The position numbers were made by a program, and so were the translations under genes. The notes beneath the pieces are model-generated. The model was not told where the DNA came from. It worked only from the letters and a program-made list of their open reading frames with translations, and ran no database searches. DNA of 54,616 nt from Bacteroidota bacterium (GTDB taxonomy: Bacteria; Bacteroidota; Bacteroidia; Bacteroidales; UBA7960), in NCBI GenBank assembly GCA_018335675.1, contig JAGXRQ010000043.1, forward strand, positions 1-54,616, read 5' to 3'. Below are positions 1-54,616 of the stretch, piece after piece (position 1 is the first letter of the stretch; each line of letters opens with the position of its first letter).

Positions 1-518
1 CTTTTTTTTGACGAGGAAAGCCAATTTAAACTTTATCCATCAGGACAAGGGGAAAGATAATTTCTTTCTCCTTTGTCTTGAAAAATATTATTTACTTTAT
101 ATCCTCGTAAAAAGTTGCATTAATTACTTGAATTTAGTACTTATTACGACAGGCAGGCGCAAGGGTATAGTTTCTATGAGATGATGAGATAATTGAGGCT
201 GAGAGTTAAAAACTAAAAGTGGAAAGAGAAATGTGCCAATATGCCAATGTGGTAATGTGCCAATGTGGCAATATGCCAATGTGATAATATGCCAATATTT
301 GTGTCAAAATGAGGTGCAGAGCACCGATAACATCGATTGTGTAAACCGAAGAGCGTGATAACCTGCAAAAAGATATTAGTGTTATATTAAAAACGCTTTA
401 TTTTGTTTAAATTAAATATTTTAATAGCCTAAGTTTAATATTATTTTTACATTTGACATAATTTTGTGAGATATTGACTTATAGGATTTAGATTATTTGA
501 ATAACAAGTAAAAAGATA
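1..518. other. intergenic left edge, no gene seen
   Basis: I see no convincing coding region here. It holds an octanucleotide repeat (233-296) and a stretch near 203-221 rich in TTAAAAACTAAAAGT, which recurs at 5141-5185 and inverted at 5427-5473. A TAATTTTG box at 459-466 matches the Bacteroidota -7 consensus TAnnTTTG and lies 52 bases before the KilA-N start. No TTG sits at the expected spacing upstream, so this is only a half-supported promoter. Confidence 0.6.
233..296. repeat. octanucleotide tandem repeat, 8 copies
   Basis: Eight consecutive 8-base units fit RTGNYAAT, for example GTGCCAAT and ATGCCAAT. The same unit in reverse orientation (ATTGGCAT, ATTGGCAC) recurs at 4389-4428 and 5479-5526, so this is a dispersed family and not a local slip. 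Confidence 0.85.
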
Positions 519-1331
519 ATGGCGAAAAAATTAAAAATAAATGTAAAAGGTACTGAAATTACCCTGCTTACACTAAATGAAAAAGATTTTATCAGCCTTA
601 CCGATATGACTGTTAGTTATAAAGAAGGTAGTGGCTTAATTGGTAAATGGGTTACTAATAAAAATACTCTTGAGTATCTTGGAATTTGGGAAAAAATAAA
701 CAATCCCAATTTTAATTACCCCGAATTCGGTGTAATTGAAAAAGAATCTGGAGTAAACAGATTTATAATGTCCGTTGGTCAATGGGTTGGTAGAACCAAC
801 GCTATGGGATTAATTGTGAAAGCCGGAAGATATGGCGGTACTTTTGCCCACAAAGATATTGCTTTCCACTTTGCTATGTGGTTAAGCCCTGAATTTCAGA
901 TTTATCTGATAAATGAATTTCAGCGGCTTAAAGAAATTGAATCTAAAGAATTAGGATGGAATGTTAGCCGCATTCTTTCAAAAATTAATTACCGTATTCA
1001 TACCGATGCTATTAAAGAAAAACTGATTCCTGATAAACTGCCTCTGGATAAAATCCAACATGTTTATGCCTCGGAAGCTGATGTGTTGAACGTTGCTCTA
1101 TTTGGCTTTACTGCAATGGAATGGCGTAATACCAATCCCGATAAAGAAGGTAACATGCGTGATTATGCAACTCTTGAGCAATTGGTGGTTCTGGCTAACT
1201 TAGAAAGCATGAATGCATTATTTATACGGCAACAGATATCACAACCACAGCGTCTTGTATTACTAAATGAGCAAGCTATTCAGCAAATGAAAAGTATTTT
1301 ATCCGGGCCAGGATTAAACAAATTGCAATAA
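519..1331 (+). CDS. KilA-N domain DNA-binding protein
   Basis: 270 residues. The N-terminal half resembles the KilA-N domain, a DNA-binding module of phages and large DNA viruses. Supporting features are the stretch from about residue 25 (ISLTDM) through a W-rich core (GKWVTNKNTLEYLGIWE) to FAHKDIAFHFAMWLSPEFQIYL near 115-130, the family's typical helix. The C-terminal half (EADVLNVALFGFTAMEWR onward) is shared by stand-alone Bacteroidota KilA-N proteins as far as I recall. It starts at the first ATG, after a gap with a possible TAATTTTG -7 box at 459-466. A remnant of a phage-associated DUF5131 gene follows 90 bases downstream on the same strand, so the two may be leftovers of one phage or defence island. 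Its regulatory target is unknown. Confidence 0.85.
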   Translation: MAKKLKINVKGTEITLLTLNEKDFISLTDMTVSYKEGSGLIGKWVTNKNTLEYLGIWEKINNPNFNYPEFGVIEKESGVNRFIMSVGQWVGRTNAMGLIVKAGRYGGTFAHKDIAFHFAMWLSPEFQIYLINEFQRLKEIESKELGWNVSRILSKINYRIHTDAIKEKLIPDKLPLDKIQHVYASEADVLNVALFGFTAMEWRNTNPDKEGNMRDYATLEQLVVLANLESMNALFIRQQISQPQRLVLLNEQAIQQMKSILSGPGLNKLQ

Positions 1332-1421
1332 TATAAAACTAAACCCTTTAGACATATCTATTTGCATCTAATAATAAAAACGCGCTCAAAATTGCTAAAC
1401 AGATAATTGAATTATAACCAA

Positions 1422-1697
1422 ATGGCTCAATCAAAAATAGAATGGACAGAAAGTACATGGAACCCTATAACGGGTTGTACTAAGATATCTGCCGGTTGTA
1501 AGTTTTGCTATGCTGAAGTAATGGCAAGGCGTTGCCCAATAAATGAAGAATGGGTGCTCGATATAAAAGAGCAATGCCAAAACGCCAAAGTGGCATTTTA
1601 CTTTAAACAATGGGGCGGCACCAATAAAAAGAAAGCCGGCAAAATGCTCAATGGTAAAATGTATATGGAAATGCCTGAGTTTGGGGATGTGTATTAA
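1422..1697 (+). pseudogene. DUF5131 (phage Gp37/Gp68-like) gene with central deletion
   Basis: A 91-residue reading frame from the ATG at 1422. Residues 3-36 match the family N-terminus ([19 protein letters not shown], then GCKFCYAE). The sequence then jumps directly to the family C-terminus ([37 protein letters not shown]). DUF5131 proteins are usually about 230-270 residues, so roughly 150 central residues are missing while both ends stay in one open frame. I read this as an in-frame internal deletion. The start at 1422 is preferred over the upstream TTG at 1407 because family members begin close to the KIEWT motif. It could encode a stable miniprotein, but loss of the core argues against the original function. 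Confidence 0.75.
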
Positions 1698-1808
1698 AGC
1701 CTGTTCAACAATAGGAAACCTATGGGGAATGTTCAATTAAGTGTGTCATTTTTTATTGAAGTCAATTAAATTAATTCCAAAGCGAGAGAAAGGCCCCATT
1801 TCCCCATT

Positions 1809-3473
1809 TTATGAAATGTACCCAATCCTTACCCTATCCTTATAAAATGTTTCTTCTTTGCAGAATTCTATAATGTGCTTAATGTCAGCGGACTTTCCAT
1901 GAATTGCCTCGTAAGTTGCAGTTTTTCTAACTATATTATCAATTTGTCCGCCGGAGAAATCAAACGGAGAAGAAAGAATTTCGCAATCAGATAATTTCAA
2001 ACTTGGAATTTTTAATTTCCAGATCTTTGTTTTGGTTTTTATATCCGGTTTGTTAAACTCTATCTTAAACAAAAACCTTCGTTCAAATGCCTTGTCAATA
2101 TTGTTAACCAGATTTGTGGTTGCTATTAAAATTCCATCAAAGTTTTCAAGTTCTTCAAGAATTATATTTTGAATAGTATTTTCTGTTTGTGCAACATTTG
2201 AGATTGAGCTATCTTTTCTCTTGGAAATAATTGCATCAGCCTCGTTGAAAAGTAAGATTGGTGTTCTTTTGCATTCTTGAGCAAAGGATTTATACTTTGT
2301 GAAAACCCTTTTTATCAGCTTTTCGCTTTCACCAAACCACATTGACTTGGTTTGACTTATATCAACCTTCATTATCTCACGATTTGTTTTTTTTGCTATT
2401 TGCAAAACGGATTCCGTTTTTCCTGTGCCCGGCGCTCCAAAGAGCATTACTGTTACACCATTAGGTAAGCCTTTATCTTTAAGCCTTTTCATGGTTTTTT
2501 TAAGGTTTACTTCTTTCAATAAGTTGTTTAACAAGCTTAGCTGTTTCATTTCCTCCTCGTGAAAAACAAGCTTTCTAGGAGTAATATCGGCAGGCATGAT
2601 TACATCGTCCCTTTTTTGTTTGGTGTTATATAACTTAACATTGCACTCTGTAAGAATATTTATTGACTTTTTTGTCAGCTTTAAATCAGAGTTATTTAAA
2701 AACATAGCTTCAACAATTTCTATCAGATCATTTTTAATCAAATAATGCTCTCCTTTTAGCAACTCTTGAGTGTATTTCACCCTTTTTGAGGGGGTGTCGT
2801 AGAAATATTCAATCGTTTTGGAAAGATCTACAGCCTCATTTCCTGAGATTGTTTCCCAGATTAGATATAAATACAAAAAAGTATCCGAAGCAGAAAGCTT
2901 GAAGTTATATACTTTTTGTATTAGAGGAAAGTGACGGTTTTGAGATATAATCTTGTCTGCCTTATGTAAAAGCATTCGAGTGGAAATTTCCTTCTCGCTT
3001 CTTTGCTCCAGGATTGTGTTGAAGCTTTCAAGAACTTCAAAAAGATCATTGAAAACAAACTGAGCCACTTCCGGCATAGGCTTGCTCTCTAGTATTGCTT
3101 CTGAAATTTTTTCATTGATTGTAAGCTGATCATTAGCTCTTGCAAGATTTACCCTGTGTTGCGATCTTTGTTTTATAAATATACCACTATTGCAAAGTTG
3201 TTCAATGTCATCGCTATAATGGAGTAATTGCATTGGGTTACAGTCAAAGAATTTTATAAGGTCGTTATAGTCAACAGAATCGCCCTTGTAGTTAAGTGAT
3301 AAAACAACAGCGATAAAAAATGCCTGCATTTTGGTTGTTCCAAAATATTCCGACAGCAACAGCAATTCTTTGTCAATCTTCTCGAAATGCTTAACGTTGA
3401 GTTTGCAATCAGTAGATTTTTCATATATCTTTCCTATACTGCTTAATACCTTTTGCTTAATATTTTCTTTCAT
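1809..3473 (-). CDS. AAA+ family ATPase with long N-terminal region
   Basis: 554 residues. The N-terminal ~310 residues are helical and unrecognised. The C-terminal third is an AAA+ module: Walker A GAPGTGKTES near residue 345, a Walker B-like ILLFNEADAII near 405, sensor-1 region IATTNL, and an arginine-finger-like FERRF. The Walker B strand ends in Asn-Glu where most AAA proteins have Asp-Glu. A similar ILLFNEAD form occurs in a family of bacterial AAA proteins as I remember it, so it may still hydrolyse ATP. A TAGCTTTG box at 3490-3497 lies 17 bases upstream of the start and fits a -7 element. The gene stands alone between the DUF5131 remnant and tRNA-Cys. Substrate and process are unknown; a remodelling or protease-regulatory role is only inference. 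Confidence 0.8.
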   Translation of the reverse strand: MKENIKQKVLSSIGKIYEKSTDCKLNVKHFEKIDKELLLLSEYFGTTKMQAFFIAVVLSLNYKGDSVDYNDLIKFFDCNPMQLLHYSDDIEQLCNSGIFIKQRSQHRVNLARANDQLTINEKISEAILESKPMPEVAQFVFNDLFEVLESFNTILEQRSEKEISTRMLLHKADKIISQNRHFPLIQKVYNFKLSASDTFLYLYLIWETISGNEAVDLSKTIEYFYDTPSKRVKYTQELLKGEHYLIKNDLIEIVEAMFLNNSDLKLTKKSINILTECNVKLYNTKQKRDDVIMPADITPRKLVFHEEEMKQLSLLNNLLKEVNLKKTMKRLKDKGLPNGVTVMLFGAPGTGKTESVLQIAKKTNREIMKVDISQTKSMWFGESEKLIKRVFTKYKSFAQECKRTPILLFNEADAIISKRKDSSISNVAQTENTIQNIILEELENFDGILIATTNLVNNIDKAFERRFLFKIEFNKPDIKTKTKIWKLKIPSLKLSDCEILSSPFDFSGGQIDNIVRKTATYEAIHGKSADIKHIIEFCKEETFYKDRVRIGYIS

Positions 3474-3631
3474 CTTTGTAATTTTTGCACAAAGCTAAAA
3501 GGTAGGTGCGCCAAGAAATGTCGTGGTTGGTGTTTTTTTGAAATTTATAGGAATATATTTTGGTGTATTAGGCTTTTGATTTTAAGTTAATAGACATCTA
3601 ATCATCTTAAATCGTGATGTTTACAACCCCC

Positions 3632-3671
3632 TAAAAACAAAAGGATTAGAAATTATCTTTCTAATCCTTTT
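3632..3671 (-). terminator. Rho-independent terminator of tRNA-Cys
   Basis: A perfect 14-bp stem (3639-3652 with 3658-3671) around a 5-base loop, followed on the minus strand by GTTTTTAG. It begins 11 bases after the tRNA-Cys 3' end. Confidence 0.85.
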
Positions 3672-3681
3672 CTGTACGTGG

Positions 3682-3752
3682 AGGTTTCGAGCGGATTCGA
3701 ACCGCTGTAGGAGGTTTTGCAGACCTCTGCCTAGCCACTCGGCCACGAAACC
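3682..3752 (-). tRNA. tRNA-Cys (GCA)
   Basis: Reads GGTTTCG...CGAAACC as a 7-bp acceptor stem with U as the discriminator base, as expected for Cys. The anticodon loop CTGCAAA gives anticodon GCA. The T arm contains GGTTCGAATCC. The CCA end is not encoded. It has its own promoter (3773-3802) and terminator (3632-3671). Confidence 0.95.
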
Positions 3753-3772
3753 ATGATGTCAAATTTGAAGCG

Positions 3773-3802
3773 CAAAATTACTACTTATTCTTGTAATAGC
3801 AA
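3773..3802 (-). promoter_or_regulatory. Bacteroidota-type promoter for tRNA-Cys
   Basis: Minus strand TTG (3800-3802), 19-base spacer, TAATTTTG (3773-3780). This is an exact match to the Bacteroidota vegetative consensus TTG-N19-TAnnTTTG, and it ends 20 bases before the tRNA 5' end. Confidence 0.8.
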
Positions 3803-3924
3803 AATGTTTTTTTAATCTTACTCATCTGTGTATTGAAAATATTATTCTATCAAAAAACTAAAATCCGAAACCCGAATATCAAAAAACGAAACAAATTCGA
3901 AAAAAATCAAATTCAAAATAAAAA

Positions 3925-4033
3925 AAACCACAAAGAGCACAAAGTTTCTCACAAAGGTCAAAAAGAGATTTAGATTAAATCTCTTTTTCTTTTTGCCCTT
4001 AGTGCATTCTTGGTGTACTTTGTGGTAAAAAAA
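3925..4033. repeat. palindromic intergenic element, about 109 bp
   Basis: The outer arms are imperfect inverted repeats (AACCACAAAGAGCACAAAG on the left, TGTACTTTGTGGT on the right). The centre is a perfect 13-bp stem (3960-3972 with 3976-3988) around a 3-base loop. The arm sequence and the segment before it (3861-3945) recur at about 27625-27705. It resembles a small non-autonomous palindromic element and encodes nothing. Confidence 0.7.
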
Positions 4034-4180
4034 ACATAGAATTATTATTATATCTAATTACGAATTGGATACGAATTTACGAATTGAGAATTGTGTTTGC
4101 GAGAAACCCTCTGCGCAACTTTTCGTTCAAATATTTTGCGACCTTGGCGTGGAATTATTTCACTTGAAATCAGAAATCAA

Positions 4181-4329
4181 GGTTTTTATTCCTCGCAAAA
4201 ACCGCAAAGAAGAATTCTCGCAAAGTTATGTGAAGAAAAGTGTAAAAAAACCTCATTGAACCTCTGTGTTCTCTGTGTCTCCGTGGTAAGAAAAAATCCG
4301 AAAAACGAATATCAAAAAACGAAACAAAT
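4181..4329. repeat. 149-bp dispersed intergenic repeat, copy A
   Basis: Aligns without length change to 27512-27660. The first 50 bases are identical (from GGTTTTTATTCCTCGC), with scattered differences after that. It carries three modules: a GCAAAAACCGCAAAG block, a CTCTGTGTTCTCTGTGTC block, and CGAATATCAAAAAACG. Confidence 0.85.
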
Positions 4330-4388
4330 CAGAAATTAAAAATCAAAAAAATCATAGAATACAACAAAATCAGTTAGATGGAAATTTA

Positions 4389-4428
4389 ATTAGCATATTG
4401 GCATATTGACTCATTGGCACATTAACCA
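4389..4428. repeat. octanucleotide tandem repeat, 5 copies
   Basis: Units ATTAGCAT, ATTGGCAT, ATTGACTC, ATTGGCAC, ATTAACCA. This is the reverse orientation of the family at 233-296, and it ends directly against the folB stop codon. Confidence 0.7.
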
Positions 4429-4429
4429 A

Positions 4430-4942
4430 TCAACCAACCAACTTCTTCATACACTCCTCGCATATACAATCGGAATACTTTTCTTTGAGCAAATTGAGTT
4501 GCTCCTTGGTGAGTTTGTGATTCATGCACCAGCAATCTGCATTATGCAAACAGATAAATTCTTTTCCGCAAGATGGACATGTTTTCTTTCTGCTTCTTTC
4601 CGACTCAAAGCTTACTGCATGCATTTTTGAACCCATTGGTGGATTTATCTTTGACACTTTTATCTTTATTGTGTGTATTGTTGTAAATCTCAGCATTATG
4701 GCATCGAGAATCTTAGCACCCAAATGTTCCAGTAAATTACAACTCTCAGACATTACTTCGTTAATAATATTGTAAATCTCCTGGTAATTAACCGTGTCTT
4801 CAAGATTATCGGTCTTCTCACTTATGGCAGTATCTACTTCAATCTCAAGATTTACTATGAATTTGTTGCCGATTACTTTCTCTTCGGCAAAACAACCGTG
4901 ATAAGCGAAGAATTCAATGTCTTCTAATATTATTTTTCCCAT
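4430..4942 (-). CDS. folB: dihydroneopterin aldolase fused to a Cys-rich CWC domain
   Basis: 170 residues. Residues 1-~115 are FolB-like: the start ILEDIEFFAYHGCFAEEKVIG carries the typical YHG and Glu positions, NYQEIY follows, and KINPPMG matches the KPNPP region with the conserved Lys. FolB converts 7,8-dihydroneopterin to 6-hydroxymethyl-dihydropterin in folate synthesis. FolB is normally about 120 residues. Here a further ~50 residues carry CPSCGKEFIC, DCWCMNHKL and CICEECM, which match the small Cys-rich CWC family, a probable zinc site found elsewhere as a free protein. The frame is continuous and codon use does not change, so I read it as a true fusion. No other folate genes are adjacent. 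A TATCTTTG box at 4963-4970 is a likely -7 element. Confidence 0.85.
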   Translation of the reverse strand: MGKIILEDIEFFAYHGCFAEEKVIGNKFIVNLEIEVDTAISEKTDNLEDTVNYQEIYNIINEVMSESCNLLEHLGAKILDAIMLRFTTIHTIKIKVSKINPPMGSKMHAVSFESERSRKKTCPSCGKEFICLHNADCWCMNHKLTKEQLNLLKEKYSDCICEECMKKLVG

Positions 4943-4958
4943 AGTAGTGGTTTTTAAT

Positions 4959-5138
4959 ATTGCAAAGATATTGTTTTTGTGGTTACAGAAGGGAGATAGA
5001 AGAGGGTATAGGGGTATAAGGGGTATAGGGGAGGGAAGCCGTCATCAGCTCCCCCTTTAGGGGGCTGGGGGGTAAGAAATGATTGATATAATTGCAAAGA
5101 TATTGTTTTTGTGGTTACAGGAGGGAGATAGAAGAGGG
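4959..5138. repeat. 48-bp direct repeats carrying the folB -7 box
   Basis: 4959-5006 and 5091-5138 are the same 48 bases with one mismatch. Each contains TATCTTTG on the minus strand (4963-4970 and 5095-5102). Between them lie GGGTATA-type heptamers (about 5005-5033) and a strong hairpin, AGCTCCCCC with GGGGGCT (about 5047-5067). Confidence 0.85.
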
Positions 5139-5140
5139 AC

Positions 5141-5473
5141 AGTTAAAAGTTAAAAACTAAAAGTGAAAAGTTAAAAGTGAAAAGCTGGAGCGAAGCGGTT
5201 TGGGGTCGCCATAATATCGAACGACTTTTACTGAGCGAAGTCTAACGTAAGTGAGATATCCCATTGTTCAGTGGTTCTGCATTTGTGTAATTTTCAAAAA
5301 AATGCTTATTAGCACACGGATGACGCTGATTTAACGGATAATCACAGATAAAAATCATTAGCAACCTGCGGAGCTCTTTGTATAATAGATAGGATTGAAC
5401 AGCGCGATTGCGTTTGGGGTTGGGGCTTTTCACTTTTAGTTTTTAGTTTTTCACTTTTAGTTTTTAACTCTCA
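5141..5473. repeat. inverted low-complexity repeats around a 240-bp core
   Basis: The left arm (5141-5185) is built from GTTAAAAACTAAAAGTGAAAAG-like units. The right arm (5427-5473) is its reverse complement with small changes. The core holds degenerate ACGGAT/ACGCTGAT phrases and no credible gene. The same unit appears near 205-221. Confidence 0.65.
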
Positions 5474-5478
5474 ATTAC

Positions 5479-5526
5479 ATTATTTCATTGGCACATTATC
5501 TCATTAGCATATTGGCACATTATAAC
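5479..5526. repeat. octanucleotide tandem repeat, 6 copies
   Basis: Units ATTATTTC, ATTGGCAC, ATTATCTC, ATTAGCAT, ATTGGCAC, ATTATAAC, of the same family as 233-296 and 4389-4428. The fifth unit contributes the TTG of the predicted glnS promoter. Confidence 0.75.
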
Positions 5527-5544
5527 AAATCTTTTATACTTTTG
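5512..5544 (+). promoter_or_regulatory. predicted glnS promoter
   Basis: TTG (5512-5514), 22-base spacer, TACTTTTG (5537-5544), which is a full match to TAnnTTTG. It ends 38 bases before the glnS start. The spacer is slightly longer than the ideal 19. Confidence 0.5.
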
Positions 5545-5582
5545 TACTCTGTTTAAAAATTTCCTCATTATAACTCTATACT

Positions 5583-7268
5583 ATGAATACCAACGAAAAC
5601 AGTTCTGAAGAGAAGAAAGTTTCATTAAATTTTCTTGAACAAATTATTGAAAACGACATTAAAGAAAATAAAAGCGGGGGTAAGGTTCACACTCGTTTTC
5701 CTCCGGAGCCAAACGGTTATCTGCATATTGGACATGCGAAGTCGATTTGTTTAAATTTTGGGCTTGCAAACAAATATAATGGTTTGTGCAACCTGAGATT
5801 TGATGATACTAATCCGACCACTGAAAGTGTTGAATATGTTAATTCTATCAGAGATGATGTTCACTGGCTTGGATTCGACTGGGAAGAGCGTGAATATTAT
5901 GCTTCTGACTATTTTGAAAAGTTGTATGAATACGCTATTTTCCTTATAAAAAAAGGCAAGGCTTATGTGTGTGAAATGACTGCTGAGGAAATTAGTGCAA
6001 ACAGAGGTACTCCTCAGATACCAGGGAAAGAAAGTCCATGGAGAAATAGGTCGGTAAGTGATAATCTAAGCATTTTTGAACGTATGCGAAATGGAGATTT
6101 CCCTGATGGAACCAGAGTTCTTAGAGCTAAAATAGATATGGCATCTCCAAATATGCACATGAGAGATCCTGTGATGTACCGCATTATGCACGCTCACCAT
6201 CACCGCACAGGAGATGATTGGTGTATTTATCCGATGTACGACTGGGCTCATGGGCAGAGCGATTATATGGAAGGAATAACCCATTCTATTTGTACTTTGG
6301 AATTTGAAGTTCACAGGCCTTTGTACGATTGGTTTTTGGATGAGCTTGAGATTAAAGATAACAGACCACGTCAAATTGAGTTTGCAAGATTAAATCTTAC
6401 CTATACCGTAATGAGTAAGCGTAAACTACTTGAATTGGTTGGTGGAGCTTATGTTCATGGTTGGGATGACCCAAGAATGCCTACAATATCAGGATTGAGA
6501 AGAAGGGGATATACTCCTGCTTCCTTGCGCAATTTTGCCGAAAGAGTTGGTATTGCTAAGAGAGAAAATTTTATTGAAGTGGAGTTGTTAGAACATTGTA
6601 TTAGAGAGGATTTGAATAAAAATTCTCCGAGAACAATGGCCGTTATGAATCCTCTTAAACTTATTATTACAAACTATGCTGAAGGTGAAACAGAAATTCT
6701 GCATGGAACTCTAAACCCTGAAGATCCTGAGTCAAGCACAAGACCTATTCCATTTTCAAGAGAGATTTTTATAGAAAAGGATGATTTTATGGAGAATCCT
6801 CCAAATAAGTTTTTCAGATTGTCTCCCGGCAGTGAGGTAAGGCTTAAGTATGCATATATAATTCGTTGCGACAGCTTTAAAAAAGATGCAAACGGTGAAA
6901 TATCTGAGATTTATTGCACATATTTTCCGGAAACGAAAAGTGGCATGAACTCACTAAAGAAGGTAAAAGGTACTCTTCATTGGGTAAATGCAGCTGATTG
7001 TATAAAGGCAGAAGTAAGATTATACGACAGACTTTTTGTAAATGAATATCCTGACGAAACAGAAGAAGGTAAAGATTTCAAACATAATCTTAATCCTGAT
7101 TCACTTGTTGTAACCACGGCTTATATTGAGCCACATGCCAGATCATATAAGGCTGGCGACAAATGTCAGTTCGAGAGAACCGGCTATTTTTGTGTTGATC
7201 CAGATACTACTGAATCCTTGATGGTATTCAACAGAACAGTATCTCTTAAAGATTCATGGAAAAAATAA
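5583..7268 (+). CDS. glnS: glutaminyl-tRNA synthetase
   Basis: 561 residues, the normal length. It charges tRNA-Gln with glutamine in the cytoplasm. Class I signatures are clear: [17 protein letters not shown] near residue 43 contains the HIGH motif, and VMSKRKL near 277 is the KMSKS-type loop. LRFDDTNP follows the HIGH region as in Gln/Glu enzymes, and the GlnRS-type anticodon-binding barrels fill the C-terminal 220 residues ([22 protein letters not shown]). GlnRS rather than GluRS is supported by overall length, the [20 protein letters not shown] block, and the cognate tRNA-Gln gene 80 bases downstream. The ATG at 5583 is 38 bases after a promoter-like TACTTTTG. Confidence 0.97.
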
Positions 7269-7330
7269 AGTTTTATAGAAAAGCTTTATAAAGTTTTTGT
7301 TTTTTAAAAGTGCAGATTAAATATATTTTT

Positions 7331-7338
7331 TAATTTTG
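7331..7338 (+). promoter_or_regulatory. -7 box of tRNA-Gln
   Basis: TAATTTTG matches TAnnTTTG and ends 10 bases before the tRNA 5' end. No TTG is present at the usual distance upstream, so read-through from glnS could also contribute. Confidence 0.5.
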
Positions 7339-7348
7339 CAGCTCAAAT

Positions 7349-7421
7349 TGTCCTGTGGTGTAATTGGCAACACGTCTGATTCTGGATCAGAAGAGTTTAG
7401 GTTCGAAACCTAACAGGACAA
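7349..7421 (+). tRNA. tRNA-Gln (CTG)
   Basis: The acceptor stem TGTCCTG/CAGGACA is perfect, followed by A as discriminator. The anticodon loop TTCTGGA gives CTG, reading CAG codons. The T arm contains GGTTCGAAACC. It lies directly downstream of the gene for its own synthetase. Confidence 0.95.
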
Positions 7422-7432
7422 CGCTGATTATC

Positions 7433-7470
7433 AACCCTTTGCGGATGTATTCTGCAAAGGGTTTTTATTT
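7433..7470 (+). terminator. Rho-independent terminator after tRNA-Gln
   Basis: A perfect 10-bp stem (7433-7442 with 7454-7463) with an 11-base loop, then TTTATTT. It runs into the stop codon of the convergent SulP gene. Confidence 0.85.
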
Positions 7471-9153
7471 ACCCGCTATTTCTTTTTCTGCTAAAATCTC
7501 TTTAGCTCTGGTGATTGCTTCATTTATATGGCCGTGGATATTGTGTTTGTCAAGTAGTTTGTAAATGCTGCTATCTAGCAATTCCTTCCTTACTTCGTGG
7601 TTTGCTCCTGATATGATAATAGTAGTTCCTTTGGATTTTAATATTTGGCACATTTCTTTAAGTCTGTTTACGCCTGTGGCATCAATAAAAGGAACATTTC
7701 TCATCCTAATAATTAGAATAGTAGGTTTTTGATGAGTGTCGGTAATAAGTTCACGGAACTTTTGCGCAGCGCCAAAAAATAAAGGACCGTTAATTTCGTA
7801 CATAGTTATTCCTTCAGGTATATCGGGCAGTTCTTCTTCAAATAAAACCTCTTCAGTTTCTTCTCTTTCGCTTAGAAATTCTTTGGCATTTTTTATTGAA
7901 GTAGCTTCGCTCATTCGTTTCATAAATAAGAAACTTGCCAGTATCATACCAATTTGTATTGCCAGAATAAGGTCGAAAAATACAGTTAGAAAGAATGTTG
8001 TAAGCAGCACTATTACATCCATTCTGTTTCTTTTAAGCATAGATACAAAGTTTCTCCATTCTCCCATGTGCCAGGAAACAACAACTAGTATTCCTGCCAG
8101 GCAGGCCAAAGGTATCAGTTTTGCGATAGGGGCAAGAAGCAGCATAAGCAGCAGTAATATCAATGCGTGCACTATTCCGGCTATGGGGGTTCTGCCACCA
8201 TTTTTAATGTTGGTTGCTGTTCTGGCAATAGCGCCGGTAGCAGGAATACCTCCAAACAGCCCGGAAAATATGTTTGCAGTGCCCTGGGCAACAAGTTCCA
8301 TGTTTGATCGGTGTCGGCTCCCTATCATACCATCAGCAACAACGGCAGACAAAAGAGATTCAATGCCACCCAGAAGAGCTATTGCAATTGCAGGACCAAT
8401 CAATGCTTTAATTGTTGATAAATTAATATCCGGAATTACCGGCATTGATAGTTTGTTTGGAATTTCGCCAAATTGGGATTCTATTGTTTCAACAGGTAAT
8501 TTTAAAAAGTAAACCAACAAAGTGCTTAAGATAATGGCTACTATCGACCCCGGTATTTTTGTTGTTATTCGATAGAAATTAAAAGATATCAAAACTGTAC
8601 CTAATGCAATTGCAAATGCAATCCAGTTTACTCCAGAGAAGTTTTCAAAATAAACAACCCATTTCTCGGTAAAGTCTGCCGGCAAAGAATCTATATTCAA
8701 GCCGAAGAAGTCTTTCATCTGTGATGAAAATATTATTACAGCAATACCACTGGTAAATCCTACAATAAGAGGGTAGGGAATGAATTTGAGGTAATTTCCA
8801 AGCTTTGCAAGTCCCATTGCAATAATCAGAAAGCCGGCCATAAATGTTGCAATGGTAAGTCCACCTACGCCATGTTCTTGCACAATTGCATAAACAATAA
8901 CAATAAAAGCGCCGGTAGGTCCGCCAATTTGCACACGGCTTCCTCCAAGCGCTGATATAATTATTCCTGCAATAATGGCTGTGATTAGGCCTTTCTCGGG
9001 CGATACGCCTGAGGCAATAGCAAAAGCAATAGCTAGAGGCAAAGCAACAATGCCAACTATTATACCTGCAATTACATCATTAGAAAGTTGTTTTCTTGAA
9101 ATACCTGATTTTATCAGGCTAACAAACATTGGAACAAACTCAGAGCTTTTCAT
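7465..9153 (-). CDS. SulP family anion transporter with STAS domain
   Basis: 562 residues. SulP/SLC26 proteins move sulfate, bicarbonate or other anions across the inner membrane. Residues ~20-420 form a chain of hydrophobic segments with the family start (DVIAGIIVGIVALPLAIAFAIASGVSPEKGL) and GGPTGAFIV. A cytoplasmic STAS domain follows (about 440-550: MYEINGPLFFGAAQKF, and IIRMRNVPFIDATGVNRL, the conserved STAS loop). The substrate cannot be read from sequence: no cys or carbonic anhydrase gene is adjacent. It faces glnS/tRNA-Gln convergently. A good promoter lies just upstream (9194-9225). Confidence 0.93.
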   Translation of the reverse strand: MKSSEFVPMFVSLIKSGISRKQLSNDVIAGIIVGIVALPLAIAFAIASGVSPEKGLITAIIAGIIISALGGSRVQIGGPTGAFIVIVYAIVQEHGVGGLTIATFMAGFLIIAMGLAKLGNYLKFIPYPLIVGFTSGIAVIIFSSQMKDFFGLNIDSLPADFTEKWVVYFENFSGVNWIAFAIALGTVLISFNFYRITTKIPGSIVAIILSTLLVYFLKLPVETIESQFGEIPNKLSMPVIPDINLSTIKALIGPAIAIALLGGIESLLSAVVADGMIGSRHRSNMELVAQGTANIFSGLFGGIPATGAIARTATNIKNGGRTPIAGIVHALILLLLMLLLAPIAKLIPLACLAGILVVVSWHMGEWRNFVSMLKRNRMDVIVLLTTFFLTVFFDLILAIQIGMILASFLFMKRMSEATSIKNAKEFLSEREETEEVLFEEELPDIPEGITMYEINGPLFFGAAQKFRELITDTHQKPTILIIRMRNVPFIDATGVNRLKEMCQILKSKGTTIIISGANHEVRKELLDSSIYKLLDKHNIHGHINEAITRAKEILAEKEIAGK

Positions 9154-9193
9154 CCTGTAGCAAATAAAACCGACAAAATGTTTTTGGAAGCGG

Positions 9194-9225
9194 CAAATTT
9201 AGTCAGTTTATTTGTCAATAGACAA
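9194..9225 (-). promoter_or_regulatory. predicted promoter of the SulP gene
   Basis: Minus strand TTG (9223-9225), 21-base spacer, TAAATTTG (9194-9201), fitting TTG-N19-23-TAnnTTTG. It ends 40 bases before the SulP start codon. Confidence 0.55.
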
Positions 9226-9235
9226 AAAAGTTTTT

Positions 9236-9682
9236 TTAATCATCATTTTCCCTGCCGTTTTGCATCTCTTTATTTTTCAAAACCATAAGGTTAGATGCAG
9301 TAACAACAAGCGAAGCAACGCCAGCAATAGCAAGAATATAAACGAGTAAATCTCCGAAAGGAATCAAAAAGAAAAATACCACTGCAAGAAGTGTAGCCCA
9401 AACACCCATACACCATGGGCAAGTAATTATGAACTTAATAGTATTGAATACATAATAGTTGGGTCTTGATTTCACGAAATCTCTGAAAAACTTAAATATT
9501 TTTTCAAAAACCATAATCCTTGTAAGTCGATAGCTTGCAAAAGTTAAAATTATCAGCTCCTTAATATTTACATCTCTAATATTAAACCCTCTTAAGTGAA
9601 GCAAATAGCCTACAAATGCTAAAAGAGAAAAGTAAAAAAACAAAGAAATGAAATTGCTAGCATTCTGTCGAGTGTTTTTCAT
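9236..9682 (-). CDS. DUF1360 family small membrane protein
   Basis: 148 residues from the ATG at 9682, preferred over the ATG at 9718 because it begins the charged-then-hydrophobic MKNTRQNASNFISLFF. There are three to four predicted membrane segments (FYFSLLAFVGYLL, IILTFASYRLTRIMV, MGVWATLLAVVFFFLI, YILAIAGVASLVVTA). ITCPWCMGVW, a Cys-x-x-Cys at a membrane boundary after a basic loop, is the hallmark of DUF1360, whose function is unknown to me. The nuclease gene lies upstream on the same strand with a 43-base gap, so the two may be co-transcribed. Confidence 0.75.
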   Translation of the reverse strand: MKNTRQNASNFISLFFYFSLLAFVGYLLHLRGFNIRDVNIKELIILTFASYRLTRIMVFEKIFKFFRDFVKSRPNYYVFNTIKFIITCPWCMGVWATLLAVVFFFLIPFGDLLVYILAIAGVASLVVTASNLMVLKNKEMQNGRENDD

Positions 9683-9725
9683 AGGGTTATTTTTGAAATT
9701 CAAGCTTAAAATTAGCAAATGGTTT

Positions 9726-11003
9726 TTATTCTACAACAAATAATTCAATAGCATGTTCATTGGTTAAAATCATGTTTGGAGTCCCGCTGTATTCAGTTAC
9801 ATTGCCACTTACACATATCTGTTGGTTTATAAGTATAACATGAGGTTCGTAACTAAAATTGACAACATTATCTTTAAATATTGTTACAGTAAAAACCTGA
9901 TTGGGGAAGCTTTTGTCAAGATTTAAGAATACATTTCCTCTTCCCGATTTTCTGGCAGATACTACTGTTCCGCAGATGCTAACTCTTTTTGGGTTGTTTA
10001 CTAACCTTTTTGCCTGGGTTGTATTGAAATGATTCCTTGGCAAAAGGTTCATCGCTATTGGTAATGCATCTCCCTGTTCAGCTGGGCTCATCCAAGGTAA
10101 AGGATTTTTTTGTGATTCAATTTTTGCTTGCAATTCGGCTGGCAGCTTATAAAAGAAATCTATGCCGGTTAGCTCTTCTAAGTAATCTATTGAAACAGCG
10201 TAATATTCAATTGGGTTTTCTGCAAGCTTATTCGGCATCAAAAAAGCTATACCCATTTCCCTTTCAAGGTCAACCGCAATCTTATAATGGTATTCAGGAA
10301 TAGACACTTTATTTACTCCTCTTTCAATTCTTGGCAGATTATCTTTTAACACAGGTGCTGTGATAATAAACAACCTTGAATTTTCATTTCTTTGCACGTA
10401 TGCACGAAACATATCTTCAAGTGAAGCCCAGCTAATTCTGTTAAAATCAGCAGTTTGTGGTGTTATGTTAGAATAATAGTAACTTTCAGACAGAGCTTTT
10501 TCCGACCATCTGAAATCAGCTGAAGGCGCCAGGTGTCCTCTGTCATAACCAAATCCATCAAATTTATAAGTACCGTCGGCTTGTTTTTCTCTTATAAAAT
10601 AATCAGCTTCAACTGCAGTTCCACTCTTAACTTTTGAGTCTGTTCTAAAATCGTTACTTCTTACTACATTACCTTCCACGATATCGTATGTGATGATATG
10701 AGCAACCCATTTAGCATTTTTATGTTTTTCATCATAAACAAGTGCCATTGCCGAATGCATAATTAGTTCTTCTCCCGGTTGAAGTTTTGGAAGCCCTTTT
10801 TCCATCAGTTCATATCTTATCTGGCCGAGCTTAAGCTCCTCCATCTGATCTATGAGTTGGTTTTTATAAAAACTCACTGAGTCGATCTCCGACTGCAATT
10901 TGTTTATATTCTCTTGGTTGTTTACCTGAGAATAAGCATTTGAGGTAATGAGAAAAAAGGCAAGAAACAAATACTTCAGCAAAAACTTGGGATGTATGTT
11001 CAT
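9726..11003 (-). CDS. secreted DNA/RNA non-specific endonuclease with C-terminal OB-like domain
   Basis: 425 residues from the ATG at 11003; the ATG at 11027 would put eight odd residues before a clean signal peptide (NIHPKFLLKYLFLAFFLITSNAYS). The central domain is the NUC1/Serratia-type nuclease: YDRGHLAPSADF contains the DRGH motif with catalytic His157, and NITPQTADFNRISWASLED supplies the metal-binding Asn region. Such enzymes cut DNA and RNA without sequence preference using a single Mg ion. The last ~85 residues (VSICGTVVSARKSGRGNVFLNLDKSFPNQVFTV) resemble an OB-fold of the tRNA_anti-like kind seen in extracellular nucleases. A role in digesting external DNA is inferred from export. 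No immunity gene is evident next to it. Confidence 0.88.
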   Translation of the reverse strand: MNIHPKFLLKYLFLAFFLITSNAYSQVNNQENINKLQSEIDSVSFYKNQLIDQMEELKLGQIRYELMEKGLPKLQPGEELIMHSAMALVYDEKHKNAKWVAHIITYDIVEGNVVRSNDFRTDSKVKSGTAVEADYFIREKQADGTYKFDGFGYDRGHLAPSADFRWSEKALSESYYYSNITPQTADFNRISWASLEDMFRAYVQRNENSRLFIITAPVLKDNLPRIERGVNKVSIPEYHYKIAVDLEREMGIAFLMPNKLAENPIEYYAVSIDYLEELTGIDFFYKLPAELQAKIESQKNPLPWMSPAEQGDALPIAMNLLPRNHFNTTQAKRLVNNPKRVSICGTVVSARKSGRGNVFLNLDKSFPNQVFTVTIFKDNVVNFSYEPHVILINQQICVSGNVTEYSGTPNMILTNEHAIELFVVE

Positions 11004-11234
11004 AATAAAAATTGCATTTATCAACAATTATAAAAGTTTGTTTTGGAATTCTTCTTTAACAACAACGATAAAAATACAACAATTATTAATGCAATCTGAA
11101 CTTTGCAAATGACTTGTCTAACTAATACACCACAAAATGATAATATTTTCGCGTAAAAAATATATTTCAGATAAATTTTAACTAAATTAGGGGTCACAAA
11201 ACAAATGCTGATATAACTCTTATTTTTCTCCACA

Positions 11235-14200
11235 ATGCAGCAACAACACAAAAACTGGGAAACAGAAAAAAAGTTAAAAAAACTTTCTGTTGAAAATGAG
11301 CTTCTTAAACAGGAATTATTAAATCTTAAGCAGAAGCTTGAAGTTGCTGTAAATGTTGGAGCATCAGGCTATGATGAAAACTGCAATGCAGTATATCGTT
11401 TAAAAACCCAGAATGAAATTTTGGCGTTCTTAACAACGCATAAAGCTATTGGGACAGGTGATTTAGAAACTGCCAAGAAGCTCATTTGTGAAGCTACTTC
11501 CAAAACTTTAAACGTTGCTAGATGCAGTATATGGCTATTGTCAGATGATAATCTACAGCTTTATTGTATTAATCTGTTTGAAAATACTGCGAAAAAACAT
11601 TCCGAAGGATATGTTTTAAATGCAGAAAACTATCCAAAATACTTTGAAACTCTGCAGAAAAAAGCAATTGTATCTGCTTCTGATGCTTGGACTCATGAGG
11701 CTACTAATGAATTTACAGAGGGATATTTAAAACCACTTGGGATAGTGTCTATGCTTGATGCTGTGATATTTGATGAGAAAGGTATTAAAGGAGTCTTATG
11801 TCTCGAGCACATCGGAGACATTAGGCAATGGACAGAAGATGAGGAAAACTTTGCGAAAATATTAGCTTCATTATATATCAGGACTCAAGCCATAAAAGAA
11901 AGGATAGATTCGGAGTTTTTGTTAAAGCAGAAGAACGATGAATATGAAGCTCAAAACGAGGAGTATCTACAGATAAATGAAGAGCTTCGGCAATCAATGG
12001 ATGAGCTTTCGCTTACTAAGGAAAAACTAGAGTTTAACCAAAAGCAAATCGATACAATATTAGGAATAGTTGAAGAAATGGTTTGGTCACAAGACTTCGG
12101 CTCAAGTGTTCCTAATTATATGAGTCCGTCATGCACTAAAGTTATGGGAAGGGAGGCATGGGAGTTTTATAATGACCCAAATCTATGGAAAAAGATAATT
12201 CATCCGGACGATTCTGATTTTGTTTTGAAATCAATAGCAAATCTAGGCAATAAAAAATATTTAGATCTTGAGTATAGGATAATTCACAAAGACGGCAGTG
12301 CCCATTGGGTAAATGATCGAACAAACATTACTTATGATGAGTTCAATAAGCCTGTAAGAATGGATGGTATTGTTTCAGACATTACAGATAGGAAAATAGC
12401 TGAAGAAATTAGGAAATCTAGTGATAACAAGATAAAAACTATCTTGAAAACAATGCCCGATTTATTATTTATAATGGACAAGAATGGGTTTTATCAGGAA
12501 GTGTTTGCAAACAACCCGGGAGATTTGATTGTAGCTCCGGAAAAGGTTGTAGGTATAAATACTATAGACGTTTTTGGTGAAAAAGAAGGGAAAAGGCATA
12601 TAGCGGCGTTTAGAAAATGTCTTTCTACTAAGAAGTTGCAAGTAATTGAATATTCTATAGCTGAGAAAAACAAAAATCTGTATTTTGAAGCTAGATTATC
12701 ACCATTAGATAATAATAATGTATTAGCAATAGTTCGTGAAATTACAGAAAGAATAGAATTTGAAGCAAGACTAGCTCATGAAAGAGACCTATTGCATAAT
12801 TTAATGGATAGCATTCCGGATGCCATTTTCTTTAAAGACGACCAAGGCAGATTTACAAGAATAAACAAGCCTGCTGCTGATATAATAGGGCTTAATGACC
12901 CTGAAAAAGCATTTGGTAAAACAATATTTGATTATTTTCCAAAGTCTGAAGCTAAGAAAATTAATGAAAAAGAGAAGAAAATTTTAAAAACAGGCGAATC
13001 CTTTATCGGGGAAATTGAGTATATTGCAAGCCCAACCGGACTTTATTGGTTTATATCGTCAAAAGTGCCAATAAGGGATATAAACGGAAAAATTATTGGA
13101 ACAGTAGGTATTTCAAAAAATATAACACAACTTAAAGAGGCCCAAGAAATGATGAAACTATCAGAGGAATTATACAGATCGATTGCGGAAAATGCATCTG
13201 ACGGTATTTATTTAAGAAACGATAAGAACTTAGAATATGTTAATGAAAGGTTTTGTGAAATAACCGGATATAGCAAAGAAGACTTAATGTCAAGCAAATT
13301 TGACTTTAGGAAGCTGTTGACAAAAGAAACGGCAGATGAAGTTGAAGTTAGAAGTTCTATGTCGCACACCGATATTACGATATCAAACACATATGAGGGT
13401 GTTTTAAAATGTAAAAACGGTGATTATAAGAAGGTTGAATTCAGCGTGTCTAAGCTTAAAAGAAACAACAATGCTCTTGTATTAGGCGTAATGCGTGATA
13501 TAACTGAGCGCAAACGTAACGAAGACTTGCTGAGAGAAATTGAAATTGCAAGGCAATCTGCTATTTTTAAGCAGAATTTTCTTGCAAATATGAGTCATGA
13601 AATCAGAACTCCTCTCACAGGCATTATAGGAATGTTGGAGATAATTGACAAAACAGAGCTGTCTGTGTTGCAGAAAAATTATTTCAGTGTTTTAAAACAT
13701 TCTACAGAAAACTTAAGGGAGATAATAAACCAAGTGCTGGATTTCTCGAAAATTGAAGCAGGTAAAGTTGCATTAAAAGTTAAAGCATTTGAATTCAAAT
13801 CATTAATTACACAAGCAAATACTCTTTTTGGAAATCTCTGTAATAAAAACATCAAATTTGAAAGCTCAATAGACCCGAATATACCTGTTTTTATTAAGGC
13901 TGATGAAAATAGAGTTAACCAGATAGTTAATAACCTTATATCCAATGCGGTAAAATTCACTGAAAAAGGCAAGATAACAATTAAGGCATCATTGGTTGAA
14001 TATAAGGAATTGAGCAGACAGGTAATGATTAAAATTGAAGTGAGTGATACAGGCATAGGCATTAAGAAAGAAAATCAAAAGCAATTATTTAAGCCATTCT
14101 CTCAGGTAGATGATTTAGATGTAAGACAACATGAAGGTACAGGTCTTGGATTGTCAATTTCCAAAGAACTTGTTGCGCTGCATGGTGGAGAGATAGGTTG

Positions 14201-14675
14201 CACAAGTGAATTCGGAAAAGGCAGTACTTTCTGGTTTACATTCAGAGCTATTGCTACTTTGCAAAAGATGAAAACTGCAAAACAAGAGATTAAGGAGAGC
14301 AAACCATCAAAAGTTCTGCATATTCTTTATGCAGAAGACAAAGTTATTAATCAAAAAGTAGTTAAACTTATGCTCAATCATATGGGCCATGAAGTGTTTA
14401 TTGTTAAGAATGGGTTAGAAGCAATTAAAGCATATAAGCCGGGTAAGTTTGACCTGGTTATTATGGATATTCAGATGCCTGTAATGGATGGGATAACTGC
14501 AACAACATTGCTAAAGGAAAAATACAAGAAACTGCCTCCTATTGTTGGATTAAGTGCAAATGCATTTGAAGGCGACAGAGAAAAGTATATTAGTCTAGGA
14601 TTAGACGAATACCTTACTAAACCAATCACTAGCGACGATTTTGCTGACTTATTCAAGGACTTGTTCCAGATTTAA
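11235..14675 (+). CDS. hybrid sensor histidine kinase/response regulator (GAF, four PAS, REC)
   Basis: 1146 residues, with no signal peptide or membrane segment, so probably a soluble cytoplasmic sensor. Order: N-terminal coiled coil (1-45), GAF (~55-215), coiled coil (215-270), four PAS domains each ending in a DIT/EIT/NIT/DIT-type linker (~272-390, 395-505, 510-630, 640-755), HisKA with phospho-acceptor His788 (NMSHEIRTPL), HATPase with N box (QIVNNLISNAVKF), DTGIGI and GTGLGLSI, and a receiver domain with Asp1078 (LVIMDIQMP) and the Thr/Lys switch (LTKP). The kinase core is closely related to the TPR kinase at 49408-51693, suggesting duplication. No HPt or output gene is adjacent, so the phosphorelay partner lies elsewhere. 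The signal is unknown. Confidence 0.95.
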   Translation: MQQQHKNWETEKKLKKLSVENELLKQELLNLKQKLEVAVNVGASGYDENCNAVYRLKTQNEILAFLTTHKAIGTGDLETAKKLICEATSKTLNVARCSIWLLSDDNLQLYCINLFENTAKKHSEGYVLNAENYPKYFETLQKKAIVSASDAWTHEATNEFTEGYLKPLGIVSMLDAVIFDEKGIKGVLCLEHIGDIRQWTEDEENFAKILASLYIRTQAIKERIDSEFLLKQKNDEYEAQNEEYLQINEELRQSMDELSLTKEKLEFNQKQIDTILGIVEEMVWSQDFGSSVPNYMSPSCTKVMGREAWEFYNDPNLWKKIIHPDDSDFVLKSIANLGNKKYLDLEYRIIHKDGSAHWVNDRTNITYDEFNKPVRMDGIVSDITDRKIAEEIRKSSDNKIKTILKTMPDLLFIMDKNGFYQEVFANNPGDLIVAPEKVVGINTIDVFGEKEGKRHIAAFRKCLSTKKLQVIEYSIAEKNKNLYFEARLSPLDNNNVLAIVREITERIEFEARLAHERDLLHNLMDSIPDAIFFKDDQGRFTRINKPAADIIGLNDPEKAFGKTIFDYFPKSEAKKINEKEKKILKTGESFIGEIEYIASPTGLYWFISSKVPIRDINGKIIGTVGISKNITQLKEAQEMMKLSEELYRSIAENASDGIYLRNDKNLEYVNERFCEITGYSKEDLMSSKFDFRKLLTKETADEVEVRSSMSHTDITISNTYEGVLKCKNGDYKKVEFSVSKLKRNNNALVLGVMRDITERKRNEDLLREIEIARQSAIFKQNFLANMSHEIRTPLTGIIGMLEIIDKTELSVLQKNYFSVLKHSTENLREIINQVLDFSKIEAGKVALKVKAFEFKSLITQANTLFGNLCNKNIKFESSIDPNIPVFIKADENRVNQIVNNLISNAVKFTEKGKITIKASLVEYKELSRQVMIKIEVSDTGIGIKKENQKQLFKPFSQVDDLDVRQHEGTGLGLSISKELVALHGGEIGCTSEFGKGSTFWFTFRAIATLQKMKTAKQEIKESKPSKVLHILYAEDKVINQKVVKLMLNHMGHEVFIVKNGLEAIKAYKPGKFDLVIMDIQMPVMDGITATTLLKEKYKKLPPIVGLSANAFEGDREKYISLGLDEYLTKPITSDDFADLFKDLFQI

Positions 14676-14710
14676 GTCGACAGTCGACAGTCGTTAGTTG
14701 GCAGTTAGTG

Positions 14711-16174
14711 TTAGGGTTGTTTTTTCTTTTTAATAATAAACAAGCCCGCAACTGTAAATATTCCATTAAGAATAAGTATTTCAAAACCAAACTTATATCC
14801 CCATAATAATTGCGGAGAATAATAACTTAACAAATAGCTTAAGATAGGGGATAAGATGCAAATAACAGGCACCCATTTGTCTCTTACATTATATTTGGTA
14901 AAAATGCCGAAGAAAAACAATCCTAATAAAGGGCCATAAGTATATCCTGCAATTGTAAAAAGTTTGCTTATTAGGGCAGCGTCGTTAATGAGATTATAAC
15001 TGATTATAACTAATATTACTATTATTGCAAATCCGATATGTGTAATATATCTGGTTCTTCTAATTCGTTCTTCCGTAATATTAGGTTTACGTTTTAATCC
15101 GAGAAAATCTATGCAGAAAATAGTTGTTAAAGCAGTTAGTGTACCGTCGGCGCTAGAATAAGCCGCTGATATTAATCCAAAGAAGAAAGTCAGCCCGGCA
15201 GCTAACCCCAAATATTGCATTGCTGCAGTTGGGAATAGTTCATCTGAAGTTTTGAATGCACCAACATCTATGCCTGTATTAGCTGCGTATATCCACAACG
15301 ACGCGCCAAGAAACAGGAATAGTAGATTTACCGGCAGTAATATTGCGCCGAAAGTAAGAACATTCTTTTGAGCGTCTTTAAGATTACGGCAGCTAAGGTT
15401 TTTTTGCATCATATCCTGATCCAGCCCAGTCATAACAATAGTTATAAACATTCCTGCAAAAAACTGTTTTAGGAAAAATCTTGGGTCGGTATAGTCGGTT
15501 ATAAAAAGCTTTGTATAACCTTTTTCTTTCGCTAATGAGGCCAAATCAAAGATACCAATATCTAGATGTCGGGAGATGATAATTATTGTTATAATTACTG
15601 CAGTTATCATGAATGTAGTTTGCAAAGTATCTGTCCAGACTATTGTTTTAATGCCGCCCTTAAAGGTATAAAGCAATATAAGCGTCATAAAAAGAGCAAC
15701 AGTAACAGCAAAAGGGACTCCCCAGTTGTCGAATACGAATATTTGAAGCACATTTACTACCAAAAACATTCTAAAAGAAGAGCCAATTAATCTTGAGAGA
15801 ATAAAATAAAAGGCACCTGTTTTATATGAAGAAAATCCAAATCTACTTTCAAGGTAAGAGTAGATAGATGTTAGATTCATTTTATAGTAGAGAGGGAGTA
15901 ATACTTTAGCAATTACAAGGTATCCGGCAAAATACCCCAAAACCAGCACCATATATGAAAACTGTTCATTTTGCACTAACCCTGGCACCGACATAAAAGT
16001 GACACCTGACAGAGAAGCTCCAATCATCCCATAAGAAACAACATACCAAGGTGAATTTCTATTTCCAAGAAAATAAGCTTCATTTCCGGCTTTTTTCCTC
16101 ACAGTGAGTCGTGATATAAAAAATATCAGAGAGGTGTAAATTAAGAAGGATACCAATATCAAGCTCGGAGTCAT
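14711..16174 (-). CDS. sodium:solute symporter (SSS/SLC5 family)
   Basis: 487 residues and about 13 hydrophobic segments. Family features include the N-terminal YFLGNRNSPWYVVSYGMIGASLSGVTFMSVPG block (second helix, sodium site) and TFKGGIKTIVWTDTLQTTFM, the fifth-helix signature of SSS transporters. It imports a solute using the sodium gradient. The substrate (sugar, sialic acid, carboxylate) cannot be fixed from sequence, and no catabolic partner gene is adjacent. It converges on the hybrid kinase, with a 35-base gap containing a short GTCGACA repeat. Confidence 0.93.
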   Translation of the reverse strand: MTPSLILVSFLIYTSLIFFISRLTVRKKAGNEAYFLGNRNSPWYVVSYGMIGASLSGVTFMSVPGLVQNEQFSYMVLVLGYFAGYLVIAKVLLPLYYKMNLTSIYSYLESRFGFSSYKTGAFYFILSRLIGSSFRMFLVVNVLQIFVFDNWGVPFAVTVALFMTLILLYTFKGGIKTIVWTDTLQTTFMITAVIITIIIISRHLDIGIFDLASLAKEKGYTKLFITDYTDPRFFLKQFFAGMFITIVMTGLDQDMMQKNLSCRNLKDAQKNVLTFGAILLPVNLLFLFLGASLWIYAANTGIDVGAFKTSDELFPTAAMQYLGLAAGLTFFFGLISAAYSSADGTLTALTTIFCIDFLGLKRKPNITEERIRRTRYITHIGFAIIVILVIISYNLINDAALISKLFTIAGYTYGPLLGLFFFGIFTKYNVRDKWVPVICILSPILSYLLSYYSPQLLWGYKFGFEILILNGIFTVAGLFIIKKKKQP

Positions 16175-16222
16175 ATCTTAACAATTAATGATTAAGGCTG
16201 GCAAAAATAGAAATAAAAATGA

Positions 16223-18310
16223 TTAAAGTATAACAATAAATCTTACGCCATCATTTGTGTTTTCAAACTCAATTTTTCCACCTTCATGTTTTTCAATGAT
16301 TGTTTTTGACATGTATAATCCCAGTCCTGTGCCCTCTTCTGTGTTTTTAGTTGAGAAATATGGGTCGAATACTTTGTCAATATTTTTGGGTGATATTCCG
16401 CCTCCATTGTCGGTTATGGTAAGGCACGACTTCCCACTTATTTCAGTGAGAATAATCTCAATTTTTGGATTTGCCGGTTTTTCCTTTATTATTGCATCCT
16501 TTGCATTGTGAATAAGATTCAATACTACCTGTGAGTATTCATTTGGAAACCCGAATGCGAATACATTTTCCTGCAAATTATGAGAAATTTCAATATTATT
16601 TTTTCTGAGAACATCTTCAACAAAAGAAATACATTTTTTAACAACCTTATCTACTTCAAATCTTCTTTCTTTTTTGTCGGGTCTGAAAAAATACTGGAAA
16701 TCGGTTATAGTGTCTGACATAAAATAAATGAGGTTCATACATTTTGTAATTTTCTCATCAATATACTCCTCTGTTAGTTCTTCATTGTCAAATGCTGCGC
16801 GGAAGTTTTGTATAATTAGCCCAACTGCATTAAGTGGTTGTCGCCACTGATGAGCAATATTGGCTATCATTTCTCCCATTGCAGCCTGCCGGCTTTGCTG
16901 AATAAGCAACACATCCTTTTTGCGGTTTTCATTAATCTCTTCCTGAATTCTGTCTTCAAGTCCGGCGTTTATTCTTGCTAATTCATCGCCAGCTAATTTC
17001 AGCTCTTCCTTTTGTCTGGAAACTTCTTCGCAAACCTGTTCTAGCATCTGATTTTTTTGTGAGATGAGAGCATTGTTTTTCATCCTCTGTTTGTACGCAT
17101 AAAAAATAACCACAACCAACAAGCCTAATAATGCTGCACCTGCAATCAGAAAATTTAGTTTTAGTCTTTGTCTGCGGTAGTCAATTTCACTTTTTTCAAT
17201 TAAAAGATTCTGTCGTTCAATTTCCTGTTGTTTTTTCTCTGAGTCGTATTTTATTTGCATTTCAGTAACTGCCTTTGTTTTCTCTTCTTTAAACATAGAG
17301 TCTTTCACAGCAATAAGCATTTCTGCAGATTCAAAGGCTTTTTCATGCATTTTCAGTGATTTGTAAATCGAAATCAGAGTTTTTAGTGCTTCGTTTTTTC
17401 TTGGCAATGCATTAATTTCATTTGCAAGAGAAAGGGATTTTGTAGCATTATTAAGTGCTTCTCTTAGATATTCAGCTCTTTTATCTATATTCACATTTGA
17501 GAGTGAAATATTCAACTCAGCAATATTGGAATAAGCTATTGCCATAACGTTTCTATCGCCAAGTTCTTCAGAGATTTTCAACGACTCTTTAAGATATTCT
17601 ATTGACTCAGTGTATCTGCCTAAATGTCTGTAAGCCCCACCTATGTTATTATAACAAAGAGATAACCTAACTTTATCGTTAGTTTCCAAAGACAACGCAA
17701 TCGAATTTTTGTAATATTCAACCGCAGGCTCAAACATATCCCTGAAATAGTAAATGTTGCCGATGTTGATATAACTTAGAGACATGCCGTTTTTATCATT
17801 TCGTTCTTCAGCTAATAGCAGAGATTTTTTATAATATTCAATTGCTTCATCATAATCGCCTTTTTCGGCAAGTACAACTCCGATGTTGTTTATGCTGTGA
17901 AAAATGAGAGTTTTGTTTTCAATCAACTCAGCAATTTTGAGTGATTCAAAAAAATACTTTATAGATTGGTCGTAATATCCTCGAATGGCATTTACAATCC
18001 CAATATATCTTAAAGAGATAGCTTTAAAATACAACAGTCTGTTTTGGTATGATTCATTGGTTTTATTCTCACTAATAAGGTTATCTGCCATTGAGATAGC
18101 CATTTCATAAACAATAATAGAACTATCGGGGTTAGATATTCTGTATTCCATCCCAATATTTTCATTAAGAAGCAAAATTTTTATTGTATCGTGCTTTGCA
18201 TCATTATATTCTTGCCATAAACCTTTAAGCTTTATATTATCTGCAGATGCATTCAGACTTAAAAGTAGAAGAGCAGAAATTATGAAAAATCTTTCGGTGA
18301 ATCTTTTCAT
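16223..18310 (-). CDS. TPR-containing membrane sensor histidine kinase
   Basis: 695 residues. Signal peptide (1-23, ending LLSLNASA), about seven TPR units (~70-330, e.g. NNIGVVLAEKGDYDEAIEYY), one membrane segment (~385-407, LIAGAALLGLLVVVIFYAY), a coiled coil, then a transmitter. Phospho-acceptor His487 lies in AHQWRQPLNAVGL, the HPK4-like form, and the ATPase domain has DNGGGISPKNI and GTGLGLYMSK. There is no receiver domain. It starts 15 bases after the propeller kinase stop on the same strand, so they form an operon. From MGEMIANIAHQWRQPLNAVG the two transmitters are nearly identical, which points to duplication of the kinase half onto different sensors. No response regulator is nearby. 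The periplasmic TPR ligand is unknown. Confidence 0.92.
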   Translation of the reverse strand: MKRFTERFFIISALLLLSLNASADNIKLKGLWQEYNDAKHDTIKILLLNENIGMEYRISNPDSSIIVYEMAISMADNLISENKTNESYQNRLLYFKAISLRYIGIVNAIRGYYDQSIKYFFESLKIAELIENKTLIFHSINNIGVVLAEKGDYDEAIEYYKKSLLLAEERNDKNGMSLSYINIGNIYYFRDMFEPAVEYYKNSIALSLETNDKVRLSLCYNNIGGAYRHLGRYTESIEYLKESLKISEELGDRNVMAIAYSNIAELNISLSNVNIDKRAEYLREALNNATKSLSLANEINALPRKNEALKTLISIYKSLKMHEKAFESAEMLIAVKDSMFKEEKTKAVTEMQIKYDSEKKQQEIERQNLLIEKSEIDYRRQRLKLNFLIAGAALLGLLVVVIFYAYKQRMKNNALISQKNQMLEQVCEEVSRQKEELKLAGDELARINAGLEDRIQEEINENRKKDVLLIQQSRQAAMGEMIANIAHQWRQPLNAVGLIIQNFRAAFDNEELTEEYIDEKITKCMNLIYFMSDTITDFQYFFRPDKKERRFEVDKVVKKCISFVEDVLRKNNIEISHNLQENVFAFGFPNEYSQVVLNLIHNAKDAIIKEKPANPKIEIILTEISGKSCLTITDNGGGISPKNIDKVFDPYFSTKNTEEGTGLGLYMSKTIIEKHEGGKIEFENTNDGVRFIVIL

Positions 18311-18325
18311 TTTTTTTGTAATAAG

Positions 18326-21300
18326 TTATACAATGATAGTAAACTTAGCACCCTTTTCAGTGTTTTCAACGGTTAAACTACTGCCTTCCAATTTCTCAAT
18401 AATAGTTTTTGACATATAAAGACCTAAGCCGGTTCCTTCACCTGATTTTTTAGTTGAGAAGTAAGGATCGAATATTTTTTTCTCAATGCCGGTTGGAATC
18501 CCACCTCCATTATCTTCAATTGTTAGGCAAGATTTTCCATTATGTGTTGTCAAAATAAAAGAAATTTTTGGTTCTTTAATTTTATTATCAACCAAAACAT
18601 CTTTAGCGTTATTAATTATGTTCAAAACAACCTGTGCGTATTCATTTGGATACCCATAAGCAAATATATCATCCTCAAGATTGTATTCTATAGTTACGTT
18701 GCATTTTTTCAAAGTATCTTCAACAAAAGAAATACTTCGCATTACAATTTTTCTAACATCAAATTTGCTTGCCATTTTATCGGGCTTAAAGAAATCTCTG
18801 AAGTCATTAATAGTGTCAGACATATACTGAATTATATCCATGCTTTGCTTCACTTTATTATCCAAATATTCCTGAGTCATTTCGTTATAATCATATGCTT
18901 CCTGGATATTCTGTATAATTAATCCAACGGCATTTAGAGGTTGTCTCCATTGATGTGCTATGTTGGCAATCATTTCTCCCATTGCTGCCTGTCGGCTTTG
19001 TTGAATTAGCAAAAAGTCTTTTTTTCTACTTTCGGCAAGTTGCTCTGCGATTCTATCTTCAAGGTTTGAATTAATTTTTTCAAGCTCACGACTTTGAACT
19101 TGCAATTCTTCTTTTTGCTGTAATATTTCTTCTTTCTGCTCAAGAATTTCCTGATTTTTTTCTTCAACCAAACCCTTTTGTCTTTCAGCTTCTTCCTTTT
19201 GCAATAATAGCTCTGCAGTTCTTTCCTCAACTTTTCTTGCCAATATAAGCTTCTCTCGTGTTAGGCTTCCCAGTCTCCATTTAAAGAAAAACCAAACTGC
19301 TAAAAGAAAAGTAAAAAGATAAATGACATACATCCAAAATGCTCTAAACCAAGGAGGTGAAACTCTAAAAGAATAGCTAATCGGTTCACTCCAGATTCCT
19401 TCGGCGCTTTGTGCTCTTACTTTAAACGTATATTTTCCTTCCCACAAATTACTGAATGTAACAAAATTATTTTTTGTAACAGGCCTCCAATTTTTATCCA
19501 TGCCCTCAAGCATATATTGGTAGTTTATCATTAAATTTCGCCCCGTTTCAATAGCTATAAATTCGAAGGTTATATGATTATGCTCGTAGGGTAACACGAG
19601 ATTCTCCGGTATGTTGGTAAACTTTGATATGTTGTCGAATCTGATATTTTCGTAAAGACTTAACACTTCATTATACATATCGCAAGTAAGCGCTCTACCA
19701 TAAGTCATAATTTGTTGTTGAGCCAGGATAATACTGTCATTTTTTTGCTCATTATTGAGACCTTTGCACTTCTTTTGAAAATGCTTCAATGAATACCAGC
19801 AAATGTTTTTTTCATTAATTCTAATGTTTTTTAGTAAGATATTAGGCGGTTGAGTTGACCTTCTGATAGACTTAGGGTCAAAACATGCTACTTTGTCGTC
19901 GCCGCAGCCTGCCCAAATAATTCCTTTATCTTTCATTTTGCCAAATGGCAATCCTACTTGAGAAATGCACATGGCATTTGAATTTATATCCTTAAGAGGG
20001 AACCCTGTTTGGTTATTGTATATTTCCCAATATGGAATGAAATTGTTTTTTAATGTTTCATTATCAACAGCTAGATGGCCGCTTGTAAACTTTTTGTCAG
20101 AGTTTTTTTCAGTAAAAAACAACCCGCTGTACCCCAGGTTCGTCCCAATCCAGATAATACCATCTTCATCCTCTACCATATCATAAACTACATCATCAGC
20201 AAGTCCATCGTCGGTAGTAAATTTGATAAACGAATTACCATCATATCTGTTAACACCACCGCCATATGTCCCAAACCATATATAGCCGTTGCTGTCTATT
20301 AATATTTTCCTTACCCAATTGTGAGCAATTCCATCTTCGGTTGTGAAATTATAAAATCTTTGTCCATCGAATTTGCTTACACCACCTCCATAAGTACTAG
20401 CCCAAATATTACCGCTTTTGTCTTCTTCTATGCTCCTAACCATTGGGTGAGTCAGACCATGTTCTGTTCTGTAGTTCACAAATGATTTTCCATCAAATTT
20501 GCTGATGCCATTTGCTGTTCCAAACCAAAATGTATTTTCGGGATCTTTATATATGCATAGCACTCTTGTATGCGCAAGTCCATTTTCGGATGTGTATATT
20601 ACGGCTTTTTCATCTTTGAATAATACTAAGCCCTCAGTTGTGCCAATCCACGTGCTGCCGTCGTCATTAGGGTGAATGCAATAGATGGTATTAATAGGAA
20701 TTCCATTTTCGAATTTATAGTTGTAAAAATATAAACCATCAAAAACACTGAATCCGCCACCATTTGTGCCATACCAGAGTCTGCCTTTGTTGTCTTCGGC
20801 AATATGTCTAACGGCATTATAGATTAGTCCTTGTTCTTTTTTATAAATGGTAAAAGCTTTGCCATTATATCTGCTGGCACCACCACCGTCTGTCCCAAAC
20901 CAAATATTTCCGTGCTTATCTTCTGTAACTCCTCTAAGAATGTTGTTTGCAATTCCTTCGTTAGTAGTGAAATTTGTGAAATGTTTGCCGTCAAACATAC
21001 TTGCTCCTCCTCCATGAGTGGCAAACCAAATATTGCCGTTTCTATCCTCTATAAGGTCTCGAATAACATTATGAGCAAGACCTTCTTTAACGGTATAATT
21101 TGTAAATTTTTGCCCATCAAAATAACTTGCTCCACCTCCAAATGTAGCAAACCAGAAATTTCCAAGTCTGTCTTCTACAATACCTCTTACAACATTGTGA
21201 ACAAGGCCGTCTTTTACTGAATAATTCAAAAAGCTATTACCATCAAATTTGCTAACGCCGTTTTCAGTGCCAAACCACATATTGCCTTCTCTGTCTTTAA

Positions 21301-21925
21301 TAATATCCCATACAATGTTGCTTGGTAATCCATCATCCTGAGTAAGTGTTTTAAAACTTTCCCCATCATAAATACTTACTCCTCCTCCAAATGTTCCTAT
21401 CCATATTTTACCTTCTCCGTCGTCAAATACTTGCCAGATAGTGTTATTTGCCAAGCCGTCATCTGTGGTGAAGCTTTCAAATGATATTCCGTCATATTTT
21501 GTTAAACCACCACCAAAAGAACCAAGCCAAATGTTGCCATTAGAGTCTTCGCTAATTGCCCATATAGAGTTATGAATTAATCCGTTTTTTGAAGTAATTG
21601 TCCTAAATGATTTCCCATTATAAATACTTACGCCACCGCCATGAGTGCCAATCCATATTTCTCCTCTACTGTCAGTAAATACACAAGTTATATTGCTCAA
21701 TGCAAGGCCCTGCTCAGTATCGAAATTTGTGAAATGACCAACCGGGCTATTCGCCTTTACTTTTTCAAATGAAATTATATTGAGATTTTTTGGCGGAGGA
21801 AGGTCTTTTATGAATTTTACTTCAGGTGGGGGAGGTGTATCAAATTCTTTTGTGTTCGCAAACAAAACTACTGATATTAATAGTATAAGCGAAGAAACCA
21901 TTAATACTTGCATGTGCTTTTTCAT
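18326..21925 (-). CDS. two-component propeller sensor histidine kinase (Reg_prop, Y_Y_Y)
   Basis: 1199 residues from the ATG at 21925. That start gives a standard signal peptide (MKKHMQVLMVSSLILLISV); an ATG at 21976 is in frame but adds a second hydrophobic run and lies only 11 bases from a TATATTTG box at 21987-21994. The periplasmic part has 13 propeller repeats of ~42 residues (W-[IFL]-G-T-x-GGG followed by FDG-x-x-F), then a Y_Y_Y domain (YQYMLEGMDKNWRPV), one membrane helix near 850, a Gln/Glu-rich coiled coil, and a transmitter with His991 (AHQWRQPL) and GEGTGLGLYMSK. Classical relatives in this phylum add a receiver and an AraC output and respond to glycans. This one has neither, and stops after the ATPase domain. 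Confidence 0.93.
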   Translation of the reverse strand: MKKHMQVLMVSSLILLISVVLFANTKEFDTPPPPEVKFIKDLPPPKNLNIISFEKVKANSPVGHFTNFDTEQGLALSNITCVFTDSRGEIWIGTHGGGVSIYNGKSFRTITSKNGLIHNSIWAISEDSNGNIWLGSFGGGLTKYDGISFESFTTDDGLANNTIWQVFDDGEGKIWIGTFGGGVSIYDGESFKTLTQDDGLPSNIVWDIIKDREGNMWFGTENGVSKFDGNSFLNYSVKDGLVHNVVRGIVEDRLGNFWFATFGGGASYFDGQKFTNYTVKEGLAHNVIRDLIEDRNGNIWFATHGGGASMFDGKHFTNFTTNEGIANNILRGVTEDKHGNIWFGTDGGGASRYNGKAFTIYKKEQGLIYNAVRHIAEDNKGRLWYGTNGGGFSVFDGLYFYNYKFENGIPINTIYCIHPNDDGSTWIGTTEGLVLFKDEKAVIYTSENGLAHTRVLCIYKDPENTFWFGTANGISKFDGKSFVNYRTEHGLTHPMVRSIEEDKSGNIWASTYGGGVSKFDGQRFYNFTTEDGIAHNWVRKILIDSNGYIWFGTYGGGVNRYDGNSFIKFTTDDGLADDVVYDMVEDEDGIIWIGTNLGYSGLFFTEKNSDKKFTSGHLAVDNETLKNNFIPYWEIYNNQTGFPLKDINSNAMCISQVGLPFGKMKDKGIIWAGCGDDKVACFDPKSIRRSTQPPNILLKNIRINEKNICWYSLKHFQKKCKGLNNEQKNDSIILAQQQIMTYGRALTCDMYNEVLSLYENIRFDNISKFTNIPENLVLPYEHNHITFEFIAIETGRNLMINYQYMLEGMDKNWRPVTKNNFVTFSNLWEGKYTFKVRAQSAEGIWSEPISYSFRVSPPWFRAFWMYVIYLFTFLLAVWFFFKWRLGSLTREKLILARKVEERTAELLLQKEEAERQKGLVEEKNQEILEQKEEILQQKEELQVQSRELEKINSNLEDRIAEQLAESRKKDFLLIQQSRQAAMGEMIANIAHQWRQPLNAVGLIIQNIQEAYDYNEMTQEYLDNKVKQSMDIIQYMSDTINDFRDFFKPDKMASKFDVRKIVMRSISFVEDTLKKCNVTIEYNLEDDIFAYGYPNEYAQVVLNIINNAKDVLVDNKIKEPKISFILTTHNGKSCLTIEDNGGGIPTGIEKKIFDPYFSTKKSGEGTGLGLYMSKTIIEKLEGSSLTVENTEKGAKFTIIV

Positions 21926-22068
21926 AAGCAGTAGAATTAGTGAAATTGTTAGAATGTTGGATGAAATTGAATTCACCTCTAGGTAACAAATATAATAATA
22001 AATCCAGATTTTTTATGTTTTATTCACAATTCAAAATGCATTACGCAAAGATTTTCATGAAAATCTTG

Positions 22069-22076
22069 TAAATTTG
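22069..22076 (+). promoter_or_regulatory. -7 box before recR
   Basis: TAAATTTG, an exact TAnnTTTG match, 26 bases before the recR start. No TTG lies at the expected spacing. Confidence 0.4.
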
Positions 22077-22102
22077 GCATATTAATTATCAACACTTAAA
22101 TT

Positions 22103-22723
22103 TTGGAAGTATTCTCGTCAAAATTATTACAGGCAGCTGTCGATTCTTTTACGCGACTGCCGGGTATAGGAAGGAAAACAGCTTTGCGACTTGTTTTGCA
22201 CTTGCTAAAACAAGACCCGGATGTTGTGGAAAGTTTTTCGCAGTCGATTCAGCAACTGAAAAATGAAGTTGTGTATTGTAAGAAATGTCACAACATTAGC
22301 GATAGTGAGCTATGTTCAATTTGTTCTTCACATGGTCGCGACCCGTCTTTGCTATGCGTAGTTGAGGATATTCGCGATATAATTGCAATTGAAAATACAG
22401 GACAGTTTTTTGGATTATACCATGTTTTAGGTGGAATTATTTCTCCAATGGATGGAATAGGACCAAAAGACCTTAATATCGAATCTCTTATTGAAAGAGC
22501 TAATAATCCAGAATTAAAAGAAATAGTGTTTGCGCTCAGCACTACTATGGAAGGAGATACTACAAACTATTATCTTTTCAAAAAGCTTAGCCACCTTAAT
22601 CTGAAACTTACTGTTATTGCACGTGGTATTGCAATTGGCGACGAACTGGAATATGCCGATGAAGTAACCCTTGGAAGAAGTATCATAAACCGCACACCAT
22701 ACGAACATAGCCTTAGCCGATGA
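22103..22723 (+). CDS. recR: recombination mediator protein RecR
   Basis: 206 residues, near the usual 200. RecR loads RecA at gaps together with RecO/RecF. Visible features: the helix-hairpin-helix ([20 protein letters not shown]), a four-Cys zinc site ([16 protein letters not shown]), and a Toprim domain starting [13 protein letters not shown] and continuing [16 protein letters not shown]. The C-terminus has [25 protein letters not shown]. The start is a TTG at 22103; no ATG occurs between the -7 box and the conserved SSKLLQ..D start of the family, so the TTG is the best choice. Its stop overlaps the start of the next gene by four bases, indicating coupled translation. Confidence 0.96.
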
Positions 22724-24678
22724 AGATGGACCTTTCTGTTATTATTGTCAACTACAACGTAAAATACTTTCTTGAGCAATGCCTCAAATCAGTGTTTAAT
22801 GCTACTGATGGAATTGATATGGAAGTTTTTGTTGTTGACAATAACTCTGTTGATGGCTCTCAGCAAATGGTGAAAGACAAATTTCCTCAGGTTCATCTTA
22901 TCGATAACAAAGAAAATCTGGGTTTTAGCAAGGCCAACAATCAGGCAATGGCAATTGCAAAAGGTAGGTATATGTTGCTGCTCAATCCCGACACCGTAGT
23001 AGAAGACGACACTTTTAGAAAGGTTGTTGCTTTTATGGATGAACATCCGGATGCAGGCGGTTTGGGTGTGAAAATGCTTGACGGGAAAGGACATTTTCTG
23101 CCGGAGTCTAAGCGTGGGCTTCCAACTCCTTCTGTAGCTTTCTATAAAATATTCGGATTATCTGCTTTGTTTCCAAAATCAAGAATCTTTGGCAAATATC
23201 ATCTTGGATTTTTGGATAAAGATAAAGTTCATGAAGTTGAAGTGCTGTCGGGTGCTTTTATGATGCTTAGAACAGAAACTCTCAAAAAGACAGGATTTCT
23301 TGATGAGGATTTCTTTATGTATGGCGAGGATATCGACATGTCGTATCGAATTACAAAAGCAGGATTTAAAAACTACTATTTCCCAAATACCAGAATAATC
23401 CATTATAAAGGTGAAAGCACAAAGAAAAGCAGCATAAATTATGTGTTTGTATTTTATAATGCAATGATAATTTTTGCGAAAAAGCACTTCTCTAAAAACA
23501 ATGCAAAGCTTTTTTCATTCTTTATAAATCTGGCAATTTACTTCAGAGCATCGTTGGCAATATTTAATAGGTTTGTGAAAAGAGTTTTCTGGCCTGTGTT
23601 CGATTTTGCATTAATTTATACCGGTTATTTCTTTATAAAGAACTATTGGGAACATCAGTATATGATGGCAGATTACCAGTATTATCCGCCTTACTTTATG
23701 CAAATTATCGTCCCGGCATACATTCTTGTATGGATGTTTTCAGCCTGGCTTAGTGGTGGCTATGATAAGCCTGTGAAGTTGTTTAGAATTATCAGAGGTA
23801 TTGGGTTGGGTACTGTTATAATACTAGTTATTTATGCTCTTTTGCCAATTTCATTGAGGTTTTCAAGAGCATTGATTTTAATGGGCGGACTTTGGGCTTT
23901 AATTTCTATGATAAGCACAAGAAGTCTTTTCCATATTTTGAAGTTTAAAAATCTTGGCGTAGGAAGCGACAAAAACAAAAGGATTTTAATTGCCGGAAAC
24001 AATGATGAACCTTCAAGGATTGCCACACTTATAAGGGCTCACTCAAATCCTGCATTTATCGGATTGGTAAACTATGGCAATAATATCAAGTCAGACATAT
24101 ACATTGGAGAATTTTCTCAACTGAAAGAGATTGTTGAAGTTTATAAAATCGATGAAATAATTTTCTGCGGAGGTGAAATTCCTTCTCAGGAGATAATTGA
24201 TAAAATGTCGGAATTGGCACATCAGCAGGTGAGCTTTAAAATTGCGCCTCCCGAAAGTCTTTATATTATTGGAAGTAACAGCATTGATACTTTTGAAGAC
24301 ATGTTTATGGTTAATATAAACGCCATCAATAAACCTTCCAACGAAAGAATTAAAAAGCTTTTTGACCTTATAGTGTCGGGTGGGCTAGTTGTTTCATTGC
24401 CGCTAACTGTATTTGTTGTTAAAAAACCTCTGGGTATTATAAAGAATATTTTTTCTGTGCTTTTTGGAAGAAAGACTTGGATTGGATATAATGAGCTGCC
24501 AGACAACAAGCGACTGCCCAAATTAAGAAAATCTGTGCTTAATCCGGCTGACGCATTCAAAGGTAAAGAATTCGACTTGAAAACGCTTTCAAACCTTAAC
24601 AGCCTATATGCCAGAGAATACAAACCCGAAAACGACCTTTCAATCTTTCTCAAAGGCTTTAGAGAGCTAGGGAGGTAA
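22720..24678 (+). CDS. family 2 glycosyltransferase fused to a degenerate sugar-transferase-like membrane region
   Basis: 652 residues, start overlapping the recR stop. Residues 1-235 are a GT2 rhamnosyltransferase-like domain: [30 protein letters not shown] and [12 protein letters not shown]. Then come about four membrane segments (~285-400), a Rossmann/CoA-binding-like part ([12 protein letters not shown], ~425-520), and a C-terminal stretch ([52 protein letters not shown]) that matches both ends of the WbaP-like polyprenyl-phosphate sugar transferase domain. The middle of that domain, with its basic catalytic block, is absent. It probably builds a cell-surface glycan at the inner membrane. 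The donor sugar is unknown. Confidence 0.85.
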
Positions 24679-24704
24679 GAGTTATTATTTAATACTTTAT
24701 AGTC

Positions 24705-26285
24705 ATGAAACAGCTCAAAACATTGCTAATCGTAATTGCTATTAGCCTATTCTTTTCAGGTTGCAAAAACACAAATCAAGATTCCAAAGAGAATAATTAC
24801 AATGACTTTAAATATCTCGAATGGGATGTTTCAAAAATTCATGCCGGATATAAAAATGGTGATTTTACAATAGTTGAGGTGGTCTCGGAATTTATTAGTA
24901 GAATTGAATGTATTGACAAAAATGGTCCTGAATTAAATTCCGTCATACTAGTAAATCCCGATGCTCTTTCTATTGCTGCAATTTTAGATGAGGAAATGAC
25001 AAAGGGAATTATTAGAGGCCCTCTTCATGGAATACCTGTTGTTATAAAAGACAATATAGACACAAAGGACAATATGCCTAATACTGCAGGTTCTTTGGCA
25101 TTAGCAACTTCATTCCCTTTAAGTGATAGTTTTTTGGTTAAAAAGCTTAGAGAAGCTGGTGCTGTAGTTATTGGAAAAACAAATTTGAGTGAATGGGCCA
25201 ACTTTAGAGGGGAGCTTTCCTCAAGTGGTTGGAGTGCATTAGGCGGACAAACAAAAAACCCATACGACCTGAAAAGAAATCCTTGTGGGTCGAGCTCAGG
25301 CTCAGGTGTGGCTGTTTCTGCAAATCTTTCGGTAATTGCTATTGGCACTGAAACAAACGGTTCTATTGTATGCCCTTCACATGCAAATGGGATAGTTGGA
25401 CTTAAACCTACGGTTGGCTTGGTGAGCCGAAGTGGTGTAATCCCTATTTCTTTTTCCCAGGACTCTCCTGGGCCTATGGCCAGAAGTGTAAGAGATGTTG
25501 CTATTTGCCTGGGGGCTTTGGTAGGAATAGATTCATTAGATTCTAAAACTTTAGAAAGTGTTGGTAAATATCACAATGATTACACTCAATTTCTTAATGA
25601 AAATGGATTGAATGGAAAAAGAATTGGCATTTTCAAAACTCCTATAGGCATTAATTTTAAAGTTGATGAATTATTTGAAGAGGCAGTTGAATTTATGAAA
25701 AGTAAAGGTGCTGAGATTGTCGAACTTGAATATGTCACAGAACCCAAAACCGGACAATACTCCTTTGAAGTAATGCTTTATGAATATAAGGATGGACTTA
25801 ATAAATACTTTCAATCCTTAGGTCCAAATGCTCCAATTAAAACCATTGATGAACTAATTGAATTTAACAGAAATAATCCCAAAGAGCTGGCTTTCTTCAA
25901 TCAGAAATATTTGGAAATGGCTGCTGAGAAAGGCGATCTCAATTCAGCAGAATACAAAGACGCTCTAAATAAGATGATAAAAGGCAGCAGGCAAAATGGA
26001 ATTGACAAAGTGATGAACGAAAATAAACTTGATGCGATTATTGCACCAACAGGAAGTCCTGCTTGGCTAACCGACCATGCAAATGGTGATAGTTTTCAGT
26101 TTGGGAGTTCATCTCCATCTGCTCATTCGGGATACCCAATTATTTCATTACCTATGGGTTTTGTAGATGAATTGCCTGTTGGAATTTCTATATTCGGTAG
26201 AGCGTGGAGTGAGCCGATATTACTTGAAATTGCTTACTCTTATGAAGCAGGGACTAATCATAGAAGAGTTCCTCAGTTTAAATAA
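24705..26285 (+). CDS. lipoprotein amidase (amidase signature family)
   Basis: 526 residues. The N-terminus is a lipoprotein signal (LLIVIAISLFFSGCKN; lipobox Cys20), so the enzyme is exported and lipid-anchored. The catalytic Ser-cisSer-Lys triad is complete: Lys115 (VVIKDN), Ser196 in the Ser/Gly-rich signature (CGSSSGSGVAV), Ser220 (TNGSIVCP). The family hydrolyses amide bonds. Export suggests action on peptides or an external amide and not the GatA role in tRNA amidation; length and sequence also separate it from GatA. It begins 26 bases after the glycosyltransferase and may share its transcript. The specific substrate is not visible. Confidence 0.92.
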   Translation: MKQLKTLLIVIAISLFFSGCKNTNQDSKENNYNDFKYLEWDVSKIHAGYKNGDFTIVEVVSEFISRIECIDKNGPELNSVILVNPDALSIAAILDEEMTKGIIRGPLHGIPVVIKDNIDTKDNMPNTAGSLALATSFPLSDSFLVKKLREAGAVVIGKTNLSEWANFRGELSSSGWSALGGQTKNPYDLKRNPCGSSSGSGVAVSANLSVIAIGTETNGSIVCPSHANGIVGLKPTVGLVSRSGVIPISFSQDSPGPMARSVRDVAICLGALVGIDSLDSKTLESVGKYHNDYTQFLNENGLNGKRIGIFKTPIGINFKVDELFEEAVEFMKSKGAEIVELEYVTEPKTGQYSFEVMLYEYKDGLNKYFQSLGPNAPIKTIDELIEFNRNNPKELAFFNQKYLEMAAEKGDLNSAEYKDALNKMIKGSRQNGIDKVMNENKLDAIIAPTGSPAWLTDHANGDSFQFGSSSPSAHSGYPIISLPMGFVDELPVGISIFGRAWSEPILLEIAYSYEAGTNHRRVPQFK

Positions 26286-26380
26286 GTCCTGAGTCCTAAG
26301 TCCTGAGTCCTGAGTCAGGCTCAAATGTTAGTGGCTATTCCTTTGGGGTTTTTATTCCTCGCAAAAACCGCAAAGAAGAA
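26285..26380. repeat. left direct repeat flanking the RhuM/PLD gene
   Basis: Begins with heptamers AGTCCTG/AGTCCTA right after the amidase stop. 26314-26380 is identical for 67 bases to 27479-27545. The repeat contains the ATTCCTCGCAAAAACCG module; an inverted counterpart (TTGCGACCTTGGCGTGGAAT, also at about 4138-4157) follows at 26401-26419. Confidence 0.9.
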
Positions 26381-26498
26381 ATCTTTGCGTTCAAGCATTT
26401 TGCGACCTTGGCGTGGAATAAAACATTGTGAAGCAAAAAAAGATTTTAAAGATTGAAAGGCTTGAAAAAGCCTCGACTGATTAATTCTGATTTGAGAG

Positions 26499-27341
26499 TT
26501 ATTGTTTTAGTTTTATAATTATGTCATTTGGGTCTAACTTTATTTTGGAAATAGCGAACCACTTTCTGCCAAGATCTTTTAGAGATGCACCAATATGATA
26601 TATTAAATCATCATCTATAATGAGAAACCTGTCATGAGACTTGTTAAACTCCTTTATCACTATAGGTGGATACTGAAAGTTATGCTTTTTTATATCAAGT
26701 TTCAATTGCCTAGTATAATTTGATGTGTATATTATTGCATTCACATTTTCACTTCTTTTCGAAAGCATGGCTAATACGCTTTCATCTACATAGTTATCAA
26801 TAAGTATTATAGACTTTTGGGCAGTTTTTATAATTTTACTGACAAGAACATAAGCATCAAATACTTGTCCATCAAAAAATATCCCTTCTTTCGTCGAAAT
26901 ACTTGTTTGTAGCTGTAAATCAAATTCACCAACCTTTTTCTTTAAGTAGATTAAGTCATTTTCAATGCATTGAACCCTATAATTTATGGCATATCCTTTA
27001 AGTAAATATTCCTTAAGGATTTTATTTGCCCAAATTCTAAATTGAGTGCCACGTATTGATTTCACGCGGTATCCTACAGAGATTATTACATCTAAATTAT
27101 ATAGTTTTGTTTTGTATTTTTTTCCATCACTGGCAGTTAGTAAGGATTCCTTACCAACTGCCTCTTCATCAAGCTCATTTTCATTAAAAATGTTTGAAAT
27201 ATGAAGAGTAATGTTGTTTCTAGTTGTTTGAAATAATTCAGCCATTTGGGCTTGTGTAAGCCATACAGTGTTTTCATCAATTCGTACCTCAAGTCTTATC
27301 GATTCTTCATTTGCTTGAAAAATCACAATTTCATCTTTCAT
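26499..27341 (-). CDS. RhuM-type DNA-binding domain joined to a PLD-like domain
   Basis: 280 residues. The first ~125 match the RhuM/virulence-protein type: VWLTQAQMAELFQTTRNNITLHISNIF, a helix-turn-helix, then YNLDVIISVGYRVKSIRGTQFRIWANKILKEYLLKGYAIN. The C-terminal half (~160-280) looks like a single phospholipase D-like unit (IILIDNYVDESVLAML..., then SHDRFLIIDDDLIYHIGASLKDLG). The HKD motif is modified to H-D-R-x4-D, with Arg in place of Lys, so nuclease activity is uncertain. Flanking 67-bp perfect direct repeats and stretches lacking other genes suggest a recently moved or duplicated cassette. RhuM-type proteins are often carried in accessory regions. Function is otherwise unknown. Confidence 0.82.
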   Translation of the reverse strand: MKDEIVIFQANEESIRLEVRIDENTVWLTQAQMAELFQTTRNNITLHISNIFNENELDEEAVGKESLLTASDGKKYKTKLYNLDVIISVGYRVKSIRGTQFRIWANKILKEYLLKGYAINYRVQCIENDLIYLKKKVGEFDLQLQTSISTKEGIFFDGQVFDAYVLVSKIIKTAQKSIILIDNYVDESVLAMLSKRSENVNAIIYTSNYTRQLKLDIKKHNFQYPPIVIKEFNKSHDRFLIIDDDLIYHIGASLKDLGRKWFAISKIKLDPNDIIIKLKQ

Positions 27342-27452
27342 ATTAATTTATTAATGCGTAATAATAATTTATAAGTCGCAAATATAGTGGTTATTTGCAA
27401 TTGGAGAAGTACTTGAGAAAAATATTTTACACAACACTTGTAGAGTCTTTAT

Positions 27453-27545
27453 CCTAAGTCCTGAGTCCTGAGTCCTAAGTCAGGCTCAAATGTTAGTGGC
27501 TATTCCTTTGGGGTTTTTATTCCTCGCAAAAACCGCAAAGAAGAA
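27453..27545. repeat. right direct repeat flanking the RhuM/PLD gene
   Basis: AGTCCTG/AGTCCTA heptamers and then 67 bases identical to 26314-26380, in the same orientation. The spacing between copies is 1165 bases. Confidence 0.9.
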
Positions 27546-27660
27546 TTCTCGCAAAGTTATGCAAAGAAAAGAGTAAAAAAACCTCCGTGAACCTCTGTGT
27601 TCTCTGTGTCTACGTGGTAAAGAAAAATTCGAAAAACGAATATCAAAAAACGAAACAAAT
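27512..27660. repeat. 149-bp dispersed intergenic repeat, copy B
   Basis: Partner of 4181-4329, with equal length and the same module order. It continues into a segment (about 27625-27705) that matches 3861-3945, so here modules that are separate at 3861-4329 are joined in a different order. Confidence 0.85.
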
Positions 27661-27902
27661 TCGAATTAAATCAAATTCAAAATTAAATAAACCACAAAGT
27701 GCACCAAGAAATCACAGAGGCCACAAAGAAAATTCTGTGATTTTAGAATTACATCAATAATCTGCGGCAATCAGAGAAATCTGCGGGCAAAAATCTCCTG
27801 TAGATAACGCAGTATACATTAAAACCAAAAAAAATCCCTTTCTTCGCCTTTGTTTTTGACATTTTCATTAAATTTATAGCTTGAAAGAATATACTTAAAG
27901 CT

Positions 27903-29306
27903 ATGATTACATTTATTCTTAACGATAAACTCATCAAAACTGATGCTCACCCCGGCACCACTTTACTTGATTTTATTAGGTATGGGCAAGAATTGCCGGG
28001 AACAAAAATCGGTTGTAGGGAAGGTGATTGCGGTGCTTGCACCGTGATGGAGGGAAAACTCAGAAATGGCAAAGTGCAATACAAAAGCATAGTCTCTTGT
28101 CTTACTCCCTTAGGAAATGCACATGGTAAACATATTGTTACAATAGAAGGAATCAATATGAAAGAATTGTCGCCTGTACAGTCGGCAATTGTGGAAAACT
28201 CAGGTACACAATGTGGCTTTTGCACCCCCGGATTTATAATGTCGCTCACATGTCATTGCCTGGAAGAAAAACCGTCAGACAAAAATTCGGCAATTGATGC
28301 AATTAGCGGAAACATCTGCCGATGCACAGGTTACAAATCTATCGAAAAAGCAGCTGAAAGCATTTCTGGTTTAATGAAAGACAAAAACATCAACAACCCT
28401 ATAAGCTGGCTTGTTGACAAAAACTATTTGCCGGAGTATTTTCTAAGCATTCCAAAACAATTAGGCGGGATTAGTAAAGCTGAAAATAGCATTAAGAAAG
28501 GTAAAAAAATCATTGGAGGCGGAACAGACCTAATGGTGCAAAAACCGGAAGCTATTGCCGAATCTGAACTAAACCTGCTGTTTGACAATGATGAAATGAC
28601 AGGTGTTTTTGCCGAAAAAAACAATTGCATCATACAAGCATCTACAACGGCAAACATGATAATGAATTCTGAATTAATGCAAAGCATTATACAGGAAATA
28701 AAAGGATTCTTCAAGCTTGTTTCGTCAGAGCCTATAAGAAATATGGGCACAATTGCCGGAAATATTGTAAACGCTTCGCCTATTGCCGATCTTACGATGT
28801 TCTTCCTGGCTTTGAAAGCCCAATTATCTATCAGCGATAGTAAAAGTACCCGAACTATTGCTCTGAAAGATTTCTACCTCGGATATAAAAAGCTCGACTT
28901 AAAGCCTGAGGAGTTCATTCAGGATGTCTTTTTCAAAATACCTGAGAAACCCTATCATTTCAATTTTGAGAAAGTCAGCAAAAGAACTTATCTCGACATA
29001 GCAAGTGTTAACACTGTATTATATCTTAAAGAGAAAAATGACATAATTGAAGATTGTGCAATATCAATAGGAGGTGTAAGTCCAATTCCGTTGTTCCTTA
29101 ATGAAACTTCAAAATTTTTAATTGGAAAAGCTGTTGAAAACGATACAATTATTGCTGCGGAAAAGATTCTACAGCAAGAGATTTCTCCTATAAGTGATGT
29201 AAGAGGCAGCGATAAATATAAAAGGCTGCTGGCAAGGCAATTGTTCTTTGCTCATTTTATAAAATTGTTTACAAAAAAAGTTTCAGTAAAAGAACTCTTA
29301 AGCTAA
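27903..29306 (+). CDS. xdhA: molybdenum hydroxylase, fused [2Fe-2S]/FAD subunit (xanthine dehydrogenase small subunit type)
   Basis: 467 residues. Residues 1-~155 hold both iron-sulfur domains: a ferredoxin-type CREGDCGACTV with a later Cys, and the helical CGFCTPGF...CRCTGY domain. Residues ~175-460 are the FAD domain (GGGTDLMVQ, PIRNMGTIAGNIVNASPIAD). The protein passes electrons from the molybdenum site of its partner to FAD and then to NAD or another acceptor. The partner subunit follows after 96 bases on the same strand. Xanthine/hypoxanthine as substrate is the commonest case for this arrangement but is not proven by sequence. No XdhC maturation gene is in the window. Confidence 0.9.
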   Translation: MITFILNDKLIKTDAHPGTTLLDFIRYGQELPGTKIGCREGDCGACTVMEGKLRNGKVQYKSIVSCLTPLGNAHGKHIVTIEGINMKELSPVQSAIVENSGTQCGFCTPGFIMSLTCHCLEEKPSDKNSAIDAISGNICRCTGYKSIEKAAESISGLMKDKNINNPISWLVDKNYLPEYFLSIPKQLGGISKAENSIKKGKKIIGGGTDLMVQKPEAIAESELNLLFDNDEMTGVFAEKNNCIIQASTTANMIMNSELMQSIIQEIKGFFKLVSSEPIRNMGTIAGNIVNASPIADLTMFFLALKAQLSISDSKSTRTIALKDFYLGYKKLDLKPEEFIQDVFFKIPEKPYHFNFEKVSKRTYLDIASVNTVLYLKEKNDIIEDCAISIGGVSPIPLFLNETSKFLIGKAVENDTIIAAEKILQQEISPISDVRGSDKYKRLLARQLFFAHFIKLFTKKVSVKELLS

Positions 29307-29402
29307 TTACAAAGATGAAACGAGCATGATTCGTTAAACACAAGCACGGATGAAAATCATCATGCGAGTTCCATCCGACATATTAAAACAAATTATTTAC
29401 GG

Positions 29403-31652
29403 ATGAAAAATACCGACTCTATAAGCCACGTAACCGGCAAATCAATATATCTGGATGATATTCCTGTTCAAAAGGGGACACTGCACTCGGCAGTATTTGG
29501 TTCTCCTGTTGCTCATGGAAAAATTACAAAACTCGATATCTCAAAAGCTGAAGCTGTTGAAGGAGTTGTTAAGGTAATTACATACAAAGATATTACAGGC
29601 GAAAACCAAATTGGCGGTATTGTAGAAGACGAACCTTTATTTGCAGAAGATGAAGTCCATTTCCATGGGATGCCAATCGCTCTTGTGGTTGCTAAAAATG
29701 AGACCATTGCTCGTAAAGCTGTTGGACTTATCAGTGCTGAGATAAAGGAGCATGAAGTAATAATAGATCCTCGGGAAGCAAAGGAGAAAGGACATTTATT
29801 GATACCTCCGCGTACTTTCAAAATGGGAGATGTGACTCAGGCTTGGGAAAAGTGCGAATATATTTTTGAAGGAACGGTTGAAAGTGGCGGTCAGGAACAT
29901 CTTTACATAGAAACACAAGGAGCTTATGCTGTTCCTATGGAAAATGGATGTATAAAGATTTATTCATCAACACAAGGTCCAACTGCAGTTCAGAAAACGG
30001 TAGCTAAGGTATTAGGTGTTGCTATGCATAAAATTGAAGTTGACGTAAACCGACTTGGAGGTGGGTTTGGCGGCAAGGAAGATCAAGCTTCTGCATATGC
30101 ATCAATGGCTGCACTTGCAGTTAAGGTCTTGGGTAAACCTGTGAAACTTTGTCTACATCGCCACGATGATATCAGGATGACTGGCAAAAGACATCCTTAC
30201 AGCTCTGATTTTAAAATAGGACTGTCTAAAGACCTGAAAATTTTGGCTTATCAAACTACATTATACCAAAACGGAGGAGCAGCAACAGACTTGTCGCCTG
30301 CCATTATGGAGCGTACTTTGTTTCATTCTACAAATTGCTATTTTGTTCCTAATACAGAGGTAACAGTTTTTAGTTGTAAAACGAATTTACCTCCCAATAC
30401 TGCTTTTCGCGGATTTGGAGCTCCTCAGGGTGCTTTTGTTATCGAATCTGCCATTTCTAAAGCTGCATTAGAGTTGAATGTTCCAAAAAAAGTTATACAG
30501 CAAAAGAATTTTCTAAATGAAAATGATGAATTCCAATACGGACAGATTGCAACAGGCGTAAATATCGGAAAATGCTTAAGTACATTATACCAAAAGTATC
30601 CTATCGAAAAGCTTGAAAAGGAAGTTGAAGAGTTTAATTCAAAAAATCATACAATAAAAAAAGGTTTCTCATTGATGCCAATTTGTTTTGGAATATCATT
30701 TACCAAAACACCAATGAATCAGGCCAGAGCTTTGGTGCACATTTATCAGGATGGTAGCATAGGAATAAGCACAGGAGCAATAGAAATGGGACAGGGTGTT
30801 AATACCAAAATGATACAAGTTGCGGCAAGGATTTTTTCAGTAAATACAAGCAGAATTAAAGTAGAATCAACAAATACTACCAGAGTTGCTAATACATCTC
30901 CAACTGCTGCAAGCTCAGGCGCTGATCTTAATGGAAACGCAACCAGAATTGCATGTGAAGCTCTATTGGAAAGACTCAAGAAAACTGCTTCTGAAATGCT
31001 GAAATGCTCAATTAATGACATCACGATAAAGGATGAAGCGGTTTATAATAAGAATGTAAAAACAGACATTAAGTGGGCGCAATTAGTTGATAAAGCTTTT
31101 CTTGACAGGGTTTGCCTCACTGAAAACGGTCATTATGCAACTCCGATAATTCATTTCGACAAAACCAAGGAAAAAGGACATCCTTTTGCGTATCATGTGT
31201 ATGGGATAGCTGCAACAGTTGTAACACTCGACTGCATTAGAGGAATTTATGAATTTGATAAAGTATTAATTGTTCATGATTTTGGCAATAGTATAAATCC
31301 GACAATAGATTTGGGACAAATTGAAGGAGCGCTTATTCAAGGAATTGGCTGGATGACTATGGAGGAGATAGCATTTGCTAAAGATGGAAGGCTGCTGTCA
31401 AACAGTTTATCGACTTACAAAGTGCCGGATATTTATTCAGTGCCAAAGGTTGTTGATTGCACATTCCTTGAGGCCGAAGGACCTGAATTAGCGGTTATGC
31501 GTTCAAAAGCAGTCGGAGAGCCACCTTTCCTCTATGGAATGGGAGCTTTTTTTGCAATTCAAAATGCAATCTTAGCTTTTAACCCTAAATACAAGCCCGA
31601 CTTCGATGCACCTTTTACACCGGAGAAGGTATTGCTGAGGCTTTATTCATAA
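29403..31652 (+). CDS. xdhB: molybdenum hydroxylase, molybdopterin-binding subunit (xanthine dehydrogenase large subunit type)
   Basis: 749 residues. Motifs of the xanthine oxidase large subunit are in order: the a/b hammerhead (TGKSIYLDDIPVQKGTLH), GGQEHLYIETQGAYAVP, GGGFGGKED (Mo-pterin loop), AFRGFGAPQGAFVIE, IEMGQGVNTKM, and the C-terminal KAVGEPPFLYGMGAFFAI with the catalytic Glu. The substrate-pocket region AFRGFGAPQG agrees with xanthine dehydrogenases, but the pocket cannot be fully assigned by eye. It forms an operon with the upstream Fe-S/FAD subunit, and the complex is expected in the cytoplasm. Confidence 0.92.
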   Translation: MKNTDSISHVTGKSIYLDDIPVQKGTLHSAVFGSPVAHGKITKLDISKAEAVEGVVKVITYKDITGENQIGGIVEDEPLFAEDEVHFHGMPIALVVAKNETIARKAVGLISAEIKEHEVIIDPREAKEKGHLLIPPRTFKMGDVTQAWEKCEYIFEGTVESGGQEHLYIETQGAYAVPMENGCIKIYSSTQGPTAVQKTVAKVLGVAMHKIEVDVNRLGGGFGGKEDQASAYASMAALAVKVLGKPVKLCLHRHDDIRMTGKRHPYSSDFKIGLSKDLKILAYQTTLYQNGGAATDLSPAIMERTLFHSTNCYFVPNTEVTVFSCKTNLPPNTAFRGFGAPQGAFVIESAISKAALELNVPKKVIQQKNFLNENDEFQYGQIATGVNIGKCLSTLYQKYPIEKLEKEVEEFNSKNHTIKKGFSLMPICFGISFTKTPMNQARALVHIYQDGSIGISTGAIEMGQGVNTKMIQVAARIFSVNTSRIKVESTNTTRVANTSPTAASSGADLNGNATRIACEALLERLKKTASEMLKCSINDITIKDEAVYNKNVKTDIKWAQLVDKAFLDRVCLTENGHYATPIIHFDKTKEKGHPFAYHVYGIAATVVTLDCIRGIYEFDKVLIVHDFGNSINPTIDLGQIEGALIQGIGWMTMEEIAFAKDGRLLSNSLSTYKVPDIYSVPKVVDCTFLEAEGPELAVMRSKAVGEPPFLYGMGAFFAIQNAILAFNPKYKPDFDAPFTPEKVLLRLYS

Positions 31653-31653
31653 A

Positions 31654-31719
31654 AGATTGAGAAGATTGAAGATTTGTAAGATTTGTAAGATTTGTAAGAT
31701 TGAAGACTTGTAAGATTTG
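31654..31719. repeat. nonanucleotide tandem repeat
   Basis: Imperfect copies of AAGATTTGT and AAGATTGAA directly after the xdhB stop codon. The rest of the gap to 31850 is AT-rich with no gene. Confidence 0.8.
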
Positions 31720-31850
31720 ACATTATTCATCAACTTGTTTTTCAACCAAAAGTATTTTATATTTGACCAAAATACAGACATCTTTCGTGTATTTATTCAT
31801 TTTTTTGGTTTTAAAAATCTCTTGTTAATGACAATTATAAGCATCAAACC

Positions 31851-33320
31851 ATGAAAACTTTCACAACAACTATTCTATTTCTTACTATAATTGCCTTAAC
31901 GACAAATGGTCAGGATTATCAAGCTGTTAGACCTGAAGTAGAGAGCTGTTTTAATAATAAATATGGGCTTATCAATTGCTTACGAATTGATTCTGTATTA
32001 GATAATCCTACTGCTACACTATACCCTGCCCCTTCTCATTTGCCAATTGATTATAATTGTTTTTCGCCATCTATAGGCTCATGGATAGGTAAGAAAATTA
32101 TTATAAAAGAATCAGGTGAAAATATCTTTCTAAACCATGCAAACGACTCTGTACGAATAAACACACAAGCAGCTCTTGAAGATAGTTGGCTGGCTTGGGA
32201 AGGCTCAGGTGGTGTTAAAATAATTGCCACTGTTGTGGAACATAAACTAATGGATTTTCTGGAAGTCACTGATTCAGTAAAAATTATAGCCTTTCAGGCA
32301 TATAATTCTAATGATGAGCCATTGCAAATGAATATTAATGATATGCAGATAGTACTCAGTAAGCTATATGGTTTGATCCAGACTCTTAATTTTTACTATT
32401 TTCCGAATTTTTCATCATGGTCGCCTTACAATGCTAATCTTCACGAGCATACACTAGTCGGATTGTCAAATCCTTTGATGGGGTTAAAAAACTTTGGATG
32501 GTTTGATGTGTATGATTTTCAACCTAACGATGTGTTGCACGTACTAAGAAAAAATGGTGTCTGGGTTGGACAGAGTACAGGATACTTTAATATTACTGAA
32601 ACCCGAAAGGCATACAAATATCTTGAAAGGATTGATTATAACGATTCTATTTTTTACAGATACAGTCTAAGGCAAGTTGTTTACAAGGATTGGCTAAACT
32701 ATACTGCCGTTTCGCATGATACTCTTACTGTTATGATAAAACCCAATAAAGATTTTGATAATTTGCCCGAAGAACCTGCTATAGAATACTATGGTGATAG
32801 CGGTTCTTACGATTATTTTACTATGAGGGAAAATGAACATATAATTAAAACCAAAGGCAATACATGGTATGTAAAAGATGACGCAAATTGCTGGGAAGAA
32901 TGGCATTATGATGGTGTTCCTTTAGAAATATACTATATGAAGGGACTTGGTGGGCCATACTATCCTTATGCCGCAATGTTCGGCGGCTCACTTGGTGAAG
33001 AGCTTGTATATTATGAAAAAGAGGGTGTAATATGGGGTACACCATTGATTATGACCAATATTGAAACCATAGCTAATGAGGATTTTGTAAGTATCTTTCC
33101 GAATCCTGTAAAGGATGTATTAACAATTAGCTTAGACGCCTCAAATACAGGAACCCTTAATCTAAGGCTTATAAATATTCACGGTAGTGATGTAATTAAT
33201 CCAATTTTGCTTGATGGAATTACTATGATAGATGTTTCAAAATTACCGCAAGGATTATATTTTTGTGTTATCACCCAAAATAATAGAATTTTTTATAGCC
33301 GGAAAATAATTAAGCAGTAG
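31851..33320 (+). CDS. secreted protein with type IX secretion sorting domain
   Basis: 489 residues. Signal peptide (MKTFTTTILFLTIIALTTNG). The C-terminal ~80 residues (IFPNPVKDVLTISL ... LINIHGSDVI ... VSKLPQGLYFCVI...RKIIKQ) are a type A T9SS sorting domain, so the protein should cross the outer membrane and may be surface-attached. The ~380-residue middle is rich in Tyr, Trp and Asp and is not a family I recognise. It has no evident catalytic motif. It sits alone behind a repeat-bearing gap. Confidence 0.85.
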   Translation: MKTFTTTILFLTIIALTTNGQDYQAVRPEVESCFNNKYGLINCLRIDSVLDNPTATLYPAPSHLPIDYNCFSPSIGSWIGKKIIIKESGENIFLNHANDSVRINTQAALEDSWLAWEGSGGVKIIATVVEHKLMDFLEVTDSVKIIAFQAYNSNDEPLQMNINDMQIVLSKLYGLIQTLNFYYFPNFSSWSPYNANLHEHTLVGLSNPLMGLKNFGWFDVYDFQPNDVLHVLRKNGVWVGQSTGYFNITETRKAYKYLERIDYNDSIFYRYSLRQVVYKDWLNYTAVSHDTLTVMIKPNKDFDNLPEEPAIEYYGDSGSYDYFTMRENEHIIKTKGNTWYVKDDANCWEEWHYDGVPLEIYYMKGLGGPYYPYAAMFGGSLGEELVYYEKEGVIWGTPLIMTNIETIANEDFVSIFPNPVKDVLTISLDASNTGTLNLRLINIHGSDVINPILLDGITMIDVSKLPQGLYFCVITQNNRIFYSRKIIKQ

Positions 33321-33344
33321 GTAATTCAAAAATGGACAAGCAAA

Positions 33345-33575
33345 ATGATGATTGTAATCAGATTTGTTTTTGGTTTTTTATTGATAATTATTGGTTTGTA
33401 TTTGTTTATAAATTCTTTAAAAACATCTTATAAAGAATATGGAAAAGGAGGTGATTCTTTAGGGAAAACGCTTAATTCTCAAGGAATTTGGGGAGGTCTG
33501 ATGGCGTTTTCGCATTTTACCCTATACCCTATACCCTATACCTTATACCCTGCACCCTATTCCAAATCCTCATAG
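33345..33575 (+). pseudogene. membrane protein gene cut off by heptamer repeats
   Basis: 76-codon frame. The first ~57 residues look natural: a hydrophobic helix (IRFVFGFLLIIIGLYLFINSL) followed by GKGGDSLGKTLNSQGIWGGLMAF, which reads as the run-up to a second helix. The last ~19 residues are encoded by TATACCC heptamers (33516-33563) and read LYPIPYTLYP, so the natural end appears to have been lost. It also runs into the 3' end of the opposite-strand HsdR_N gene. It may be a remnant or a shortened but expressed protein. Confidence 0.6.
33516..33563. repeat. TATACCC heptanucleotide repeat
   Basis: Seven near-identical 7-base units. Reverse-orientation relatives (GGGTATA) occur near 5005-5033 and 36393-36462. 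Confidence 0.85.
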
Positions 33576-34009
33576 TCTGGTATGTTTTCAATAAAACTAA
33601 AGCTTAAGTTTTGGCTGTCTTTTTTCAGGCAAAAGTGCTGTAGTCCATTTGTGACAACCAAATATGAAGCATTTATTGTGAAGTTATAACTTGCAATTTG
33701 GTTTATGGTGTCGTTGTTGATTTCAACGCTTGGAGCTTTAAACTCAATTATCATAACCGGGTTTCCATTCCTGTCATATACTACAGCATCACTGCGTTTT
33801 TGAAGTTTATTGTATTTAAGGCCTTTTTCAACTGATATTAAAGACATCGGATATTGTTTTTCTTTGCATAGCCATTTTAAGAAATTCTGCCTTACCCATT
33901 CTTCAGGTGTGAGTGCAACAAACTTTTTTCTTAATGAATCAAATATCTTTAGTTTATCATTTTCTTTAATGATTCTGAAATCATATTCCGGCAGATTTAG
34001 TGTGTACAT
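33557..34009 (-). CDS. HsdR_N-type (type I restriction R subunit N-terminal-like) protein
   Basis: 150 residues. The core RSDAVVYDRNGNPVMIIEFKAP holds a PD-(D/E)xK-type nuclease signature (Asp ... Glu-Phe-Lys) as in the HsdR N-terminal domain, preceded by EWVRQNFLKWL. Free proteins of this size are common in Bacteroidota and are not parts of type I systems: no HsdM or HsdS gene is present. In my recollection it commonly sits divergent from holA-type genes, as here (amn-holA start 173 bases away). A housekeeping role in DNA metabolism is plausible, but the function is unknown. Confidence 0.82.
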   Translation of the reverse strand: MYTLNLPEYDFRIIKENDKLKIFDSLRKKFVALTPEEWVRQNFLKWLCKEKQYPMSLISVEKGLKYNKLQKRSDAVVYDRNGNPVMIIEFKAPSVEINNDTINQIASYNFTINASYLVVTNGLQHFCLKKDSQNLSFSFIENIPDYEDLE

Positions 34010-34182
34010 ATCAAAAAGTTGAAATTGTGATAAAATTACATATTTAAGTTAAAGTTTGAAGTTAAAATCCAAGTGGTTTGTTTAAATTTGTCGTTAAGTT
34101 TTAAAATGCGAGTGGTGTTTTGTGAACTCACAATATTAGTTTAAGCATTTTAATTTAACTCGAAAAAACAAAATTTAAACAT

Positions 34183-34968
34183 ATGAAAACCCGTAAAGAA
34201 ATTGTTACAAACTGGCTTCCCCGATATACAGGCACATCGGCTGAAGAAATCGGAGGATATGTTTTACTAGTCAATTTCAATCAATATGTTGATCTTTTTG
34301 CTGAAAAGTTTAACGTTCCGATTAAAGGAAAAGACAGGGTTATGACATCTGCTACTTACAATGATATTACAATTATAAATTTTGGGATGGGAAGTGCAAA
34401 CGCTGCAACAGTAATGGATTTGCTGTCGTCTGCTAGTCCTAAAGCTGTTCTGTTTCTTGGAAAATGTGGTGGATTAAAGAAAATAAATCAGCTTGGTGAC
34501 CTTATTCTTCCAATTGCTGCAATTAGAGGAGAAGGAACATCAAACGACTATTTCCCCCCGGAAGTTCCGGCATTACCTGCGTTTAATCTTCAAAAAGCTG
34601 TTTCAACAAACATTAGAAATCATCAGCTCGATTATTGGACAGGAACTATTTATACAACTAACAGAAGGGTATGGGAACATGATGAAGATTTTAAAAATTA
34701 TTTAAGAAAAATCAGAGTTATGGGTATTGATATGGAAACTGCTACTATTTTTACCGTAGGTTTTTATAATAGCATACCTACCGGAGCATTGCTTCTTGTT
34801 TCAGACCAACCAATGATTTCTACGGGTATTAAAACCGAAGAAAGTGATAGGCAAGTTTCAAAAAACTTTGTAATGAAGCAACTTGAAATTGGTGTTGATT
34901 CGCTCAAGGAACTTATCAATCAAGGCCTCACTGTGAAACACCTTAAGTTCGATTATGATGAACATTAA
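34183..34968 (+). CDS. amn: AMP nucleosidase
   Basis: 261 residues, the size of the Bacteroidota form (the E. coli enzyme is longer with an extra N-terminal domain). It belongs to the nucleoside phosphorylase fold: INFGMGSANAATVMDLL, AVLFLGKCGGLK, and VMGIDMETATIFTVGFYNSIPTGALLLVSDQPM, which carries the conserved substrate-binding Met-Glu. It splits AMP into adenine and ribose 5-phosphate in the cytoplasm. A TAAATTTG box at 34083-34090 is a candidate -7 element. holA follows after 17 bases. Confidence 0.88.
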   Translation: MKTRKEIVTNWLPRYTGTSAEEIGGYVLLVNFNQYVDLFAEKFNVPIKGKDRVMTSATYNDITIINFGMGSANAATVMDLLSSASPKAVLFLGKCGGLKKINQLGDLILPIAAIRGEGTSNDYFPPEVPALPAFNLQKAVSTNIRNHQLDYWTGTIYTTNRRVWEHDEDFKNYLRKIRVMGIDMETATIFTVGFYNSIPTGALLLVSDQPMISTGIKTEESDRQVSKNFVMKQLEIGVDSLKELINQGLTVKHLKFDYDEH

Positions 34969-34985
34969 AATCTGTATTTTCTAAT

Positions 34986-35993
34986 ATGCCTTCTCTAAGT
35001 TTTGACGATATAAGAAAAGACCTTAAGAATAAGGTTTACTATCCTGTTTATTTCCTTTCAGGCGAGGAAACATTTTATATTGATGTAGTTGCTGATATAA
35101 TTGAAAAAACTGTTCTTGATGAAGCTGAAAAGGAGTTTAATTTTACTCAGGTTTATGGAAAAGATTCAGATATCCCCACAATTGTAAGTTATGCAAAACG
35201 ATACCCAATGATGGCTAATCATCATGTGGTTATTGTTAAAGAAGCCCAAAATCTTGATAATATCGAGAATCTTGCATCTTATATTGAAAATCCTCAGAAA
35301 TCAACGTTGTTGGTTATACTTTATAAATACAAAACCATAGATAAAAGAAAGGCTTTTGCTAAAATACTTCAAAAAAACGGAGTATTGATGGAATGCAGAA
35401 AGCTTTATGACAATGAAGTTCAGCCTTGGATTATTGATTATGTTGGGAAAAAAGGTTATTCAATTGCGCCGGGAGCAGTTGAGATGTTAGCTAATTATCT
35501 TGGCAATGACCTGCAGAAAATTGTAAACGAAGTTGGGAAGCTTTTCATTAATCTTCCTAAAGGAAGTCAGATTAATTTAAAACATATTGAGGAAAATATT
35601 GGAATTAGTAAGGATTTTAATGTTTTCGAACTTCAAAAAGCACTCGCTACAAGGAACTCTTTTAAAGCTTTTCAGATAGCAAAGTATTTTGAAGATAATC
35701 CAAAATCAAATCCGAATGTAATGATATTGTCTATATTGTATGGGTATTTCTCTAAAGTACTATTATACCATCAATTAACAGACAGATCAAAGAATAATGT
35801 TGCATCAGCATTGTCGGTTTCTCCATTTTTTGTAGATGATTATGCTAAGACCGCTGCTAATTATACAATTCCAAAACTAATAGATGTAATTTCATTATTA
35901 AGGGAGTATGATCTTAAATCAAAAGGTGTTGGTAATATTAATGTTGATGATGGGCAACTTCTAAAAGAATTGATTTATAAAATTTTGAATTAA
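34986..35993 (+). CDS. holA: DNA polymerase III subunit delta
   Basis: 335 residues, normal length. The N-terminal clamp-interaction region (YYPVYFLSGEETFYIDVVADII) and ANHHVVIVKEAQNLDNIENLASYIENP, then the family's VGKLFINLPKG and the C-terminal collar helices, identify it. Delta opens the beta clamp within the clamp loader. Its stop codon overlaps the start of the EVE gene by one base (TAATG), so translation is probably coupled. Confidence 0.93.
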   Translation: MPSLSFDDIRKDLKNKVYYPVYFLSGEETFYIDVVADIIEKTVLDEAEKEFNFTQVYGKDSDIPTIVSYAKRYPMMANHHVVIVKEAQNLDNIENLASYIENPQKSTLLVILYKYKTIDKRKAFAKILQKNGVLMECRKLYDNEVQPWIIDYVGKKGYSIAPGAVEMLANYLGNDLQKIVNEVGKLFINLPKGSQINLKHIEENIGISKDFNVFELQKALATRNSFKAFQIAKYFEDNPKSNPNVMILSILYGYFSKVLLYHQLTDRSKNNVASALSVSPFFVDDYAKTAANYTIPKLIDVISLLREYDLKSKGVGNINVDDGQLLKELIYKILN

Positions 35994-36400
35994 TGAATTA
36001 TTGGCTCGTTAAATCAGAACCAAATGCATTTTCATGGCAACAATTCGTTGCTGACGGAAAAACAATATGGGATGGTGTAAGAAACTATCAGGCGAGAAAC
36101 AATCTTATGGAAATGAAAAAAGACGACCTTGTCTTGTTTTATCATAGCGTATCCGAAAAACAAGTTGTTGGAATAGCCAAAGTTTCAAGAGAACACTTCC
36201 CCGACCCAACTATTGAAGACAAAAGATGGGTAGTAGTGGAAATGGTTCCCAATAAGGAATTAGCCAAGCCTGTGAGCCTTGAGCAAATTAAGAATGAAAA
36301 GAAATTATCAGAATTAGCCCTTGTCAAGCAATCAAGATTGTCGGTGATGCCATTGACGAAAGAGCAGTTTGACTTGATTGTTGGTTTGGGGAAGGTATAA
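35993..36400 (+). CDS. EVE domain protein
   Basis: 135 residues, essentially one EVE domain: YWLVKSEPNAFSWQQF, WDGVRNYQARNNL, DLVLFYHSV, VVGIAKVSREHFPDPT. EVE belongs to the PUA-like fold and is thought to bind modified bases in nucleic acids. The link to holA by a one-base overlap suggests a housekeeping nucleic-acid role and not defence. The stop codon is the first part of a GGTATAA repeat. Confidence 0.92.
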   Translation: MNYWLVKSEPNAFSWQQFVADGKTIWDGVRNYQARNNLMEMKKDDLVLFYHSVSEKQVVGIAKVSREHFPDPTIEDKRWVVVEMVPNKELAKPVSLEQIKNEKKLSELALVKQSRLSVMPLTKEQFDLIVGLGKV

Positions 36401-36462
36401 TGGTATAAGGGTATAAGGAAATAAGGGTATAAGGAAATAAGGAAATAAGGAAATAAGGATTA
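36393..36462. repeat. GGGTATAA / GGAAATAA tandem repeat
   Basis: About nine short units immediately at the end of the EVE gene, related to the GGGTATA heptamers near 5005 and (inverted) 33516. Confidence 0.8.
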
Positions 36463-36526
36463 GACATGTAAGACTCCAAATAATTAGGAGTTTCCAGAGT
36501 CATTATTCAGATGTTAATAAAGAAAC

Positions 36527-37063
36527 ATGAACTATTTAGACCTAATATTAATCCTTCCACTTGTATACGGCGCAATTAGAGGGTTTGCCAAAGGATTTAT
36601 TATAGAGGTTGCTTCTCTGGCAAGCTTGATAGTTGGGGTATTTATAGCAGTTTTGCTTTCTGATATTATTGGAGAAATCGCAGAGTCTATCATCGACTGG
36701 AACCCGATTATTGTTAAGATTGTTGTTTTTGCAGTTGCGCTTACTTTGGTAATTTTTATCGTTCACTTGATTGCTAAGTCGCTGGAAAAAATTGTTAAAA
36801 TAGCCGGTCTAGGCATATTTAACCGAATTGCTGGGTTGGTAGCCGGATTTCTGAAGATGGCGTTTTTCGTGAGTGTGATACTTATTTTGTTAAATAATAT
36901 AAATCTTACCGCCGGCAAAAAAGTTATTTCTGATGAGAATCGTGAAAATAGTTTGTTATATAATAGGCTTGAAAATTTTGCTCATTTTGTGCTTCCCGAC
37001 AAGGACTTTTTGCAGAGGTACAATATCTTCTCTTTTAAAAATGAATCTACTGGGAGCGACTGA
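36527..37063 (+). CDS. CvpA family membrane protein
   Basis: 178 residues with four hydrophobic helices. The start NYLDLILILPLVYGAIRGFAKGFIIEVASL is the CvpA signature (the conserved GxxxGF region), followed by GLGIFNRIAGLVAGFLK. CvpA is linked to colicin V production and envelope stress in E. coli; its exact role here is unknown. It converges with the class IV aminotransferase, with a gap of only 5 bases. Confidence 0.88.
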   Translation: MNYLDLILILPLVYGAIRGFAKGFIIEVASLASLIVGVFIAVLLSDIIGEIAESIIDWNPIIVKIVVFAVALTLVIFIVHLIAKSLEKIVKIAGLGIFNRIAGLVAGFLKMAFFVSVILILLNNINLTAGKKVISDENRENSLLYNRLENFAHFVLPDKDFLQRYNIFSFKNESTGSD

Positions 37064-37068
37064 AAAGT

Positions 37069-37908
37069 TTATATTTCGTTTTTTTTCTTTTTGATGTAGT
37101 CGTCAATTTGATTTTCAAGATCTTGCTGTATCTTTCTCATATAAGGATTATCCACAGAGTAAACGATACTATCAATTTGTCTTACAGGAAGTACTTTTCT
37201 GGAAGTCCCACTAATAAATACTGCATCAAATTCTGTTATTTCAGATGAATTTATTTTGCACTCTATAATGTTGATATTCAGATTTATGCAACCTGCGATA
37301 ATGTGTTTACGTGTAATTCCCGGCAATACATCTGAGGTAGGTGGAGTATAAACTTTGTTGCCTTTTATGAAGAACACATTAGATCTGCTTCCTTCAGTTA
37401 TGCATTTATTGTCATCAACAAGCAGCAATTCATAGCAATTCTGAGACGCTTTAATCTCATTCGCTTCTTGTCTGAAGCTGGTTACCATCACTTTTGCATT
37501 GGGATTCTCTCTGACGCCTTCAAATAGCTTTACACAAACACCATTTCTGAAATCATCTTCAGTCGGGTATTCATGAGGAGTTACGTAAATTAGAAACTCA
37601 GGTTTTTTATTTTCAATACTATTTTTAGAATAGGCAATTTTAATATTTCCGAAAGCTAATTTGTTGATTTCTATTAATTTATGTATTTGGGTGTAAATCT
37701 CTTTTTCTGAATAGGGTAGGAGAGAGTTTTGCAACGTAAATGTTTGAGACAGCCTCATTAAATGATCTTCAACAAACATTGGAGTATTTTTTATTACTCT
37801 CATTACTTCATAAATGTATGATTCATGAGATAAAAAGTTGTCACAAAAACTATTTACTGCTCTAATTTCAGCATTTGACAGATAATATTTCCCGGCAATT
37901 TCCTTCAT
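37069..37908 (-). CDS. class IV PLP-dependent aminotransferase/lyase
   Basis: 279 residues. Fold type IV features: PLP-binding Lys153 (NEIKASQNCYELLLVD), EGSRSNVFFIKG for the cofactor phosphate, and PPTSDVLPGITRKHII. This group holds branched-chain aminotransferase (IlvE), aminodeoxychorismate lyase (PabC) and D-amino-acid aminotransferase. The short length and divergent N-terminus favour a PabC-like or unassigned member over IlvE, but I cannot settle it. No pab or ilv gene is adjacent. Confidence 0.82.
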   Translation of the reverse strand: MKEIAGKYYLSNAEIRAVNSFCDNFLSHESYIYEVMRVIKNTPMFVEDHLMRLSQTFTLQNSLLPYSEKEIYTQIHKLIEINKLAFGNIKIAYSKNSIENKKPEFLIYVTPHEYPTEDDFRNGVCVKLFEGVRENPNAKVMVTSFRQEANEIKASQNCYELLLVDDNKCITEGSRSNVFFIKGNKVYTPPTSDVLPGITRKHIIAGCINLNINIIECKINSSEITEFDAVFISGTSRKVLPVRQIDSIVYSVDNPYMRKIQQDLENQIDDYIKKKKNEI

Positions 37909-37956
37909 ATTTGTAAAATTTCCTCAAACTCAGCTCTGAGCGGAGCCGAAGGGCAC

Positions 37957-39000
37957 CTAACTCTCTTCTTTATAGTAAATTTTGTAAAACTTTCTTCCCG
38001 ATTCATCTATTCCTTGCTCAATCATTTCACGATTTCCATGCACGTAAATATGGAAGTTTTTATCGAGCTTAATTACGCTCTTTATATATCTGGCTTGTTT
38101 TTTAACTGCCTGTTCGGAAATATCAAAATTTTCCGCAATATCCATATCATGCTCTCGTTGAAAGTCGTTTTTAAAACTTCTAAAAGCTTCAATAACTTCT
38201 GGTTGTTCTACAACTTCATTAGAAAAATCTTCTAGATCAAAACTGTCATTTTCCTTAAAAAATTGCACCGAGCGGTTTAGCATAGCAATTTGGTCGGCTT
38301 TAGAAACTTCAAATTTCTGGGGCAACTCTTTAGTTACAAAGTTTTTGCACATTTGCATAACACTTTGCGTATTGTAATATTCGTCTTTTCTCTGCCTTAG
38401 CTGAAGAAATTCATCAATCCAATAATGAGCTTCCTCCCCCTTGCTGCTGTTGTCTATAACCAAAGATACAAAACCGGTTTCTTTTTCAGTGTTAAACACT
38501 ATACATCCTTTGTCAAGCTTGTTTATGTTGACGCCTTTTTCACTTTGTATATTAAAGGATTCATCTAGTTGAGAGACTTTTAGGAAAGTGTCTTTTAGTT
38601 CGGATTTAAAAAGCCCAACAGCATCAAATCTTTCTTCATCTATCATGCAATTAGTGAAATATACAACGTAAAATTCACCGCCTTTTATTTTAGGATGAAG
38701 ACTTTTTTCGTACAAATGCGTTGCAAGATTTTCAGAATGTTTGTGTAAGGTAGCCGGATTAGTAAAGATTTCGGATACAAATCCATAAACTTCATTGAAT
38801 TTCAGGTCATTCTCATGATAAAAGCAATATGTTTCAACGGATTTGAATGATGAAACAAAATACTGAGTAAGCAGTTCTTTGAGGTTTTGGGAGACTTCCA
38901 TTCCTGCTGATGAGAGCACATAGCCTTCATCTGCTGATTTATTTCCTACTTTGTGTATGGAGAATACTTTTAAGCTAGTTTCTGCGAAATTAAATGTCAT
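37957..39000 (-). CDS. nucleoid-associated protein, NdpA/YejK family
   Basis: 347 residues, the typical length. The N-terminal HKVGNKSADEGYVLSSAGMEVSQNLKELLTQYFVSSFKS and the later YFTNCMIDEERFDAVGLFKSE agree with the NA37/NdpA family, which binds DNA on the nucleoid. VKKQARYIKSVIKLDKNFHIYVHGN near the C-terminus is also conserved. It begins about 70 bases beyond the tRNA-Arg gene on the same strand but is separated from it by a strong terminator (39018-39059). Confidence 0.85.
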   Translation of the reverse strand: MTFNFAETSLKVFSIHKVGNKSADEGYVLSSAGMEVSQNLKELLTQYFVSSFKSVETYCFYHENDLKFNEVYGFVSEIFTNPATLHKHSENLATHLYEKSLHPKIKGGEFYVVYFTNCMIDEERFDAVGLFKSELKDTFLKVSQLDESFNIQSEKGVNINKLDKGCIVFNTEKETGFVSLVIDNSSKGEEAHYWIDEFLQLRQRKDEYYNTQSVMQMCKNFVTKELPQKFEVSKADQIAMLNRSVQFFKENDSFDLEDFSNEVVEQPEVIEAFRSFKNDFQREHDMDIAENFDISEQAVKKQARYIKSVIKLDKNFHIYVHGNREMIEQGIDESGRKFYKIYYKEES

Positions 39001-39017
39001 GGCTCTGATTAAATTTA

Positions 39018-39059
39018 TTGCAAAAATAAAAAAGGTTCACCATTTATTGATGAACCTTT
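39018..39059 (-). terminator. terminator of the tRNA operon
   Basis: A perfect 9-bp stem (39031-39039 with 39051-39059) followed on the minus strand by a T-rich run (TTTATTTTTGC). It lies 14 bases beyond the 3' end of tRNA-Arg and before the NdpA gene. Confidence 0.8.
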
Positions 39060-39073
39060 TCTTATGTGTCTCG

Positions 39074-39147
39074 TGATTCCGACAGGATTCGAACCTGTGA
39101 CCCACAGCTTAGAAGGCTGTTGCTCTATCCAGCTGAGCTACGGAACC
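39074..39147 (-). tRNA. tRNA-Arg (TCT)
   Basis: 74 bases. Acceptor GGTTCCG/CGGAATC with one G-U pair, A as discriminator. The anticodon loop CTTCTAA gives TCT, reading AGA. It is the last gene of a three-tRNA operon. Confidence 0.95.
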
Positions 39148-39158
39148 CAGTATTATTG

Positions 39159-39232
39159 TCGGGGTGGCAGGATTCGAACCTACGGCCTCCTGCTCCCAAA
39201 GCAGGCGCGATACCGGACTACGCTACACCCCG
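39159..39232 (-). tRNA. tRNA-Pro (TGG)
   Basis: 74 bases. Acceptor CGGGGTG/CACCCCG, A as discriminator. The anticodon loop TTTGGGA gives TGG. It is the middle gene of the operon. Confidence 0.95.
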
Positions 39233-39242
39233 AATTTTTCCT

Positions 39243-39330
<88 letters not shown>

Positions 39331-39432
39331 GTGATTCGATTTCCTTATCTCACATACCCAAATCATTGACGATTAAAGGCTCAGGACGGAATTATATCAG
39401 TATCTTTAAGATCTTTTTGTTTTTTGAGAGTG

Positions 39433-39462
39433 CAAAGATAGTTATTATATCTATACTCGCAA
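39433..39462 (-). promoter_or_regulatory. Bacteroidota-type promoter of the tRNA operon
   Basis: Minus strand TTG (39460-39462), 19-base spacer, TATCTTTG (39433-39440), an exact consensus. The expected start lies about 95 bases before tRNA-Ser, leaving a leader to be trimmed by processing. Confidence 0.8.
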
Positions 39463-39548
39463 GTATATAGGTAACTTTTTTGATTATTTTTTGTTGAGAC
39501 TTGTGTTGTCGTGGTATTTGATTAAAGTAATAGTTAGAAATTGATGTT

Positions 39549-41141
39549 TCAATCTTCAATACACATCAATCCATAATACAGTGAAAAGAAGAGAAGGAAA
39601 TTTAAGCCAACAGCTGAATCTATTGGGCTCAGACTGAAAATTGAGACGAGGAAGATAATACACAGAATTTTGAAATGGATGTGCTTGAGTGCATTTGATT
39701 TTTTTATAAAAAAGTATATCTGAGACGAAATTATAATAAGTCCGATTATTCCAACCATCAGCAATATGCTTAAGATCTGATTATGGGGTTTCATATTTCT
39801 GTTTTCCAATGAGGAATTGATTTTTGTAAGTCCATAATCTAGTGCTTCCAAAATGTCGCCTGTTCCCCATCCCAGCAAAGGGAGTTCTTTAAATGCAGCC
39901 CAAGAGGCTCTCCAGAGATCCATTCTTTGTGTTAATGTATGTCCGCTTGGATTTCCAGTTCTGTTATATTCTTGAACCTCCCATAATACTTTATGAATTC
40001 TTACTAATGGATGAGGCCACTGTAAGTATAAATAATTTGCAATTCCGTTTTCAATGGCTGAAATTTCCTCGTCAGTAAGAGAACTAAGACTTTCTCTATC
40101 CTTCCGCAAACCTTTCGAAGTTAGATATCTATATGCTGTAAATTGAATTTTCTGTCCTGTAGCTCCTCTGTCGTAAAAATTAAAGTTGCTTCTTTCTTCC
40201 CAAGCTTCTCTCAACTCATTTTCTGCCACATAGTAAAAAATGAAATACCCGTTTTCCCTTGCAGGGTTAAGAGAGTTGTGATTGTATTTATTGCCTTCTT
40301 TGGTGAGTTCTTTCATTTCCTCATTATCGGGATTAATTTTCCGAGTTAGTGGCGATGCAATTGTAAATGCAATTATAAATACAAAAACAGCTAATGCTAA
40401 TATCGTCAATATTGCAATAACTTTTTTTACAATGCCTTTTGTGAAAAAGATATACCTGAAACTATAATAGGCAATTACTACAATCAAACATAGTAACCCT
40501 GTGAGTGAACTTAGGAGCAATAAATAGAAAAGCAACCATAATGATGCAATTAAAGATGCATAAAACCATTTTTTATTATGTGTGATTTTTCTGATAGCAT
40601 CCGGCATCATAAATATTACCAACACTATCATCATACTTAAATATATATGAACAACAAAGGGCGACAATTCTCTAGTGTCAATAATTTCTTTCGTAAGATA
40701 AAAGTATGTCCCGATTAGTGTTGTTACTAAAACAGATAGTGAGAAGATTATCGGAAGCGCTAATAATCTTTCTTTGCTTAAAGCTTTACTTGATGCTATT
40801 ATGAATGTTAGTCCGAATATTGGCAATTTATTTTGAAGTTCAAATCCCAAACCATTTTTCCAATTGCTTGTCCATATCATTCCAACAATATAAACCAAAT
40901 ATATTGAAGCTAGTATTATGGCAGGTTTGTTATTAAGAAACCTCTGTATTTTTTCTTTGTAATTGCGTTCAGCTAGCCAATTAATCGACATTAGCAGCAA
41001 AGAGACGCTAATCATAAAATATGAAGTTGGAAGAGATGCTATAAGCAAGCAAAGGCAAATGAAATATATTAGCTGATGAACCGACTCATTTTGATTTTTT
41101 GAAAAAATAGTCTTAATAATACTGTTCATTTTTTGTATCAA
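39549..41141 (-). CDS. O-antigen ligase/polymerase-like membrane protein
   Basis: 530 residues with about 11 hydrophobic helices and one large periplasmic loop (~270-410). The Wzy_C region is recognisable: DLWRASWAAFKELPLLGWGTGDILEAL, followed by MKPHNQILSILLMVGIIGLII with the conserved His. Such proteins join or polymerise glycans at the periplasmic face of the inner membrane. It starts 5 bases after the Stealth gene stop on the same strand, so the two form an operon. Ligase versus polymerase cannot be decided. Confidence 0.85.
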   Translation of the reverse strand: MIQKMNSIIKTIFSKNQNESVHQLIYFICLCLLIASLPTSYFMISVSLLLMSINWLAERNYKEKIQRFLNNKPAIILASIYLVYIVGMIWTSNWKNGLGFELQNKLPIFGLTFIIASSKALSKERLLALPIIFSLSVLVTTLIGTYFYLTKEIIDTRELSPFVVHIYLSMMIVLVIFMMPDAIRKITHNKKWFYASLIASLWLLFYLLLLSSLTGLLCLIVVIAYYSFRYIFFTKGIVKKVIAILTILALAVFVFIIAFTIASPLTRKINPDNEEMKELTKEGNKYNHNSLNPARENGYFIFYYVAENELREAWEERSNFNFYDRGATGQKIQFTAYRYLTSKGLRKDRESLSSLTDEEISAIENGIANYLYLQWPHPLVRIHKVLWEVQEYNRTGNPSGHTLTQRMDLWRASWAAFKELPLLGWGTGDILEALDYGLTKINSSLENRNMKPHNQILSILLMVGIIGLIIISSQIYFFIKKSNALKHIHFKILCIIFLVSIFSLSPIDSAVGLNFLLFFSLYYGLMCIED

Positions 41142-41146
41142 TATTT

Positions 41147-42163
41147 CTATTGTTTTAACTCTAGTATATCTTCAAGCCAGGAAAAAACTTTGTCTATATC
41201 TTCTTGTGTGCATATATCAAGGCTCTGAACACAAAGGAATTTGATGTTTTCATTGCTTTTGCATAAAGCAATTTTGTTATCCACATATTTCTTGTGTCTC
41301 TTGAAAGGCTGTAAATATGCAACATCAGGCTTCTTTATACTGATACCTCCATTTTTAAGTTCAAGGTGATATAGTAACGAAATAAAGTTGAATTGATTGT
41401 GATTCTTGAATTTGTGTATTATGTTTTTCGCAATAATCTCTCTGTTATTATTGAAGAAATTCTCGGCTGTTTCTTTTCTTAGTGCAAATGGGGTATGATT
41501 AATGCAAAAATATTTTGTTTTATAACCTGCAATTTTGGCTGCCTGCCATTGTCCCATATGATAAGATGCTCTCGGCTGAAAAGTTTTATCAAAAATTATG
41601 TATTTCATAAAGAACTTTTTAGCATTTTGCCAAATCACTCTTAGCCAGGGCGCAGTATGCCATCTTCCAAGTAAAACCGGTTTATCGTCAGCAAACCAAT
41701 CTTGTCGCTTAGTTTCTCTTATCAGAAAAGTATCATCATTGAAGTAAATGAAGTTATCCGACAAATCATTAATCCTCCACATAATTGTTTCAATAGATCT
41801 GCTGCTAAATGTTGGAAGCTCTTTTTCAAATCCGGCAAATATTTCTTTGTGGTCAATTATTTTAATATCTGTAATCCTTTCAGGATAGAATTTTTTGATG
41901 TCATTGTGTAATTGAGGGTCTTGATTATCGGTTATTATAAAAATATTTCTTACAAACGGAGCGAATTTAAGAATAGACAAAAGGCAATATTTGATTTCAT
42001 TTACGCTTGCAAATCTTGTTTGATGGGCACCCGGGATTTTATTGCGATTGGTTTCTTTTAAAAATGCCGACATCTTTTTTATGTGCTGAGGGTCACTGCC
42101 ATCAACCCAGGTAATCACCGCATCGATAGGAGTGGTATGGTTTGTATGGATGTTGCCGGTCAT
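41147..42163 (-). CDS. Stealth-family capsular polysaccharide phosphotransferase
   Basis: 338 residues. Conserved Stealth regions are present: DAVITWVDGSDP (14-25), then RFASVNEIKYCLLSILKFAPFVRNIFIITDNQDP, then FIYFNDDTFL. Members transfer hexose-1-phosphate to make phosphodiester-linked surface glycans. No signal peptide, so it acts in the cytoplasm on a lipid-linked or nucleotide-sugar substrate. It precedes the ligase-like gene in the same transcript and is divergent from the glycosyltransferase at 42230. Confidence 0.9.
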   Translation of the reverse strand: MTGNIHTNHTTPIDAVITWVDGSDPQHIKKMSAFLKETNRNKIPGAHQTRFASVNEIKYCLLSILKFAPFVRNIFIITDNQDPQLHNDIKKFYPERITDIKIIDHKEIFAGFEKELPTFSSRSIETIMWRINDLSDNFIYFNDDTFLIRETKRQDWFADDKPVLLGRWHTAPWLRVIWQNAKKFFMKYIIFDKTFQPRASYHMGQWQAAKIAGYKTKYFCINHTPFALRKETAENFFNNNREIIAKNIIHKFKNHNQFNFISLLYHLELKNGGISIKKPDVAYLQPFKRHKKYVDNKIALCKSNENIKFLCVQSLDICTQEDIDKVFSWLEDILELKQ

Positions 42164-42229
42164 TTTTTTTCACAAAGGTATGGCTTTTATTAAATTTTTC
42201 GCAACTTTGCCGTCAACAAATTCTGTGTA

Positions 42230-43078
42230 ATGGAAAACTCCTATCCCAAAAAAATCTGTGTCATTTCAATGGTGCGTAATGATAATTTCTTTACGCCAAA
42301 ATGGATAGATTATTATGGTAAGCAGTTTGGTTTTGAAAATCTTTTTCTTGTTTTGGATGGGATGGATCAGCCTTTGCCTGAAAAGCATAAGAGTATAAAC
42401 ATTATACAAAAAACTCACATAAAATTAACCCGTTCAAAGGGCGACAGATATAGGGCGGGTTTAGTGTCTCAGATTGCAAAAGACCTTTTCAATAAGTATG
42501 ATATTGTTATTGCACTTGACATTGATGAATTTCTCGTAGTGGACCCTAATTGCGGTAAAACACTTTCAGAATATCTCCAAAAACCTATTAAATGGTCATC
42601 TTTGTCAGCTCTTGGATTGGATGTTGGGCAGCATAAAGAGTTGGAATCTCAAATTGATTCTAGCAAACCATTCTTGAGTCAGAGAAGATTTGCCCATGTA
42701 TCTTCTCGCTATACCAAAGCGATTGTGGCTACAAAGCCTGTTAGATGGGGGTCTGGTTTTCACCGTGTAAAGGGAAAAAATTTCCATATCGATACTAATC
42801 TATATTTATTCCATTTTGGAATGATAGATTATCTTCAATGTCAAAATAAGATTAATGATAAAGATTTAAACGACAGTGGTTGGACAGGTCATTTTAACAG
42901 AAGGTTTTATCTTTTTGAATTAATTATAAACAGCAAACCTATAGATGCCGATGAATTTTTTCCCAAAGCTAGAAGACGACAATCATTATTCAGACCAATT
43001 TATGCTTTAAATAAACCCGGCATGTTAAAAGAAAAACCGGTAATAATAATCCCAGAAAGGTTTAGAGAGATGGTTTAG
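42230..43078 (+). CDS. family 2-like glycosyltransferase (Glyco_tranf_2_4 type)
   Basis: 282 residues. The N-terminal KICVISMVRNDNFFTPKWIDYYGKQFG is typical of this branch, and ALDIDEFLVVDP supplies the acidic donor-binding motif. GSGFHRVKG and LYLFHFGMIDY follow as in related proteins. It is divergent from the Stealth/ligase operon, so the three probably serve one surface polysaccharide. Donor and acceptor are unknown. Confidence 0.85.
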   Translation: MENSYPKKICVISMVRNDNFFTPKWIDYYGKQFGFENLFLVLDGMDQPLPEKHKSINIIQKTHIKLTRSKGDRYRAGLVSQIAKDLFNKYDIVIALDIDEFLVVDPNCGKTLSEYLQKPIKWSSLSALGLDVGQHKELESQIDSSKPFLSQRRFAHVSSRYTKAIVATKPVRWGSGFHRVKGKNFHIDTNLYLFHFGMIDYLQCQNKINDKDLNDSGWTGHFNRRFYLFELIINSKPIDADEFFPKARRRQSLFRPIYALNKPGMLKEKPVIIIPERFREMV

Positions 43079-43090
43079 TGCTTGATAGCT

Positions 43091-43801
43091 CTAATATCCT
43101 AAATACCTATAATACTTGCTCTGAATATCTTTAACATCATCAAGCTTAAAATTAATGCTGTAAACCCTTATCAAGTCTTTTATTTGTTTTTTATCATATA
43201 CAAATGCAAGCGCAGCATCAAAATAAAAACAACAGGTGTCCATTTTTACTTGTTTTGTAACTCTTTTTAATGATTCCCAATCAATTTGCTCAGGTAAAAC
43301 GAAGTATGCATGATGCGGCTCGTCTTTGTCAATATAAACATTATCGCTCTGATATTCAAGGTTGAAAAACTTCCTAAGCTTAATCATTGCCATTTCATTA
43401 TGGATTTTAATTGATTTCTTTTTAAACATTATACCCTCTTCCATATAGAGCTTTTGCAATGAGCTTACATGTGCATATTGCTGTAAGTTCTTCACCCTTA
43501 TAGCTTGACATATATTCCCAAAAACTGTAATACTTCCGGGGACTGCATCGAAAGAATGTTTGAAATGCTTTTTAATGTTTTGAGTAGATCTCATTATACT
43601 CTCAAACGAATAATACCCATTCAAAGTTAAATAGAGATGTTGAGGCTTTTGTGCACTTGGTTCCTGACTGTAATATCCAAAATAAGGAGATGCTGCTTCC
43701 AAAACGCAGGTGTTTGGCAATAATATATCATCTTGGACACAATTTAGAGCTTCTTCTTTTATTAATCCGCCAAACCTTTCAATGGTTGTTGTTGTTTCCA
43801 T
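43091..43801 (-). CDS. unrecognised protein, 236 residues
   Basis: I do not recognise this family. It has no signal peptide, membrane segment or clear catalytic motif. It opens with an unusual METTTTIERFGG and is a balanced soluble a/b-type sequence. DEPHHAYFVLPEQIDWESLKRVTKQVKMDTCCFYFDAALAFVYDKKQIKDLIRVYS looks like a structured C-terminal domain. Codon use resembles its neighbours and the frame is clean, so it is very probably real. It converges with the glycosyltransferase (12-base gap) and is divergent from accD. Confidence 0.75.
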   Translation of the reverse strand: METTTTIERFGGLIKEEALNCVQDDILLPNTCVLEAASPYFGYYSQEPSAQKPQHLYLTLNGYYSFESIMRSTQNIKKHFKHSFDAVPGSITVFGNICQAIRVKNLQQYAHVSSLQKLYMEEGIMFKKKSIKIHNEMAMIKLRKFFNLEYQSDNVYIDKDEPHHAYFVLPEQIDWESLKRVTKQVKMDTCCFYFDAALAFVYDKKQIKDLIRVYSINFKLDDVKDIQSKYYRYLGY

Positions 43802-44092
43802 AATGTAGTTTTTGATGGTTAGTTATCAAATATACAACATTTGTTTAATAAAAGCAAGTTGCTGATAATGAATGTTTGAAAATAGTTTTGAGTTCTCTCA
43901 AAGTTATTTTAAATATAAATGCTTCATTGTTTTTAATAAATTTGCACTCTGGATTTTTAAACACATTATAAAAAATAATAAAATCATTATCGCAGTTGTA
44001 TATTGTTGTAATTTTAACGTTCTGAATAAAAAAATGCACAGTGTAGTTGATAATTATTTACTGTGTGACTTTGTAACCTGTAACTTTATAAT

Positions 44093-44923
44093 ATGGCCTG
44101 GTTTATAAAAGATGAAACAATAAAAAAGCCCTCAAGCAAAAGTTTGTGGGTTAAATGCAAAAAATGTTCTTCTCATGTTTATGATGTTGAATGGAAAGAA
44201 AACCTCAACGTTTGTCCAATTTGCAATTTTCATGGAAGTATAACTTCCCGTCAAAGGGCGGATCTTATATTTGATAAGGGTTCCTTTAATGAGTTGTTTG
44301 CAAATATTGGTCCGGTCGACTCTCTGAAGTTTGTTGACCTTAAAGGCAGCTATAAAGATAAATTTGAAGAAAACAAGAAAAAGGCCGGAATTAATGAGGC
44401 TGTTCTTACAGGTCATGGCAAAATTAACGGTATTAAAGCTGTTGCTTCTATAATGGATTTTCGTTTTCTTGGAGGTAGCCTTGGTAGTGGTACTGGTGAG
44501 AAAATTCTTCAGGGCGCAAATTTTGCTCTCGAACATAAAATGCCGTATATAGTATTTTCCGAATCAGGTGGTGCAAGAATGCAGGAAGGTGTTTTGTCTT
44601 TAATGCAGATGGCGAAAACATGCTCAGGTGTTGCAAAGTTGAATAAGAAAAACATTCCGTTTATTTCTGTTTTGGTGAATCCTACCACCGGAGGTGTTAC
44701 TGCAAGCTATGCTATGATGGGTGATATTAATATAGCCGAACCATTTGCCGTAATTGGTTTTGCCGGTAGAAGAGTTATTGAGCAAACAATAGGGGAGAAG
44801 CTGCCTGATGATTTTCAAACTGCTGAATATCTTTTAGAGCATGGTTTTGTTGATGCAATTGTTAACAGAAAAGATATGAAAGATTATCTGAGCAACGTTT
44901 TAAGTTATTATAACCTTAAGTAA
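44093..44923 (+). CDS. accD: acetyl-CoA carboxylase carboxyltransferase subunit beta
   Basis: 276 residues. The N-terminal zinc ribbon has Cys22, Cys25, Cys41 and Cys44 (CKKC...CPIC), which identifies AccD. The crotonase-like core shows MDFRFLGGSLGSGTGEK, FSESGGARMQEG and VLVNPTTGGVTASYAMMGD. With AccA it transfers CO2 from carboxybiotin to acetyl-CoA, the first step of fatty acid synthesis. accA follows after 12 bases. The 291-base gap upstream is AT-rich and holds no gene. Confidence 0.96.
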   Translation: MAWFIKDETIKKPSSKSLWVKCKKCSSHVYDVEWKENLNVCPICNFHGSITSRQRADLIFDKGSFNELFANIGPVDSLKFVDLKGSYKDKFEENKKKAGINEAVLTGHGKINGIKAVASIMDFRFLGGSLGSGTGEKILQGANFALEHKMPYIVFSESGGARMQEGVLSLMQMAKTCSGVAKLNKKNIPFISVLVNPTTGGVTASYAMMGDINIAEPFAVIGFAGRRVIEQTIGEKLPDDFQTAEYLLEHGFVDAIVNRKDMKDYLSNVLSYYNLK

Positions 44924-44935
44924 AAAGTTCTGAAT

Positions 44936-45802
44936 ATGACTAAAGTTAAATCTAAACCTTCTGAAAAATCGGTCAAAAACTCAACCGAAAAAGGGAAAAA
45001 CGGGACTGCATGGGATATTGTAAAGATTAGCAGGCATCCAAACAGACCTGTTCTTCAGGATTATATAAGTCTTGTTTTTGAAAATTTCATTCCATTGCAT
45101 GGCGATAGATATTTTGCCGACGACCCTGCTATAGTTGGTGGTTTTGCTAAGATTGGAGATAAAAAGGTAATGCTTATTGGCCAGAATAAAGGAAAAAATA
45201 CTACCGATCAGATTACCAGAAACTTTGGTATGGCTAAACCTGAAGGATACAGAAAAGCCTTGAGATTGATGAAACTTGCAGAAAGGTTCAATCTGCCAAT
45301 TGTTACGGTCATTGATACTCCCGGAGCATTCCCCGGTATTGAAGCCGAAGAGAGAGGTCAGGCAGAATCCATTGCGAAAAATATTACCGAAATGGCAAAG
45401 CTGGAAGTGCCTATTGTGGCAGTAGTTATTGGCGAAGGTGGTAGCGGAGGTGCGTTAGGTATTGGTGTTGGAGATAAAATTCTAATGTTGTCGAATGCTA
45501 TTTATTCTGTTATTTCGCCGGAGGGTTGCGCTTCAATATTATGGAGAGATGCTACTTTTGCTCCGGAGGCTGCCGAAGCGCTTAATATTACTGCCAAAGC
45601 ATTATTGAAGCTTGAAGTGATTGATGAAATTATTGAAGAACCTAAAGGTGGAGCCCATTCAGATTATGATAAAACAGCAACTGCTGTGAAAAGTGCTATA
45701 TTGAAAAACCTTAAATCATTGGAAAACATATCTGTAGATAAATTGTTAGATATGCGTGCGGATAAATATGCCGCTATGGGTAAGTTTTCTACTGATAATT
45801 AA
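44936..45802 (+). CDS. accA: acetyl-CoA carboxylase carboxyltransferase subunit alpha
   Basis: 288 residues. Core motifs: HPNRPVLQDYISLVFENFIPLHGDRYFADDPAIVGGFAKIG, IGQNKGKNTTDQITRNFGMAKPEGYRKALR, VIDTPGAFPGIEAEERGQ, GEGGSGGALGIGVGD and SPEGCASILWRD, all typical of AccA. The first ~20 residues are Lys/Ser-rich and replace the longer helical start seen in E. coli AccA. It forms an A2B2 complex with AccD. accB and accC are not in the window, so carrier and biotin carboxylase come from elsewhere. Confidence 0.95.
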   Translation: MTKVKSKPSEKSVKNSTEKGKNGTAWDIVKISRHPNRPVLQDYISLVFENFIPLHGDRYFADDPAIVGGFAKIGDKKVMLIGQNKGKNTTDQITRNFGMAKPEGYRKALRLMKLAERFNLPIVTVIDTPGAFPGIEAEERGQAESIAKNITEMAKLEVPIVAVVIGEGGSGGALGIGVGDKILMLSNAIYSVISPEGCASILWRDATFAPEAAEALNITAKALLKLEVIDEIIEEPKGGAHSDYDKTATAVKSAILKNLKSLENISVDKLLDMRADKYAAMGKFSTDN

Positions 45803-45887
45803 TGATTTTTATAAACACGGAGAGCACAAAGAAGCACAGAGATATTTAGATAGTGCGAAGATTAATATAGGTAAATGAGGTTTTTTA

Positions 45888-45926
45888 TTTAACACGGAGA
45901 CACGGAGAACATAGAGAAGCACGGAG
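45888..45926. repeat. left 39-bp inverted repeat of the GxxExxY cassette
   Basis: Contains AACACGGAGACACGGAGA. It equals the reverse complement of 46346-46384 at 36 of 39 positions. A more degenerate copy (AACACGGAGAGCACAAAGAA) lies at 45814-45841. Confidence 0.9.
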
Positions 45927-45928
45927 GT

Positions 45929-46339
45929 ATGATTACGCAGAAAAGTATAAATGAGATATCGTATAAAATAATTGGGTGTGCTATAGAAGTGCACAAACAT
46001 TTGGGTCCGGGTTTATTGGAGTCTGTTTATGAATCTTGTTTTATTGATGAAATGAGAAGCTGTGGATTAGAAATTAAATCTCAGGTTGTTATACCAATTC
46101 ATTATAAAGGAAAAAATTTGGGTGGTAGTTTGAAGTTGGATTTGTTGGTAAATGACTTGGTAATTGTTGAAGAAAAAGCTGTAGAACAAATGATCCCGTT
46201 ATATAAAGCACAATTGTTATCATATTTAAAATTATCAGGAAAACCGAAAGGATTGTTAATTAACTTTAACTGCGAGAATATTAAAGAGCAACTAGTATCA
46301 ATGGTTACACCGGAATTCGCAAAATTACCTAAAGAGTAA
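45929..46339 (+). CDS. GxxExxY protein (PD-(D/E)xK-like)
   Basis: 136 residues, the normal family size. The naming motif is present as G-L-L-E-S-V-Y inside HLGPGLLESVYESCF. LDLLVNDLVIVEEKA gives the Asp ... Glu-x-Lys pattern of the PD-(D/E)xK nuclease superfamily, to which this family is assigned, followed by KAQLLSYLKLSGKPKGLLINFN. Activity is unproven. The ATG lies just 2 bases after the left inverted repeat and the stop 6 bases before the right one, so the gene exactly fills the space between the repeats. It sits inside an otherwise typical carboxylase gene group, which suggests insertion. Confidence 0.88.
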   Translation: MITQKSINEISYKIIGCAIEVHKHLGPGLLESVYESCFIDEMRSCGLEIKSQVVIPIHYKGKNLGGSLKLDLLVNDLVIVEEKAVEQMIPLYKAQLLSYLKLSGKPKGLLINFNCENIKEQLVSMVTPEFAKLPKE

Positions 46340-46345
46340 TTCTCT

Positions 46346-46384
46346 CTCCGTGTTTCTCCATGCTCTCCGTGTCTCCGTGTTAAA
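46346..46384. repeat. right 39-bp inverted repeat of the GxxExxY cassette
   Basis: CTCTCCGTGTCTCCGTGTTAAA at its right end; the reverse complement of 45888-45926 with three differences, all A/G. Related phrases (CTCTGTGTTCTCTGTGTC) occur at about 4261-4290 and 27592-27621. Confidence 0.9.
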
Positions 46385-46400
46385 AAAACGAAAATAAATC

Positions 46401-48311
46401 ATGACAAAGAAAAAAGAAATTTTAAGAATAACCGATACAACCCTTAGAGACGGTCACCAGTCGTTATGGGCTACAAGGATGAGAACTGAAGATATCATGA
46501 ATATCATCGAACTCATAGATAAAGTTGGATATTATTCATTGGAAGTATGGGGCGGTGCTACATTTGATGTTTGCCTCAGGTTTTTATATGAAGACCCATG
46601 GGAAAGATTGCGCTTAATTAAATCAAAAGCTAAAAACACTCCTCTGCAAATGCTTCTTAGAGGCCAAAATATTGTTGGATATAAGAATTATCCCGACGAT
46701 TTAGTGGATAGATTTGTTGGTGCAGCCCACGATAATGGAATTGATATTTTTAGAATTTTTGATGCACTGAACGATTCCAGAAATCTTCAGGCAGCAATTA
46801 AAGCCGTTAAAAAGCATGGTGGTCATGCTCAAGGTACTTTGTCATATACTATTAGTCCTGTTCATACTGTGAAAAAATATGTTCAGGATGCCAAAGAACA
46901 GGTTGAATTGGGTATAGACTCATTGTGTATAAAAGATATGGCCGGAATTCTTTCTCCGGTGATGTCGAGAGACTTAGTTACAGCCCTAAAGAAAGAGTTG
47001 GATATTCCAATTCAACTTCATTGCCATGCCACAAGCGGAATGGCATATTCAGCTTATTTCGATGGCGTAAAAGCCGGTGCCGGTGCAATTGATACTGCAA
47101 TATCATCTCTTGCAGGTTTTTCTTCACAACCGCCTGTCGAAACATTCGTTGCCGCATTTAGTGAAACAGAATTTGAGGTTAAGCTTGATATTGATAAATT
47201 GCGTCAGGTTAATAAGTACTTTACAGATCTTAGTCCAAAGCGTTGTAAACCAAGAGGTTTTGAGCCGGCAATCGATTCGGAAATTCTTGTTCATCAGATT
47301 CCAGGTGGAATGATTTCAAACTTCCGTTCTCAGCTCGAACAACAAGGTGCTCTCGACAAACTTGATGAAGCTCTTGAAGAAGTATCAAAAGTTAGAAAAG
47401 ATTTGGGATATCCTCCACTTGTTACCCCAACTAGTCAGATAGTAGGTACTCAGGCTGTAATGAATGTGCTCACAGGTGAGAGGTATAAAATGGTGCCACA
47501 AGAGGTCAAAAACTATGTAAAAGGAATGTATGGTCGCTCGCCTGCGCCTATAGATGCAAATTTTGTTAAAAAAATACTGGGTAAAGAAAAGCCAATAAAT
47601 CATAGGCCGGCAGATGATTTGAAGCCAATTTTACCTACTGCAACTAAAAATATCTCAAACCCCGAACTAATCAGAAGTGAAGAAGATATTCTTTCTTACT
47701 GCCTGTTTCCAGAGGTAGCAACAGAATTCTTTAAATGGAGGGCTCTGCCGGATAATCAAAAAACACCTGCACCTGCCGACCTTGAATGTGCTGCATTGCA
47801 AGGCAAGAAAGAAGAAGTGAAGCAAGAAAGTATTGAAAATCTGCTAAATCCTGACGATTATTCCGGTATTAATTCTATTATTGAAAAGGCTGCAAAAATG
47901 CAGTTGAGTGAAATAATCATTAAAAAAGGAGATTTCAACCTTGCTCTGCGCTCGGGCAATGGTGCATCAAAAAGTTTTGACTTTGCCGCTGCAGATGAAA
48001 AGCCACAGGAGAAACAAGTAGCAGTTGCCGTTAAAGAAGAAAAGAAAGCTGAGGCTGTGCCTGTTACCGCTTCAGAAACAATTAATGCTGTAATGGCAGG
48101 CACTTTCTATCGTTCAGCATCCGAAAACAAACCTCCTTTTGCTGAAGAGGGTAAAACTGTTAATGCAGGTGATACTATTTGCATTCTCGAAGCCATGAAG
48201 CTGTTCAACGAAATTCAGTCGCCTGTAAAATGCAAGATTGTTAAGATTTTAGTTGAAAACGGAACAAAAGTAACCAAAGGACAACCTATTTTTGCAATAG
48301 AAAAGCTTTAA
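46401..48311 (+). CDS. pyruvate carboxylase subunit B / oxaloacetate decarboxylase alpha-type, biotinylated
   Basis: 636 residues. Residues 1-~300 are a DRE-TIM carboxyltransferase barrel (ITDTTLRDGHQSLWATRM, LRGQNIVGYKNYPDDLV, IDSLCIKDMAGIL, LHCHATSGMA). A PYC/OADA conserved domain follows (~300-460), then a linker with KEEKKAEAVP, and a biotinyl domain at the C-terminus with attachment Lys600 (LEAMKLFNE). It moves carboxyl between biotin and pyruvate/oxaloacetate. Whether it works as PycB with a separate biotin carboxylase, or in a Na+-pumping decarboxylase, cannot be told, since neither PycA nor the beta/gamma pump subunits is in the window. Its biotin domain might also serve AccAD; that is inference. 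Confidence 0.92.
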   Translation: MTKKKEILRITDTTLRDGHQSLWATRMRTEDIMNIIELIDKVGYYSLEVWGGATFDVCLRFLYEDPWERLRLIKSKAKNTPLQMLLRGQNIVGYKNYPDDLVDRFVGAAHDNGIDIFRIFDALNDSRNLQAAIKAVKKHGGHAQGTLSYTISPVHTVKKYVQDAKEQVELGIDSLCIKDMAGILSPVMSRDLVTALKKELDIPIQLHCHATSGMAYSAYFDGVKAGAGAIDTAISSLAGFSSQPPVETFVAAFSETEFEVKLDIDKLRQVNKYFTDLSPKRCKPRGFEPAIDSEILVHQIPGGMISNFRSQLEQQGALDKLDEALEEVSKVRKDLGYPPLVTPTSQIVGTQAVMNVLTGERYKMVPQEVKNYVKGMYGRSPAPIDANFVKKILGKEKPINHRPADDLKPILPTATKNISNPELIRSEEDILSYCLFPEVATEFFKWRALPDNQKTPAPADLECAALQGKKEEVKQESIENLLNPDDYSGINSIIEKAAKMQLSEIIIKKGDFNLALRSGNGASKSFDFAAADEKPQEKQVAVAVKEEKKAEAVPVTASETINAVMAGTFYRSASENKPPFAEEGKTVNAGDTICILEAMKLFNEIQSPVKCKIVKILVENGTKVTKGQPIFAIEKL

Positions 48312-48351
48312 TGTTTTTTAGCGCAAATCTGCAACATCTGCGAGAAAATTT

Positions 48352-49242
48352 TTATAAAACCCCTGAACTCCTCGGCATCAAATGTCGGGGAGTTTCTATT
48401 ATGGCAGCGTCCATCTGTCTGATCAATTCGCCCTTGTCTTTATCTAGAGTGCCCGCAAGAATTAAATTATTTGAAACATGATTGCTTCTGTAAATCACAT
48501 TTTCAACATTCATATTTTTAATAAAAATCTTGAGCTCTTCAATCAATTCAACTACACTCTGCTGAATGTATTCTCCTTTAAAACGGTTTTTAAAATGCTG
48601 CTGTCCGAATGGCAGACTTAATGTTAGAGTTGATAAAAACTTAGGATTTATTTTGCTTATAATTTCAGCAGATTTTATTGCATGTTGCTCGCTGTATTTT
48701 TTCCCTCCTAATCCGTTTAATATCATAATAGAAGTTTCAATCCCTGCTTCGTGAGCTTTTTGTATTCCCTCAATCGTAGAATTAAACGTTTCTCCTTTGT
48801 TTATAAGCCTTAGAAGCTCATCATCACCTGTCTCTATGCCAATATACAACAATCTCAACCCTGCATCTCTCAATTCTATAAGCTCTGATTGAGTCTTTGC
48901 CAAAATATTTCTGGGCATAGCATATGATGAAATTCTTTGAAGTTTTCCAAATTGTGAATTTATTTCATTTAAGATAGGTAAAAGCTTTCCGGAGGAAAGA
49001 ACCATTGCATCCCCATCTGCGATAAAAACTTTTTTTACATAACCCCTGTAGTATTCTGCAAGGGTAGTAATGTCTTTTTTAATTTCATCAAAGTTTCTAA
49101 TCTTAAACTTTTTTGAAGTGTACATTTCGCAAAAGGCGCATTCATTCCATGAACAGCCAATTGTAGCTTGCAAAATTGCTGACCGTGCCTCGCCTGGAGG
49201 ACGAAACAATGGTTCATTATATTCTAATGGTTGGTAAAACAT
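48352..49242 (-). CDS. radical SAM protein
   Basis: 296 residues. The cluster motif is TIGCSWNECAFCEMY, that is C-x4-C-x2-C, one residue longer than the usual C-x3-C-x2-C. A radical SAM family with GCSxNxCxFCxMY is known to me, so the longer spacing is probably natural. Other features: KKVFIADGDAMVLSSGKLLPIL, LRLLYIGIETGDDELLRLINKG, and a conserved MRHLMPRSSGVL-like tail (here PRHLMPRSSGVL). Substrate unknown. It converges with the biotin carboxyltransferase gene. Confidence 0.85.
   Translation of the reverse strand: MFYQPLEYNEPLFRPPGEARSAILQATIGCSWNECAFCEMYTSKKFKIRNFDEIKKDITTLAEYYRGYVKKVFIADGDAMVLSSGKLLPILNEINSQFGKLQRISSYAMPRNILAKTQSELIELRDAGLRLLYIGIETGDDELLRLINKGETFNSTIEGIQKAHEAGIETSIMILNGLGGKKYSEQHAIKSAEIISKINPKFLSTLTLSLPFGQQHFKNRFKGEYIQQSVVELIEELKIFIKNMNVENVIYRSNHVSNNLILAGTLDKDKGELIRQMDAAIIETPRHLMPRSSGVL
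48366..48394. terminator. possible terminator inside the 3' end of the radical SAM gene
   Basis: A 9-bp stem (AACTCCTCG with CGGGGAGTT, one G-U pair) and an 11-base loop, followed by only TTTCTATT. It could end the plus-strand carboxyltransferase transcript, but the T tract is poor and the bases are also coding. Confidence 0.3.
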
Positions 49243-49407
49243 TCTTATAATTTTTACAAAAATAAGAGTTCATGCAAAATTTTAGGGTTTTTTATTGTAA
49301 TTAAATTTAGAGTAATTATACCTAAGTAATAAACCGAGTAATTTGTAATTGCTTATTGAGTATTTTTGAATGAAATATTTTAATAGCCAATTTGAATTAC
49401 TAGTTTT

Positions 49408-51693
49408 ATGCTTTCGAAAAGATTACTCATTTTATTTGTCTTGGTTTTATTGCGGTCGGTGACTTTTAGTCAGATGTCGGAAATAGACAGTTTGCAAAAT
49501 ATTCTTGCAAATAATAAGAAAATAGACACTACAAGAGTAAATGTTCTTAATAAGTTAGCAAGTCTTTACACTAAGTCAAGTCATTCTGTTTCGTTAAAAC
49601 ATGCTTTTGAAGCCGATTCTTTATCTAATATTCTTAATTATGATTTTGGAAAGGCTGAAAGCAATAGAATTATAGGTGTTGTTTATATCTCCAAGCCCGA
49701 TTACACAAAGGCTATTTTTCATCTGGATTATTCTATGGATTTGTTTTATAAGATTGATAGAATGTATGGGGTTTTTAATTGCTTGAATAGCCTGGGAACT
49801 GCATACAGCTATATAGGCGATCTGGAAAAGGCTTTAGAATACTTTTATAAATCATTGGAAATTAGTGATTTCTTCGAAGATTCTACTATCAAAACATTGG
49901 CTTATAATAATATTGGAAATATATTTTATTTTCAGGGCGATTATGATTCTGCTCTTGAACACTATCATAAAGCACTTGAGATTCGTGAAAAAAATGGCGA
50001 AGCTTCAGGAATGGCCGGTAGTTATAATAATTTGGGTGTAATTTATAAACTTAAAGGTGATTATCCTCGTGCTTTGGAATATTATCAAAAATCTTTGAAA
50101 ATCAGGGAAGACTTGCTTGATAGAAGAGGTGTAGCTATGAGTTACAATAATATCGGAGTAATTTATGATATGCAGGGTGATTATGAATCTGCTTTAAGTT
50201 ATTATGAAAAAGCACTGGAAATTAGGAAAGAACTGGGAGATAAAGCTGGAATTTCTACCGGATATAACAATATCGGTCATATTTATCAAAATATTGGAGA
50301 ATACCAGAATGCTCTGAAATATTATTACGAGTCATTAAGTATAAAAACTGAAATTGGCGATAAAAATGATATGGCTCTTACTTTCAATAATATTGCAAAT
50401 GCATATCTTAGTCTGAAAGATTATAGAAAATCGCATGATTATTTTATTAAGGCAATATCTCTGAGCAAAGAAGTAGGTATTAAATCTATTGAAGCATGGG
50501 GCAATGCCGGATTGGGTGAGCTTTTCTTTAATCAGAATGACTATCCTAATGCCTATTCTCGTAGTCGATATGCTTATAAATTGGCAAATGAAATTGGGGA
50601 AATTAAATTAAGGCAGAAATCTGCAGAAATTTTATCTCACAGTGCTGCCAAAATTGGATTGTATGAAGAGGCATACAAGTTTCATATTATTAATAAAAAC
50701 TTAAGTGATAGCATTAAAAGTGAAGAAAATATAAGAAAAACAATTGGGTTAGAATTCGAATACAGATACGAGAAAGAGAAAGAAATAGCAAGGCTTGAAA
50801 AGGAAAAATCTGAAGCTTTGTTTGAGGAAGAACTTGTTTATCAGAAAAATATCAGGAATTATTTAATTGTAGGATTTATTTTACTTGCATTATTGCTGTC
50901 AGTTTTAGCTTATGGTTTTGTGCAAAGAAGGAAAAAAAACAGATTATTGGCAATTCAAAGATCATTAGAATTTAAGCAAAATTTTCTTGCCAATATGAGC
51001 CATGAAATTCGTACCCCACTTACAGGATTGGTTGGTATGATAGATATTTTAAAGAAAACAGAATTGGATGAAGATCAAAAGGATTATATATCTACACTTA
51101 AGCAGTCATCAGAAAACCTCCAGGAAATCATAAATCAAATACTCGACTATGCAAAAATTGAGTCAGGAGTGTTGAAACTGAATGTTAGAGTATTTAAGTT
51201 TGAGAATATAATGCTAGATGCAAAAAAATTGTTCAACAGTATTTGTAATAAGGATATTGAATTTATTGTTGAGATTGACGATGATATCCCTGATTATATT
51301 GTTGCTGATAGGGGTAGAATTATGCAAATTATCAATAATCTTGTACTAAATGCTGTGAAGTTTACTGATAAGGGGAAGATTTCAATTATTGCATCACTTA
51401 TAGGAAGTAATATTGCTAGCAATGAAATTACTCTGAGAATAGAGGTTAGAGATACAGGAATTGGTGTAAAAAAGGAAAAGCGTAATACTTTATTTGTTCC
51501 ATTTGGGCAAATTGACCAAACCGACATTAGAGGTCATGATGGTTCAGGTCTGGGATTATCTATATGTAAGGAATTGGCAAAAATGCAGGGCGGAGAAATT
51601 GGGTTTGAAAGTGAAGTAAATGTTGGTAGTAGTTTCTGGTTTACTATAAAAGCAAAAGTTGGACACGATAAAAAAGAAAATATTTCTGAATAA
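49408..51693 (+). CDS. TPR-containing membrane sensor histidine kinase
   Basis: 761 residues. Signal peptide (1-21), about eight TPRs in the periplasmic part (~100-400, e.g. NNIGNIFYFQGDYDSALEHYHKALEIREK), a charged coiled coil, one membrane helix (~487-508), and a transmitter with phospho-acceptor His532 (NMSHEIRTPL), the N box (QIINNLVLNAVKF), DTGIGV and GSGLGLSI. The HisKA segment is of the hybrid-kinase type and closely resembles the one at 11235-14675, but here no receiver domain follows: the protein ends soon after the ATPase domain. No response regulator is adjacent. Confidence 0.92.
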   Translation: MLSKRLLILFVLVLLRSVTFSQMSEIDSLQNILANNKKIDTTRVNVLNKLASLYTKSSHSVSLKHAFEADSLSNILNYDFGKAESNRIIGVVYISKPDYTKAIFHLDYSMDLFYKIDRMYGVFNCLNSLGTAYSYIGDLEKALEYFYKSLEISDFFEDSTIKTLAYNNIGNIFYFQGDYDSALEHYHKALEIREKNGEASGMAGSYNNLGVIYKLKGDYPRALEYYQKSLKIREDLLDRRGVAMSYNNIGVIYDMQGDYESALSYYEKALEIRKELGDKAGISTGYNNIGHIYQNIGEYQNALKYYYESLSIKTEIGDKNDMALTFNNIANAYLSLKDYRKSHDYFIKAISLSKEVGIKSIEAWGNAGLGELFFNQNDYPNAYSRSRYAYKLANEIGEIKLRQKSAEILSHSAAKIGLYEEAYKFHIINKNLSDSIKSEENIRKTIGLEFEYRYEKEKEIARLEKEKSEALFEEELVYQKNIRNYLIVGFILLALLLSVLAYGFVQRRKKNRLLAIQRSLEFKQNFLANMSHEIRTPLTGLVGMIDILKKTELDEDQKDYISTLKQSSENLQEIINQILDYAKIESGVLKLNVRVFKFENIMLDAKKLFNSICNKDIEFIVEIDDDIPDYIVADRGRIMQIINNLVLNAVKFTDKGKISIIASLIGSNIASNEITLRIEVRDTGIGVKKEKRNTLFVPFGQIDQTDIRGHDGSGLGLSICKELAKMQGGEIGFESEVNVGSSFWFTIKAKVGHDKKENISE

Positions 51694-51728
51694 AAAGACT
51701 TTTTTAATTAATTCTAAAACTTTAAACA

Positions 51729-51911
51729 ATGTCAAAAAAAATTCACGAATCAGGACCTTCAGGAGCAGTATATGGATTAGGAATAATCGGTGCTGCAATT
51801 TACTTCATTTCCACAGCAACAGGATTTTGGATGGGCGTATTAGGCTTTTTGAAAGCATTAGTATGGCCTGCATTCCTTGTTTATGAAGCATTAAAAGCAG
51901 TAGGAGCGTAA
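51729..51911 (+). CDS. small two-helix membrane protein, 60 residues
   Basis: Short hydrophilic start (SKKIHESGPSG) and then two hydrophobic helices with a Gly-rich first one (VYGLGIIGAAIYFIST, VLGFLKALVWPAFLVYEAL). The frame begins 35 bases after the TPR kinase stop and ends inside a terminator loop, and its composition is protein-like, so I regard it as real. I recall similar ~60-residue proteins in Bacteroidota, but no function. It may share the kinase transcript. Confidence 0.75.
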   Translation: MSKKIHESGPSGAVYGLGIIGAAIYFISTATGFWMGVLGFLKALVWPAFLVYEALKAVGA

Positions 51912-51930
51912 TTTACTCCTACTGCTTTTT
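51893..51930 (+). terminator. Rho-independent terminator overlapping the small gene stop
   Basis: A 14-bp perfect stem (51893-51906 with 51916-51929) and a 9-base loop containing the TAA of the 60-residue protein. It ends in T and has A/T flanks on both sides, so it could serve the convergent trpB as well. Confidence 0.85.
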
Positions 51931-51944
51931 ATCTAATGTGGAAT

Positions 51945-53147
51945 TTAAAACTCTCTTTCCACATCCTTGTCTCCTCTGCCAGATAGGTTTATTATAGCTA
52001 ATCTGTTTTGGCCTTTTAGGATTTTGTCGGCAAGTGCAACTGCATGGCTTGATTCAATTGCAGGGATAATGCCTTCAAGTTCCGAAATCAACTTATAAGC
52101 TGCAATAGCTTCTTTGTCGGTAACAGCAAAATACTTTGCTCTATTCGACTCTTTTAGAAAAGAATGCTGCGGGCTAATTCCCGGGTAGTCAAGACCGGCA
52201 GCAATTGAGTGTGATTCAACCGGATTCCCTTCTGTGTCAACAAGGCAGTATGAGTATGTGCCTTGAAAAATCGTGGGTTTACCCATTGATAGAGTAGCAG
52301 CTGTGTTGTCTAAAGTTGCGTTCCCACCTCCTTCGGCACCTAAAATCTCCACTTCAACATCATCAAAGAAACCGGAGAACAGGCCTATTGCATTGGAGCC
52401 GCCGCCAACACATGCGAAGATAGAATCAGGCAGTCGGCCCTCAGTATCTAATATTTGGTTTCTTGCTTCTTGCCCTATCACGCTTTGAAAATACCCAACC
52501 ATTTTTGGATAGGGGTGAGGACCTACCTGAGAACCAAGCAAATAATAAGATTCTGGGTTTTCTATATAATAACCAAGTGCTGCATCAACTGCGTCTTTAA
52601 GGGTCTGGGTGCCTAGGTCAGTACTTATTACTTCAGCGCCTAGAAACTTCATTCTTCTTACATTCAATGTCTGACGCTTTACATCTATTGCACCCATAAA
52701 TACTTTGCACGGGATTCCTATCAAAGCAGCAGCAGTTGCTGTGGCAACTCCATGCTGGCCGGCGCCGGTTTCTGCAATTATCTCTTTTGCGCCCATGCTC
52801 TTGGCTATTAGGATTTGCCCGATTGTATTGTTTATTTTATGTGAGCCTGTGTGATTCAGGTCTTCTCTTTTCAGGTAAATTTTAGAACCGATATGCTCAC
52901 TTAGCCTTTTTGCATAATACAATGGTGAAGGCCTCCCCACATAGGTTTTTAGATAATGAATAAACTCTTTTTGAAACGATTCTTTTCGAGCTTCGCTATC
53001 AAAAAAATCAGCTAGTTTTTCTAATGGAGCAGCCAAAACCGGAGGAATATATGCTCCTCCAAATTCTCCATAAAACCCATTATAATTAAGCATTGATGAA
53101 ATTGGCTGTACTTGTGTTTCTTTTGTAATTGTATGTAATTTTTCCAT
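51945..53147 (-). CDS. trpB: tryptophan synthase beta chain
   Basis: 400 residues from the ATG at 53147. An upstream in-frame ATG at 53285 would add 46 residues that read through a GC-rich hairpin and are not family-like. Hallmarks: YNGFYGEFGGAYIPP, LKREDLNHTGSHKINN with the PLP Lys, ETGAGQHGVATATAAAL, LLGSQVGPHPYP, CVGGGSNAIGLF, and AAGLDYPGISPQHSFL. It joins indole and serine to make tryptophan, normally with TrpA. No other trp gene is adjacent: downstream is the convergent small protein gene. Upstream lies a leader peptide with two Trp codons and a terminator, pointing to control by attenuation. Confidence 0.96.
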   Translation of the reverse strand: MEKLHTITKETQVQPISSMLNYNGFYGEFGGAYIPPVLAAPLEKLADFFDSEARKESFQKEFIHYLKTYVGRPSPLYYAKRLSEHIGSKIYLKREDLNHTGSHKINNTIGQILIAKSMGAKEIIAETGAGQHGVATATAAALIGIPCKVFMGAIDVKRQTLNVRRMKFLGAEVISTDLGTQTLKDAVDAALGYYIENPESYYLLGSQVGPHPYPKMVGYFQSVIGQEARNQILDTEGRLPDSIFACVGGGSNAIGLFSGFFDDVEVEILGAEGGGNATLDNTAATLSMGKPTIFQGTYSYCLVDTEGNPVESHSIAAGLDYPGISPQHSFLKESNRAKYFAVTDKEAIAAYKLISELEGIIPAIESSHAVALADKILKGQNRLAIINLSGRGDKDVEREF

Positions 53148-53253
53148 GATTTTTTTATTTGAAAATGATTTATATATGAATTTTTTAAAATAATGAACCG
53201 TGCAAATTTCTAGCATTGCACACTTTACCCACGTAAGGTAAATGCATTTAATG

Positions 53254-53271
53254 GGCGGGGGAGCCCCCGCC
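53254..53271. repeat. GC-rich hairpin between attenuator and trpB
   Basis: GGCGGGG with CCCCGCC around a 4-base loop, unusual in this AT-rich gap. A weaker stem TTTACC/GGTAAA lies at about 53224-53242. It has no T tract, so it is not a terminator. It could shape the trpB leader RNA or be an intergenic repeat. Confidence 0.6.
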
Positions 53272-53320
53272 AACGCCAATTCCATCTTTGTATTAAAATG
53301 TAGTAGTTCATTTTTTTAAA

Positions 53321-53352
53321 TAAAAAAAAGCCGCAAGGGATTTCTTGCGGCT
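53321..53352 (-). terminator. trp attenuator terminator
   Basis: Minus strand stem AGCCGCAAG/CTTGCGGCT (53344-53352 with 53329-53337), loop AAATCC, followed directly by a run of T ending ATTT. It begins 28 bases after the leader-peptide stop and lies about 175 bases before the trpB start. I found no clear antiterminator partner by eye. Confidence 0.85.
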
Positions 53353-53380
53353 CTATATTGTTTACATAGTTATACCTTTA

Positions 53381-53443
53381 TCAATACCCTTTTTTGTGAG
53401 AGATTAATAAGTGCCACCATGTTATATTTAATCCGATTTTCAT
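53381..53443 (-). CDS. trpL: trp leader peptide with tandem Trp codons
   Basis: A 20-residue frame, ATG at 53443 and TGA at 53381-53383, reading MKIGLNITWWHLLISHKKGY. Residues 9 and 10 are consecutive TGG codons, while Trp is otherwise rare. It sits between hisIE and trpB on the trpB strand and is followed after 28 bases by a Rho-independent terminator. This is the arrangement of ribosome-mediated attenuation: stalling at the Trp codons when charged tRNA-Trp is scarce would alter folding downstream and allow read-through into trpB. A possible promoter lies just upstream. The assignment rests on layout; no homology was checked. Confidence 0.82.
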   Translation of the reverse strand: MKIGLNITWWHLLISHKKGY

Positions 53444-53470
53444 ATTGTTGTCTTTTTGACCTTCGACATG

Positions 53471-53501
53471 CAAAGGAAATAATAATTGTTTACAAATACA
53501 A
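53471..53501 (-). promoter_or_regulatory. possible promoter of the trp leader
   Basis: Minus strand TTG (53499-53501), 20-base spacer, TTCCTTTG (53471-53478), which misses TAnnTTTG at one position. It would start the leader RNA about 20 bases before the leader ATG. The -33 element touches the end of hisIE. Confidence 0.4.
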
Positions 53502-53502
53502 C

Positions 53503-54099
53503 TTACGAACGCATTTTTAGTATTCTCTCAATATCTACTAGTTTAATATTTTTCGACTTTAGCAATATTATCAAGTGGTACAAAAGGTCTGCAGCTTCAT
53601 TTTTAAATAGCTTTTTGTTGTTTCTGTTAGCTTCAATTACAAGTTCAACGGCTTCTTCTCCCACTTTTTGTGAGACTTTGTTTATGCCTTTTTTAAAGAG
53701 ATTATTTGTGTACGAGCTTTGTGCATCACATTCTATTCTGTCGGAAATTGTTTTTTCTAATTCGTAAAGAAATCCTTTGTCAGGCATAGCCCCAAAACAA
53801 CTTTCGCGTTTTTTATGACAAGTATTTCCTTCTGGAATTACTTGTATCAAAATTGTGTCATTGTCGCAGTCTGAATAAATCTTTACAACATTAAGAAAAT
53901 TGCCGGAAGTTTCCCCTTTTGTCCACAATCGTTTTTTAGTTCTGCTGTAGAAAGTAACCTTTCCTTCTTTTTGAGTTTTTAATAATGCATCTTCATTCAT
54001 ATAGCCAAGCATCAGCACTTTCATGTTTAGATAATTCTGAATTATTACAGGCACAAGGCCATTATTTTTTTTGAAATTAATCTTAAGTTTTGCTTTCAT
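53503..54099 (-). CDS. hisIE: phosphoribosyl-AMP cyclohydrolase / phosphoribosyl-ATP pyrophosphatase
   Basis: 198 residues, normal for the bifunctional enzyme. The HisI half (1-~105) has MLGYMNEDAL, RLWTKGETSGNFLNV and the metal-binding SDCDNDTILIQV and GNTCHKKRESCF. The HisE half (~112-198) has KVSQKVGEEAVELVIEA and NEAADLLYHLIILLKSK. It performs steps two and three of histidine synthesis. No other his gene is in view; the genes upstream on this strand would lie beyond the IS element. The stop is 59 bases from the trp leader ATG, so read-through from hisIE into the leader is possible. Confidence 0.95.
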   Translation of the reverse strand: MKAKLKINFKKNNGLVPVIIQNYLNMKVLMLGYMNEDALLKTQKEGKVTFYSRTKKRLWTKGETSGNFLNVVKIYSDCDNDTILIQVIPEGNTCHKKRESCFGAMPDKGFLYELEKTISDRIECDAQSSYTNNLFKKGINKVSQKVGEEAVELVIEANRNNKKLFKNEAADLLYHLIILLKSKNIKLVDIERILKMRS

Positions 54100-54412
54100 G
54101 TGTTAATAATTTGTTTTTTAATGGTTCCCGCCCATGCAGCGATTTTTCAAAAGGTTTTCATTTTAGTTCATGATGTGTAATTTACATATTTAGAATTAGT
54201 TAGTTGTAATTTTCATGAAATTAAATATGGCGGCATTTTTTCATTTTTAATTAATAAGGTAATAAGGTTGGTTTTCTCCTGTTACCCTTTCTACTAAGGT
54301 TTGATGAAAAAAATAAGGTTTTTTTAAAAGCATAAAAACCTTATTTTCAATATTTTAACCTTAGTAGAAAATTAATGTATATGATTTTTAACCTCTTATA
54401 TAACTTCCTCGT
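54100..54412. other. gap between hisIE and the transposase end
   Basis: About 310 bases with no gene. It contains the upstream region of hisIE (no clear promoter box found) and the nested palindromes at 54288-54370 that probably belong to the mobile element. Confidence 0.6.
54288..54370. repeat. nested palindromes beside the transposase
   Basis: Outer arms TTTCTACTAAGGTT (54288-54301) and their exact reverse complement (54357-54370). Inside is a second perfect 13-bp stem, AAATAAGGTTTTT (54311-54323) with 54334-54346. AAGGTT is shared by both. It could be the element end or a terminator for its transposase. Confidence 0.8.
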
Positions 54413-54616
54413 TCATGCAGCTTCCAGTTTAGCTAATTTCATCCTTAACTGATTGATTTTCTTTTGTTTATATTTTTGTTGAAATTCAAGTAGCGCATTT
54501 GGGTTGAAACTTTGTTGGTTGATTATCATTTTATAATAGATAATGGACAGTTTTCGTGCTGTTGCCACAACTGCTTTCCCTGCGCCGGCTCTTGCCTTTA
54601 ATCTTCTAAAGTGGTC
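54413..54616 (-). CDS. IS110-type transposase, C-terminal fragment (cut by window edge)
   Basis: 67 codons up to the stop at 54413-54415; the rest lies beyond the window. HFRRLKARAGAGKAVVATARKL followed by IIYYKMI is the characteristic end of the Transposase_20 domain of IS110/IS1111 elements, then a Lys/Gln-rich tail. These enzymes are DEDD recombinases that usually do not make target duplications. Whether the full gene is intact cannot be seen. Confidence 0.8.
   Translation of the reverse strand, partial: DHFRRLKARAGAGKAVVATARKLSIIYYKMIINQQSFNPNALLEFQQKYKQKKINQLRMKLAKLEAA

Follow-up and report, generated by a model that had tools for sequence, protein, structure and literature searches.

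A probable ribosome-mediated transcription attenuator in front of a stand-alone trpB gene in Bacteroidota

A Trp-Trp leader frame and a terminator precede trpB

The window analysed here, a stretch of 54,616 nucleotides from a Bacteroidota genome, carries on its minus strand a trpB gene that is preceded by the following features, given in the order in which the minus strand is read.

53503..54099, minus strand: hisIE, the upstream neighbour, included for context only
53471..53501, minus strand: putative promoter of the loose Bacteroidota form, TTG-N20-TTCCTTTG
53381..53443, minus strand: leader frame 1 (uORF1), MKIGLNITWWHLLISHKKGY*, 20 codons, with its ATG at 53443 and its stop ending at 53381
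53364..53422, minus strand: hairpin 1:2, formed by the Trp codons and those after them (53422..53398) with the region of the stop codon (53389..53364)
53383..53391, minus strand: candidate antiterminator segment AAGGGTATT, which runs up to and into the stop codon of uORF1 and overlaps the 3' arm of hairpin 1:2
53318..53353, minus strand: Rho-independent terminator with a T run
53335..53342, minus strand: candidate partner of the antiterminator segment, AATCCCTT, made up of the terminator loop and the first bases of the 3' arm
53225..53311, minus strand: leader frame 2 (uORF2), MNYYILIQRWNWRWRGLPRPLNAFTLRG*, Trp-rich, between the terminator and trpB
53254..53271, minus strand: strong GC hairpin GGCGGGGGCTCCCCCGCC inside uORF2, with no T run after it
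51945..53147, minus strand: trpB, a stand-alone tryptophan synthase beta subunit by profile match, alignment and tree

The trpB product scores 518.9 bits against TIGR00263, which is above the cut-off of 392.45, and 177.8 against TIGR01415, presumably a TrpB-related, TrpB2-like family, which is below that model's cut-off of 518.85. The trpB start at 53147 was chosen by alignment with relatives; a longer mechanical frame, from 53285, extends across the gap between the leader and trpB.

An earlier note on this DNA had described a 20-codon frame with two consecutive Trp codons and a strong terminator in front of trpB, and this layout is confirmed. Specifically, uORF1 contains two adjacent TGG codons at 53419..53414 (minus strand) and starts 59 nt past the end of hisIE. 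The note had counted 28 bases between frame and terminator; the close spacing holds, although the distance from the uORF1 stop to the terminator stem is 26-27 nt by our measurement. Six terminator-like sites occur in 51900..54616, among which the one at 53353..53318 has the most pairs (11), followed by a T run. When the window was scanned with Rfam, five tRNAs were the only matches to reach a gathering score and no family did so in the leader; the T-box riboswitch model was not matched at the leader, and the Trp_leader family was not matched in the window. Three tRNA genes are clustered at 39074-39330 on the minus strand.

The leader is conserved in the lone TrpB lineage

Relatives were taken from named genomes, limited to the best 80, and from a sample of 393 genomes belonging to the same order. 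TrpB proteins of the lone type, with at least 59% identity, occur in 40 of these 393 genomes; those of the canonical type have at most 56% identity. In a tree built without L160 and L172, 50 lone TrpB rows and four from Sphingobacteriaceae form one group (54 rows, support 100/100).

Altogether 57 loci were assembled, 10 of which (L004-L007, L143, L156, L159, L160, L172 and L181) were dropped before the detection script was run on the other 47. All 47 loci given to the script have a leader with a Trp pair and a terminator, with the first Trp codon lying 52-87 nt before the terminator in every case. Counted by clade, a leader frame with WW, WWW or WxW and a terminator are present at 47 of the 53 testable lone-clade TrpB loci in Bacteroidota, where the 53 are non-duplicate lone-clade loci with usable upstream sequence. 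L156 and L181 fall outside this count with only 85 and 12 nt upstream, as does L172, which has the same leader and distances as L016, and L182, which belongs to the canonical clade though it is among the 47 loci run through the script; L182 has a WWWH leader and a terminator too. L160 is counted in the 47/53 from a leader and terminator seen by eye outside the script run, and was put in the lone clade by identity alone (66%). Leader peptides from other loci include NIWWWHKLIRTQGD, NNWWHSKNLKQGDNSLR and RFWWWLSFQFEIGK. The earlier note had called a lone trpB under its own Trp leader unusual; within this lineage it is the rule, and the short Trp-pair frame that it had proposed to look for in relatives is conserved together with the terminator.

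The exceptions are L004-L007 from Sphingobacteriaceae, where the 698-750 nt upstream of trpB hold no Trp-pair frame, and L143 and L159, where no leader was recognised. Since six lone-clade loci have no recognised leader, a lone trpB can do without it. In L143 (1-455), direct repeats resembling CTCGCTGATAACGCTGATTTTCGCAG, observed by eye, largely fill the leader region before trpB.

The Bacteroidota promoter consensus is TTG-N-TAnnTTTG. A strict promoter of this type precedes the leader in 16 of the 47 loci relative to 0.3 expected from mononucleotide shuffles, and a strict or loose one in 28 of 47 relative to 2.4 expected from such shuffles; the window has the loose form only.

No match to TrpE, TrpG, TrpD, TrpC, TrpF or TrpA was found in the available trpB flanks of the 57 loci, several of which are short, with L172-L182 and L154 having nearly no downstream sequence. 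Across the same loci, with their varying flanks, histidine genes lie near trpB in the window, L002, L009 and L015 only, and a HisIE match upstream occurs only in the window (some upstream flanks being short). In L002, L009 and L015 hisG and hisD lie downstream of the lone trpB, with hisC present too in L009 and L015. A link between histidine genes and trpB was considered and judged incidental, as these four loci are the only ones of 57 where it is seen.

The tree groups the window TrpB with another family and with Sphingobacteriaceae (smallest well-supported set 99/99), and no TrpB of more than 54% identity was found in the other 46 searched genomes of the window's family, so that horizontal transfer of trpB into this family is likely. 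The only other searched genome of the window's genus, G028 (88% complete), has no TrpB, TrpA or TrpC match.

Leader RNA pairs with the Trp codons and with the terminator apex

Hairpin 1:2 of the window is stable on folding without a ribosome and recurs among relatives. Relative to dinucleotide-shuffled spacers, its mean z is -2.09 (SE 0.26, n=47), with the window at -4.46, and relative to spacers swapped among loci it is -1.32 (SE 0.18). At least four of the nine Trp-codon bases pair with downstream RNA in 45 of the 47 loci, and the median distance between the start of this partner and the first stop-codon base is 6 nt.

Leaders that precede trpE in the same family offer a comparison. Ten trp operon starts were fetched, two of which (L137 and L141) have their first gene too near the contig end. 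The other eight (L133, L134, L135, L136, L138, L139, L140 and L142) all have a WW or WWW leader and a terminator before the first gene, for which the best NCBIfam match is anthranilate synthase component I, full length and under the cut-off. In all eight the leader pairs with the end of the terminator 5' arm and the loop, with z of -3.3 to -4.3 relative to mononucleotide shuffles, and the antiterminator is often GUGUUGAGC.

For the lone trpB loci, pairing was tested across five terminator regions in the 47 loci, and two of the five regions stood out strongly; the choice of antiterminator region was post hoc, made after the trpE leaders had been inspected, the first tests having been limited to the 5' arm and null. 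An antiterminator directed against the terminator 5' arm was rejected after null results in three designs (shuffle, pairing census and swap). In the test of five regions, the leader spacer against the 5' arm alone gave 0.14 in the 47 loci, which is no signal. Pairing of the leader spacer with the terminator apex, defined as the loop together with the four 5'-arm bases leading into it and the five 3'-arm bases after it, is strong, with a shuffle z of -1.97 (SE 0.20) and a swap z of -1.11 (SE 0.16), and 19 of 47 loci fall within the best tenth of swaps. The loop plus the 3' arm gives a shuffle z of -1.59 and a swap z of -0.75. The leader segments involved mostly lie within about 20 nt of the stop codon, as in the predicted pairings GGGGAACTC:GAGTTCCCC in L009 and AGGGGATT:AATCCCCT in L146. 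In the window, the pairing of 53391..53383 with 53342..53335 contains one bulged base and has a computed energy of -7.3 kcal/mol, which is weak for the window alone. The antiterminator is clearer in the trpE leaders than before the lone trpB.

Equilibrium folding with a ribosome masked at the Trp codons clearly lowered the terminator probability in only 2 of 47 loci (L009 and L148). Any switching would have to be kinetic, since the terminator is the favoured fold at equilibrium. The earlier note had seen no obvious antiterminator, had suggested that the mechanism may differ from the enterobacterial one and had proposed folding the leader for alternative stems. These doubts are not supported. 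Alternative stems emerge from the comparison of loci: across relatives there is an antiterminator, which the stop-codon segment forms with the loop of the terminator and the beginning of its 3' arm and which avoids the 5' arm. A switch at equilibrium is confined to the two loci just named. Given the apex pairing in relatives and the clearer trpE antiterminators, the switch appears to follow the classical logic through a different set of pairings; this follows from the position of the antiterminator segment, which belongs to hairpin 1:2 as part of its 3' arm and would also be covered by a ribosome that has reached the stop codon. The attenuation mechanism is, in our reading, well supported by comparison, short of proof.

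A second Trp-rich frame lies between the terminator and trpB

The leader contains a feature beyond those of the earlier note, namely uORF2. An ATG frame with at least two Trp codons past the terminator occurs in 28 of 40 loci, whereas 200 shuffles gave 0.57 such loci on average and never more than 3; the 40 are those of the 47 loci whose gap measures 95 nt or more, the other 7 gaps being too short. No such frame was found in 12 of the 40 loci, nor was an ATG frame with two Trp codons found after the terminator in the eight trpE loci. In 20 loci the frame has an exact W-x7-W spacing, with two Trp residues eight apart, as in MKKFILIWLNIIENRWHCVL; one of these, L171, is within a longer frame and may not belong. 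The W-x7-W frames have a pS of 0.69 and a pN of 0.30, relative to 0.41 and 0.34 in the out-of-frame control, and pN is below pS in 46 of 48 pairs (at least 55% identical and non-independent), so there are signs of peptide-level selection on this form of uORF2.

A profile trained on six uORF2 sequences gave more than 8 bits in 12 of 29 other loci relative to 1 of 580 shuffles. The window uORF2 (RWNWRWRGLPR) scores 0.1 with this profile and is without the W-x7-W spacing; the window's relatives L003 and L145-L147 have a different form, WWWRG-P. Strong hairpins are found around uORF2 in the window, L002, L003, L144 and L145. A GC-rich hairpin coding for WRG(L/F)P, with no T run, lies within uORF2 in L002, L003 and L144 as well as at 53254-53271 of the window. 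By eye, no common strong structure was noticed among the W-x7-W loci inspected. We consider uORF2 more likely to act as a second gate than as a mere aid to reinitiation.

Gene content points to indole salvage

Searches of the genome that contains the window (98% complete) gave a single TrpB match and none to trpA, trpC, trpD or trpF. The view of the earlier note that a Trp attenuator stands before a trpB without neighbouring trp genes is supported, and the other trp genes that it had proposed to locate are, for these four, unmatched in the genome. A tryptophanase is present, matching NF053783 with 832.6 bits (equivalog cut-off 750). With tryptophanase present and trpA, trpC, trpD and trpF not found, indole should come from tryptophan breakdown. 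The gene content therefore points to a role of the lone TrpB in indole salvage, by which tryptophan would be rebuilt when short. A report on Bifidobacterium describes how external indole is salvaged to tryptophan (PMC11085991).

Among the 40 genomes with a lone-type TrpB, trpA is over its cut-off in 8, trpF in 8 and trpD in 6, with a seventh TrpD in two pieces. In the genome of L003, trpA is seen as two overlapping fragments with an internal TAG (G048:C23:17121-17835), which may be a decaying gene or an assembly error. Many genomes of the order are without trpA as well, TrpA being present in 150 of 393 and absent in 243. A TnaA-family match occurs in 39 of the 40 lone-type genomes, none of them over the TIGR02617 cut-off, and of these proteins that of the window's genome was the one checked beyond TIGR02617. 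In the order sample 284 of 393 genomes have a TnaA-family match (E 1e-80), which gives 39/40 lone-type genomes versus 245/353 others (Fisher p 2.5e-5, kinship ignored). This enrichment is only moderate, and the genomes are non-independent. The tryptophanase gene converges on trpB, 85-191 nt past its end, in 5 of the 45 loci whose downstream sequence extends for 800 nt or more, and these five (L008, L014, L157, L158 and L164) all belong to one tree branch.

Discussion

The reading that we favour, with a probability of roughly 0.87, is that a ribosome-mediated transcription attenuator activates expression of a stand-alone TrpB under a shortage of charged tRNA-Trp. When tryptophan is ample, a ribosome would pass the Trp-Trp codons, reach the leader stop and cover the antiterminator segment, so that the terminator would fold and transcription would stop before trpB. 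When tryptophan is scarce, the ribosome would stall at the Trp codons and open hairpin 1:2; the freed segment could then pair with the loop of the terminator and the beginning of its 3' arm, letting RNA polymerase continue into trpB. TrpB would condense indole and serine to tryptophan, with the indole coming from the breakdown of tryptophan, either the cell's own or its neighbours', rather than from de novo synthesis.

Several other explanations were weighed against this one. Short frames are common and hisIE ends 59 nt from uORF1, so a chance reading frame in front of a terminator that merely closes the hisIE transcript might be imagined; however, a Trp-pair frame and a terminator at a narrow distance recur in 47/53 lone-clade loci, and an upstream HisIE match is seen in the window only, among 57 loci with some short upstream flanks, which leaves this explanation hardly credible. 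We also regard it as highly improbable that the leader senses a signal other than tRNA-Trp, such as a TRAP-like protein, a T-box or a riboswitch, with the Trp codons being incidental. The stability of hairpin 1:2 without a ribosome would fit such a sensor, but no Rfam family reaches its gathering score in the leader, and all 47 leaders were recognised through their Trp codons, which also precede trpE. A characterised stand-alone-active TrpB has a cellular role that is left unresolved in the cited passages (PMC11917138), and by analogy the lone TrpB might serve another reaction (making a tryptophan analogue or secondary metabolite), with the leader only silencing it at high tryptophan. This seems quite unlikely, though less so than the two preceding explanations, as control by Trp codons and the missing rest of the pathway fit salvage directly and TrpB is well above the TIGR00263 cut-off.

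More weight is given to uORF2 being the main control, though this too is unlikely, in which a stall at its Trp codons or a TnaC-like arrest would set Rho access or trpB translation and uORF1 would be only a coarse first gate. The excess of Trp-containing second frames over shuffles (28/40 loci versus 0.57 on average and at most 3 across 200 shuffles) and the 20 W-x7-W loci with their low pN (pS 0.69 versus pN 0.30, out of frame 0.41 versus 0.34) speak for this arrangement. Against it stand the 12 of 40 loci where uORF2 was not found, the 7 of 47 gaps too short for the count, and the window's own uORF2 with its near-zero profile score and without the W-x7-W spacing. An extension of the attenuator reading, which we put forward tentatively and rate somewhat below even, is a two-stage tryptophan sensor in which uORF1 attenuates transcription, uORF2 provides a second step and, with tryptophanase, indole serves as a recoverable reserve of tryptophan. 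In such a sensor uORF2 might gate Rho access or translation by codon stalling or by nascent-chain arrest; in many loci it would encode a conserved peptide some 18 residues long whose Trp residues stand at a constant spacing of 8.

Leader-peptide attenuation is a textbook case in Proteobacteria and Actinobacteria. The enterobacterial trpL leader has tandem Trp codons, a hairpin over them, an antiterminator and an intrinsic terminator about 60 nt past the Trp codons. The window leader resembles it in its short Trp-tandem frame, Trp-codon hairpin, stop codon near the segment to be freed, candidate antiterminator and terminator. Unlike trpL, it controls, by our reading, one stand-alone trpB in another phylum, has no Rfam match, would use an antiterminator that pairs with the terminator loop and 3' arm and not the 5' arm, and is followed past the terminator by a second Trp-rich frame. 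With the trpE leaders of the same family it shares a WWWH-type peptide style, a terminator and an antiterminator segment near the leader stop, whereas the trpE antiterminators pair with the end of the 5' arm and the loop, and more trp genes lie downstream in those operons. In E. coli TnaC and in the two-level control of Bacillus rtpA, a Trp-containing peptide acts after or besides transcription attenuation; uORF2 would resemble these as a Trp-containing peptide beyond transcription attenuation. The trp attenuators of Corynebacterium and Streptomyces, as covered in the cited passages, likewise use leader-peptide attenuation outside Proteobacteria, in another phylum and with other targets (PMC4833913). 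The stand-alone-active plTrpB is also outside a trp operon, and its genome, unlike that of the window, has trpA, according to the cited passages (PMC11917138).

A 2010 survey states, in the cited passages, that no known case had been shown outside Proteobacteria and Actinobacteria before its own Firmicutes case, ermC aside, and the stems Bacteroid-, Cytophaga- and Flavobacter- are absent from its main text (PMC2965389). We found no report of a trp attenuator in Bacteroidota in the open literature, a search that left subscription papers mostly outside. The leader described here is of a known leader-peptide kind, real and widely conserved; it is set apart by its new setting, by its other antiterminator geometry and by the second Trp peptide. 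If this reading is correct, the Trp attenuator would be a common device in Bacteroidota, one that persisted or moved along with a solitary trpB in bacteria without the pathway and that governs indole-to-tryptophan salvage in tryptophanase-bearing bacteria. The conserved uORF2 peptide renders the two-step model directly testable.
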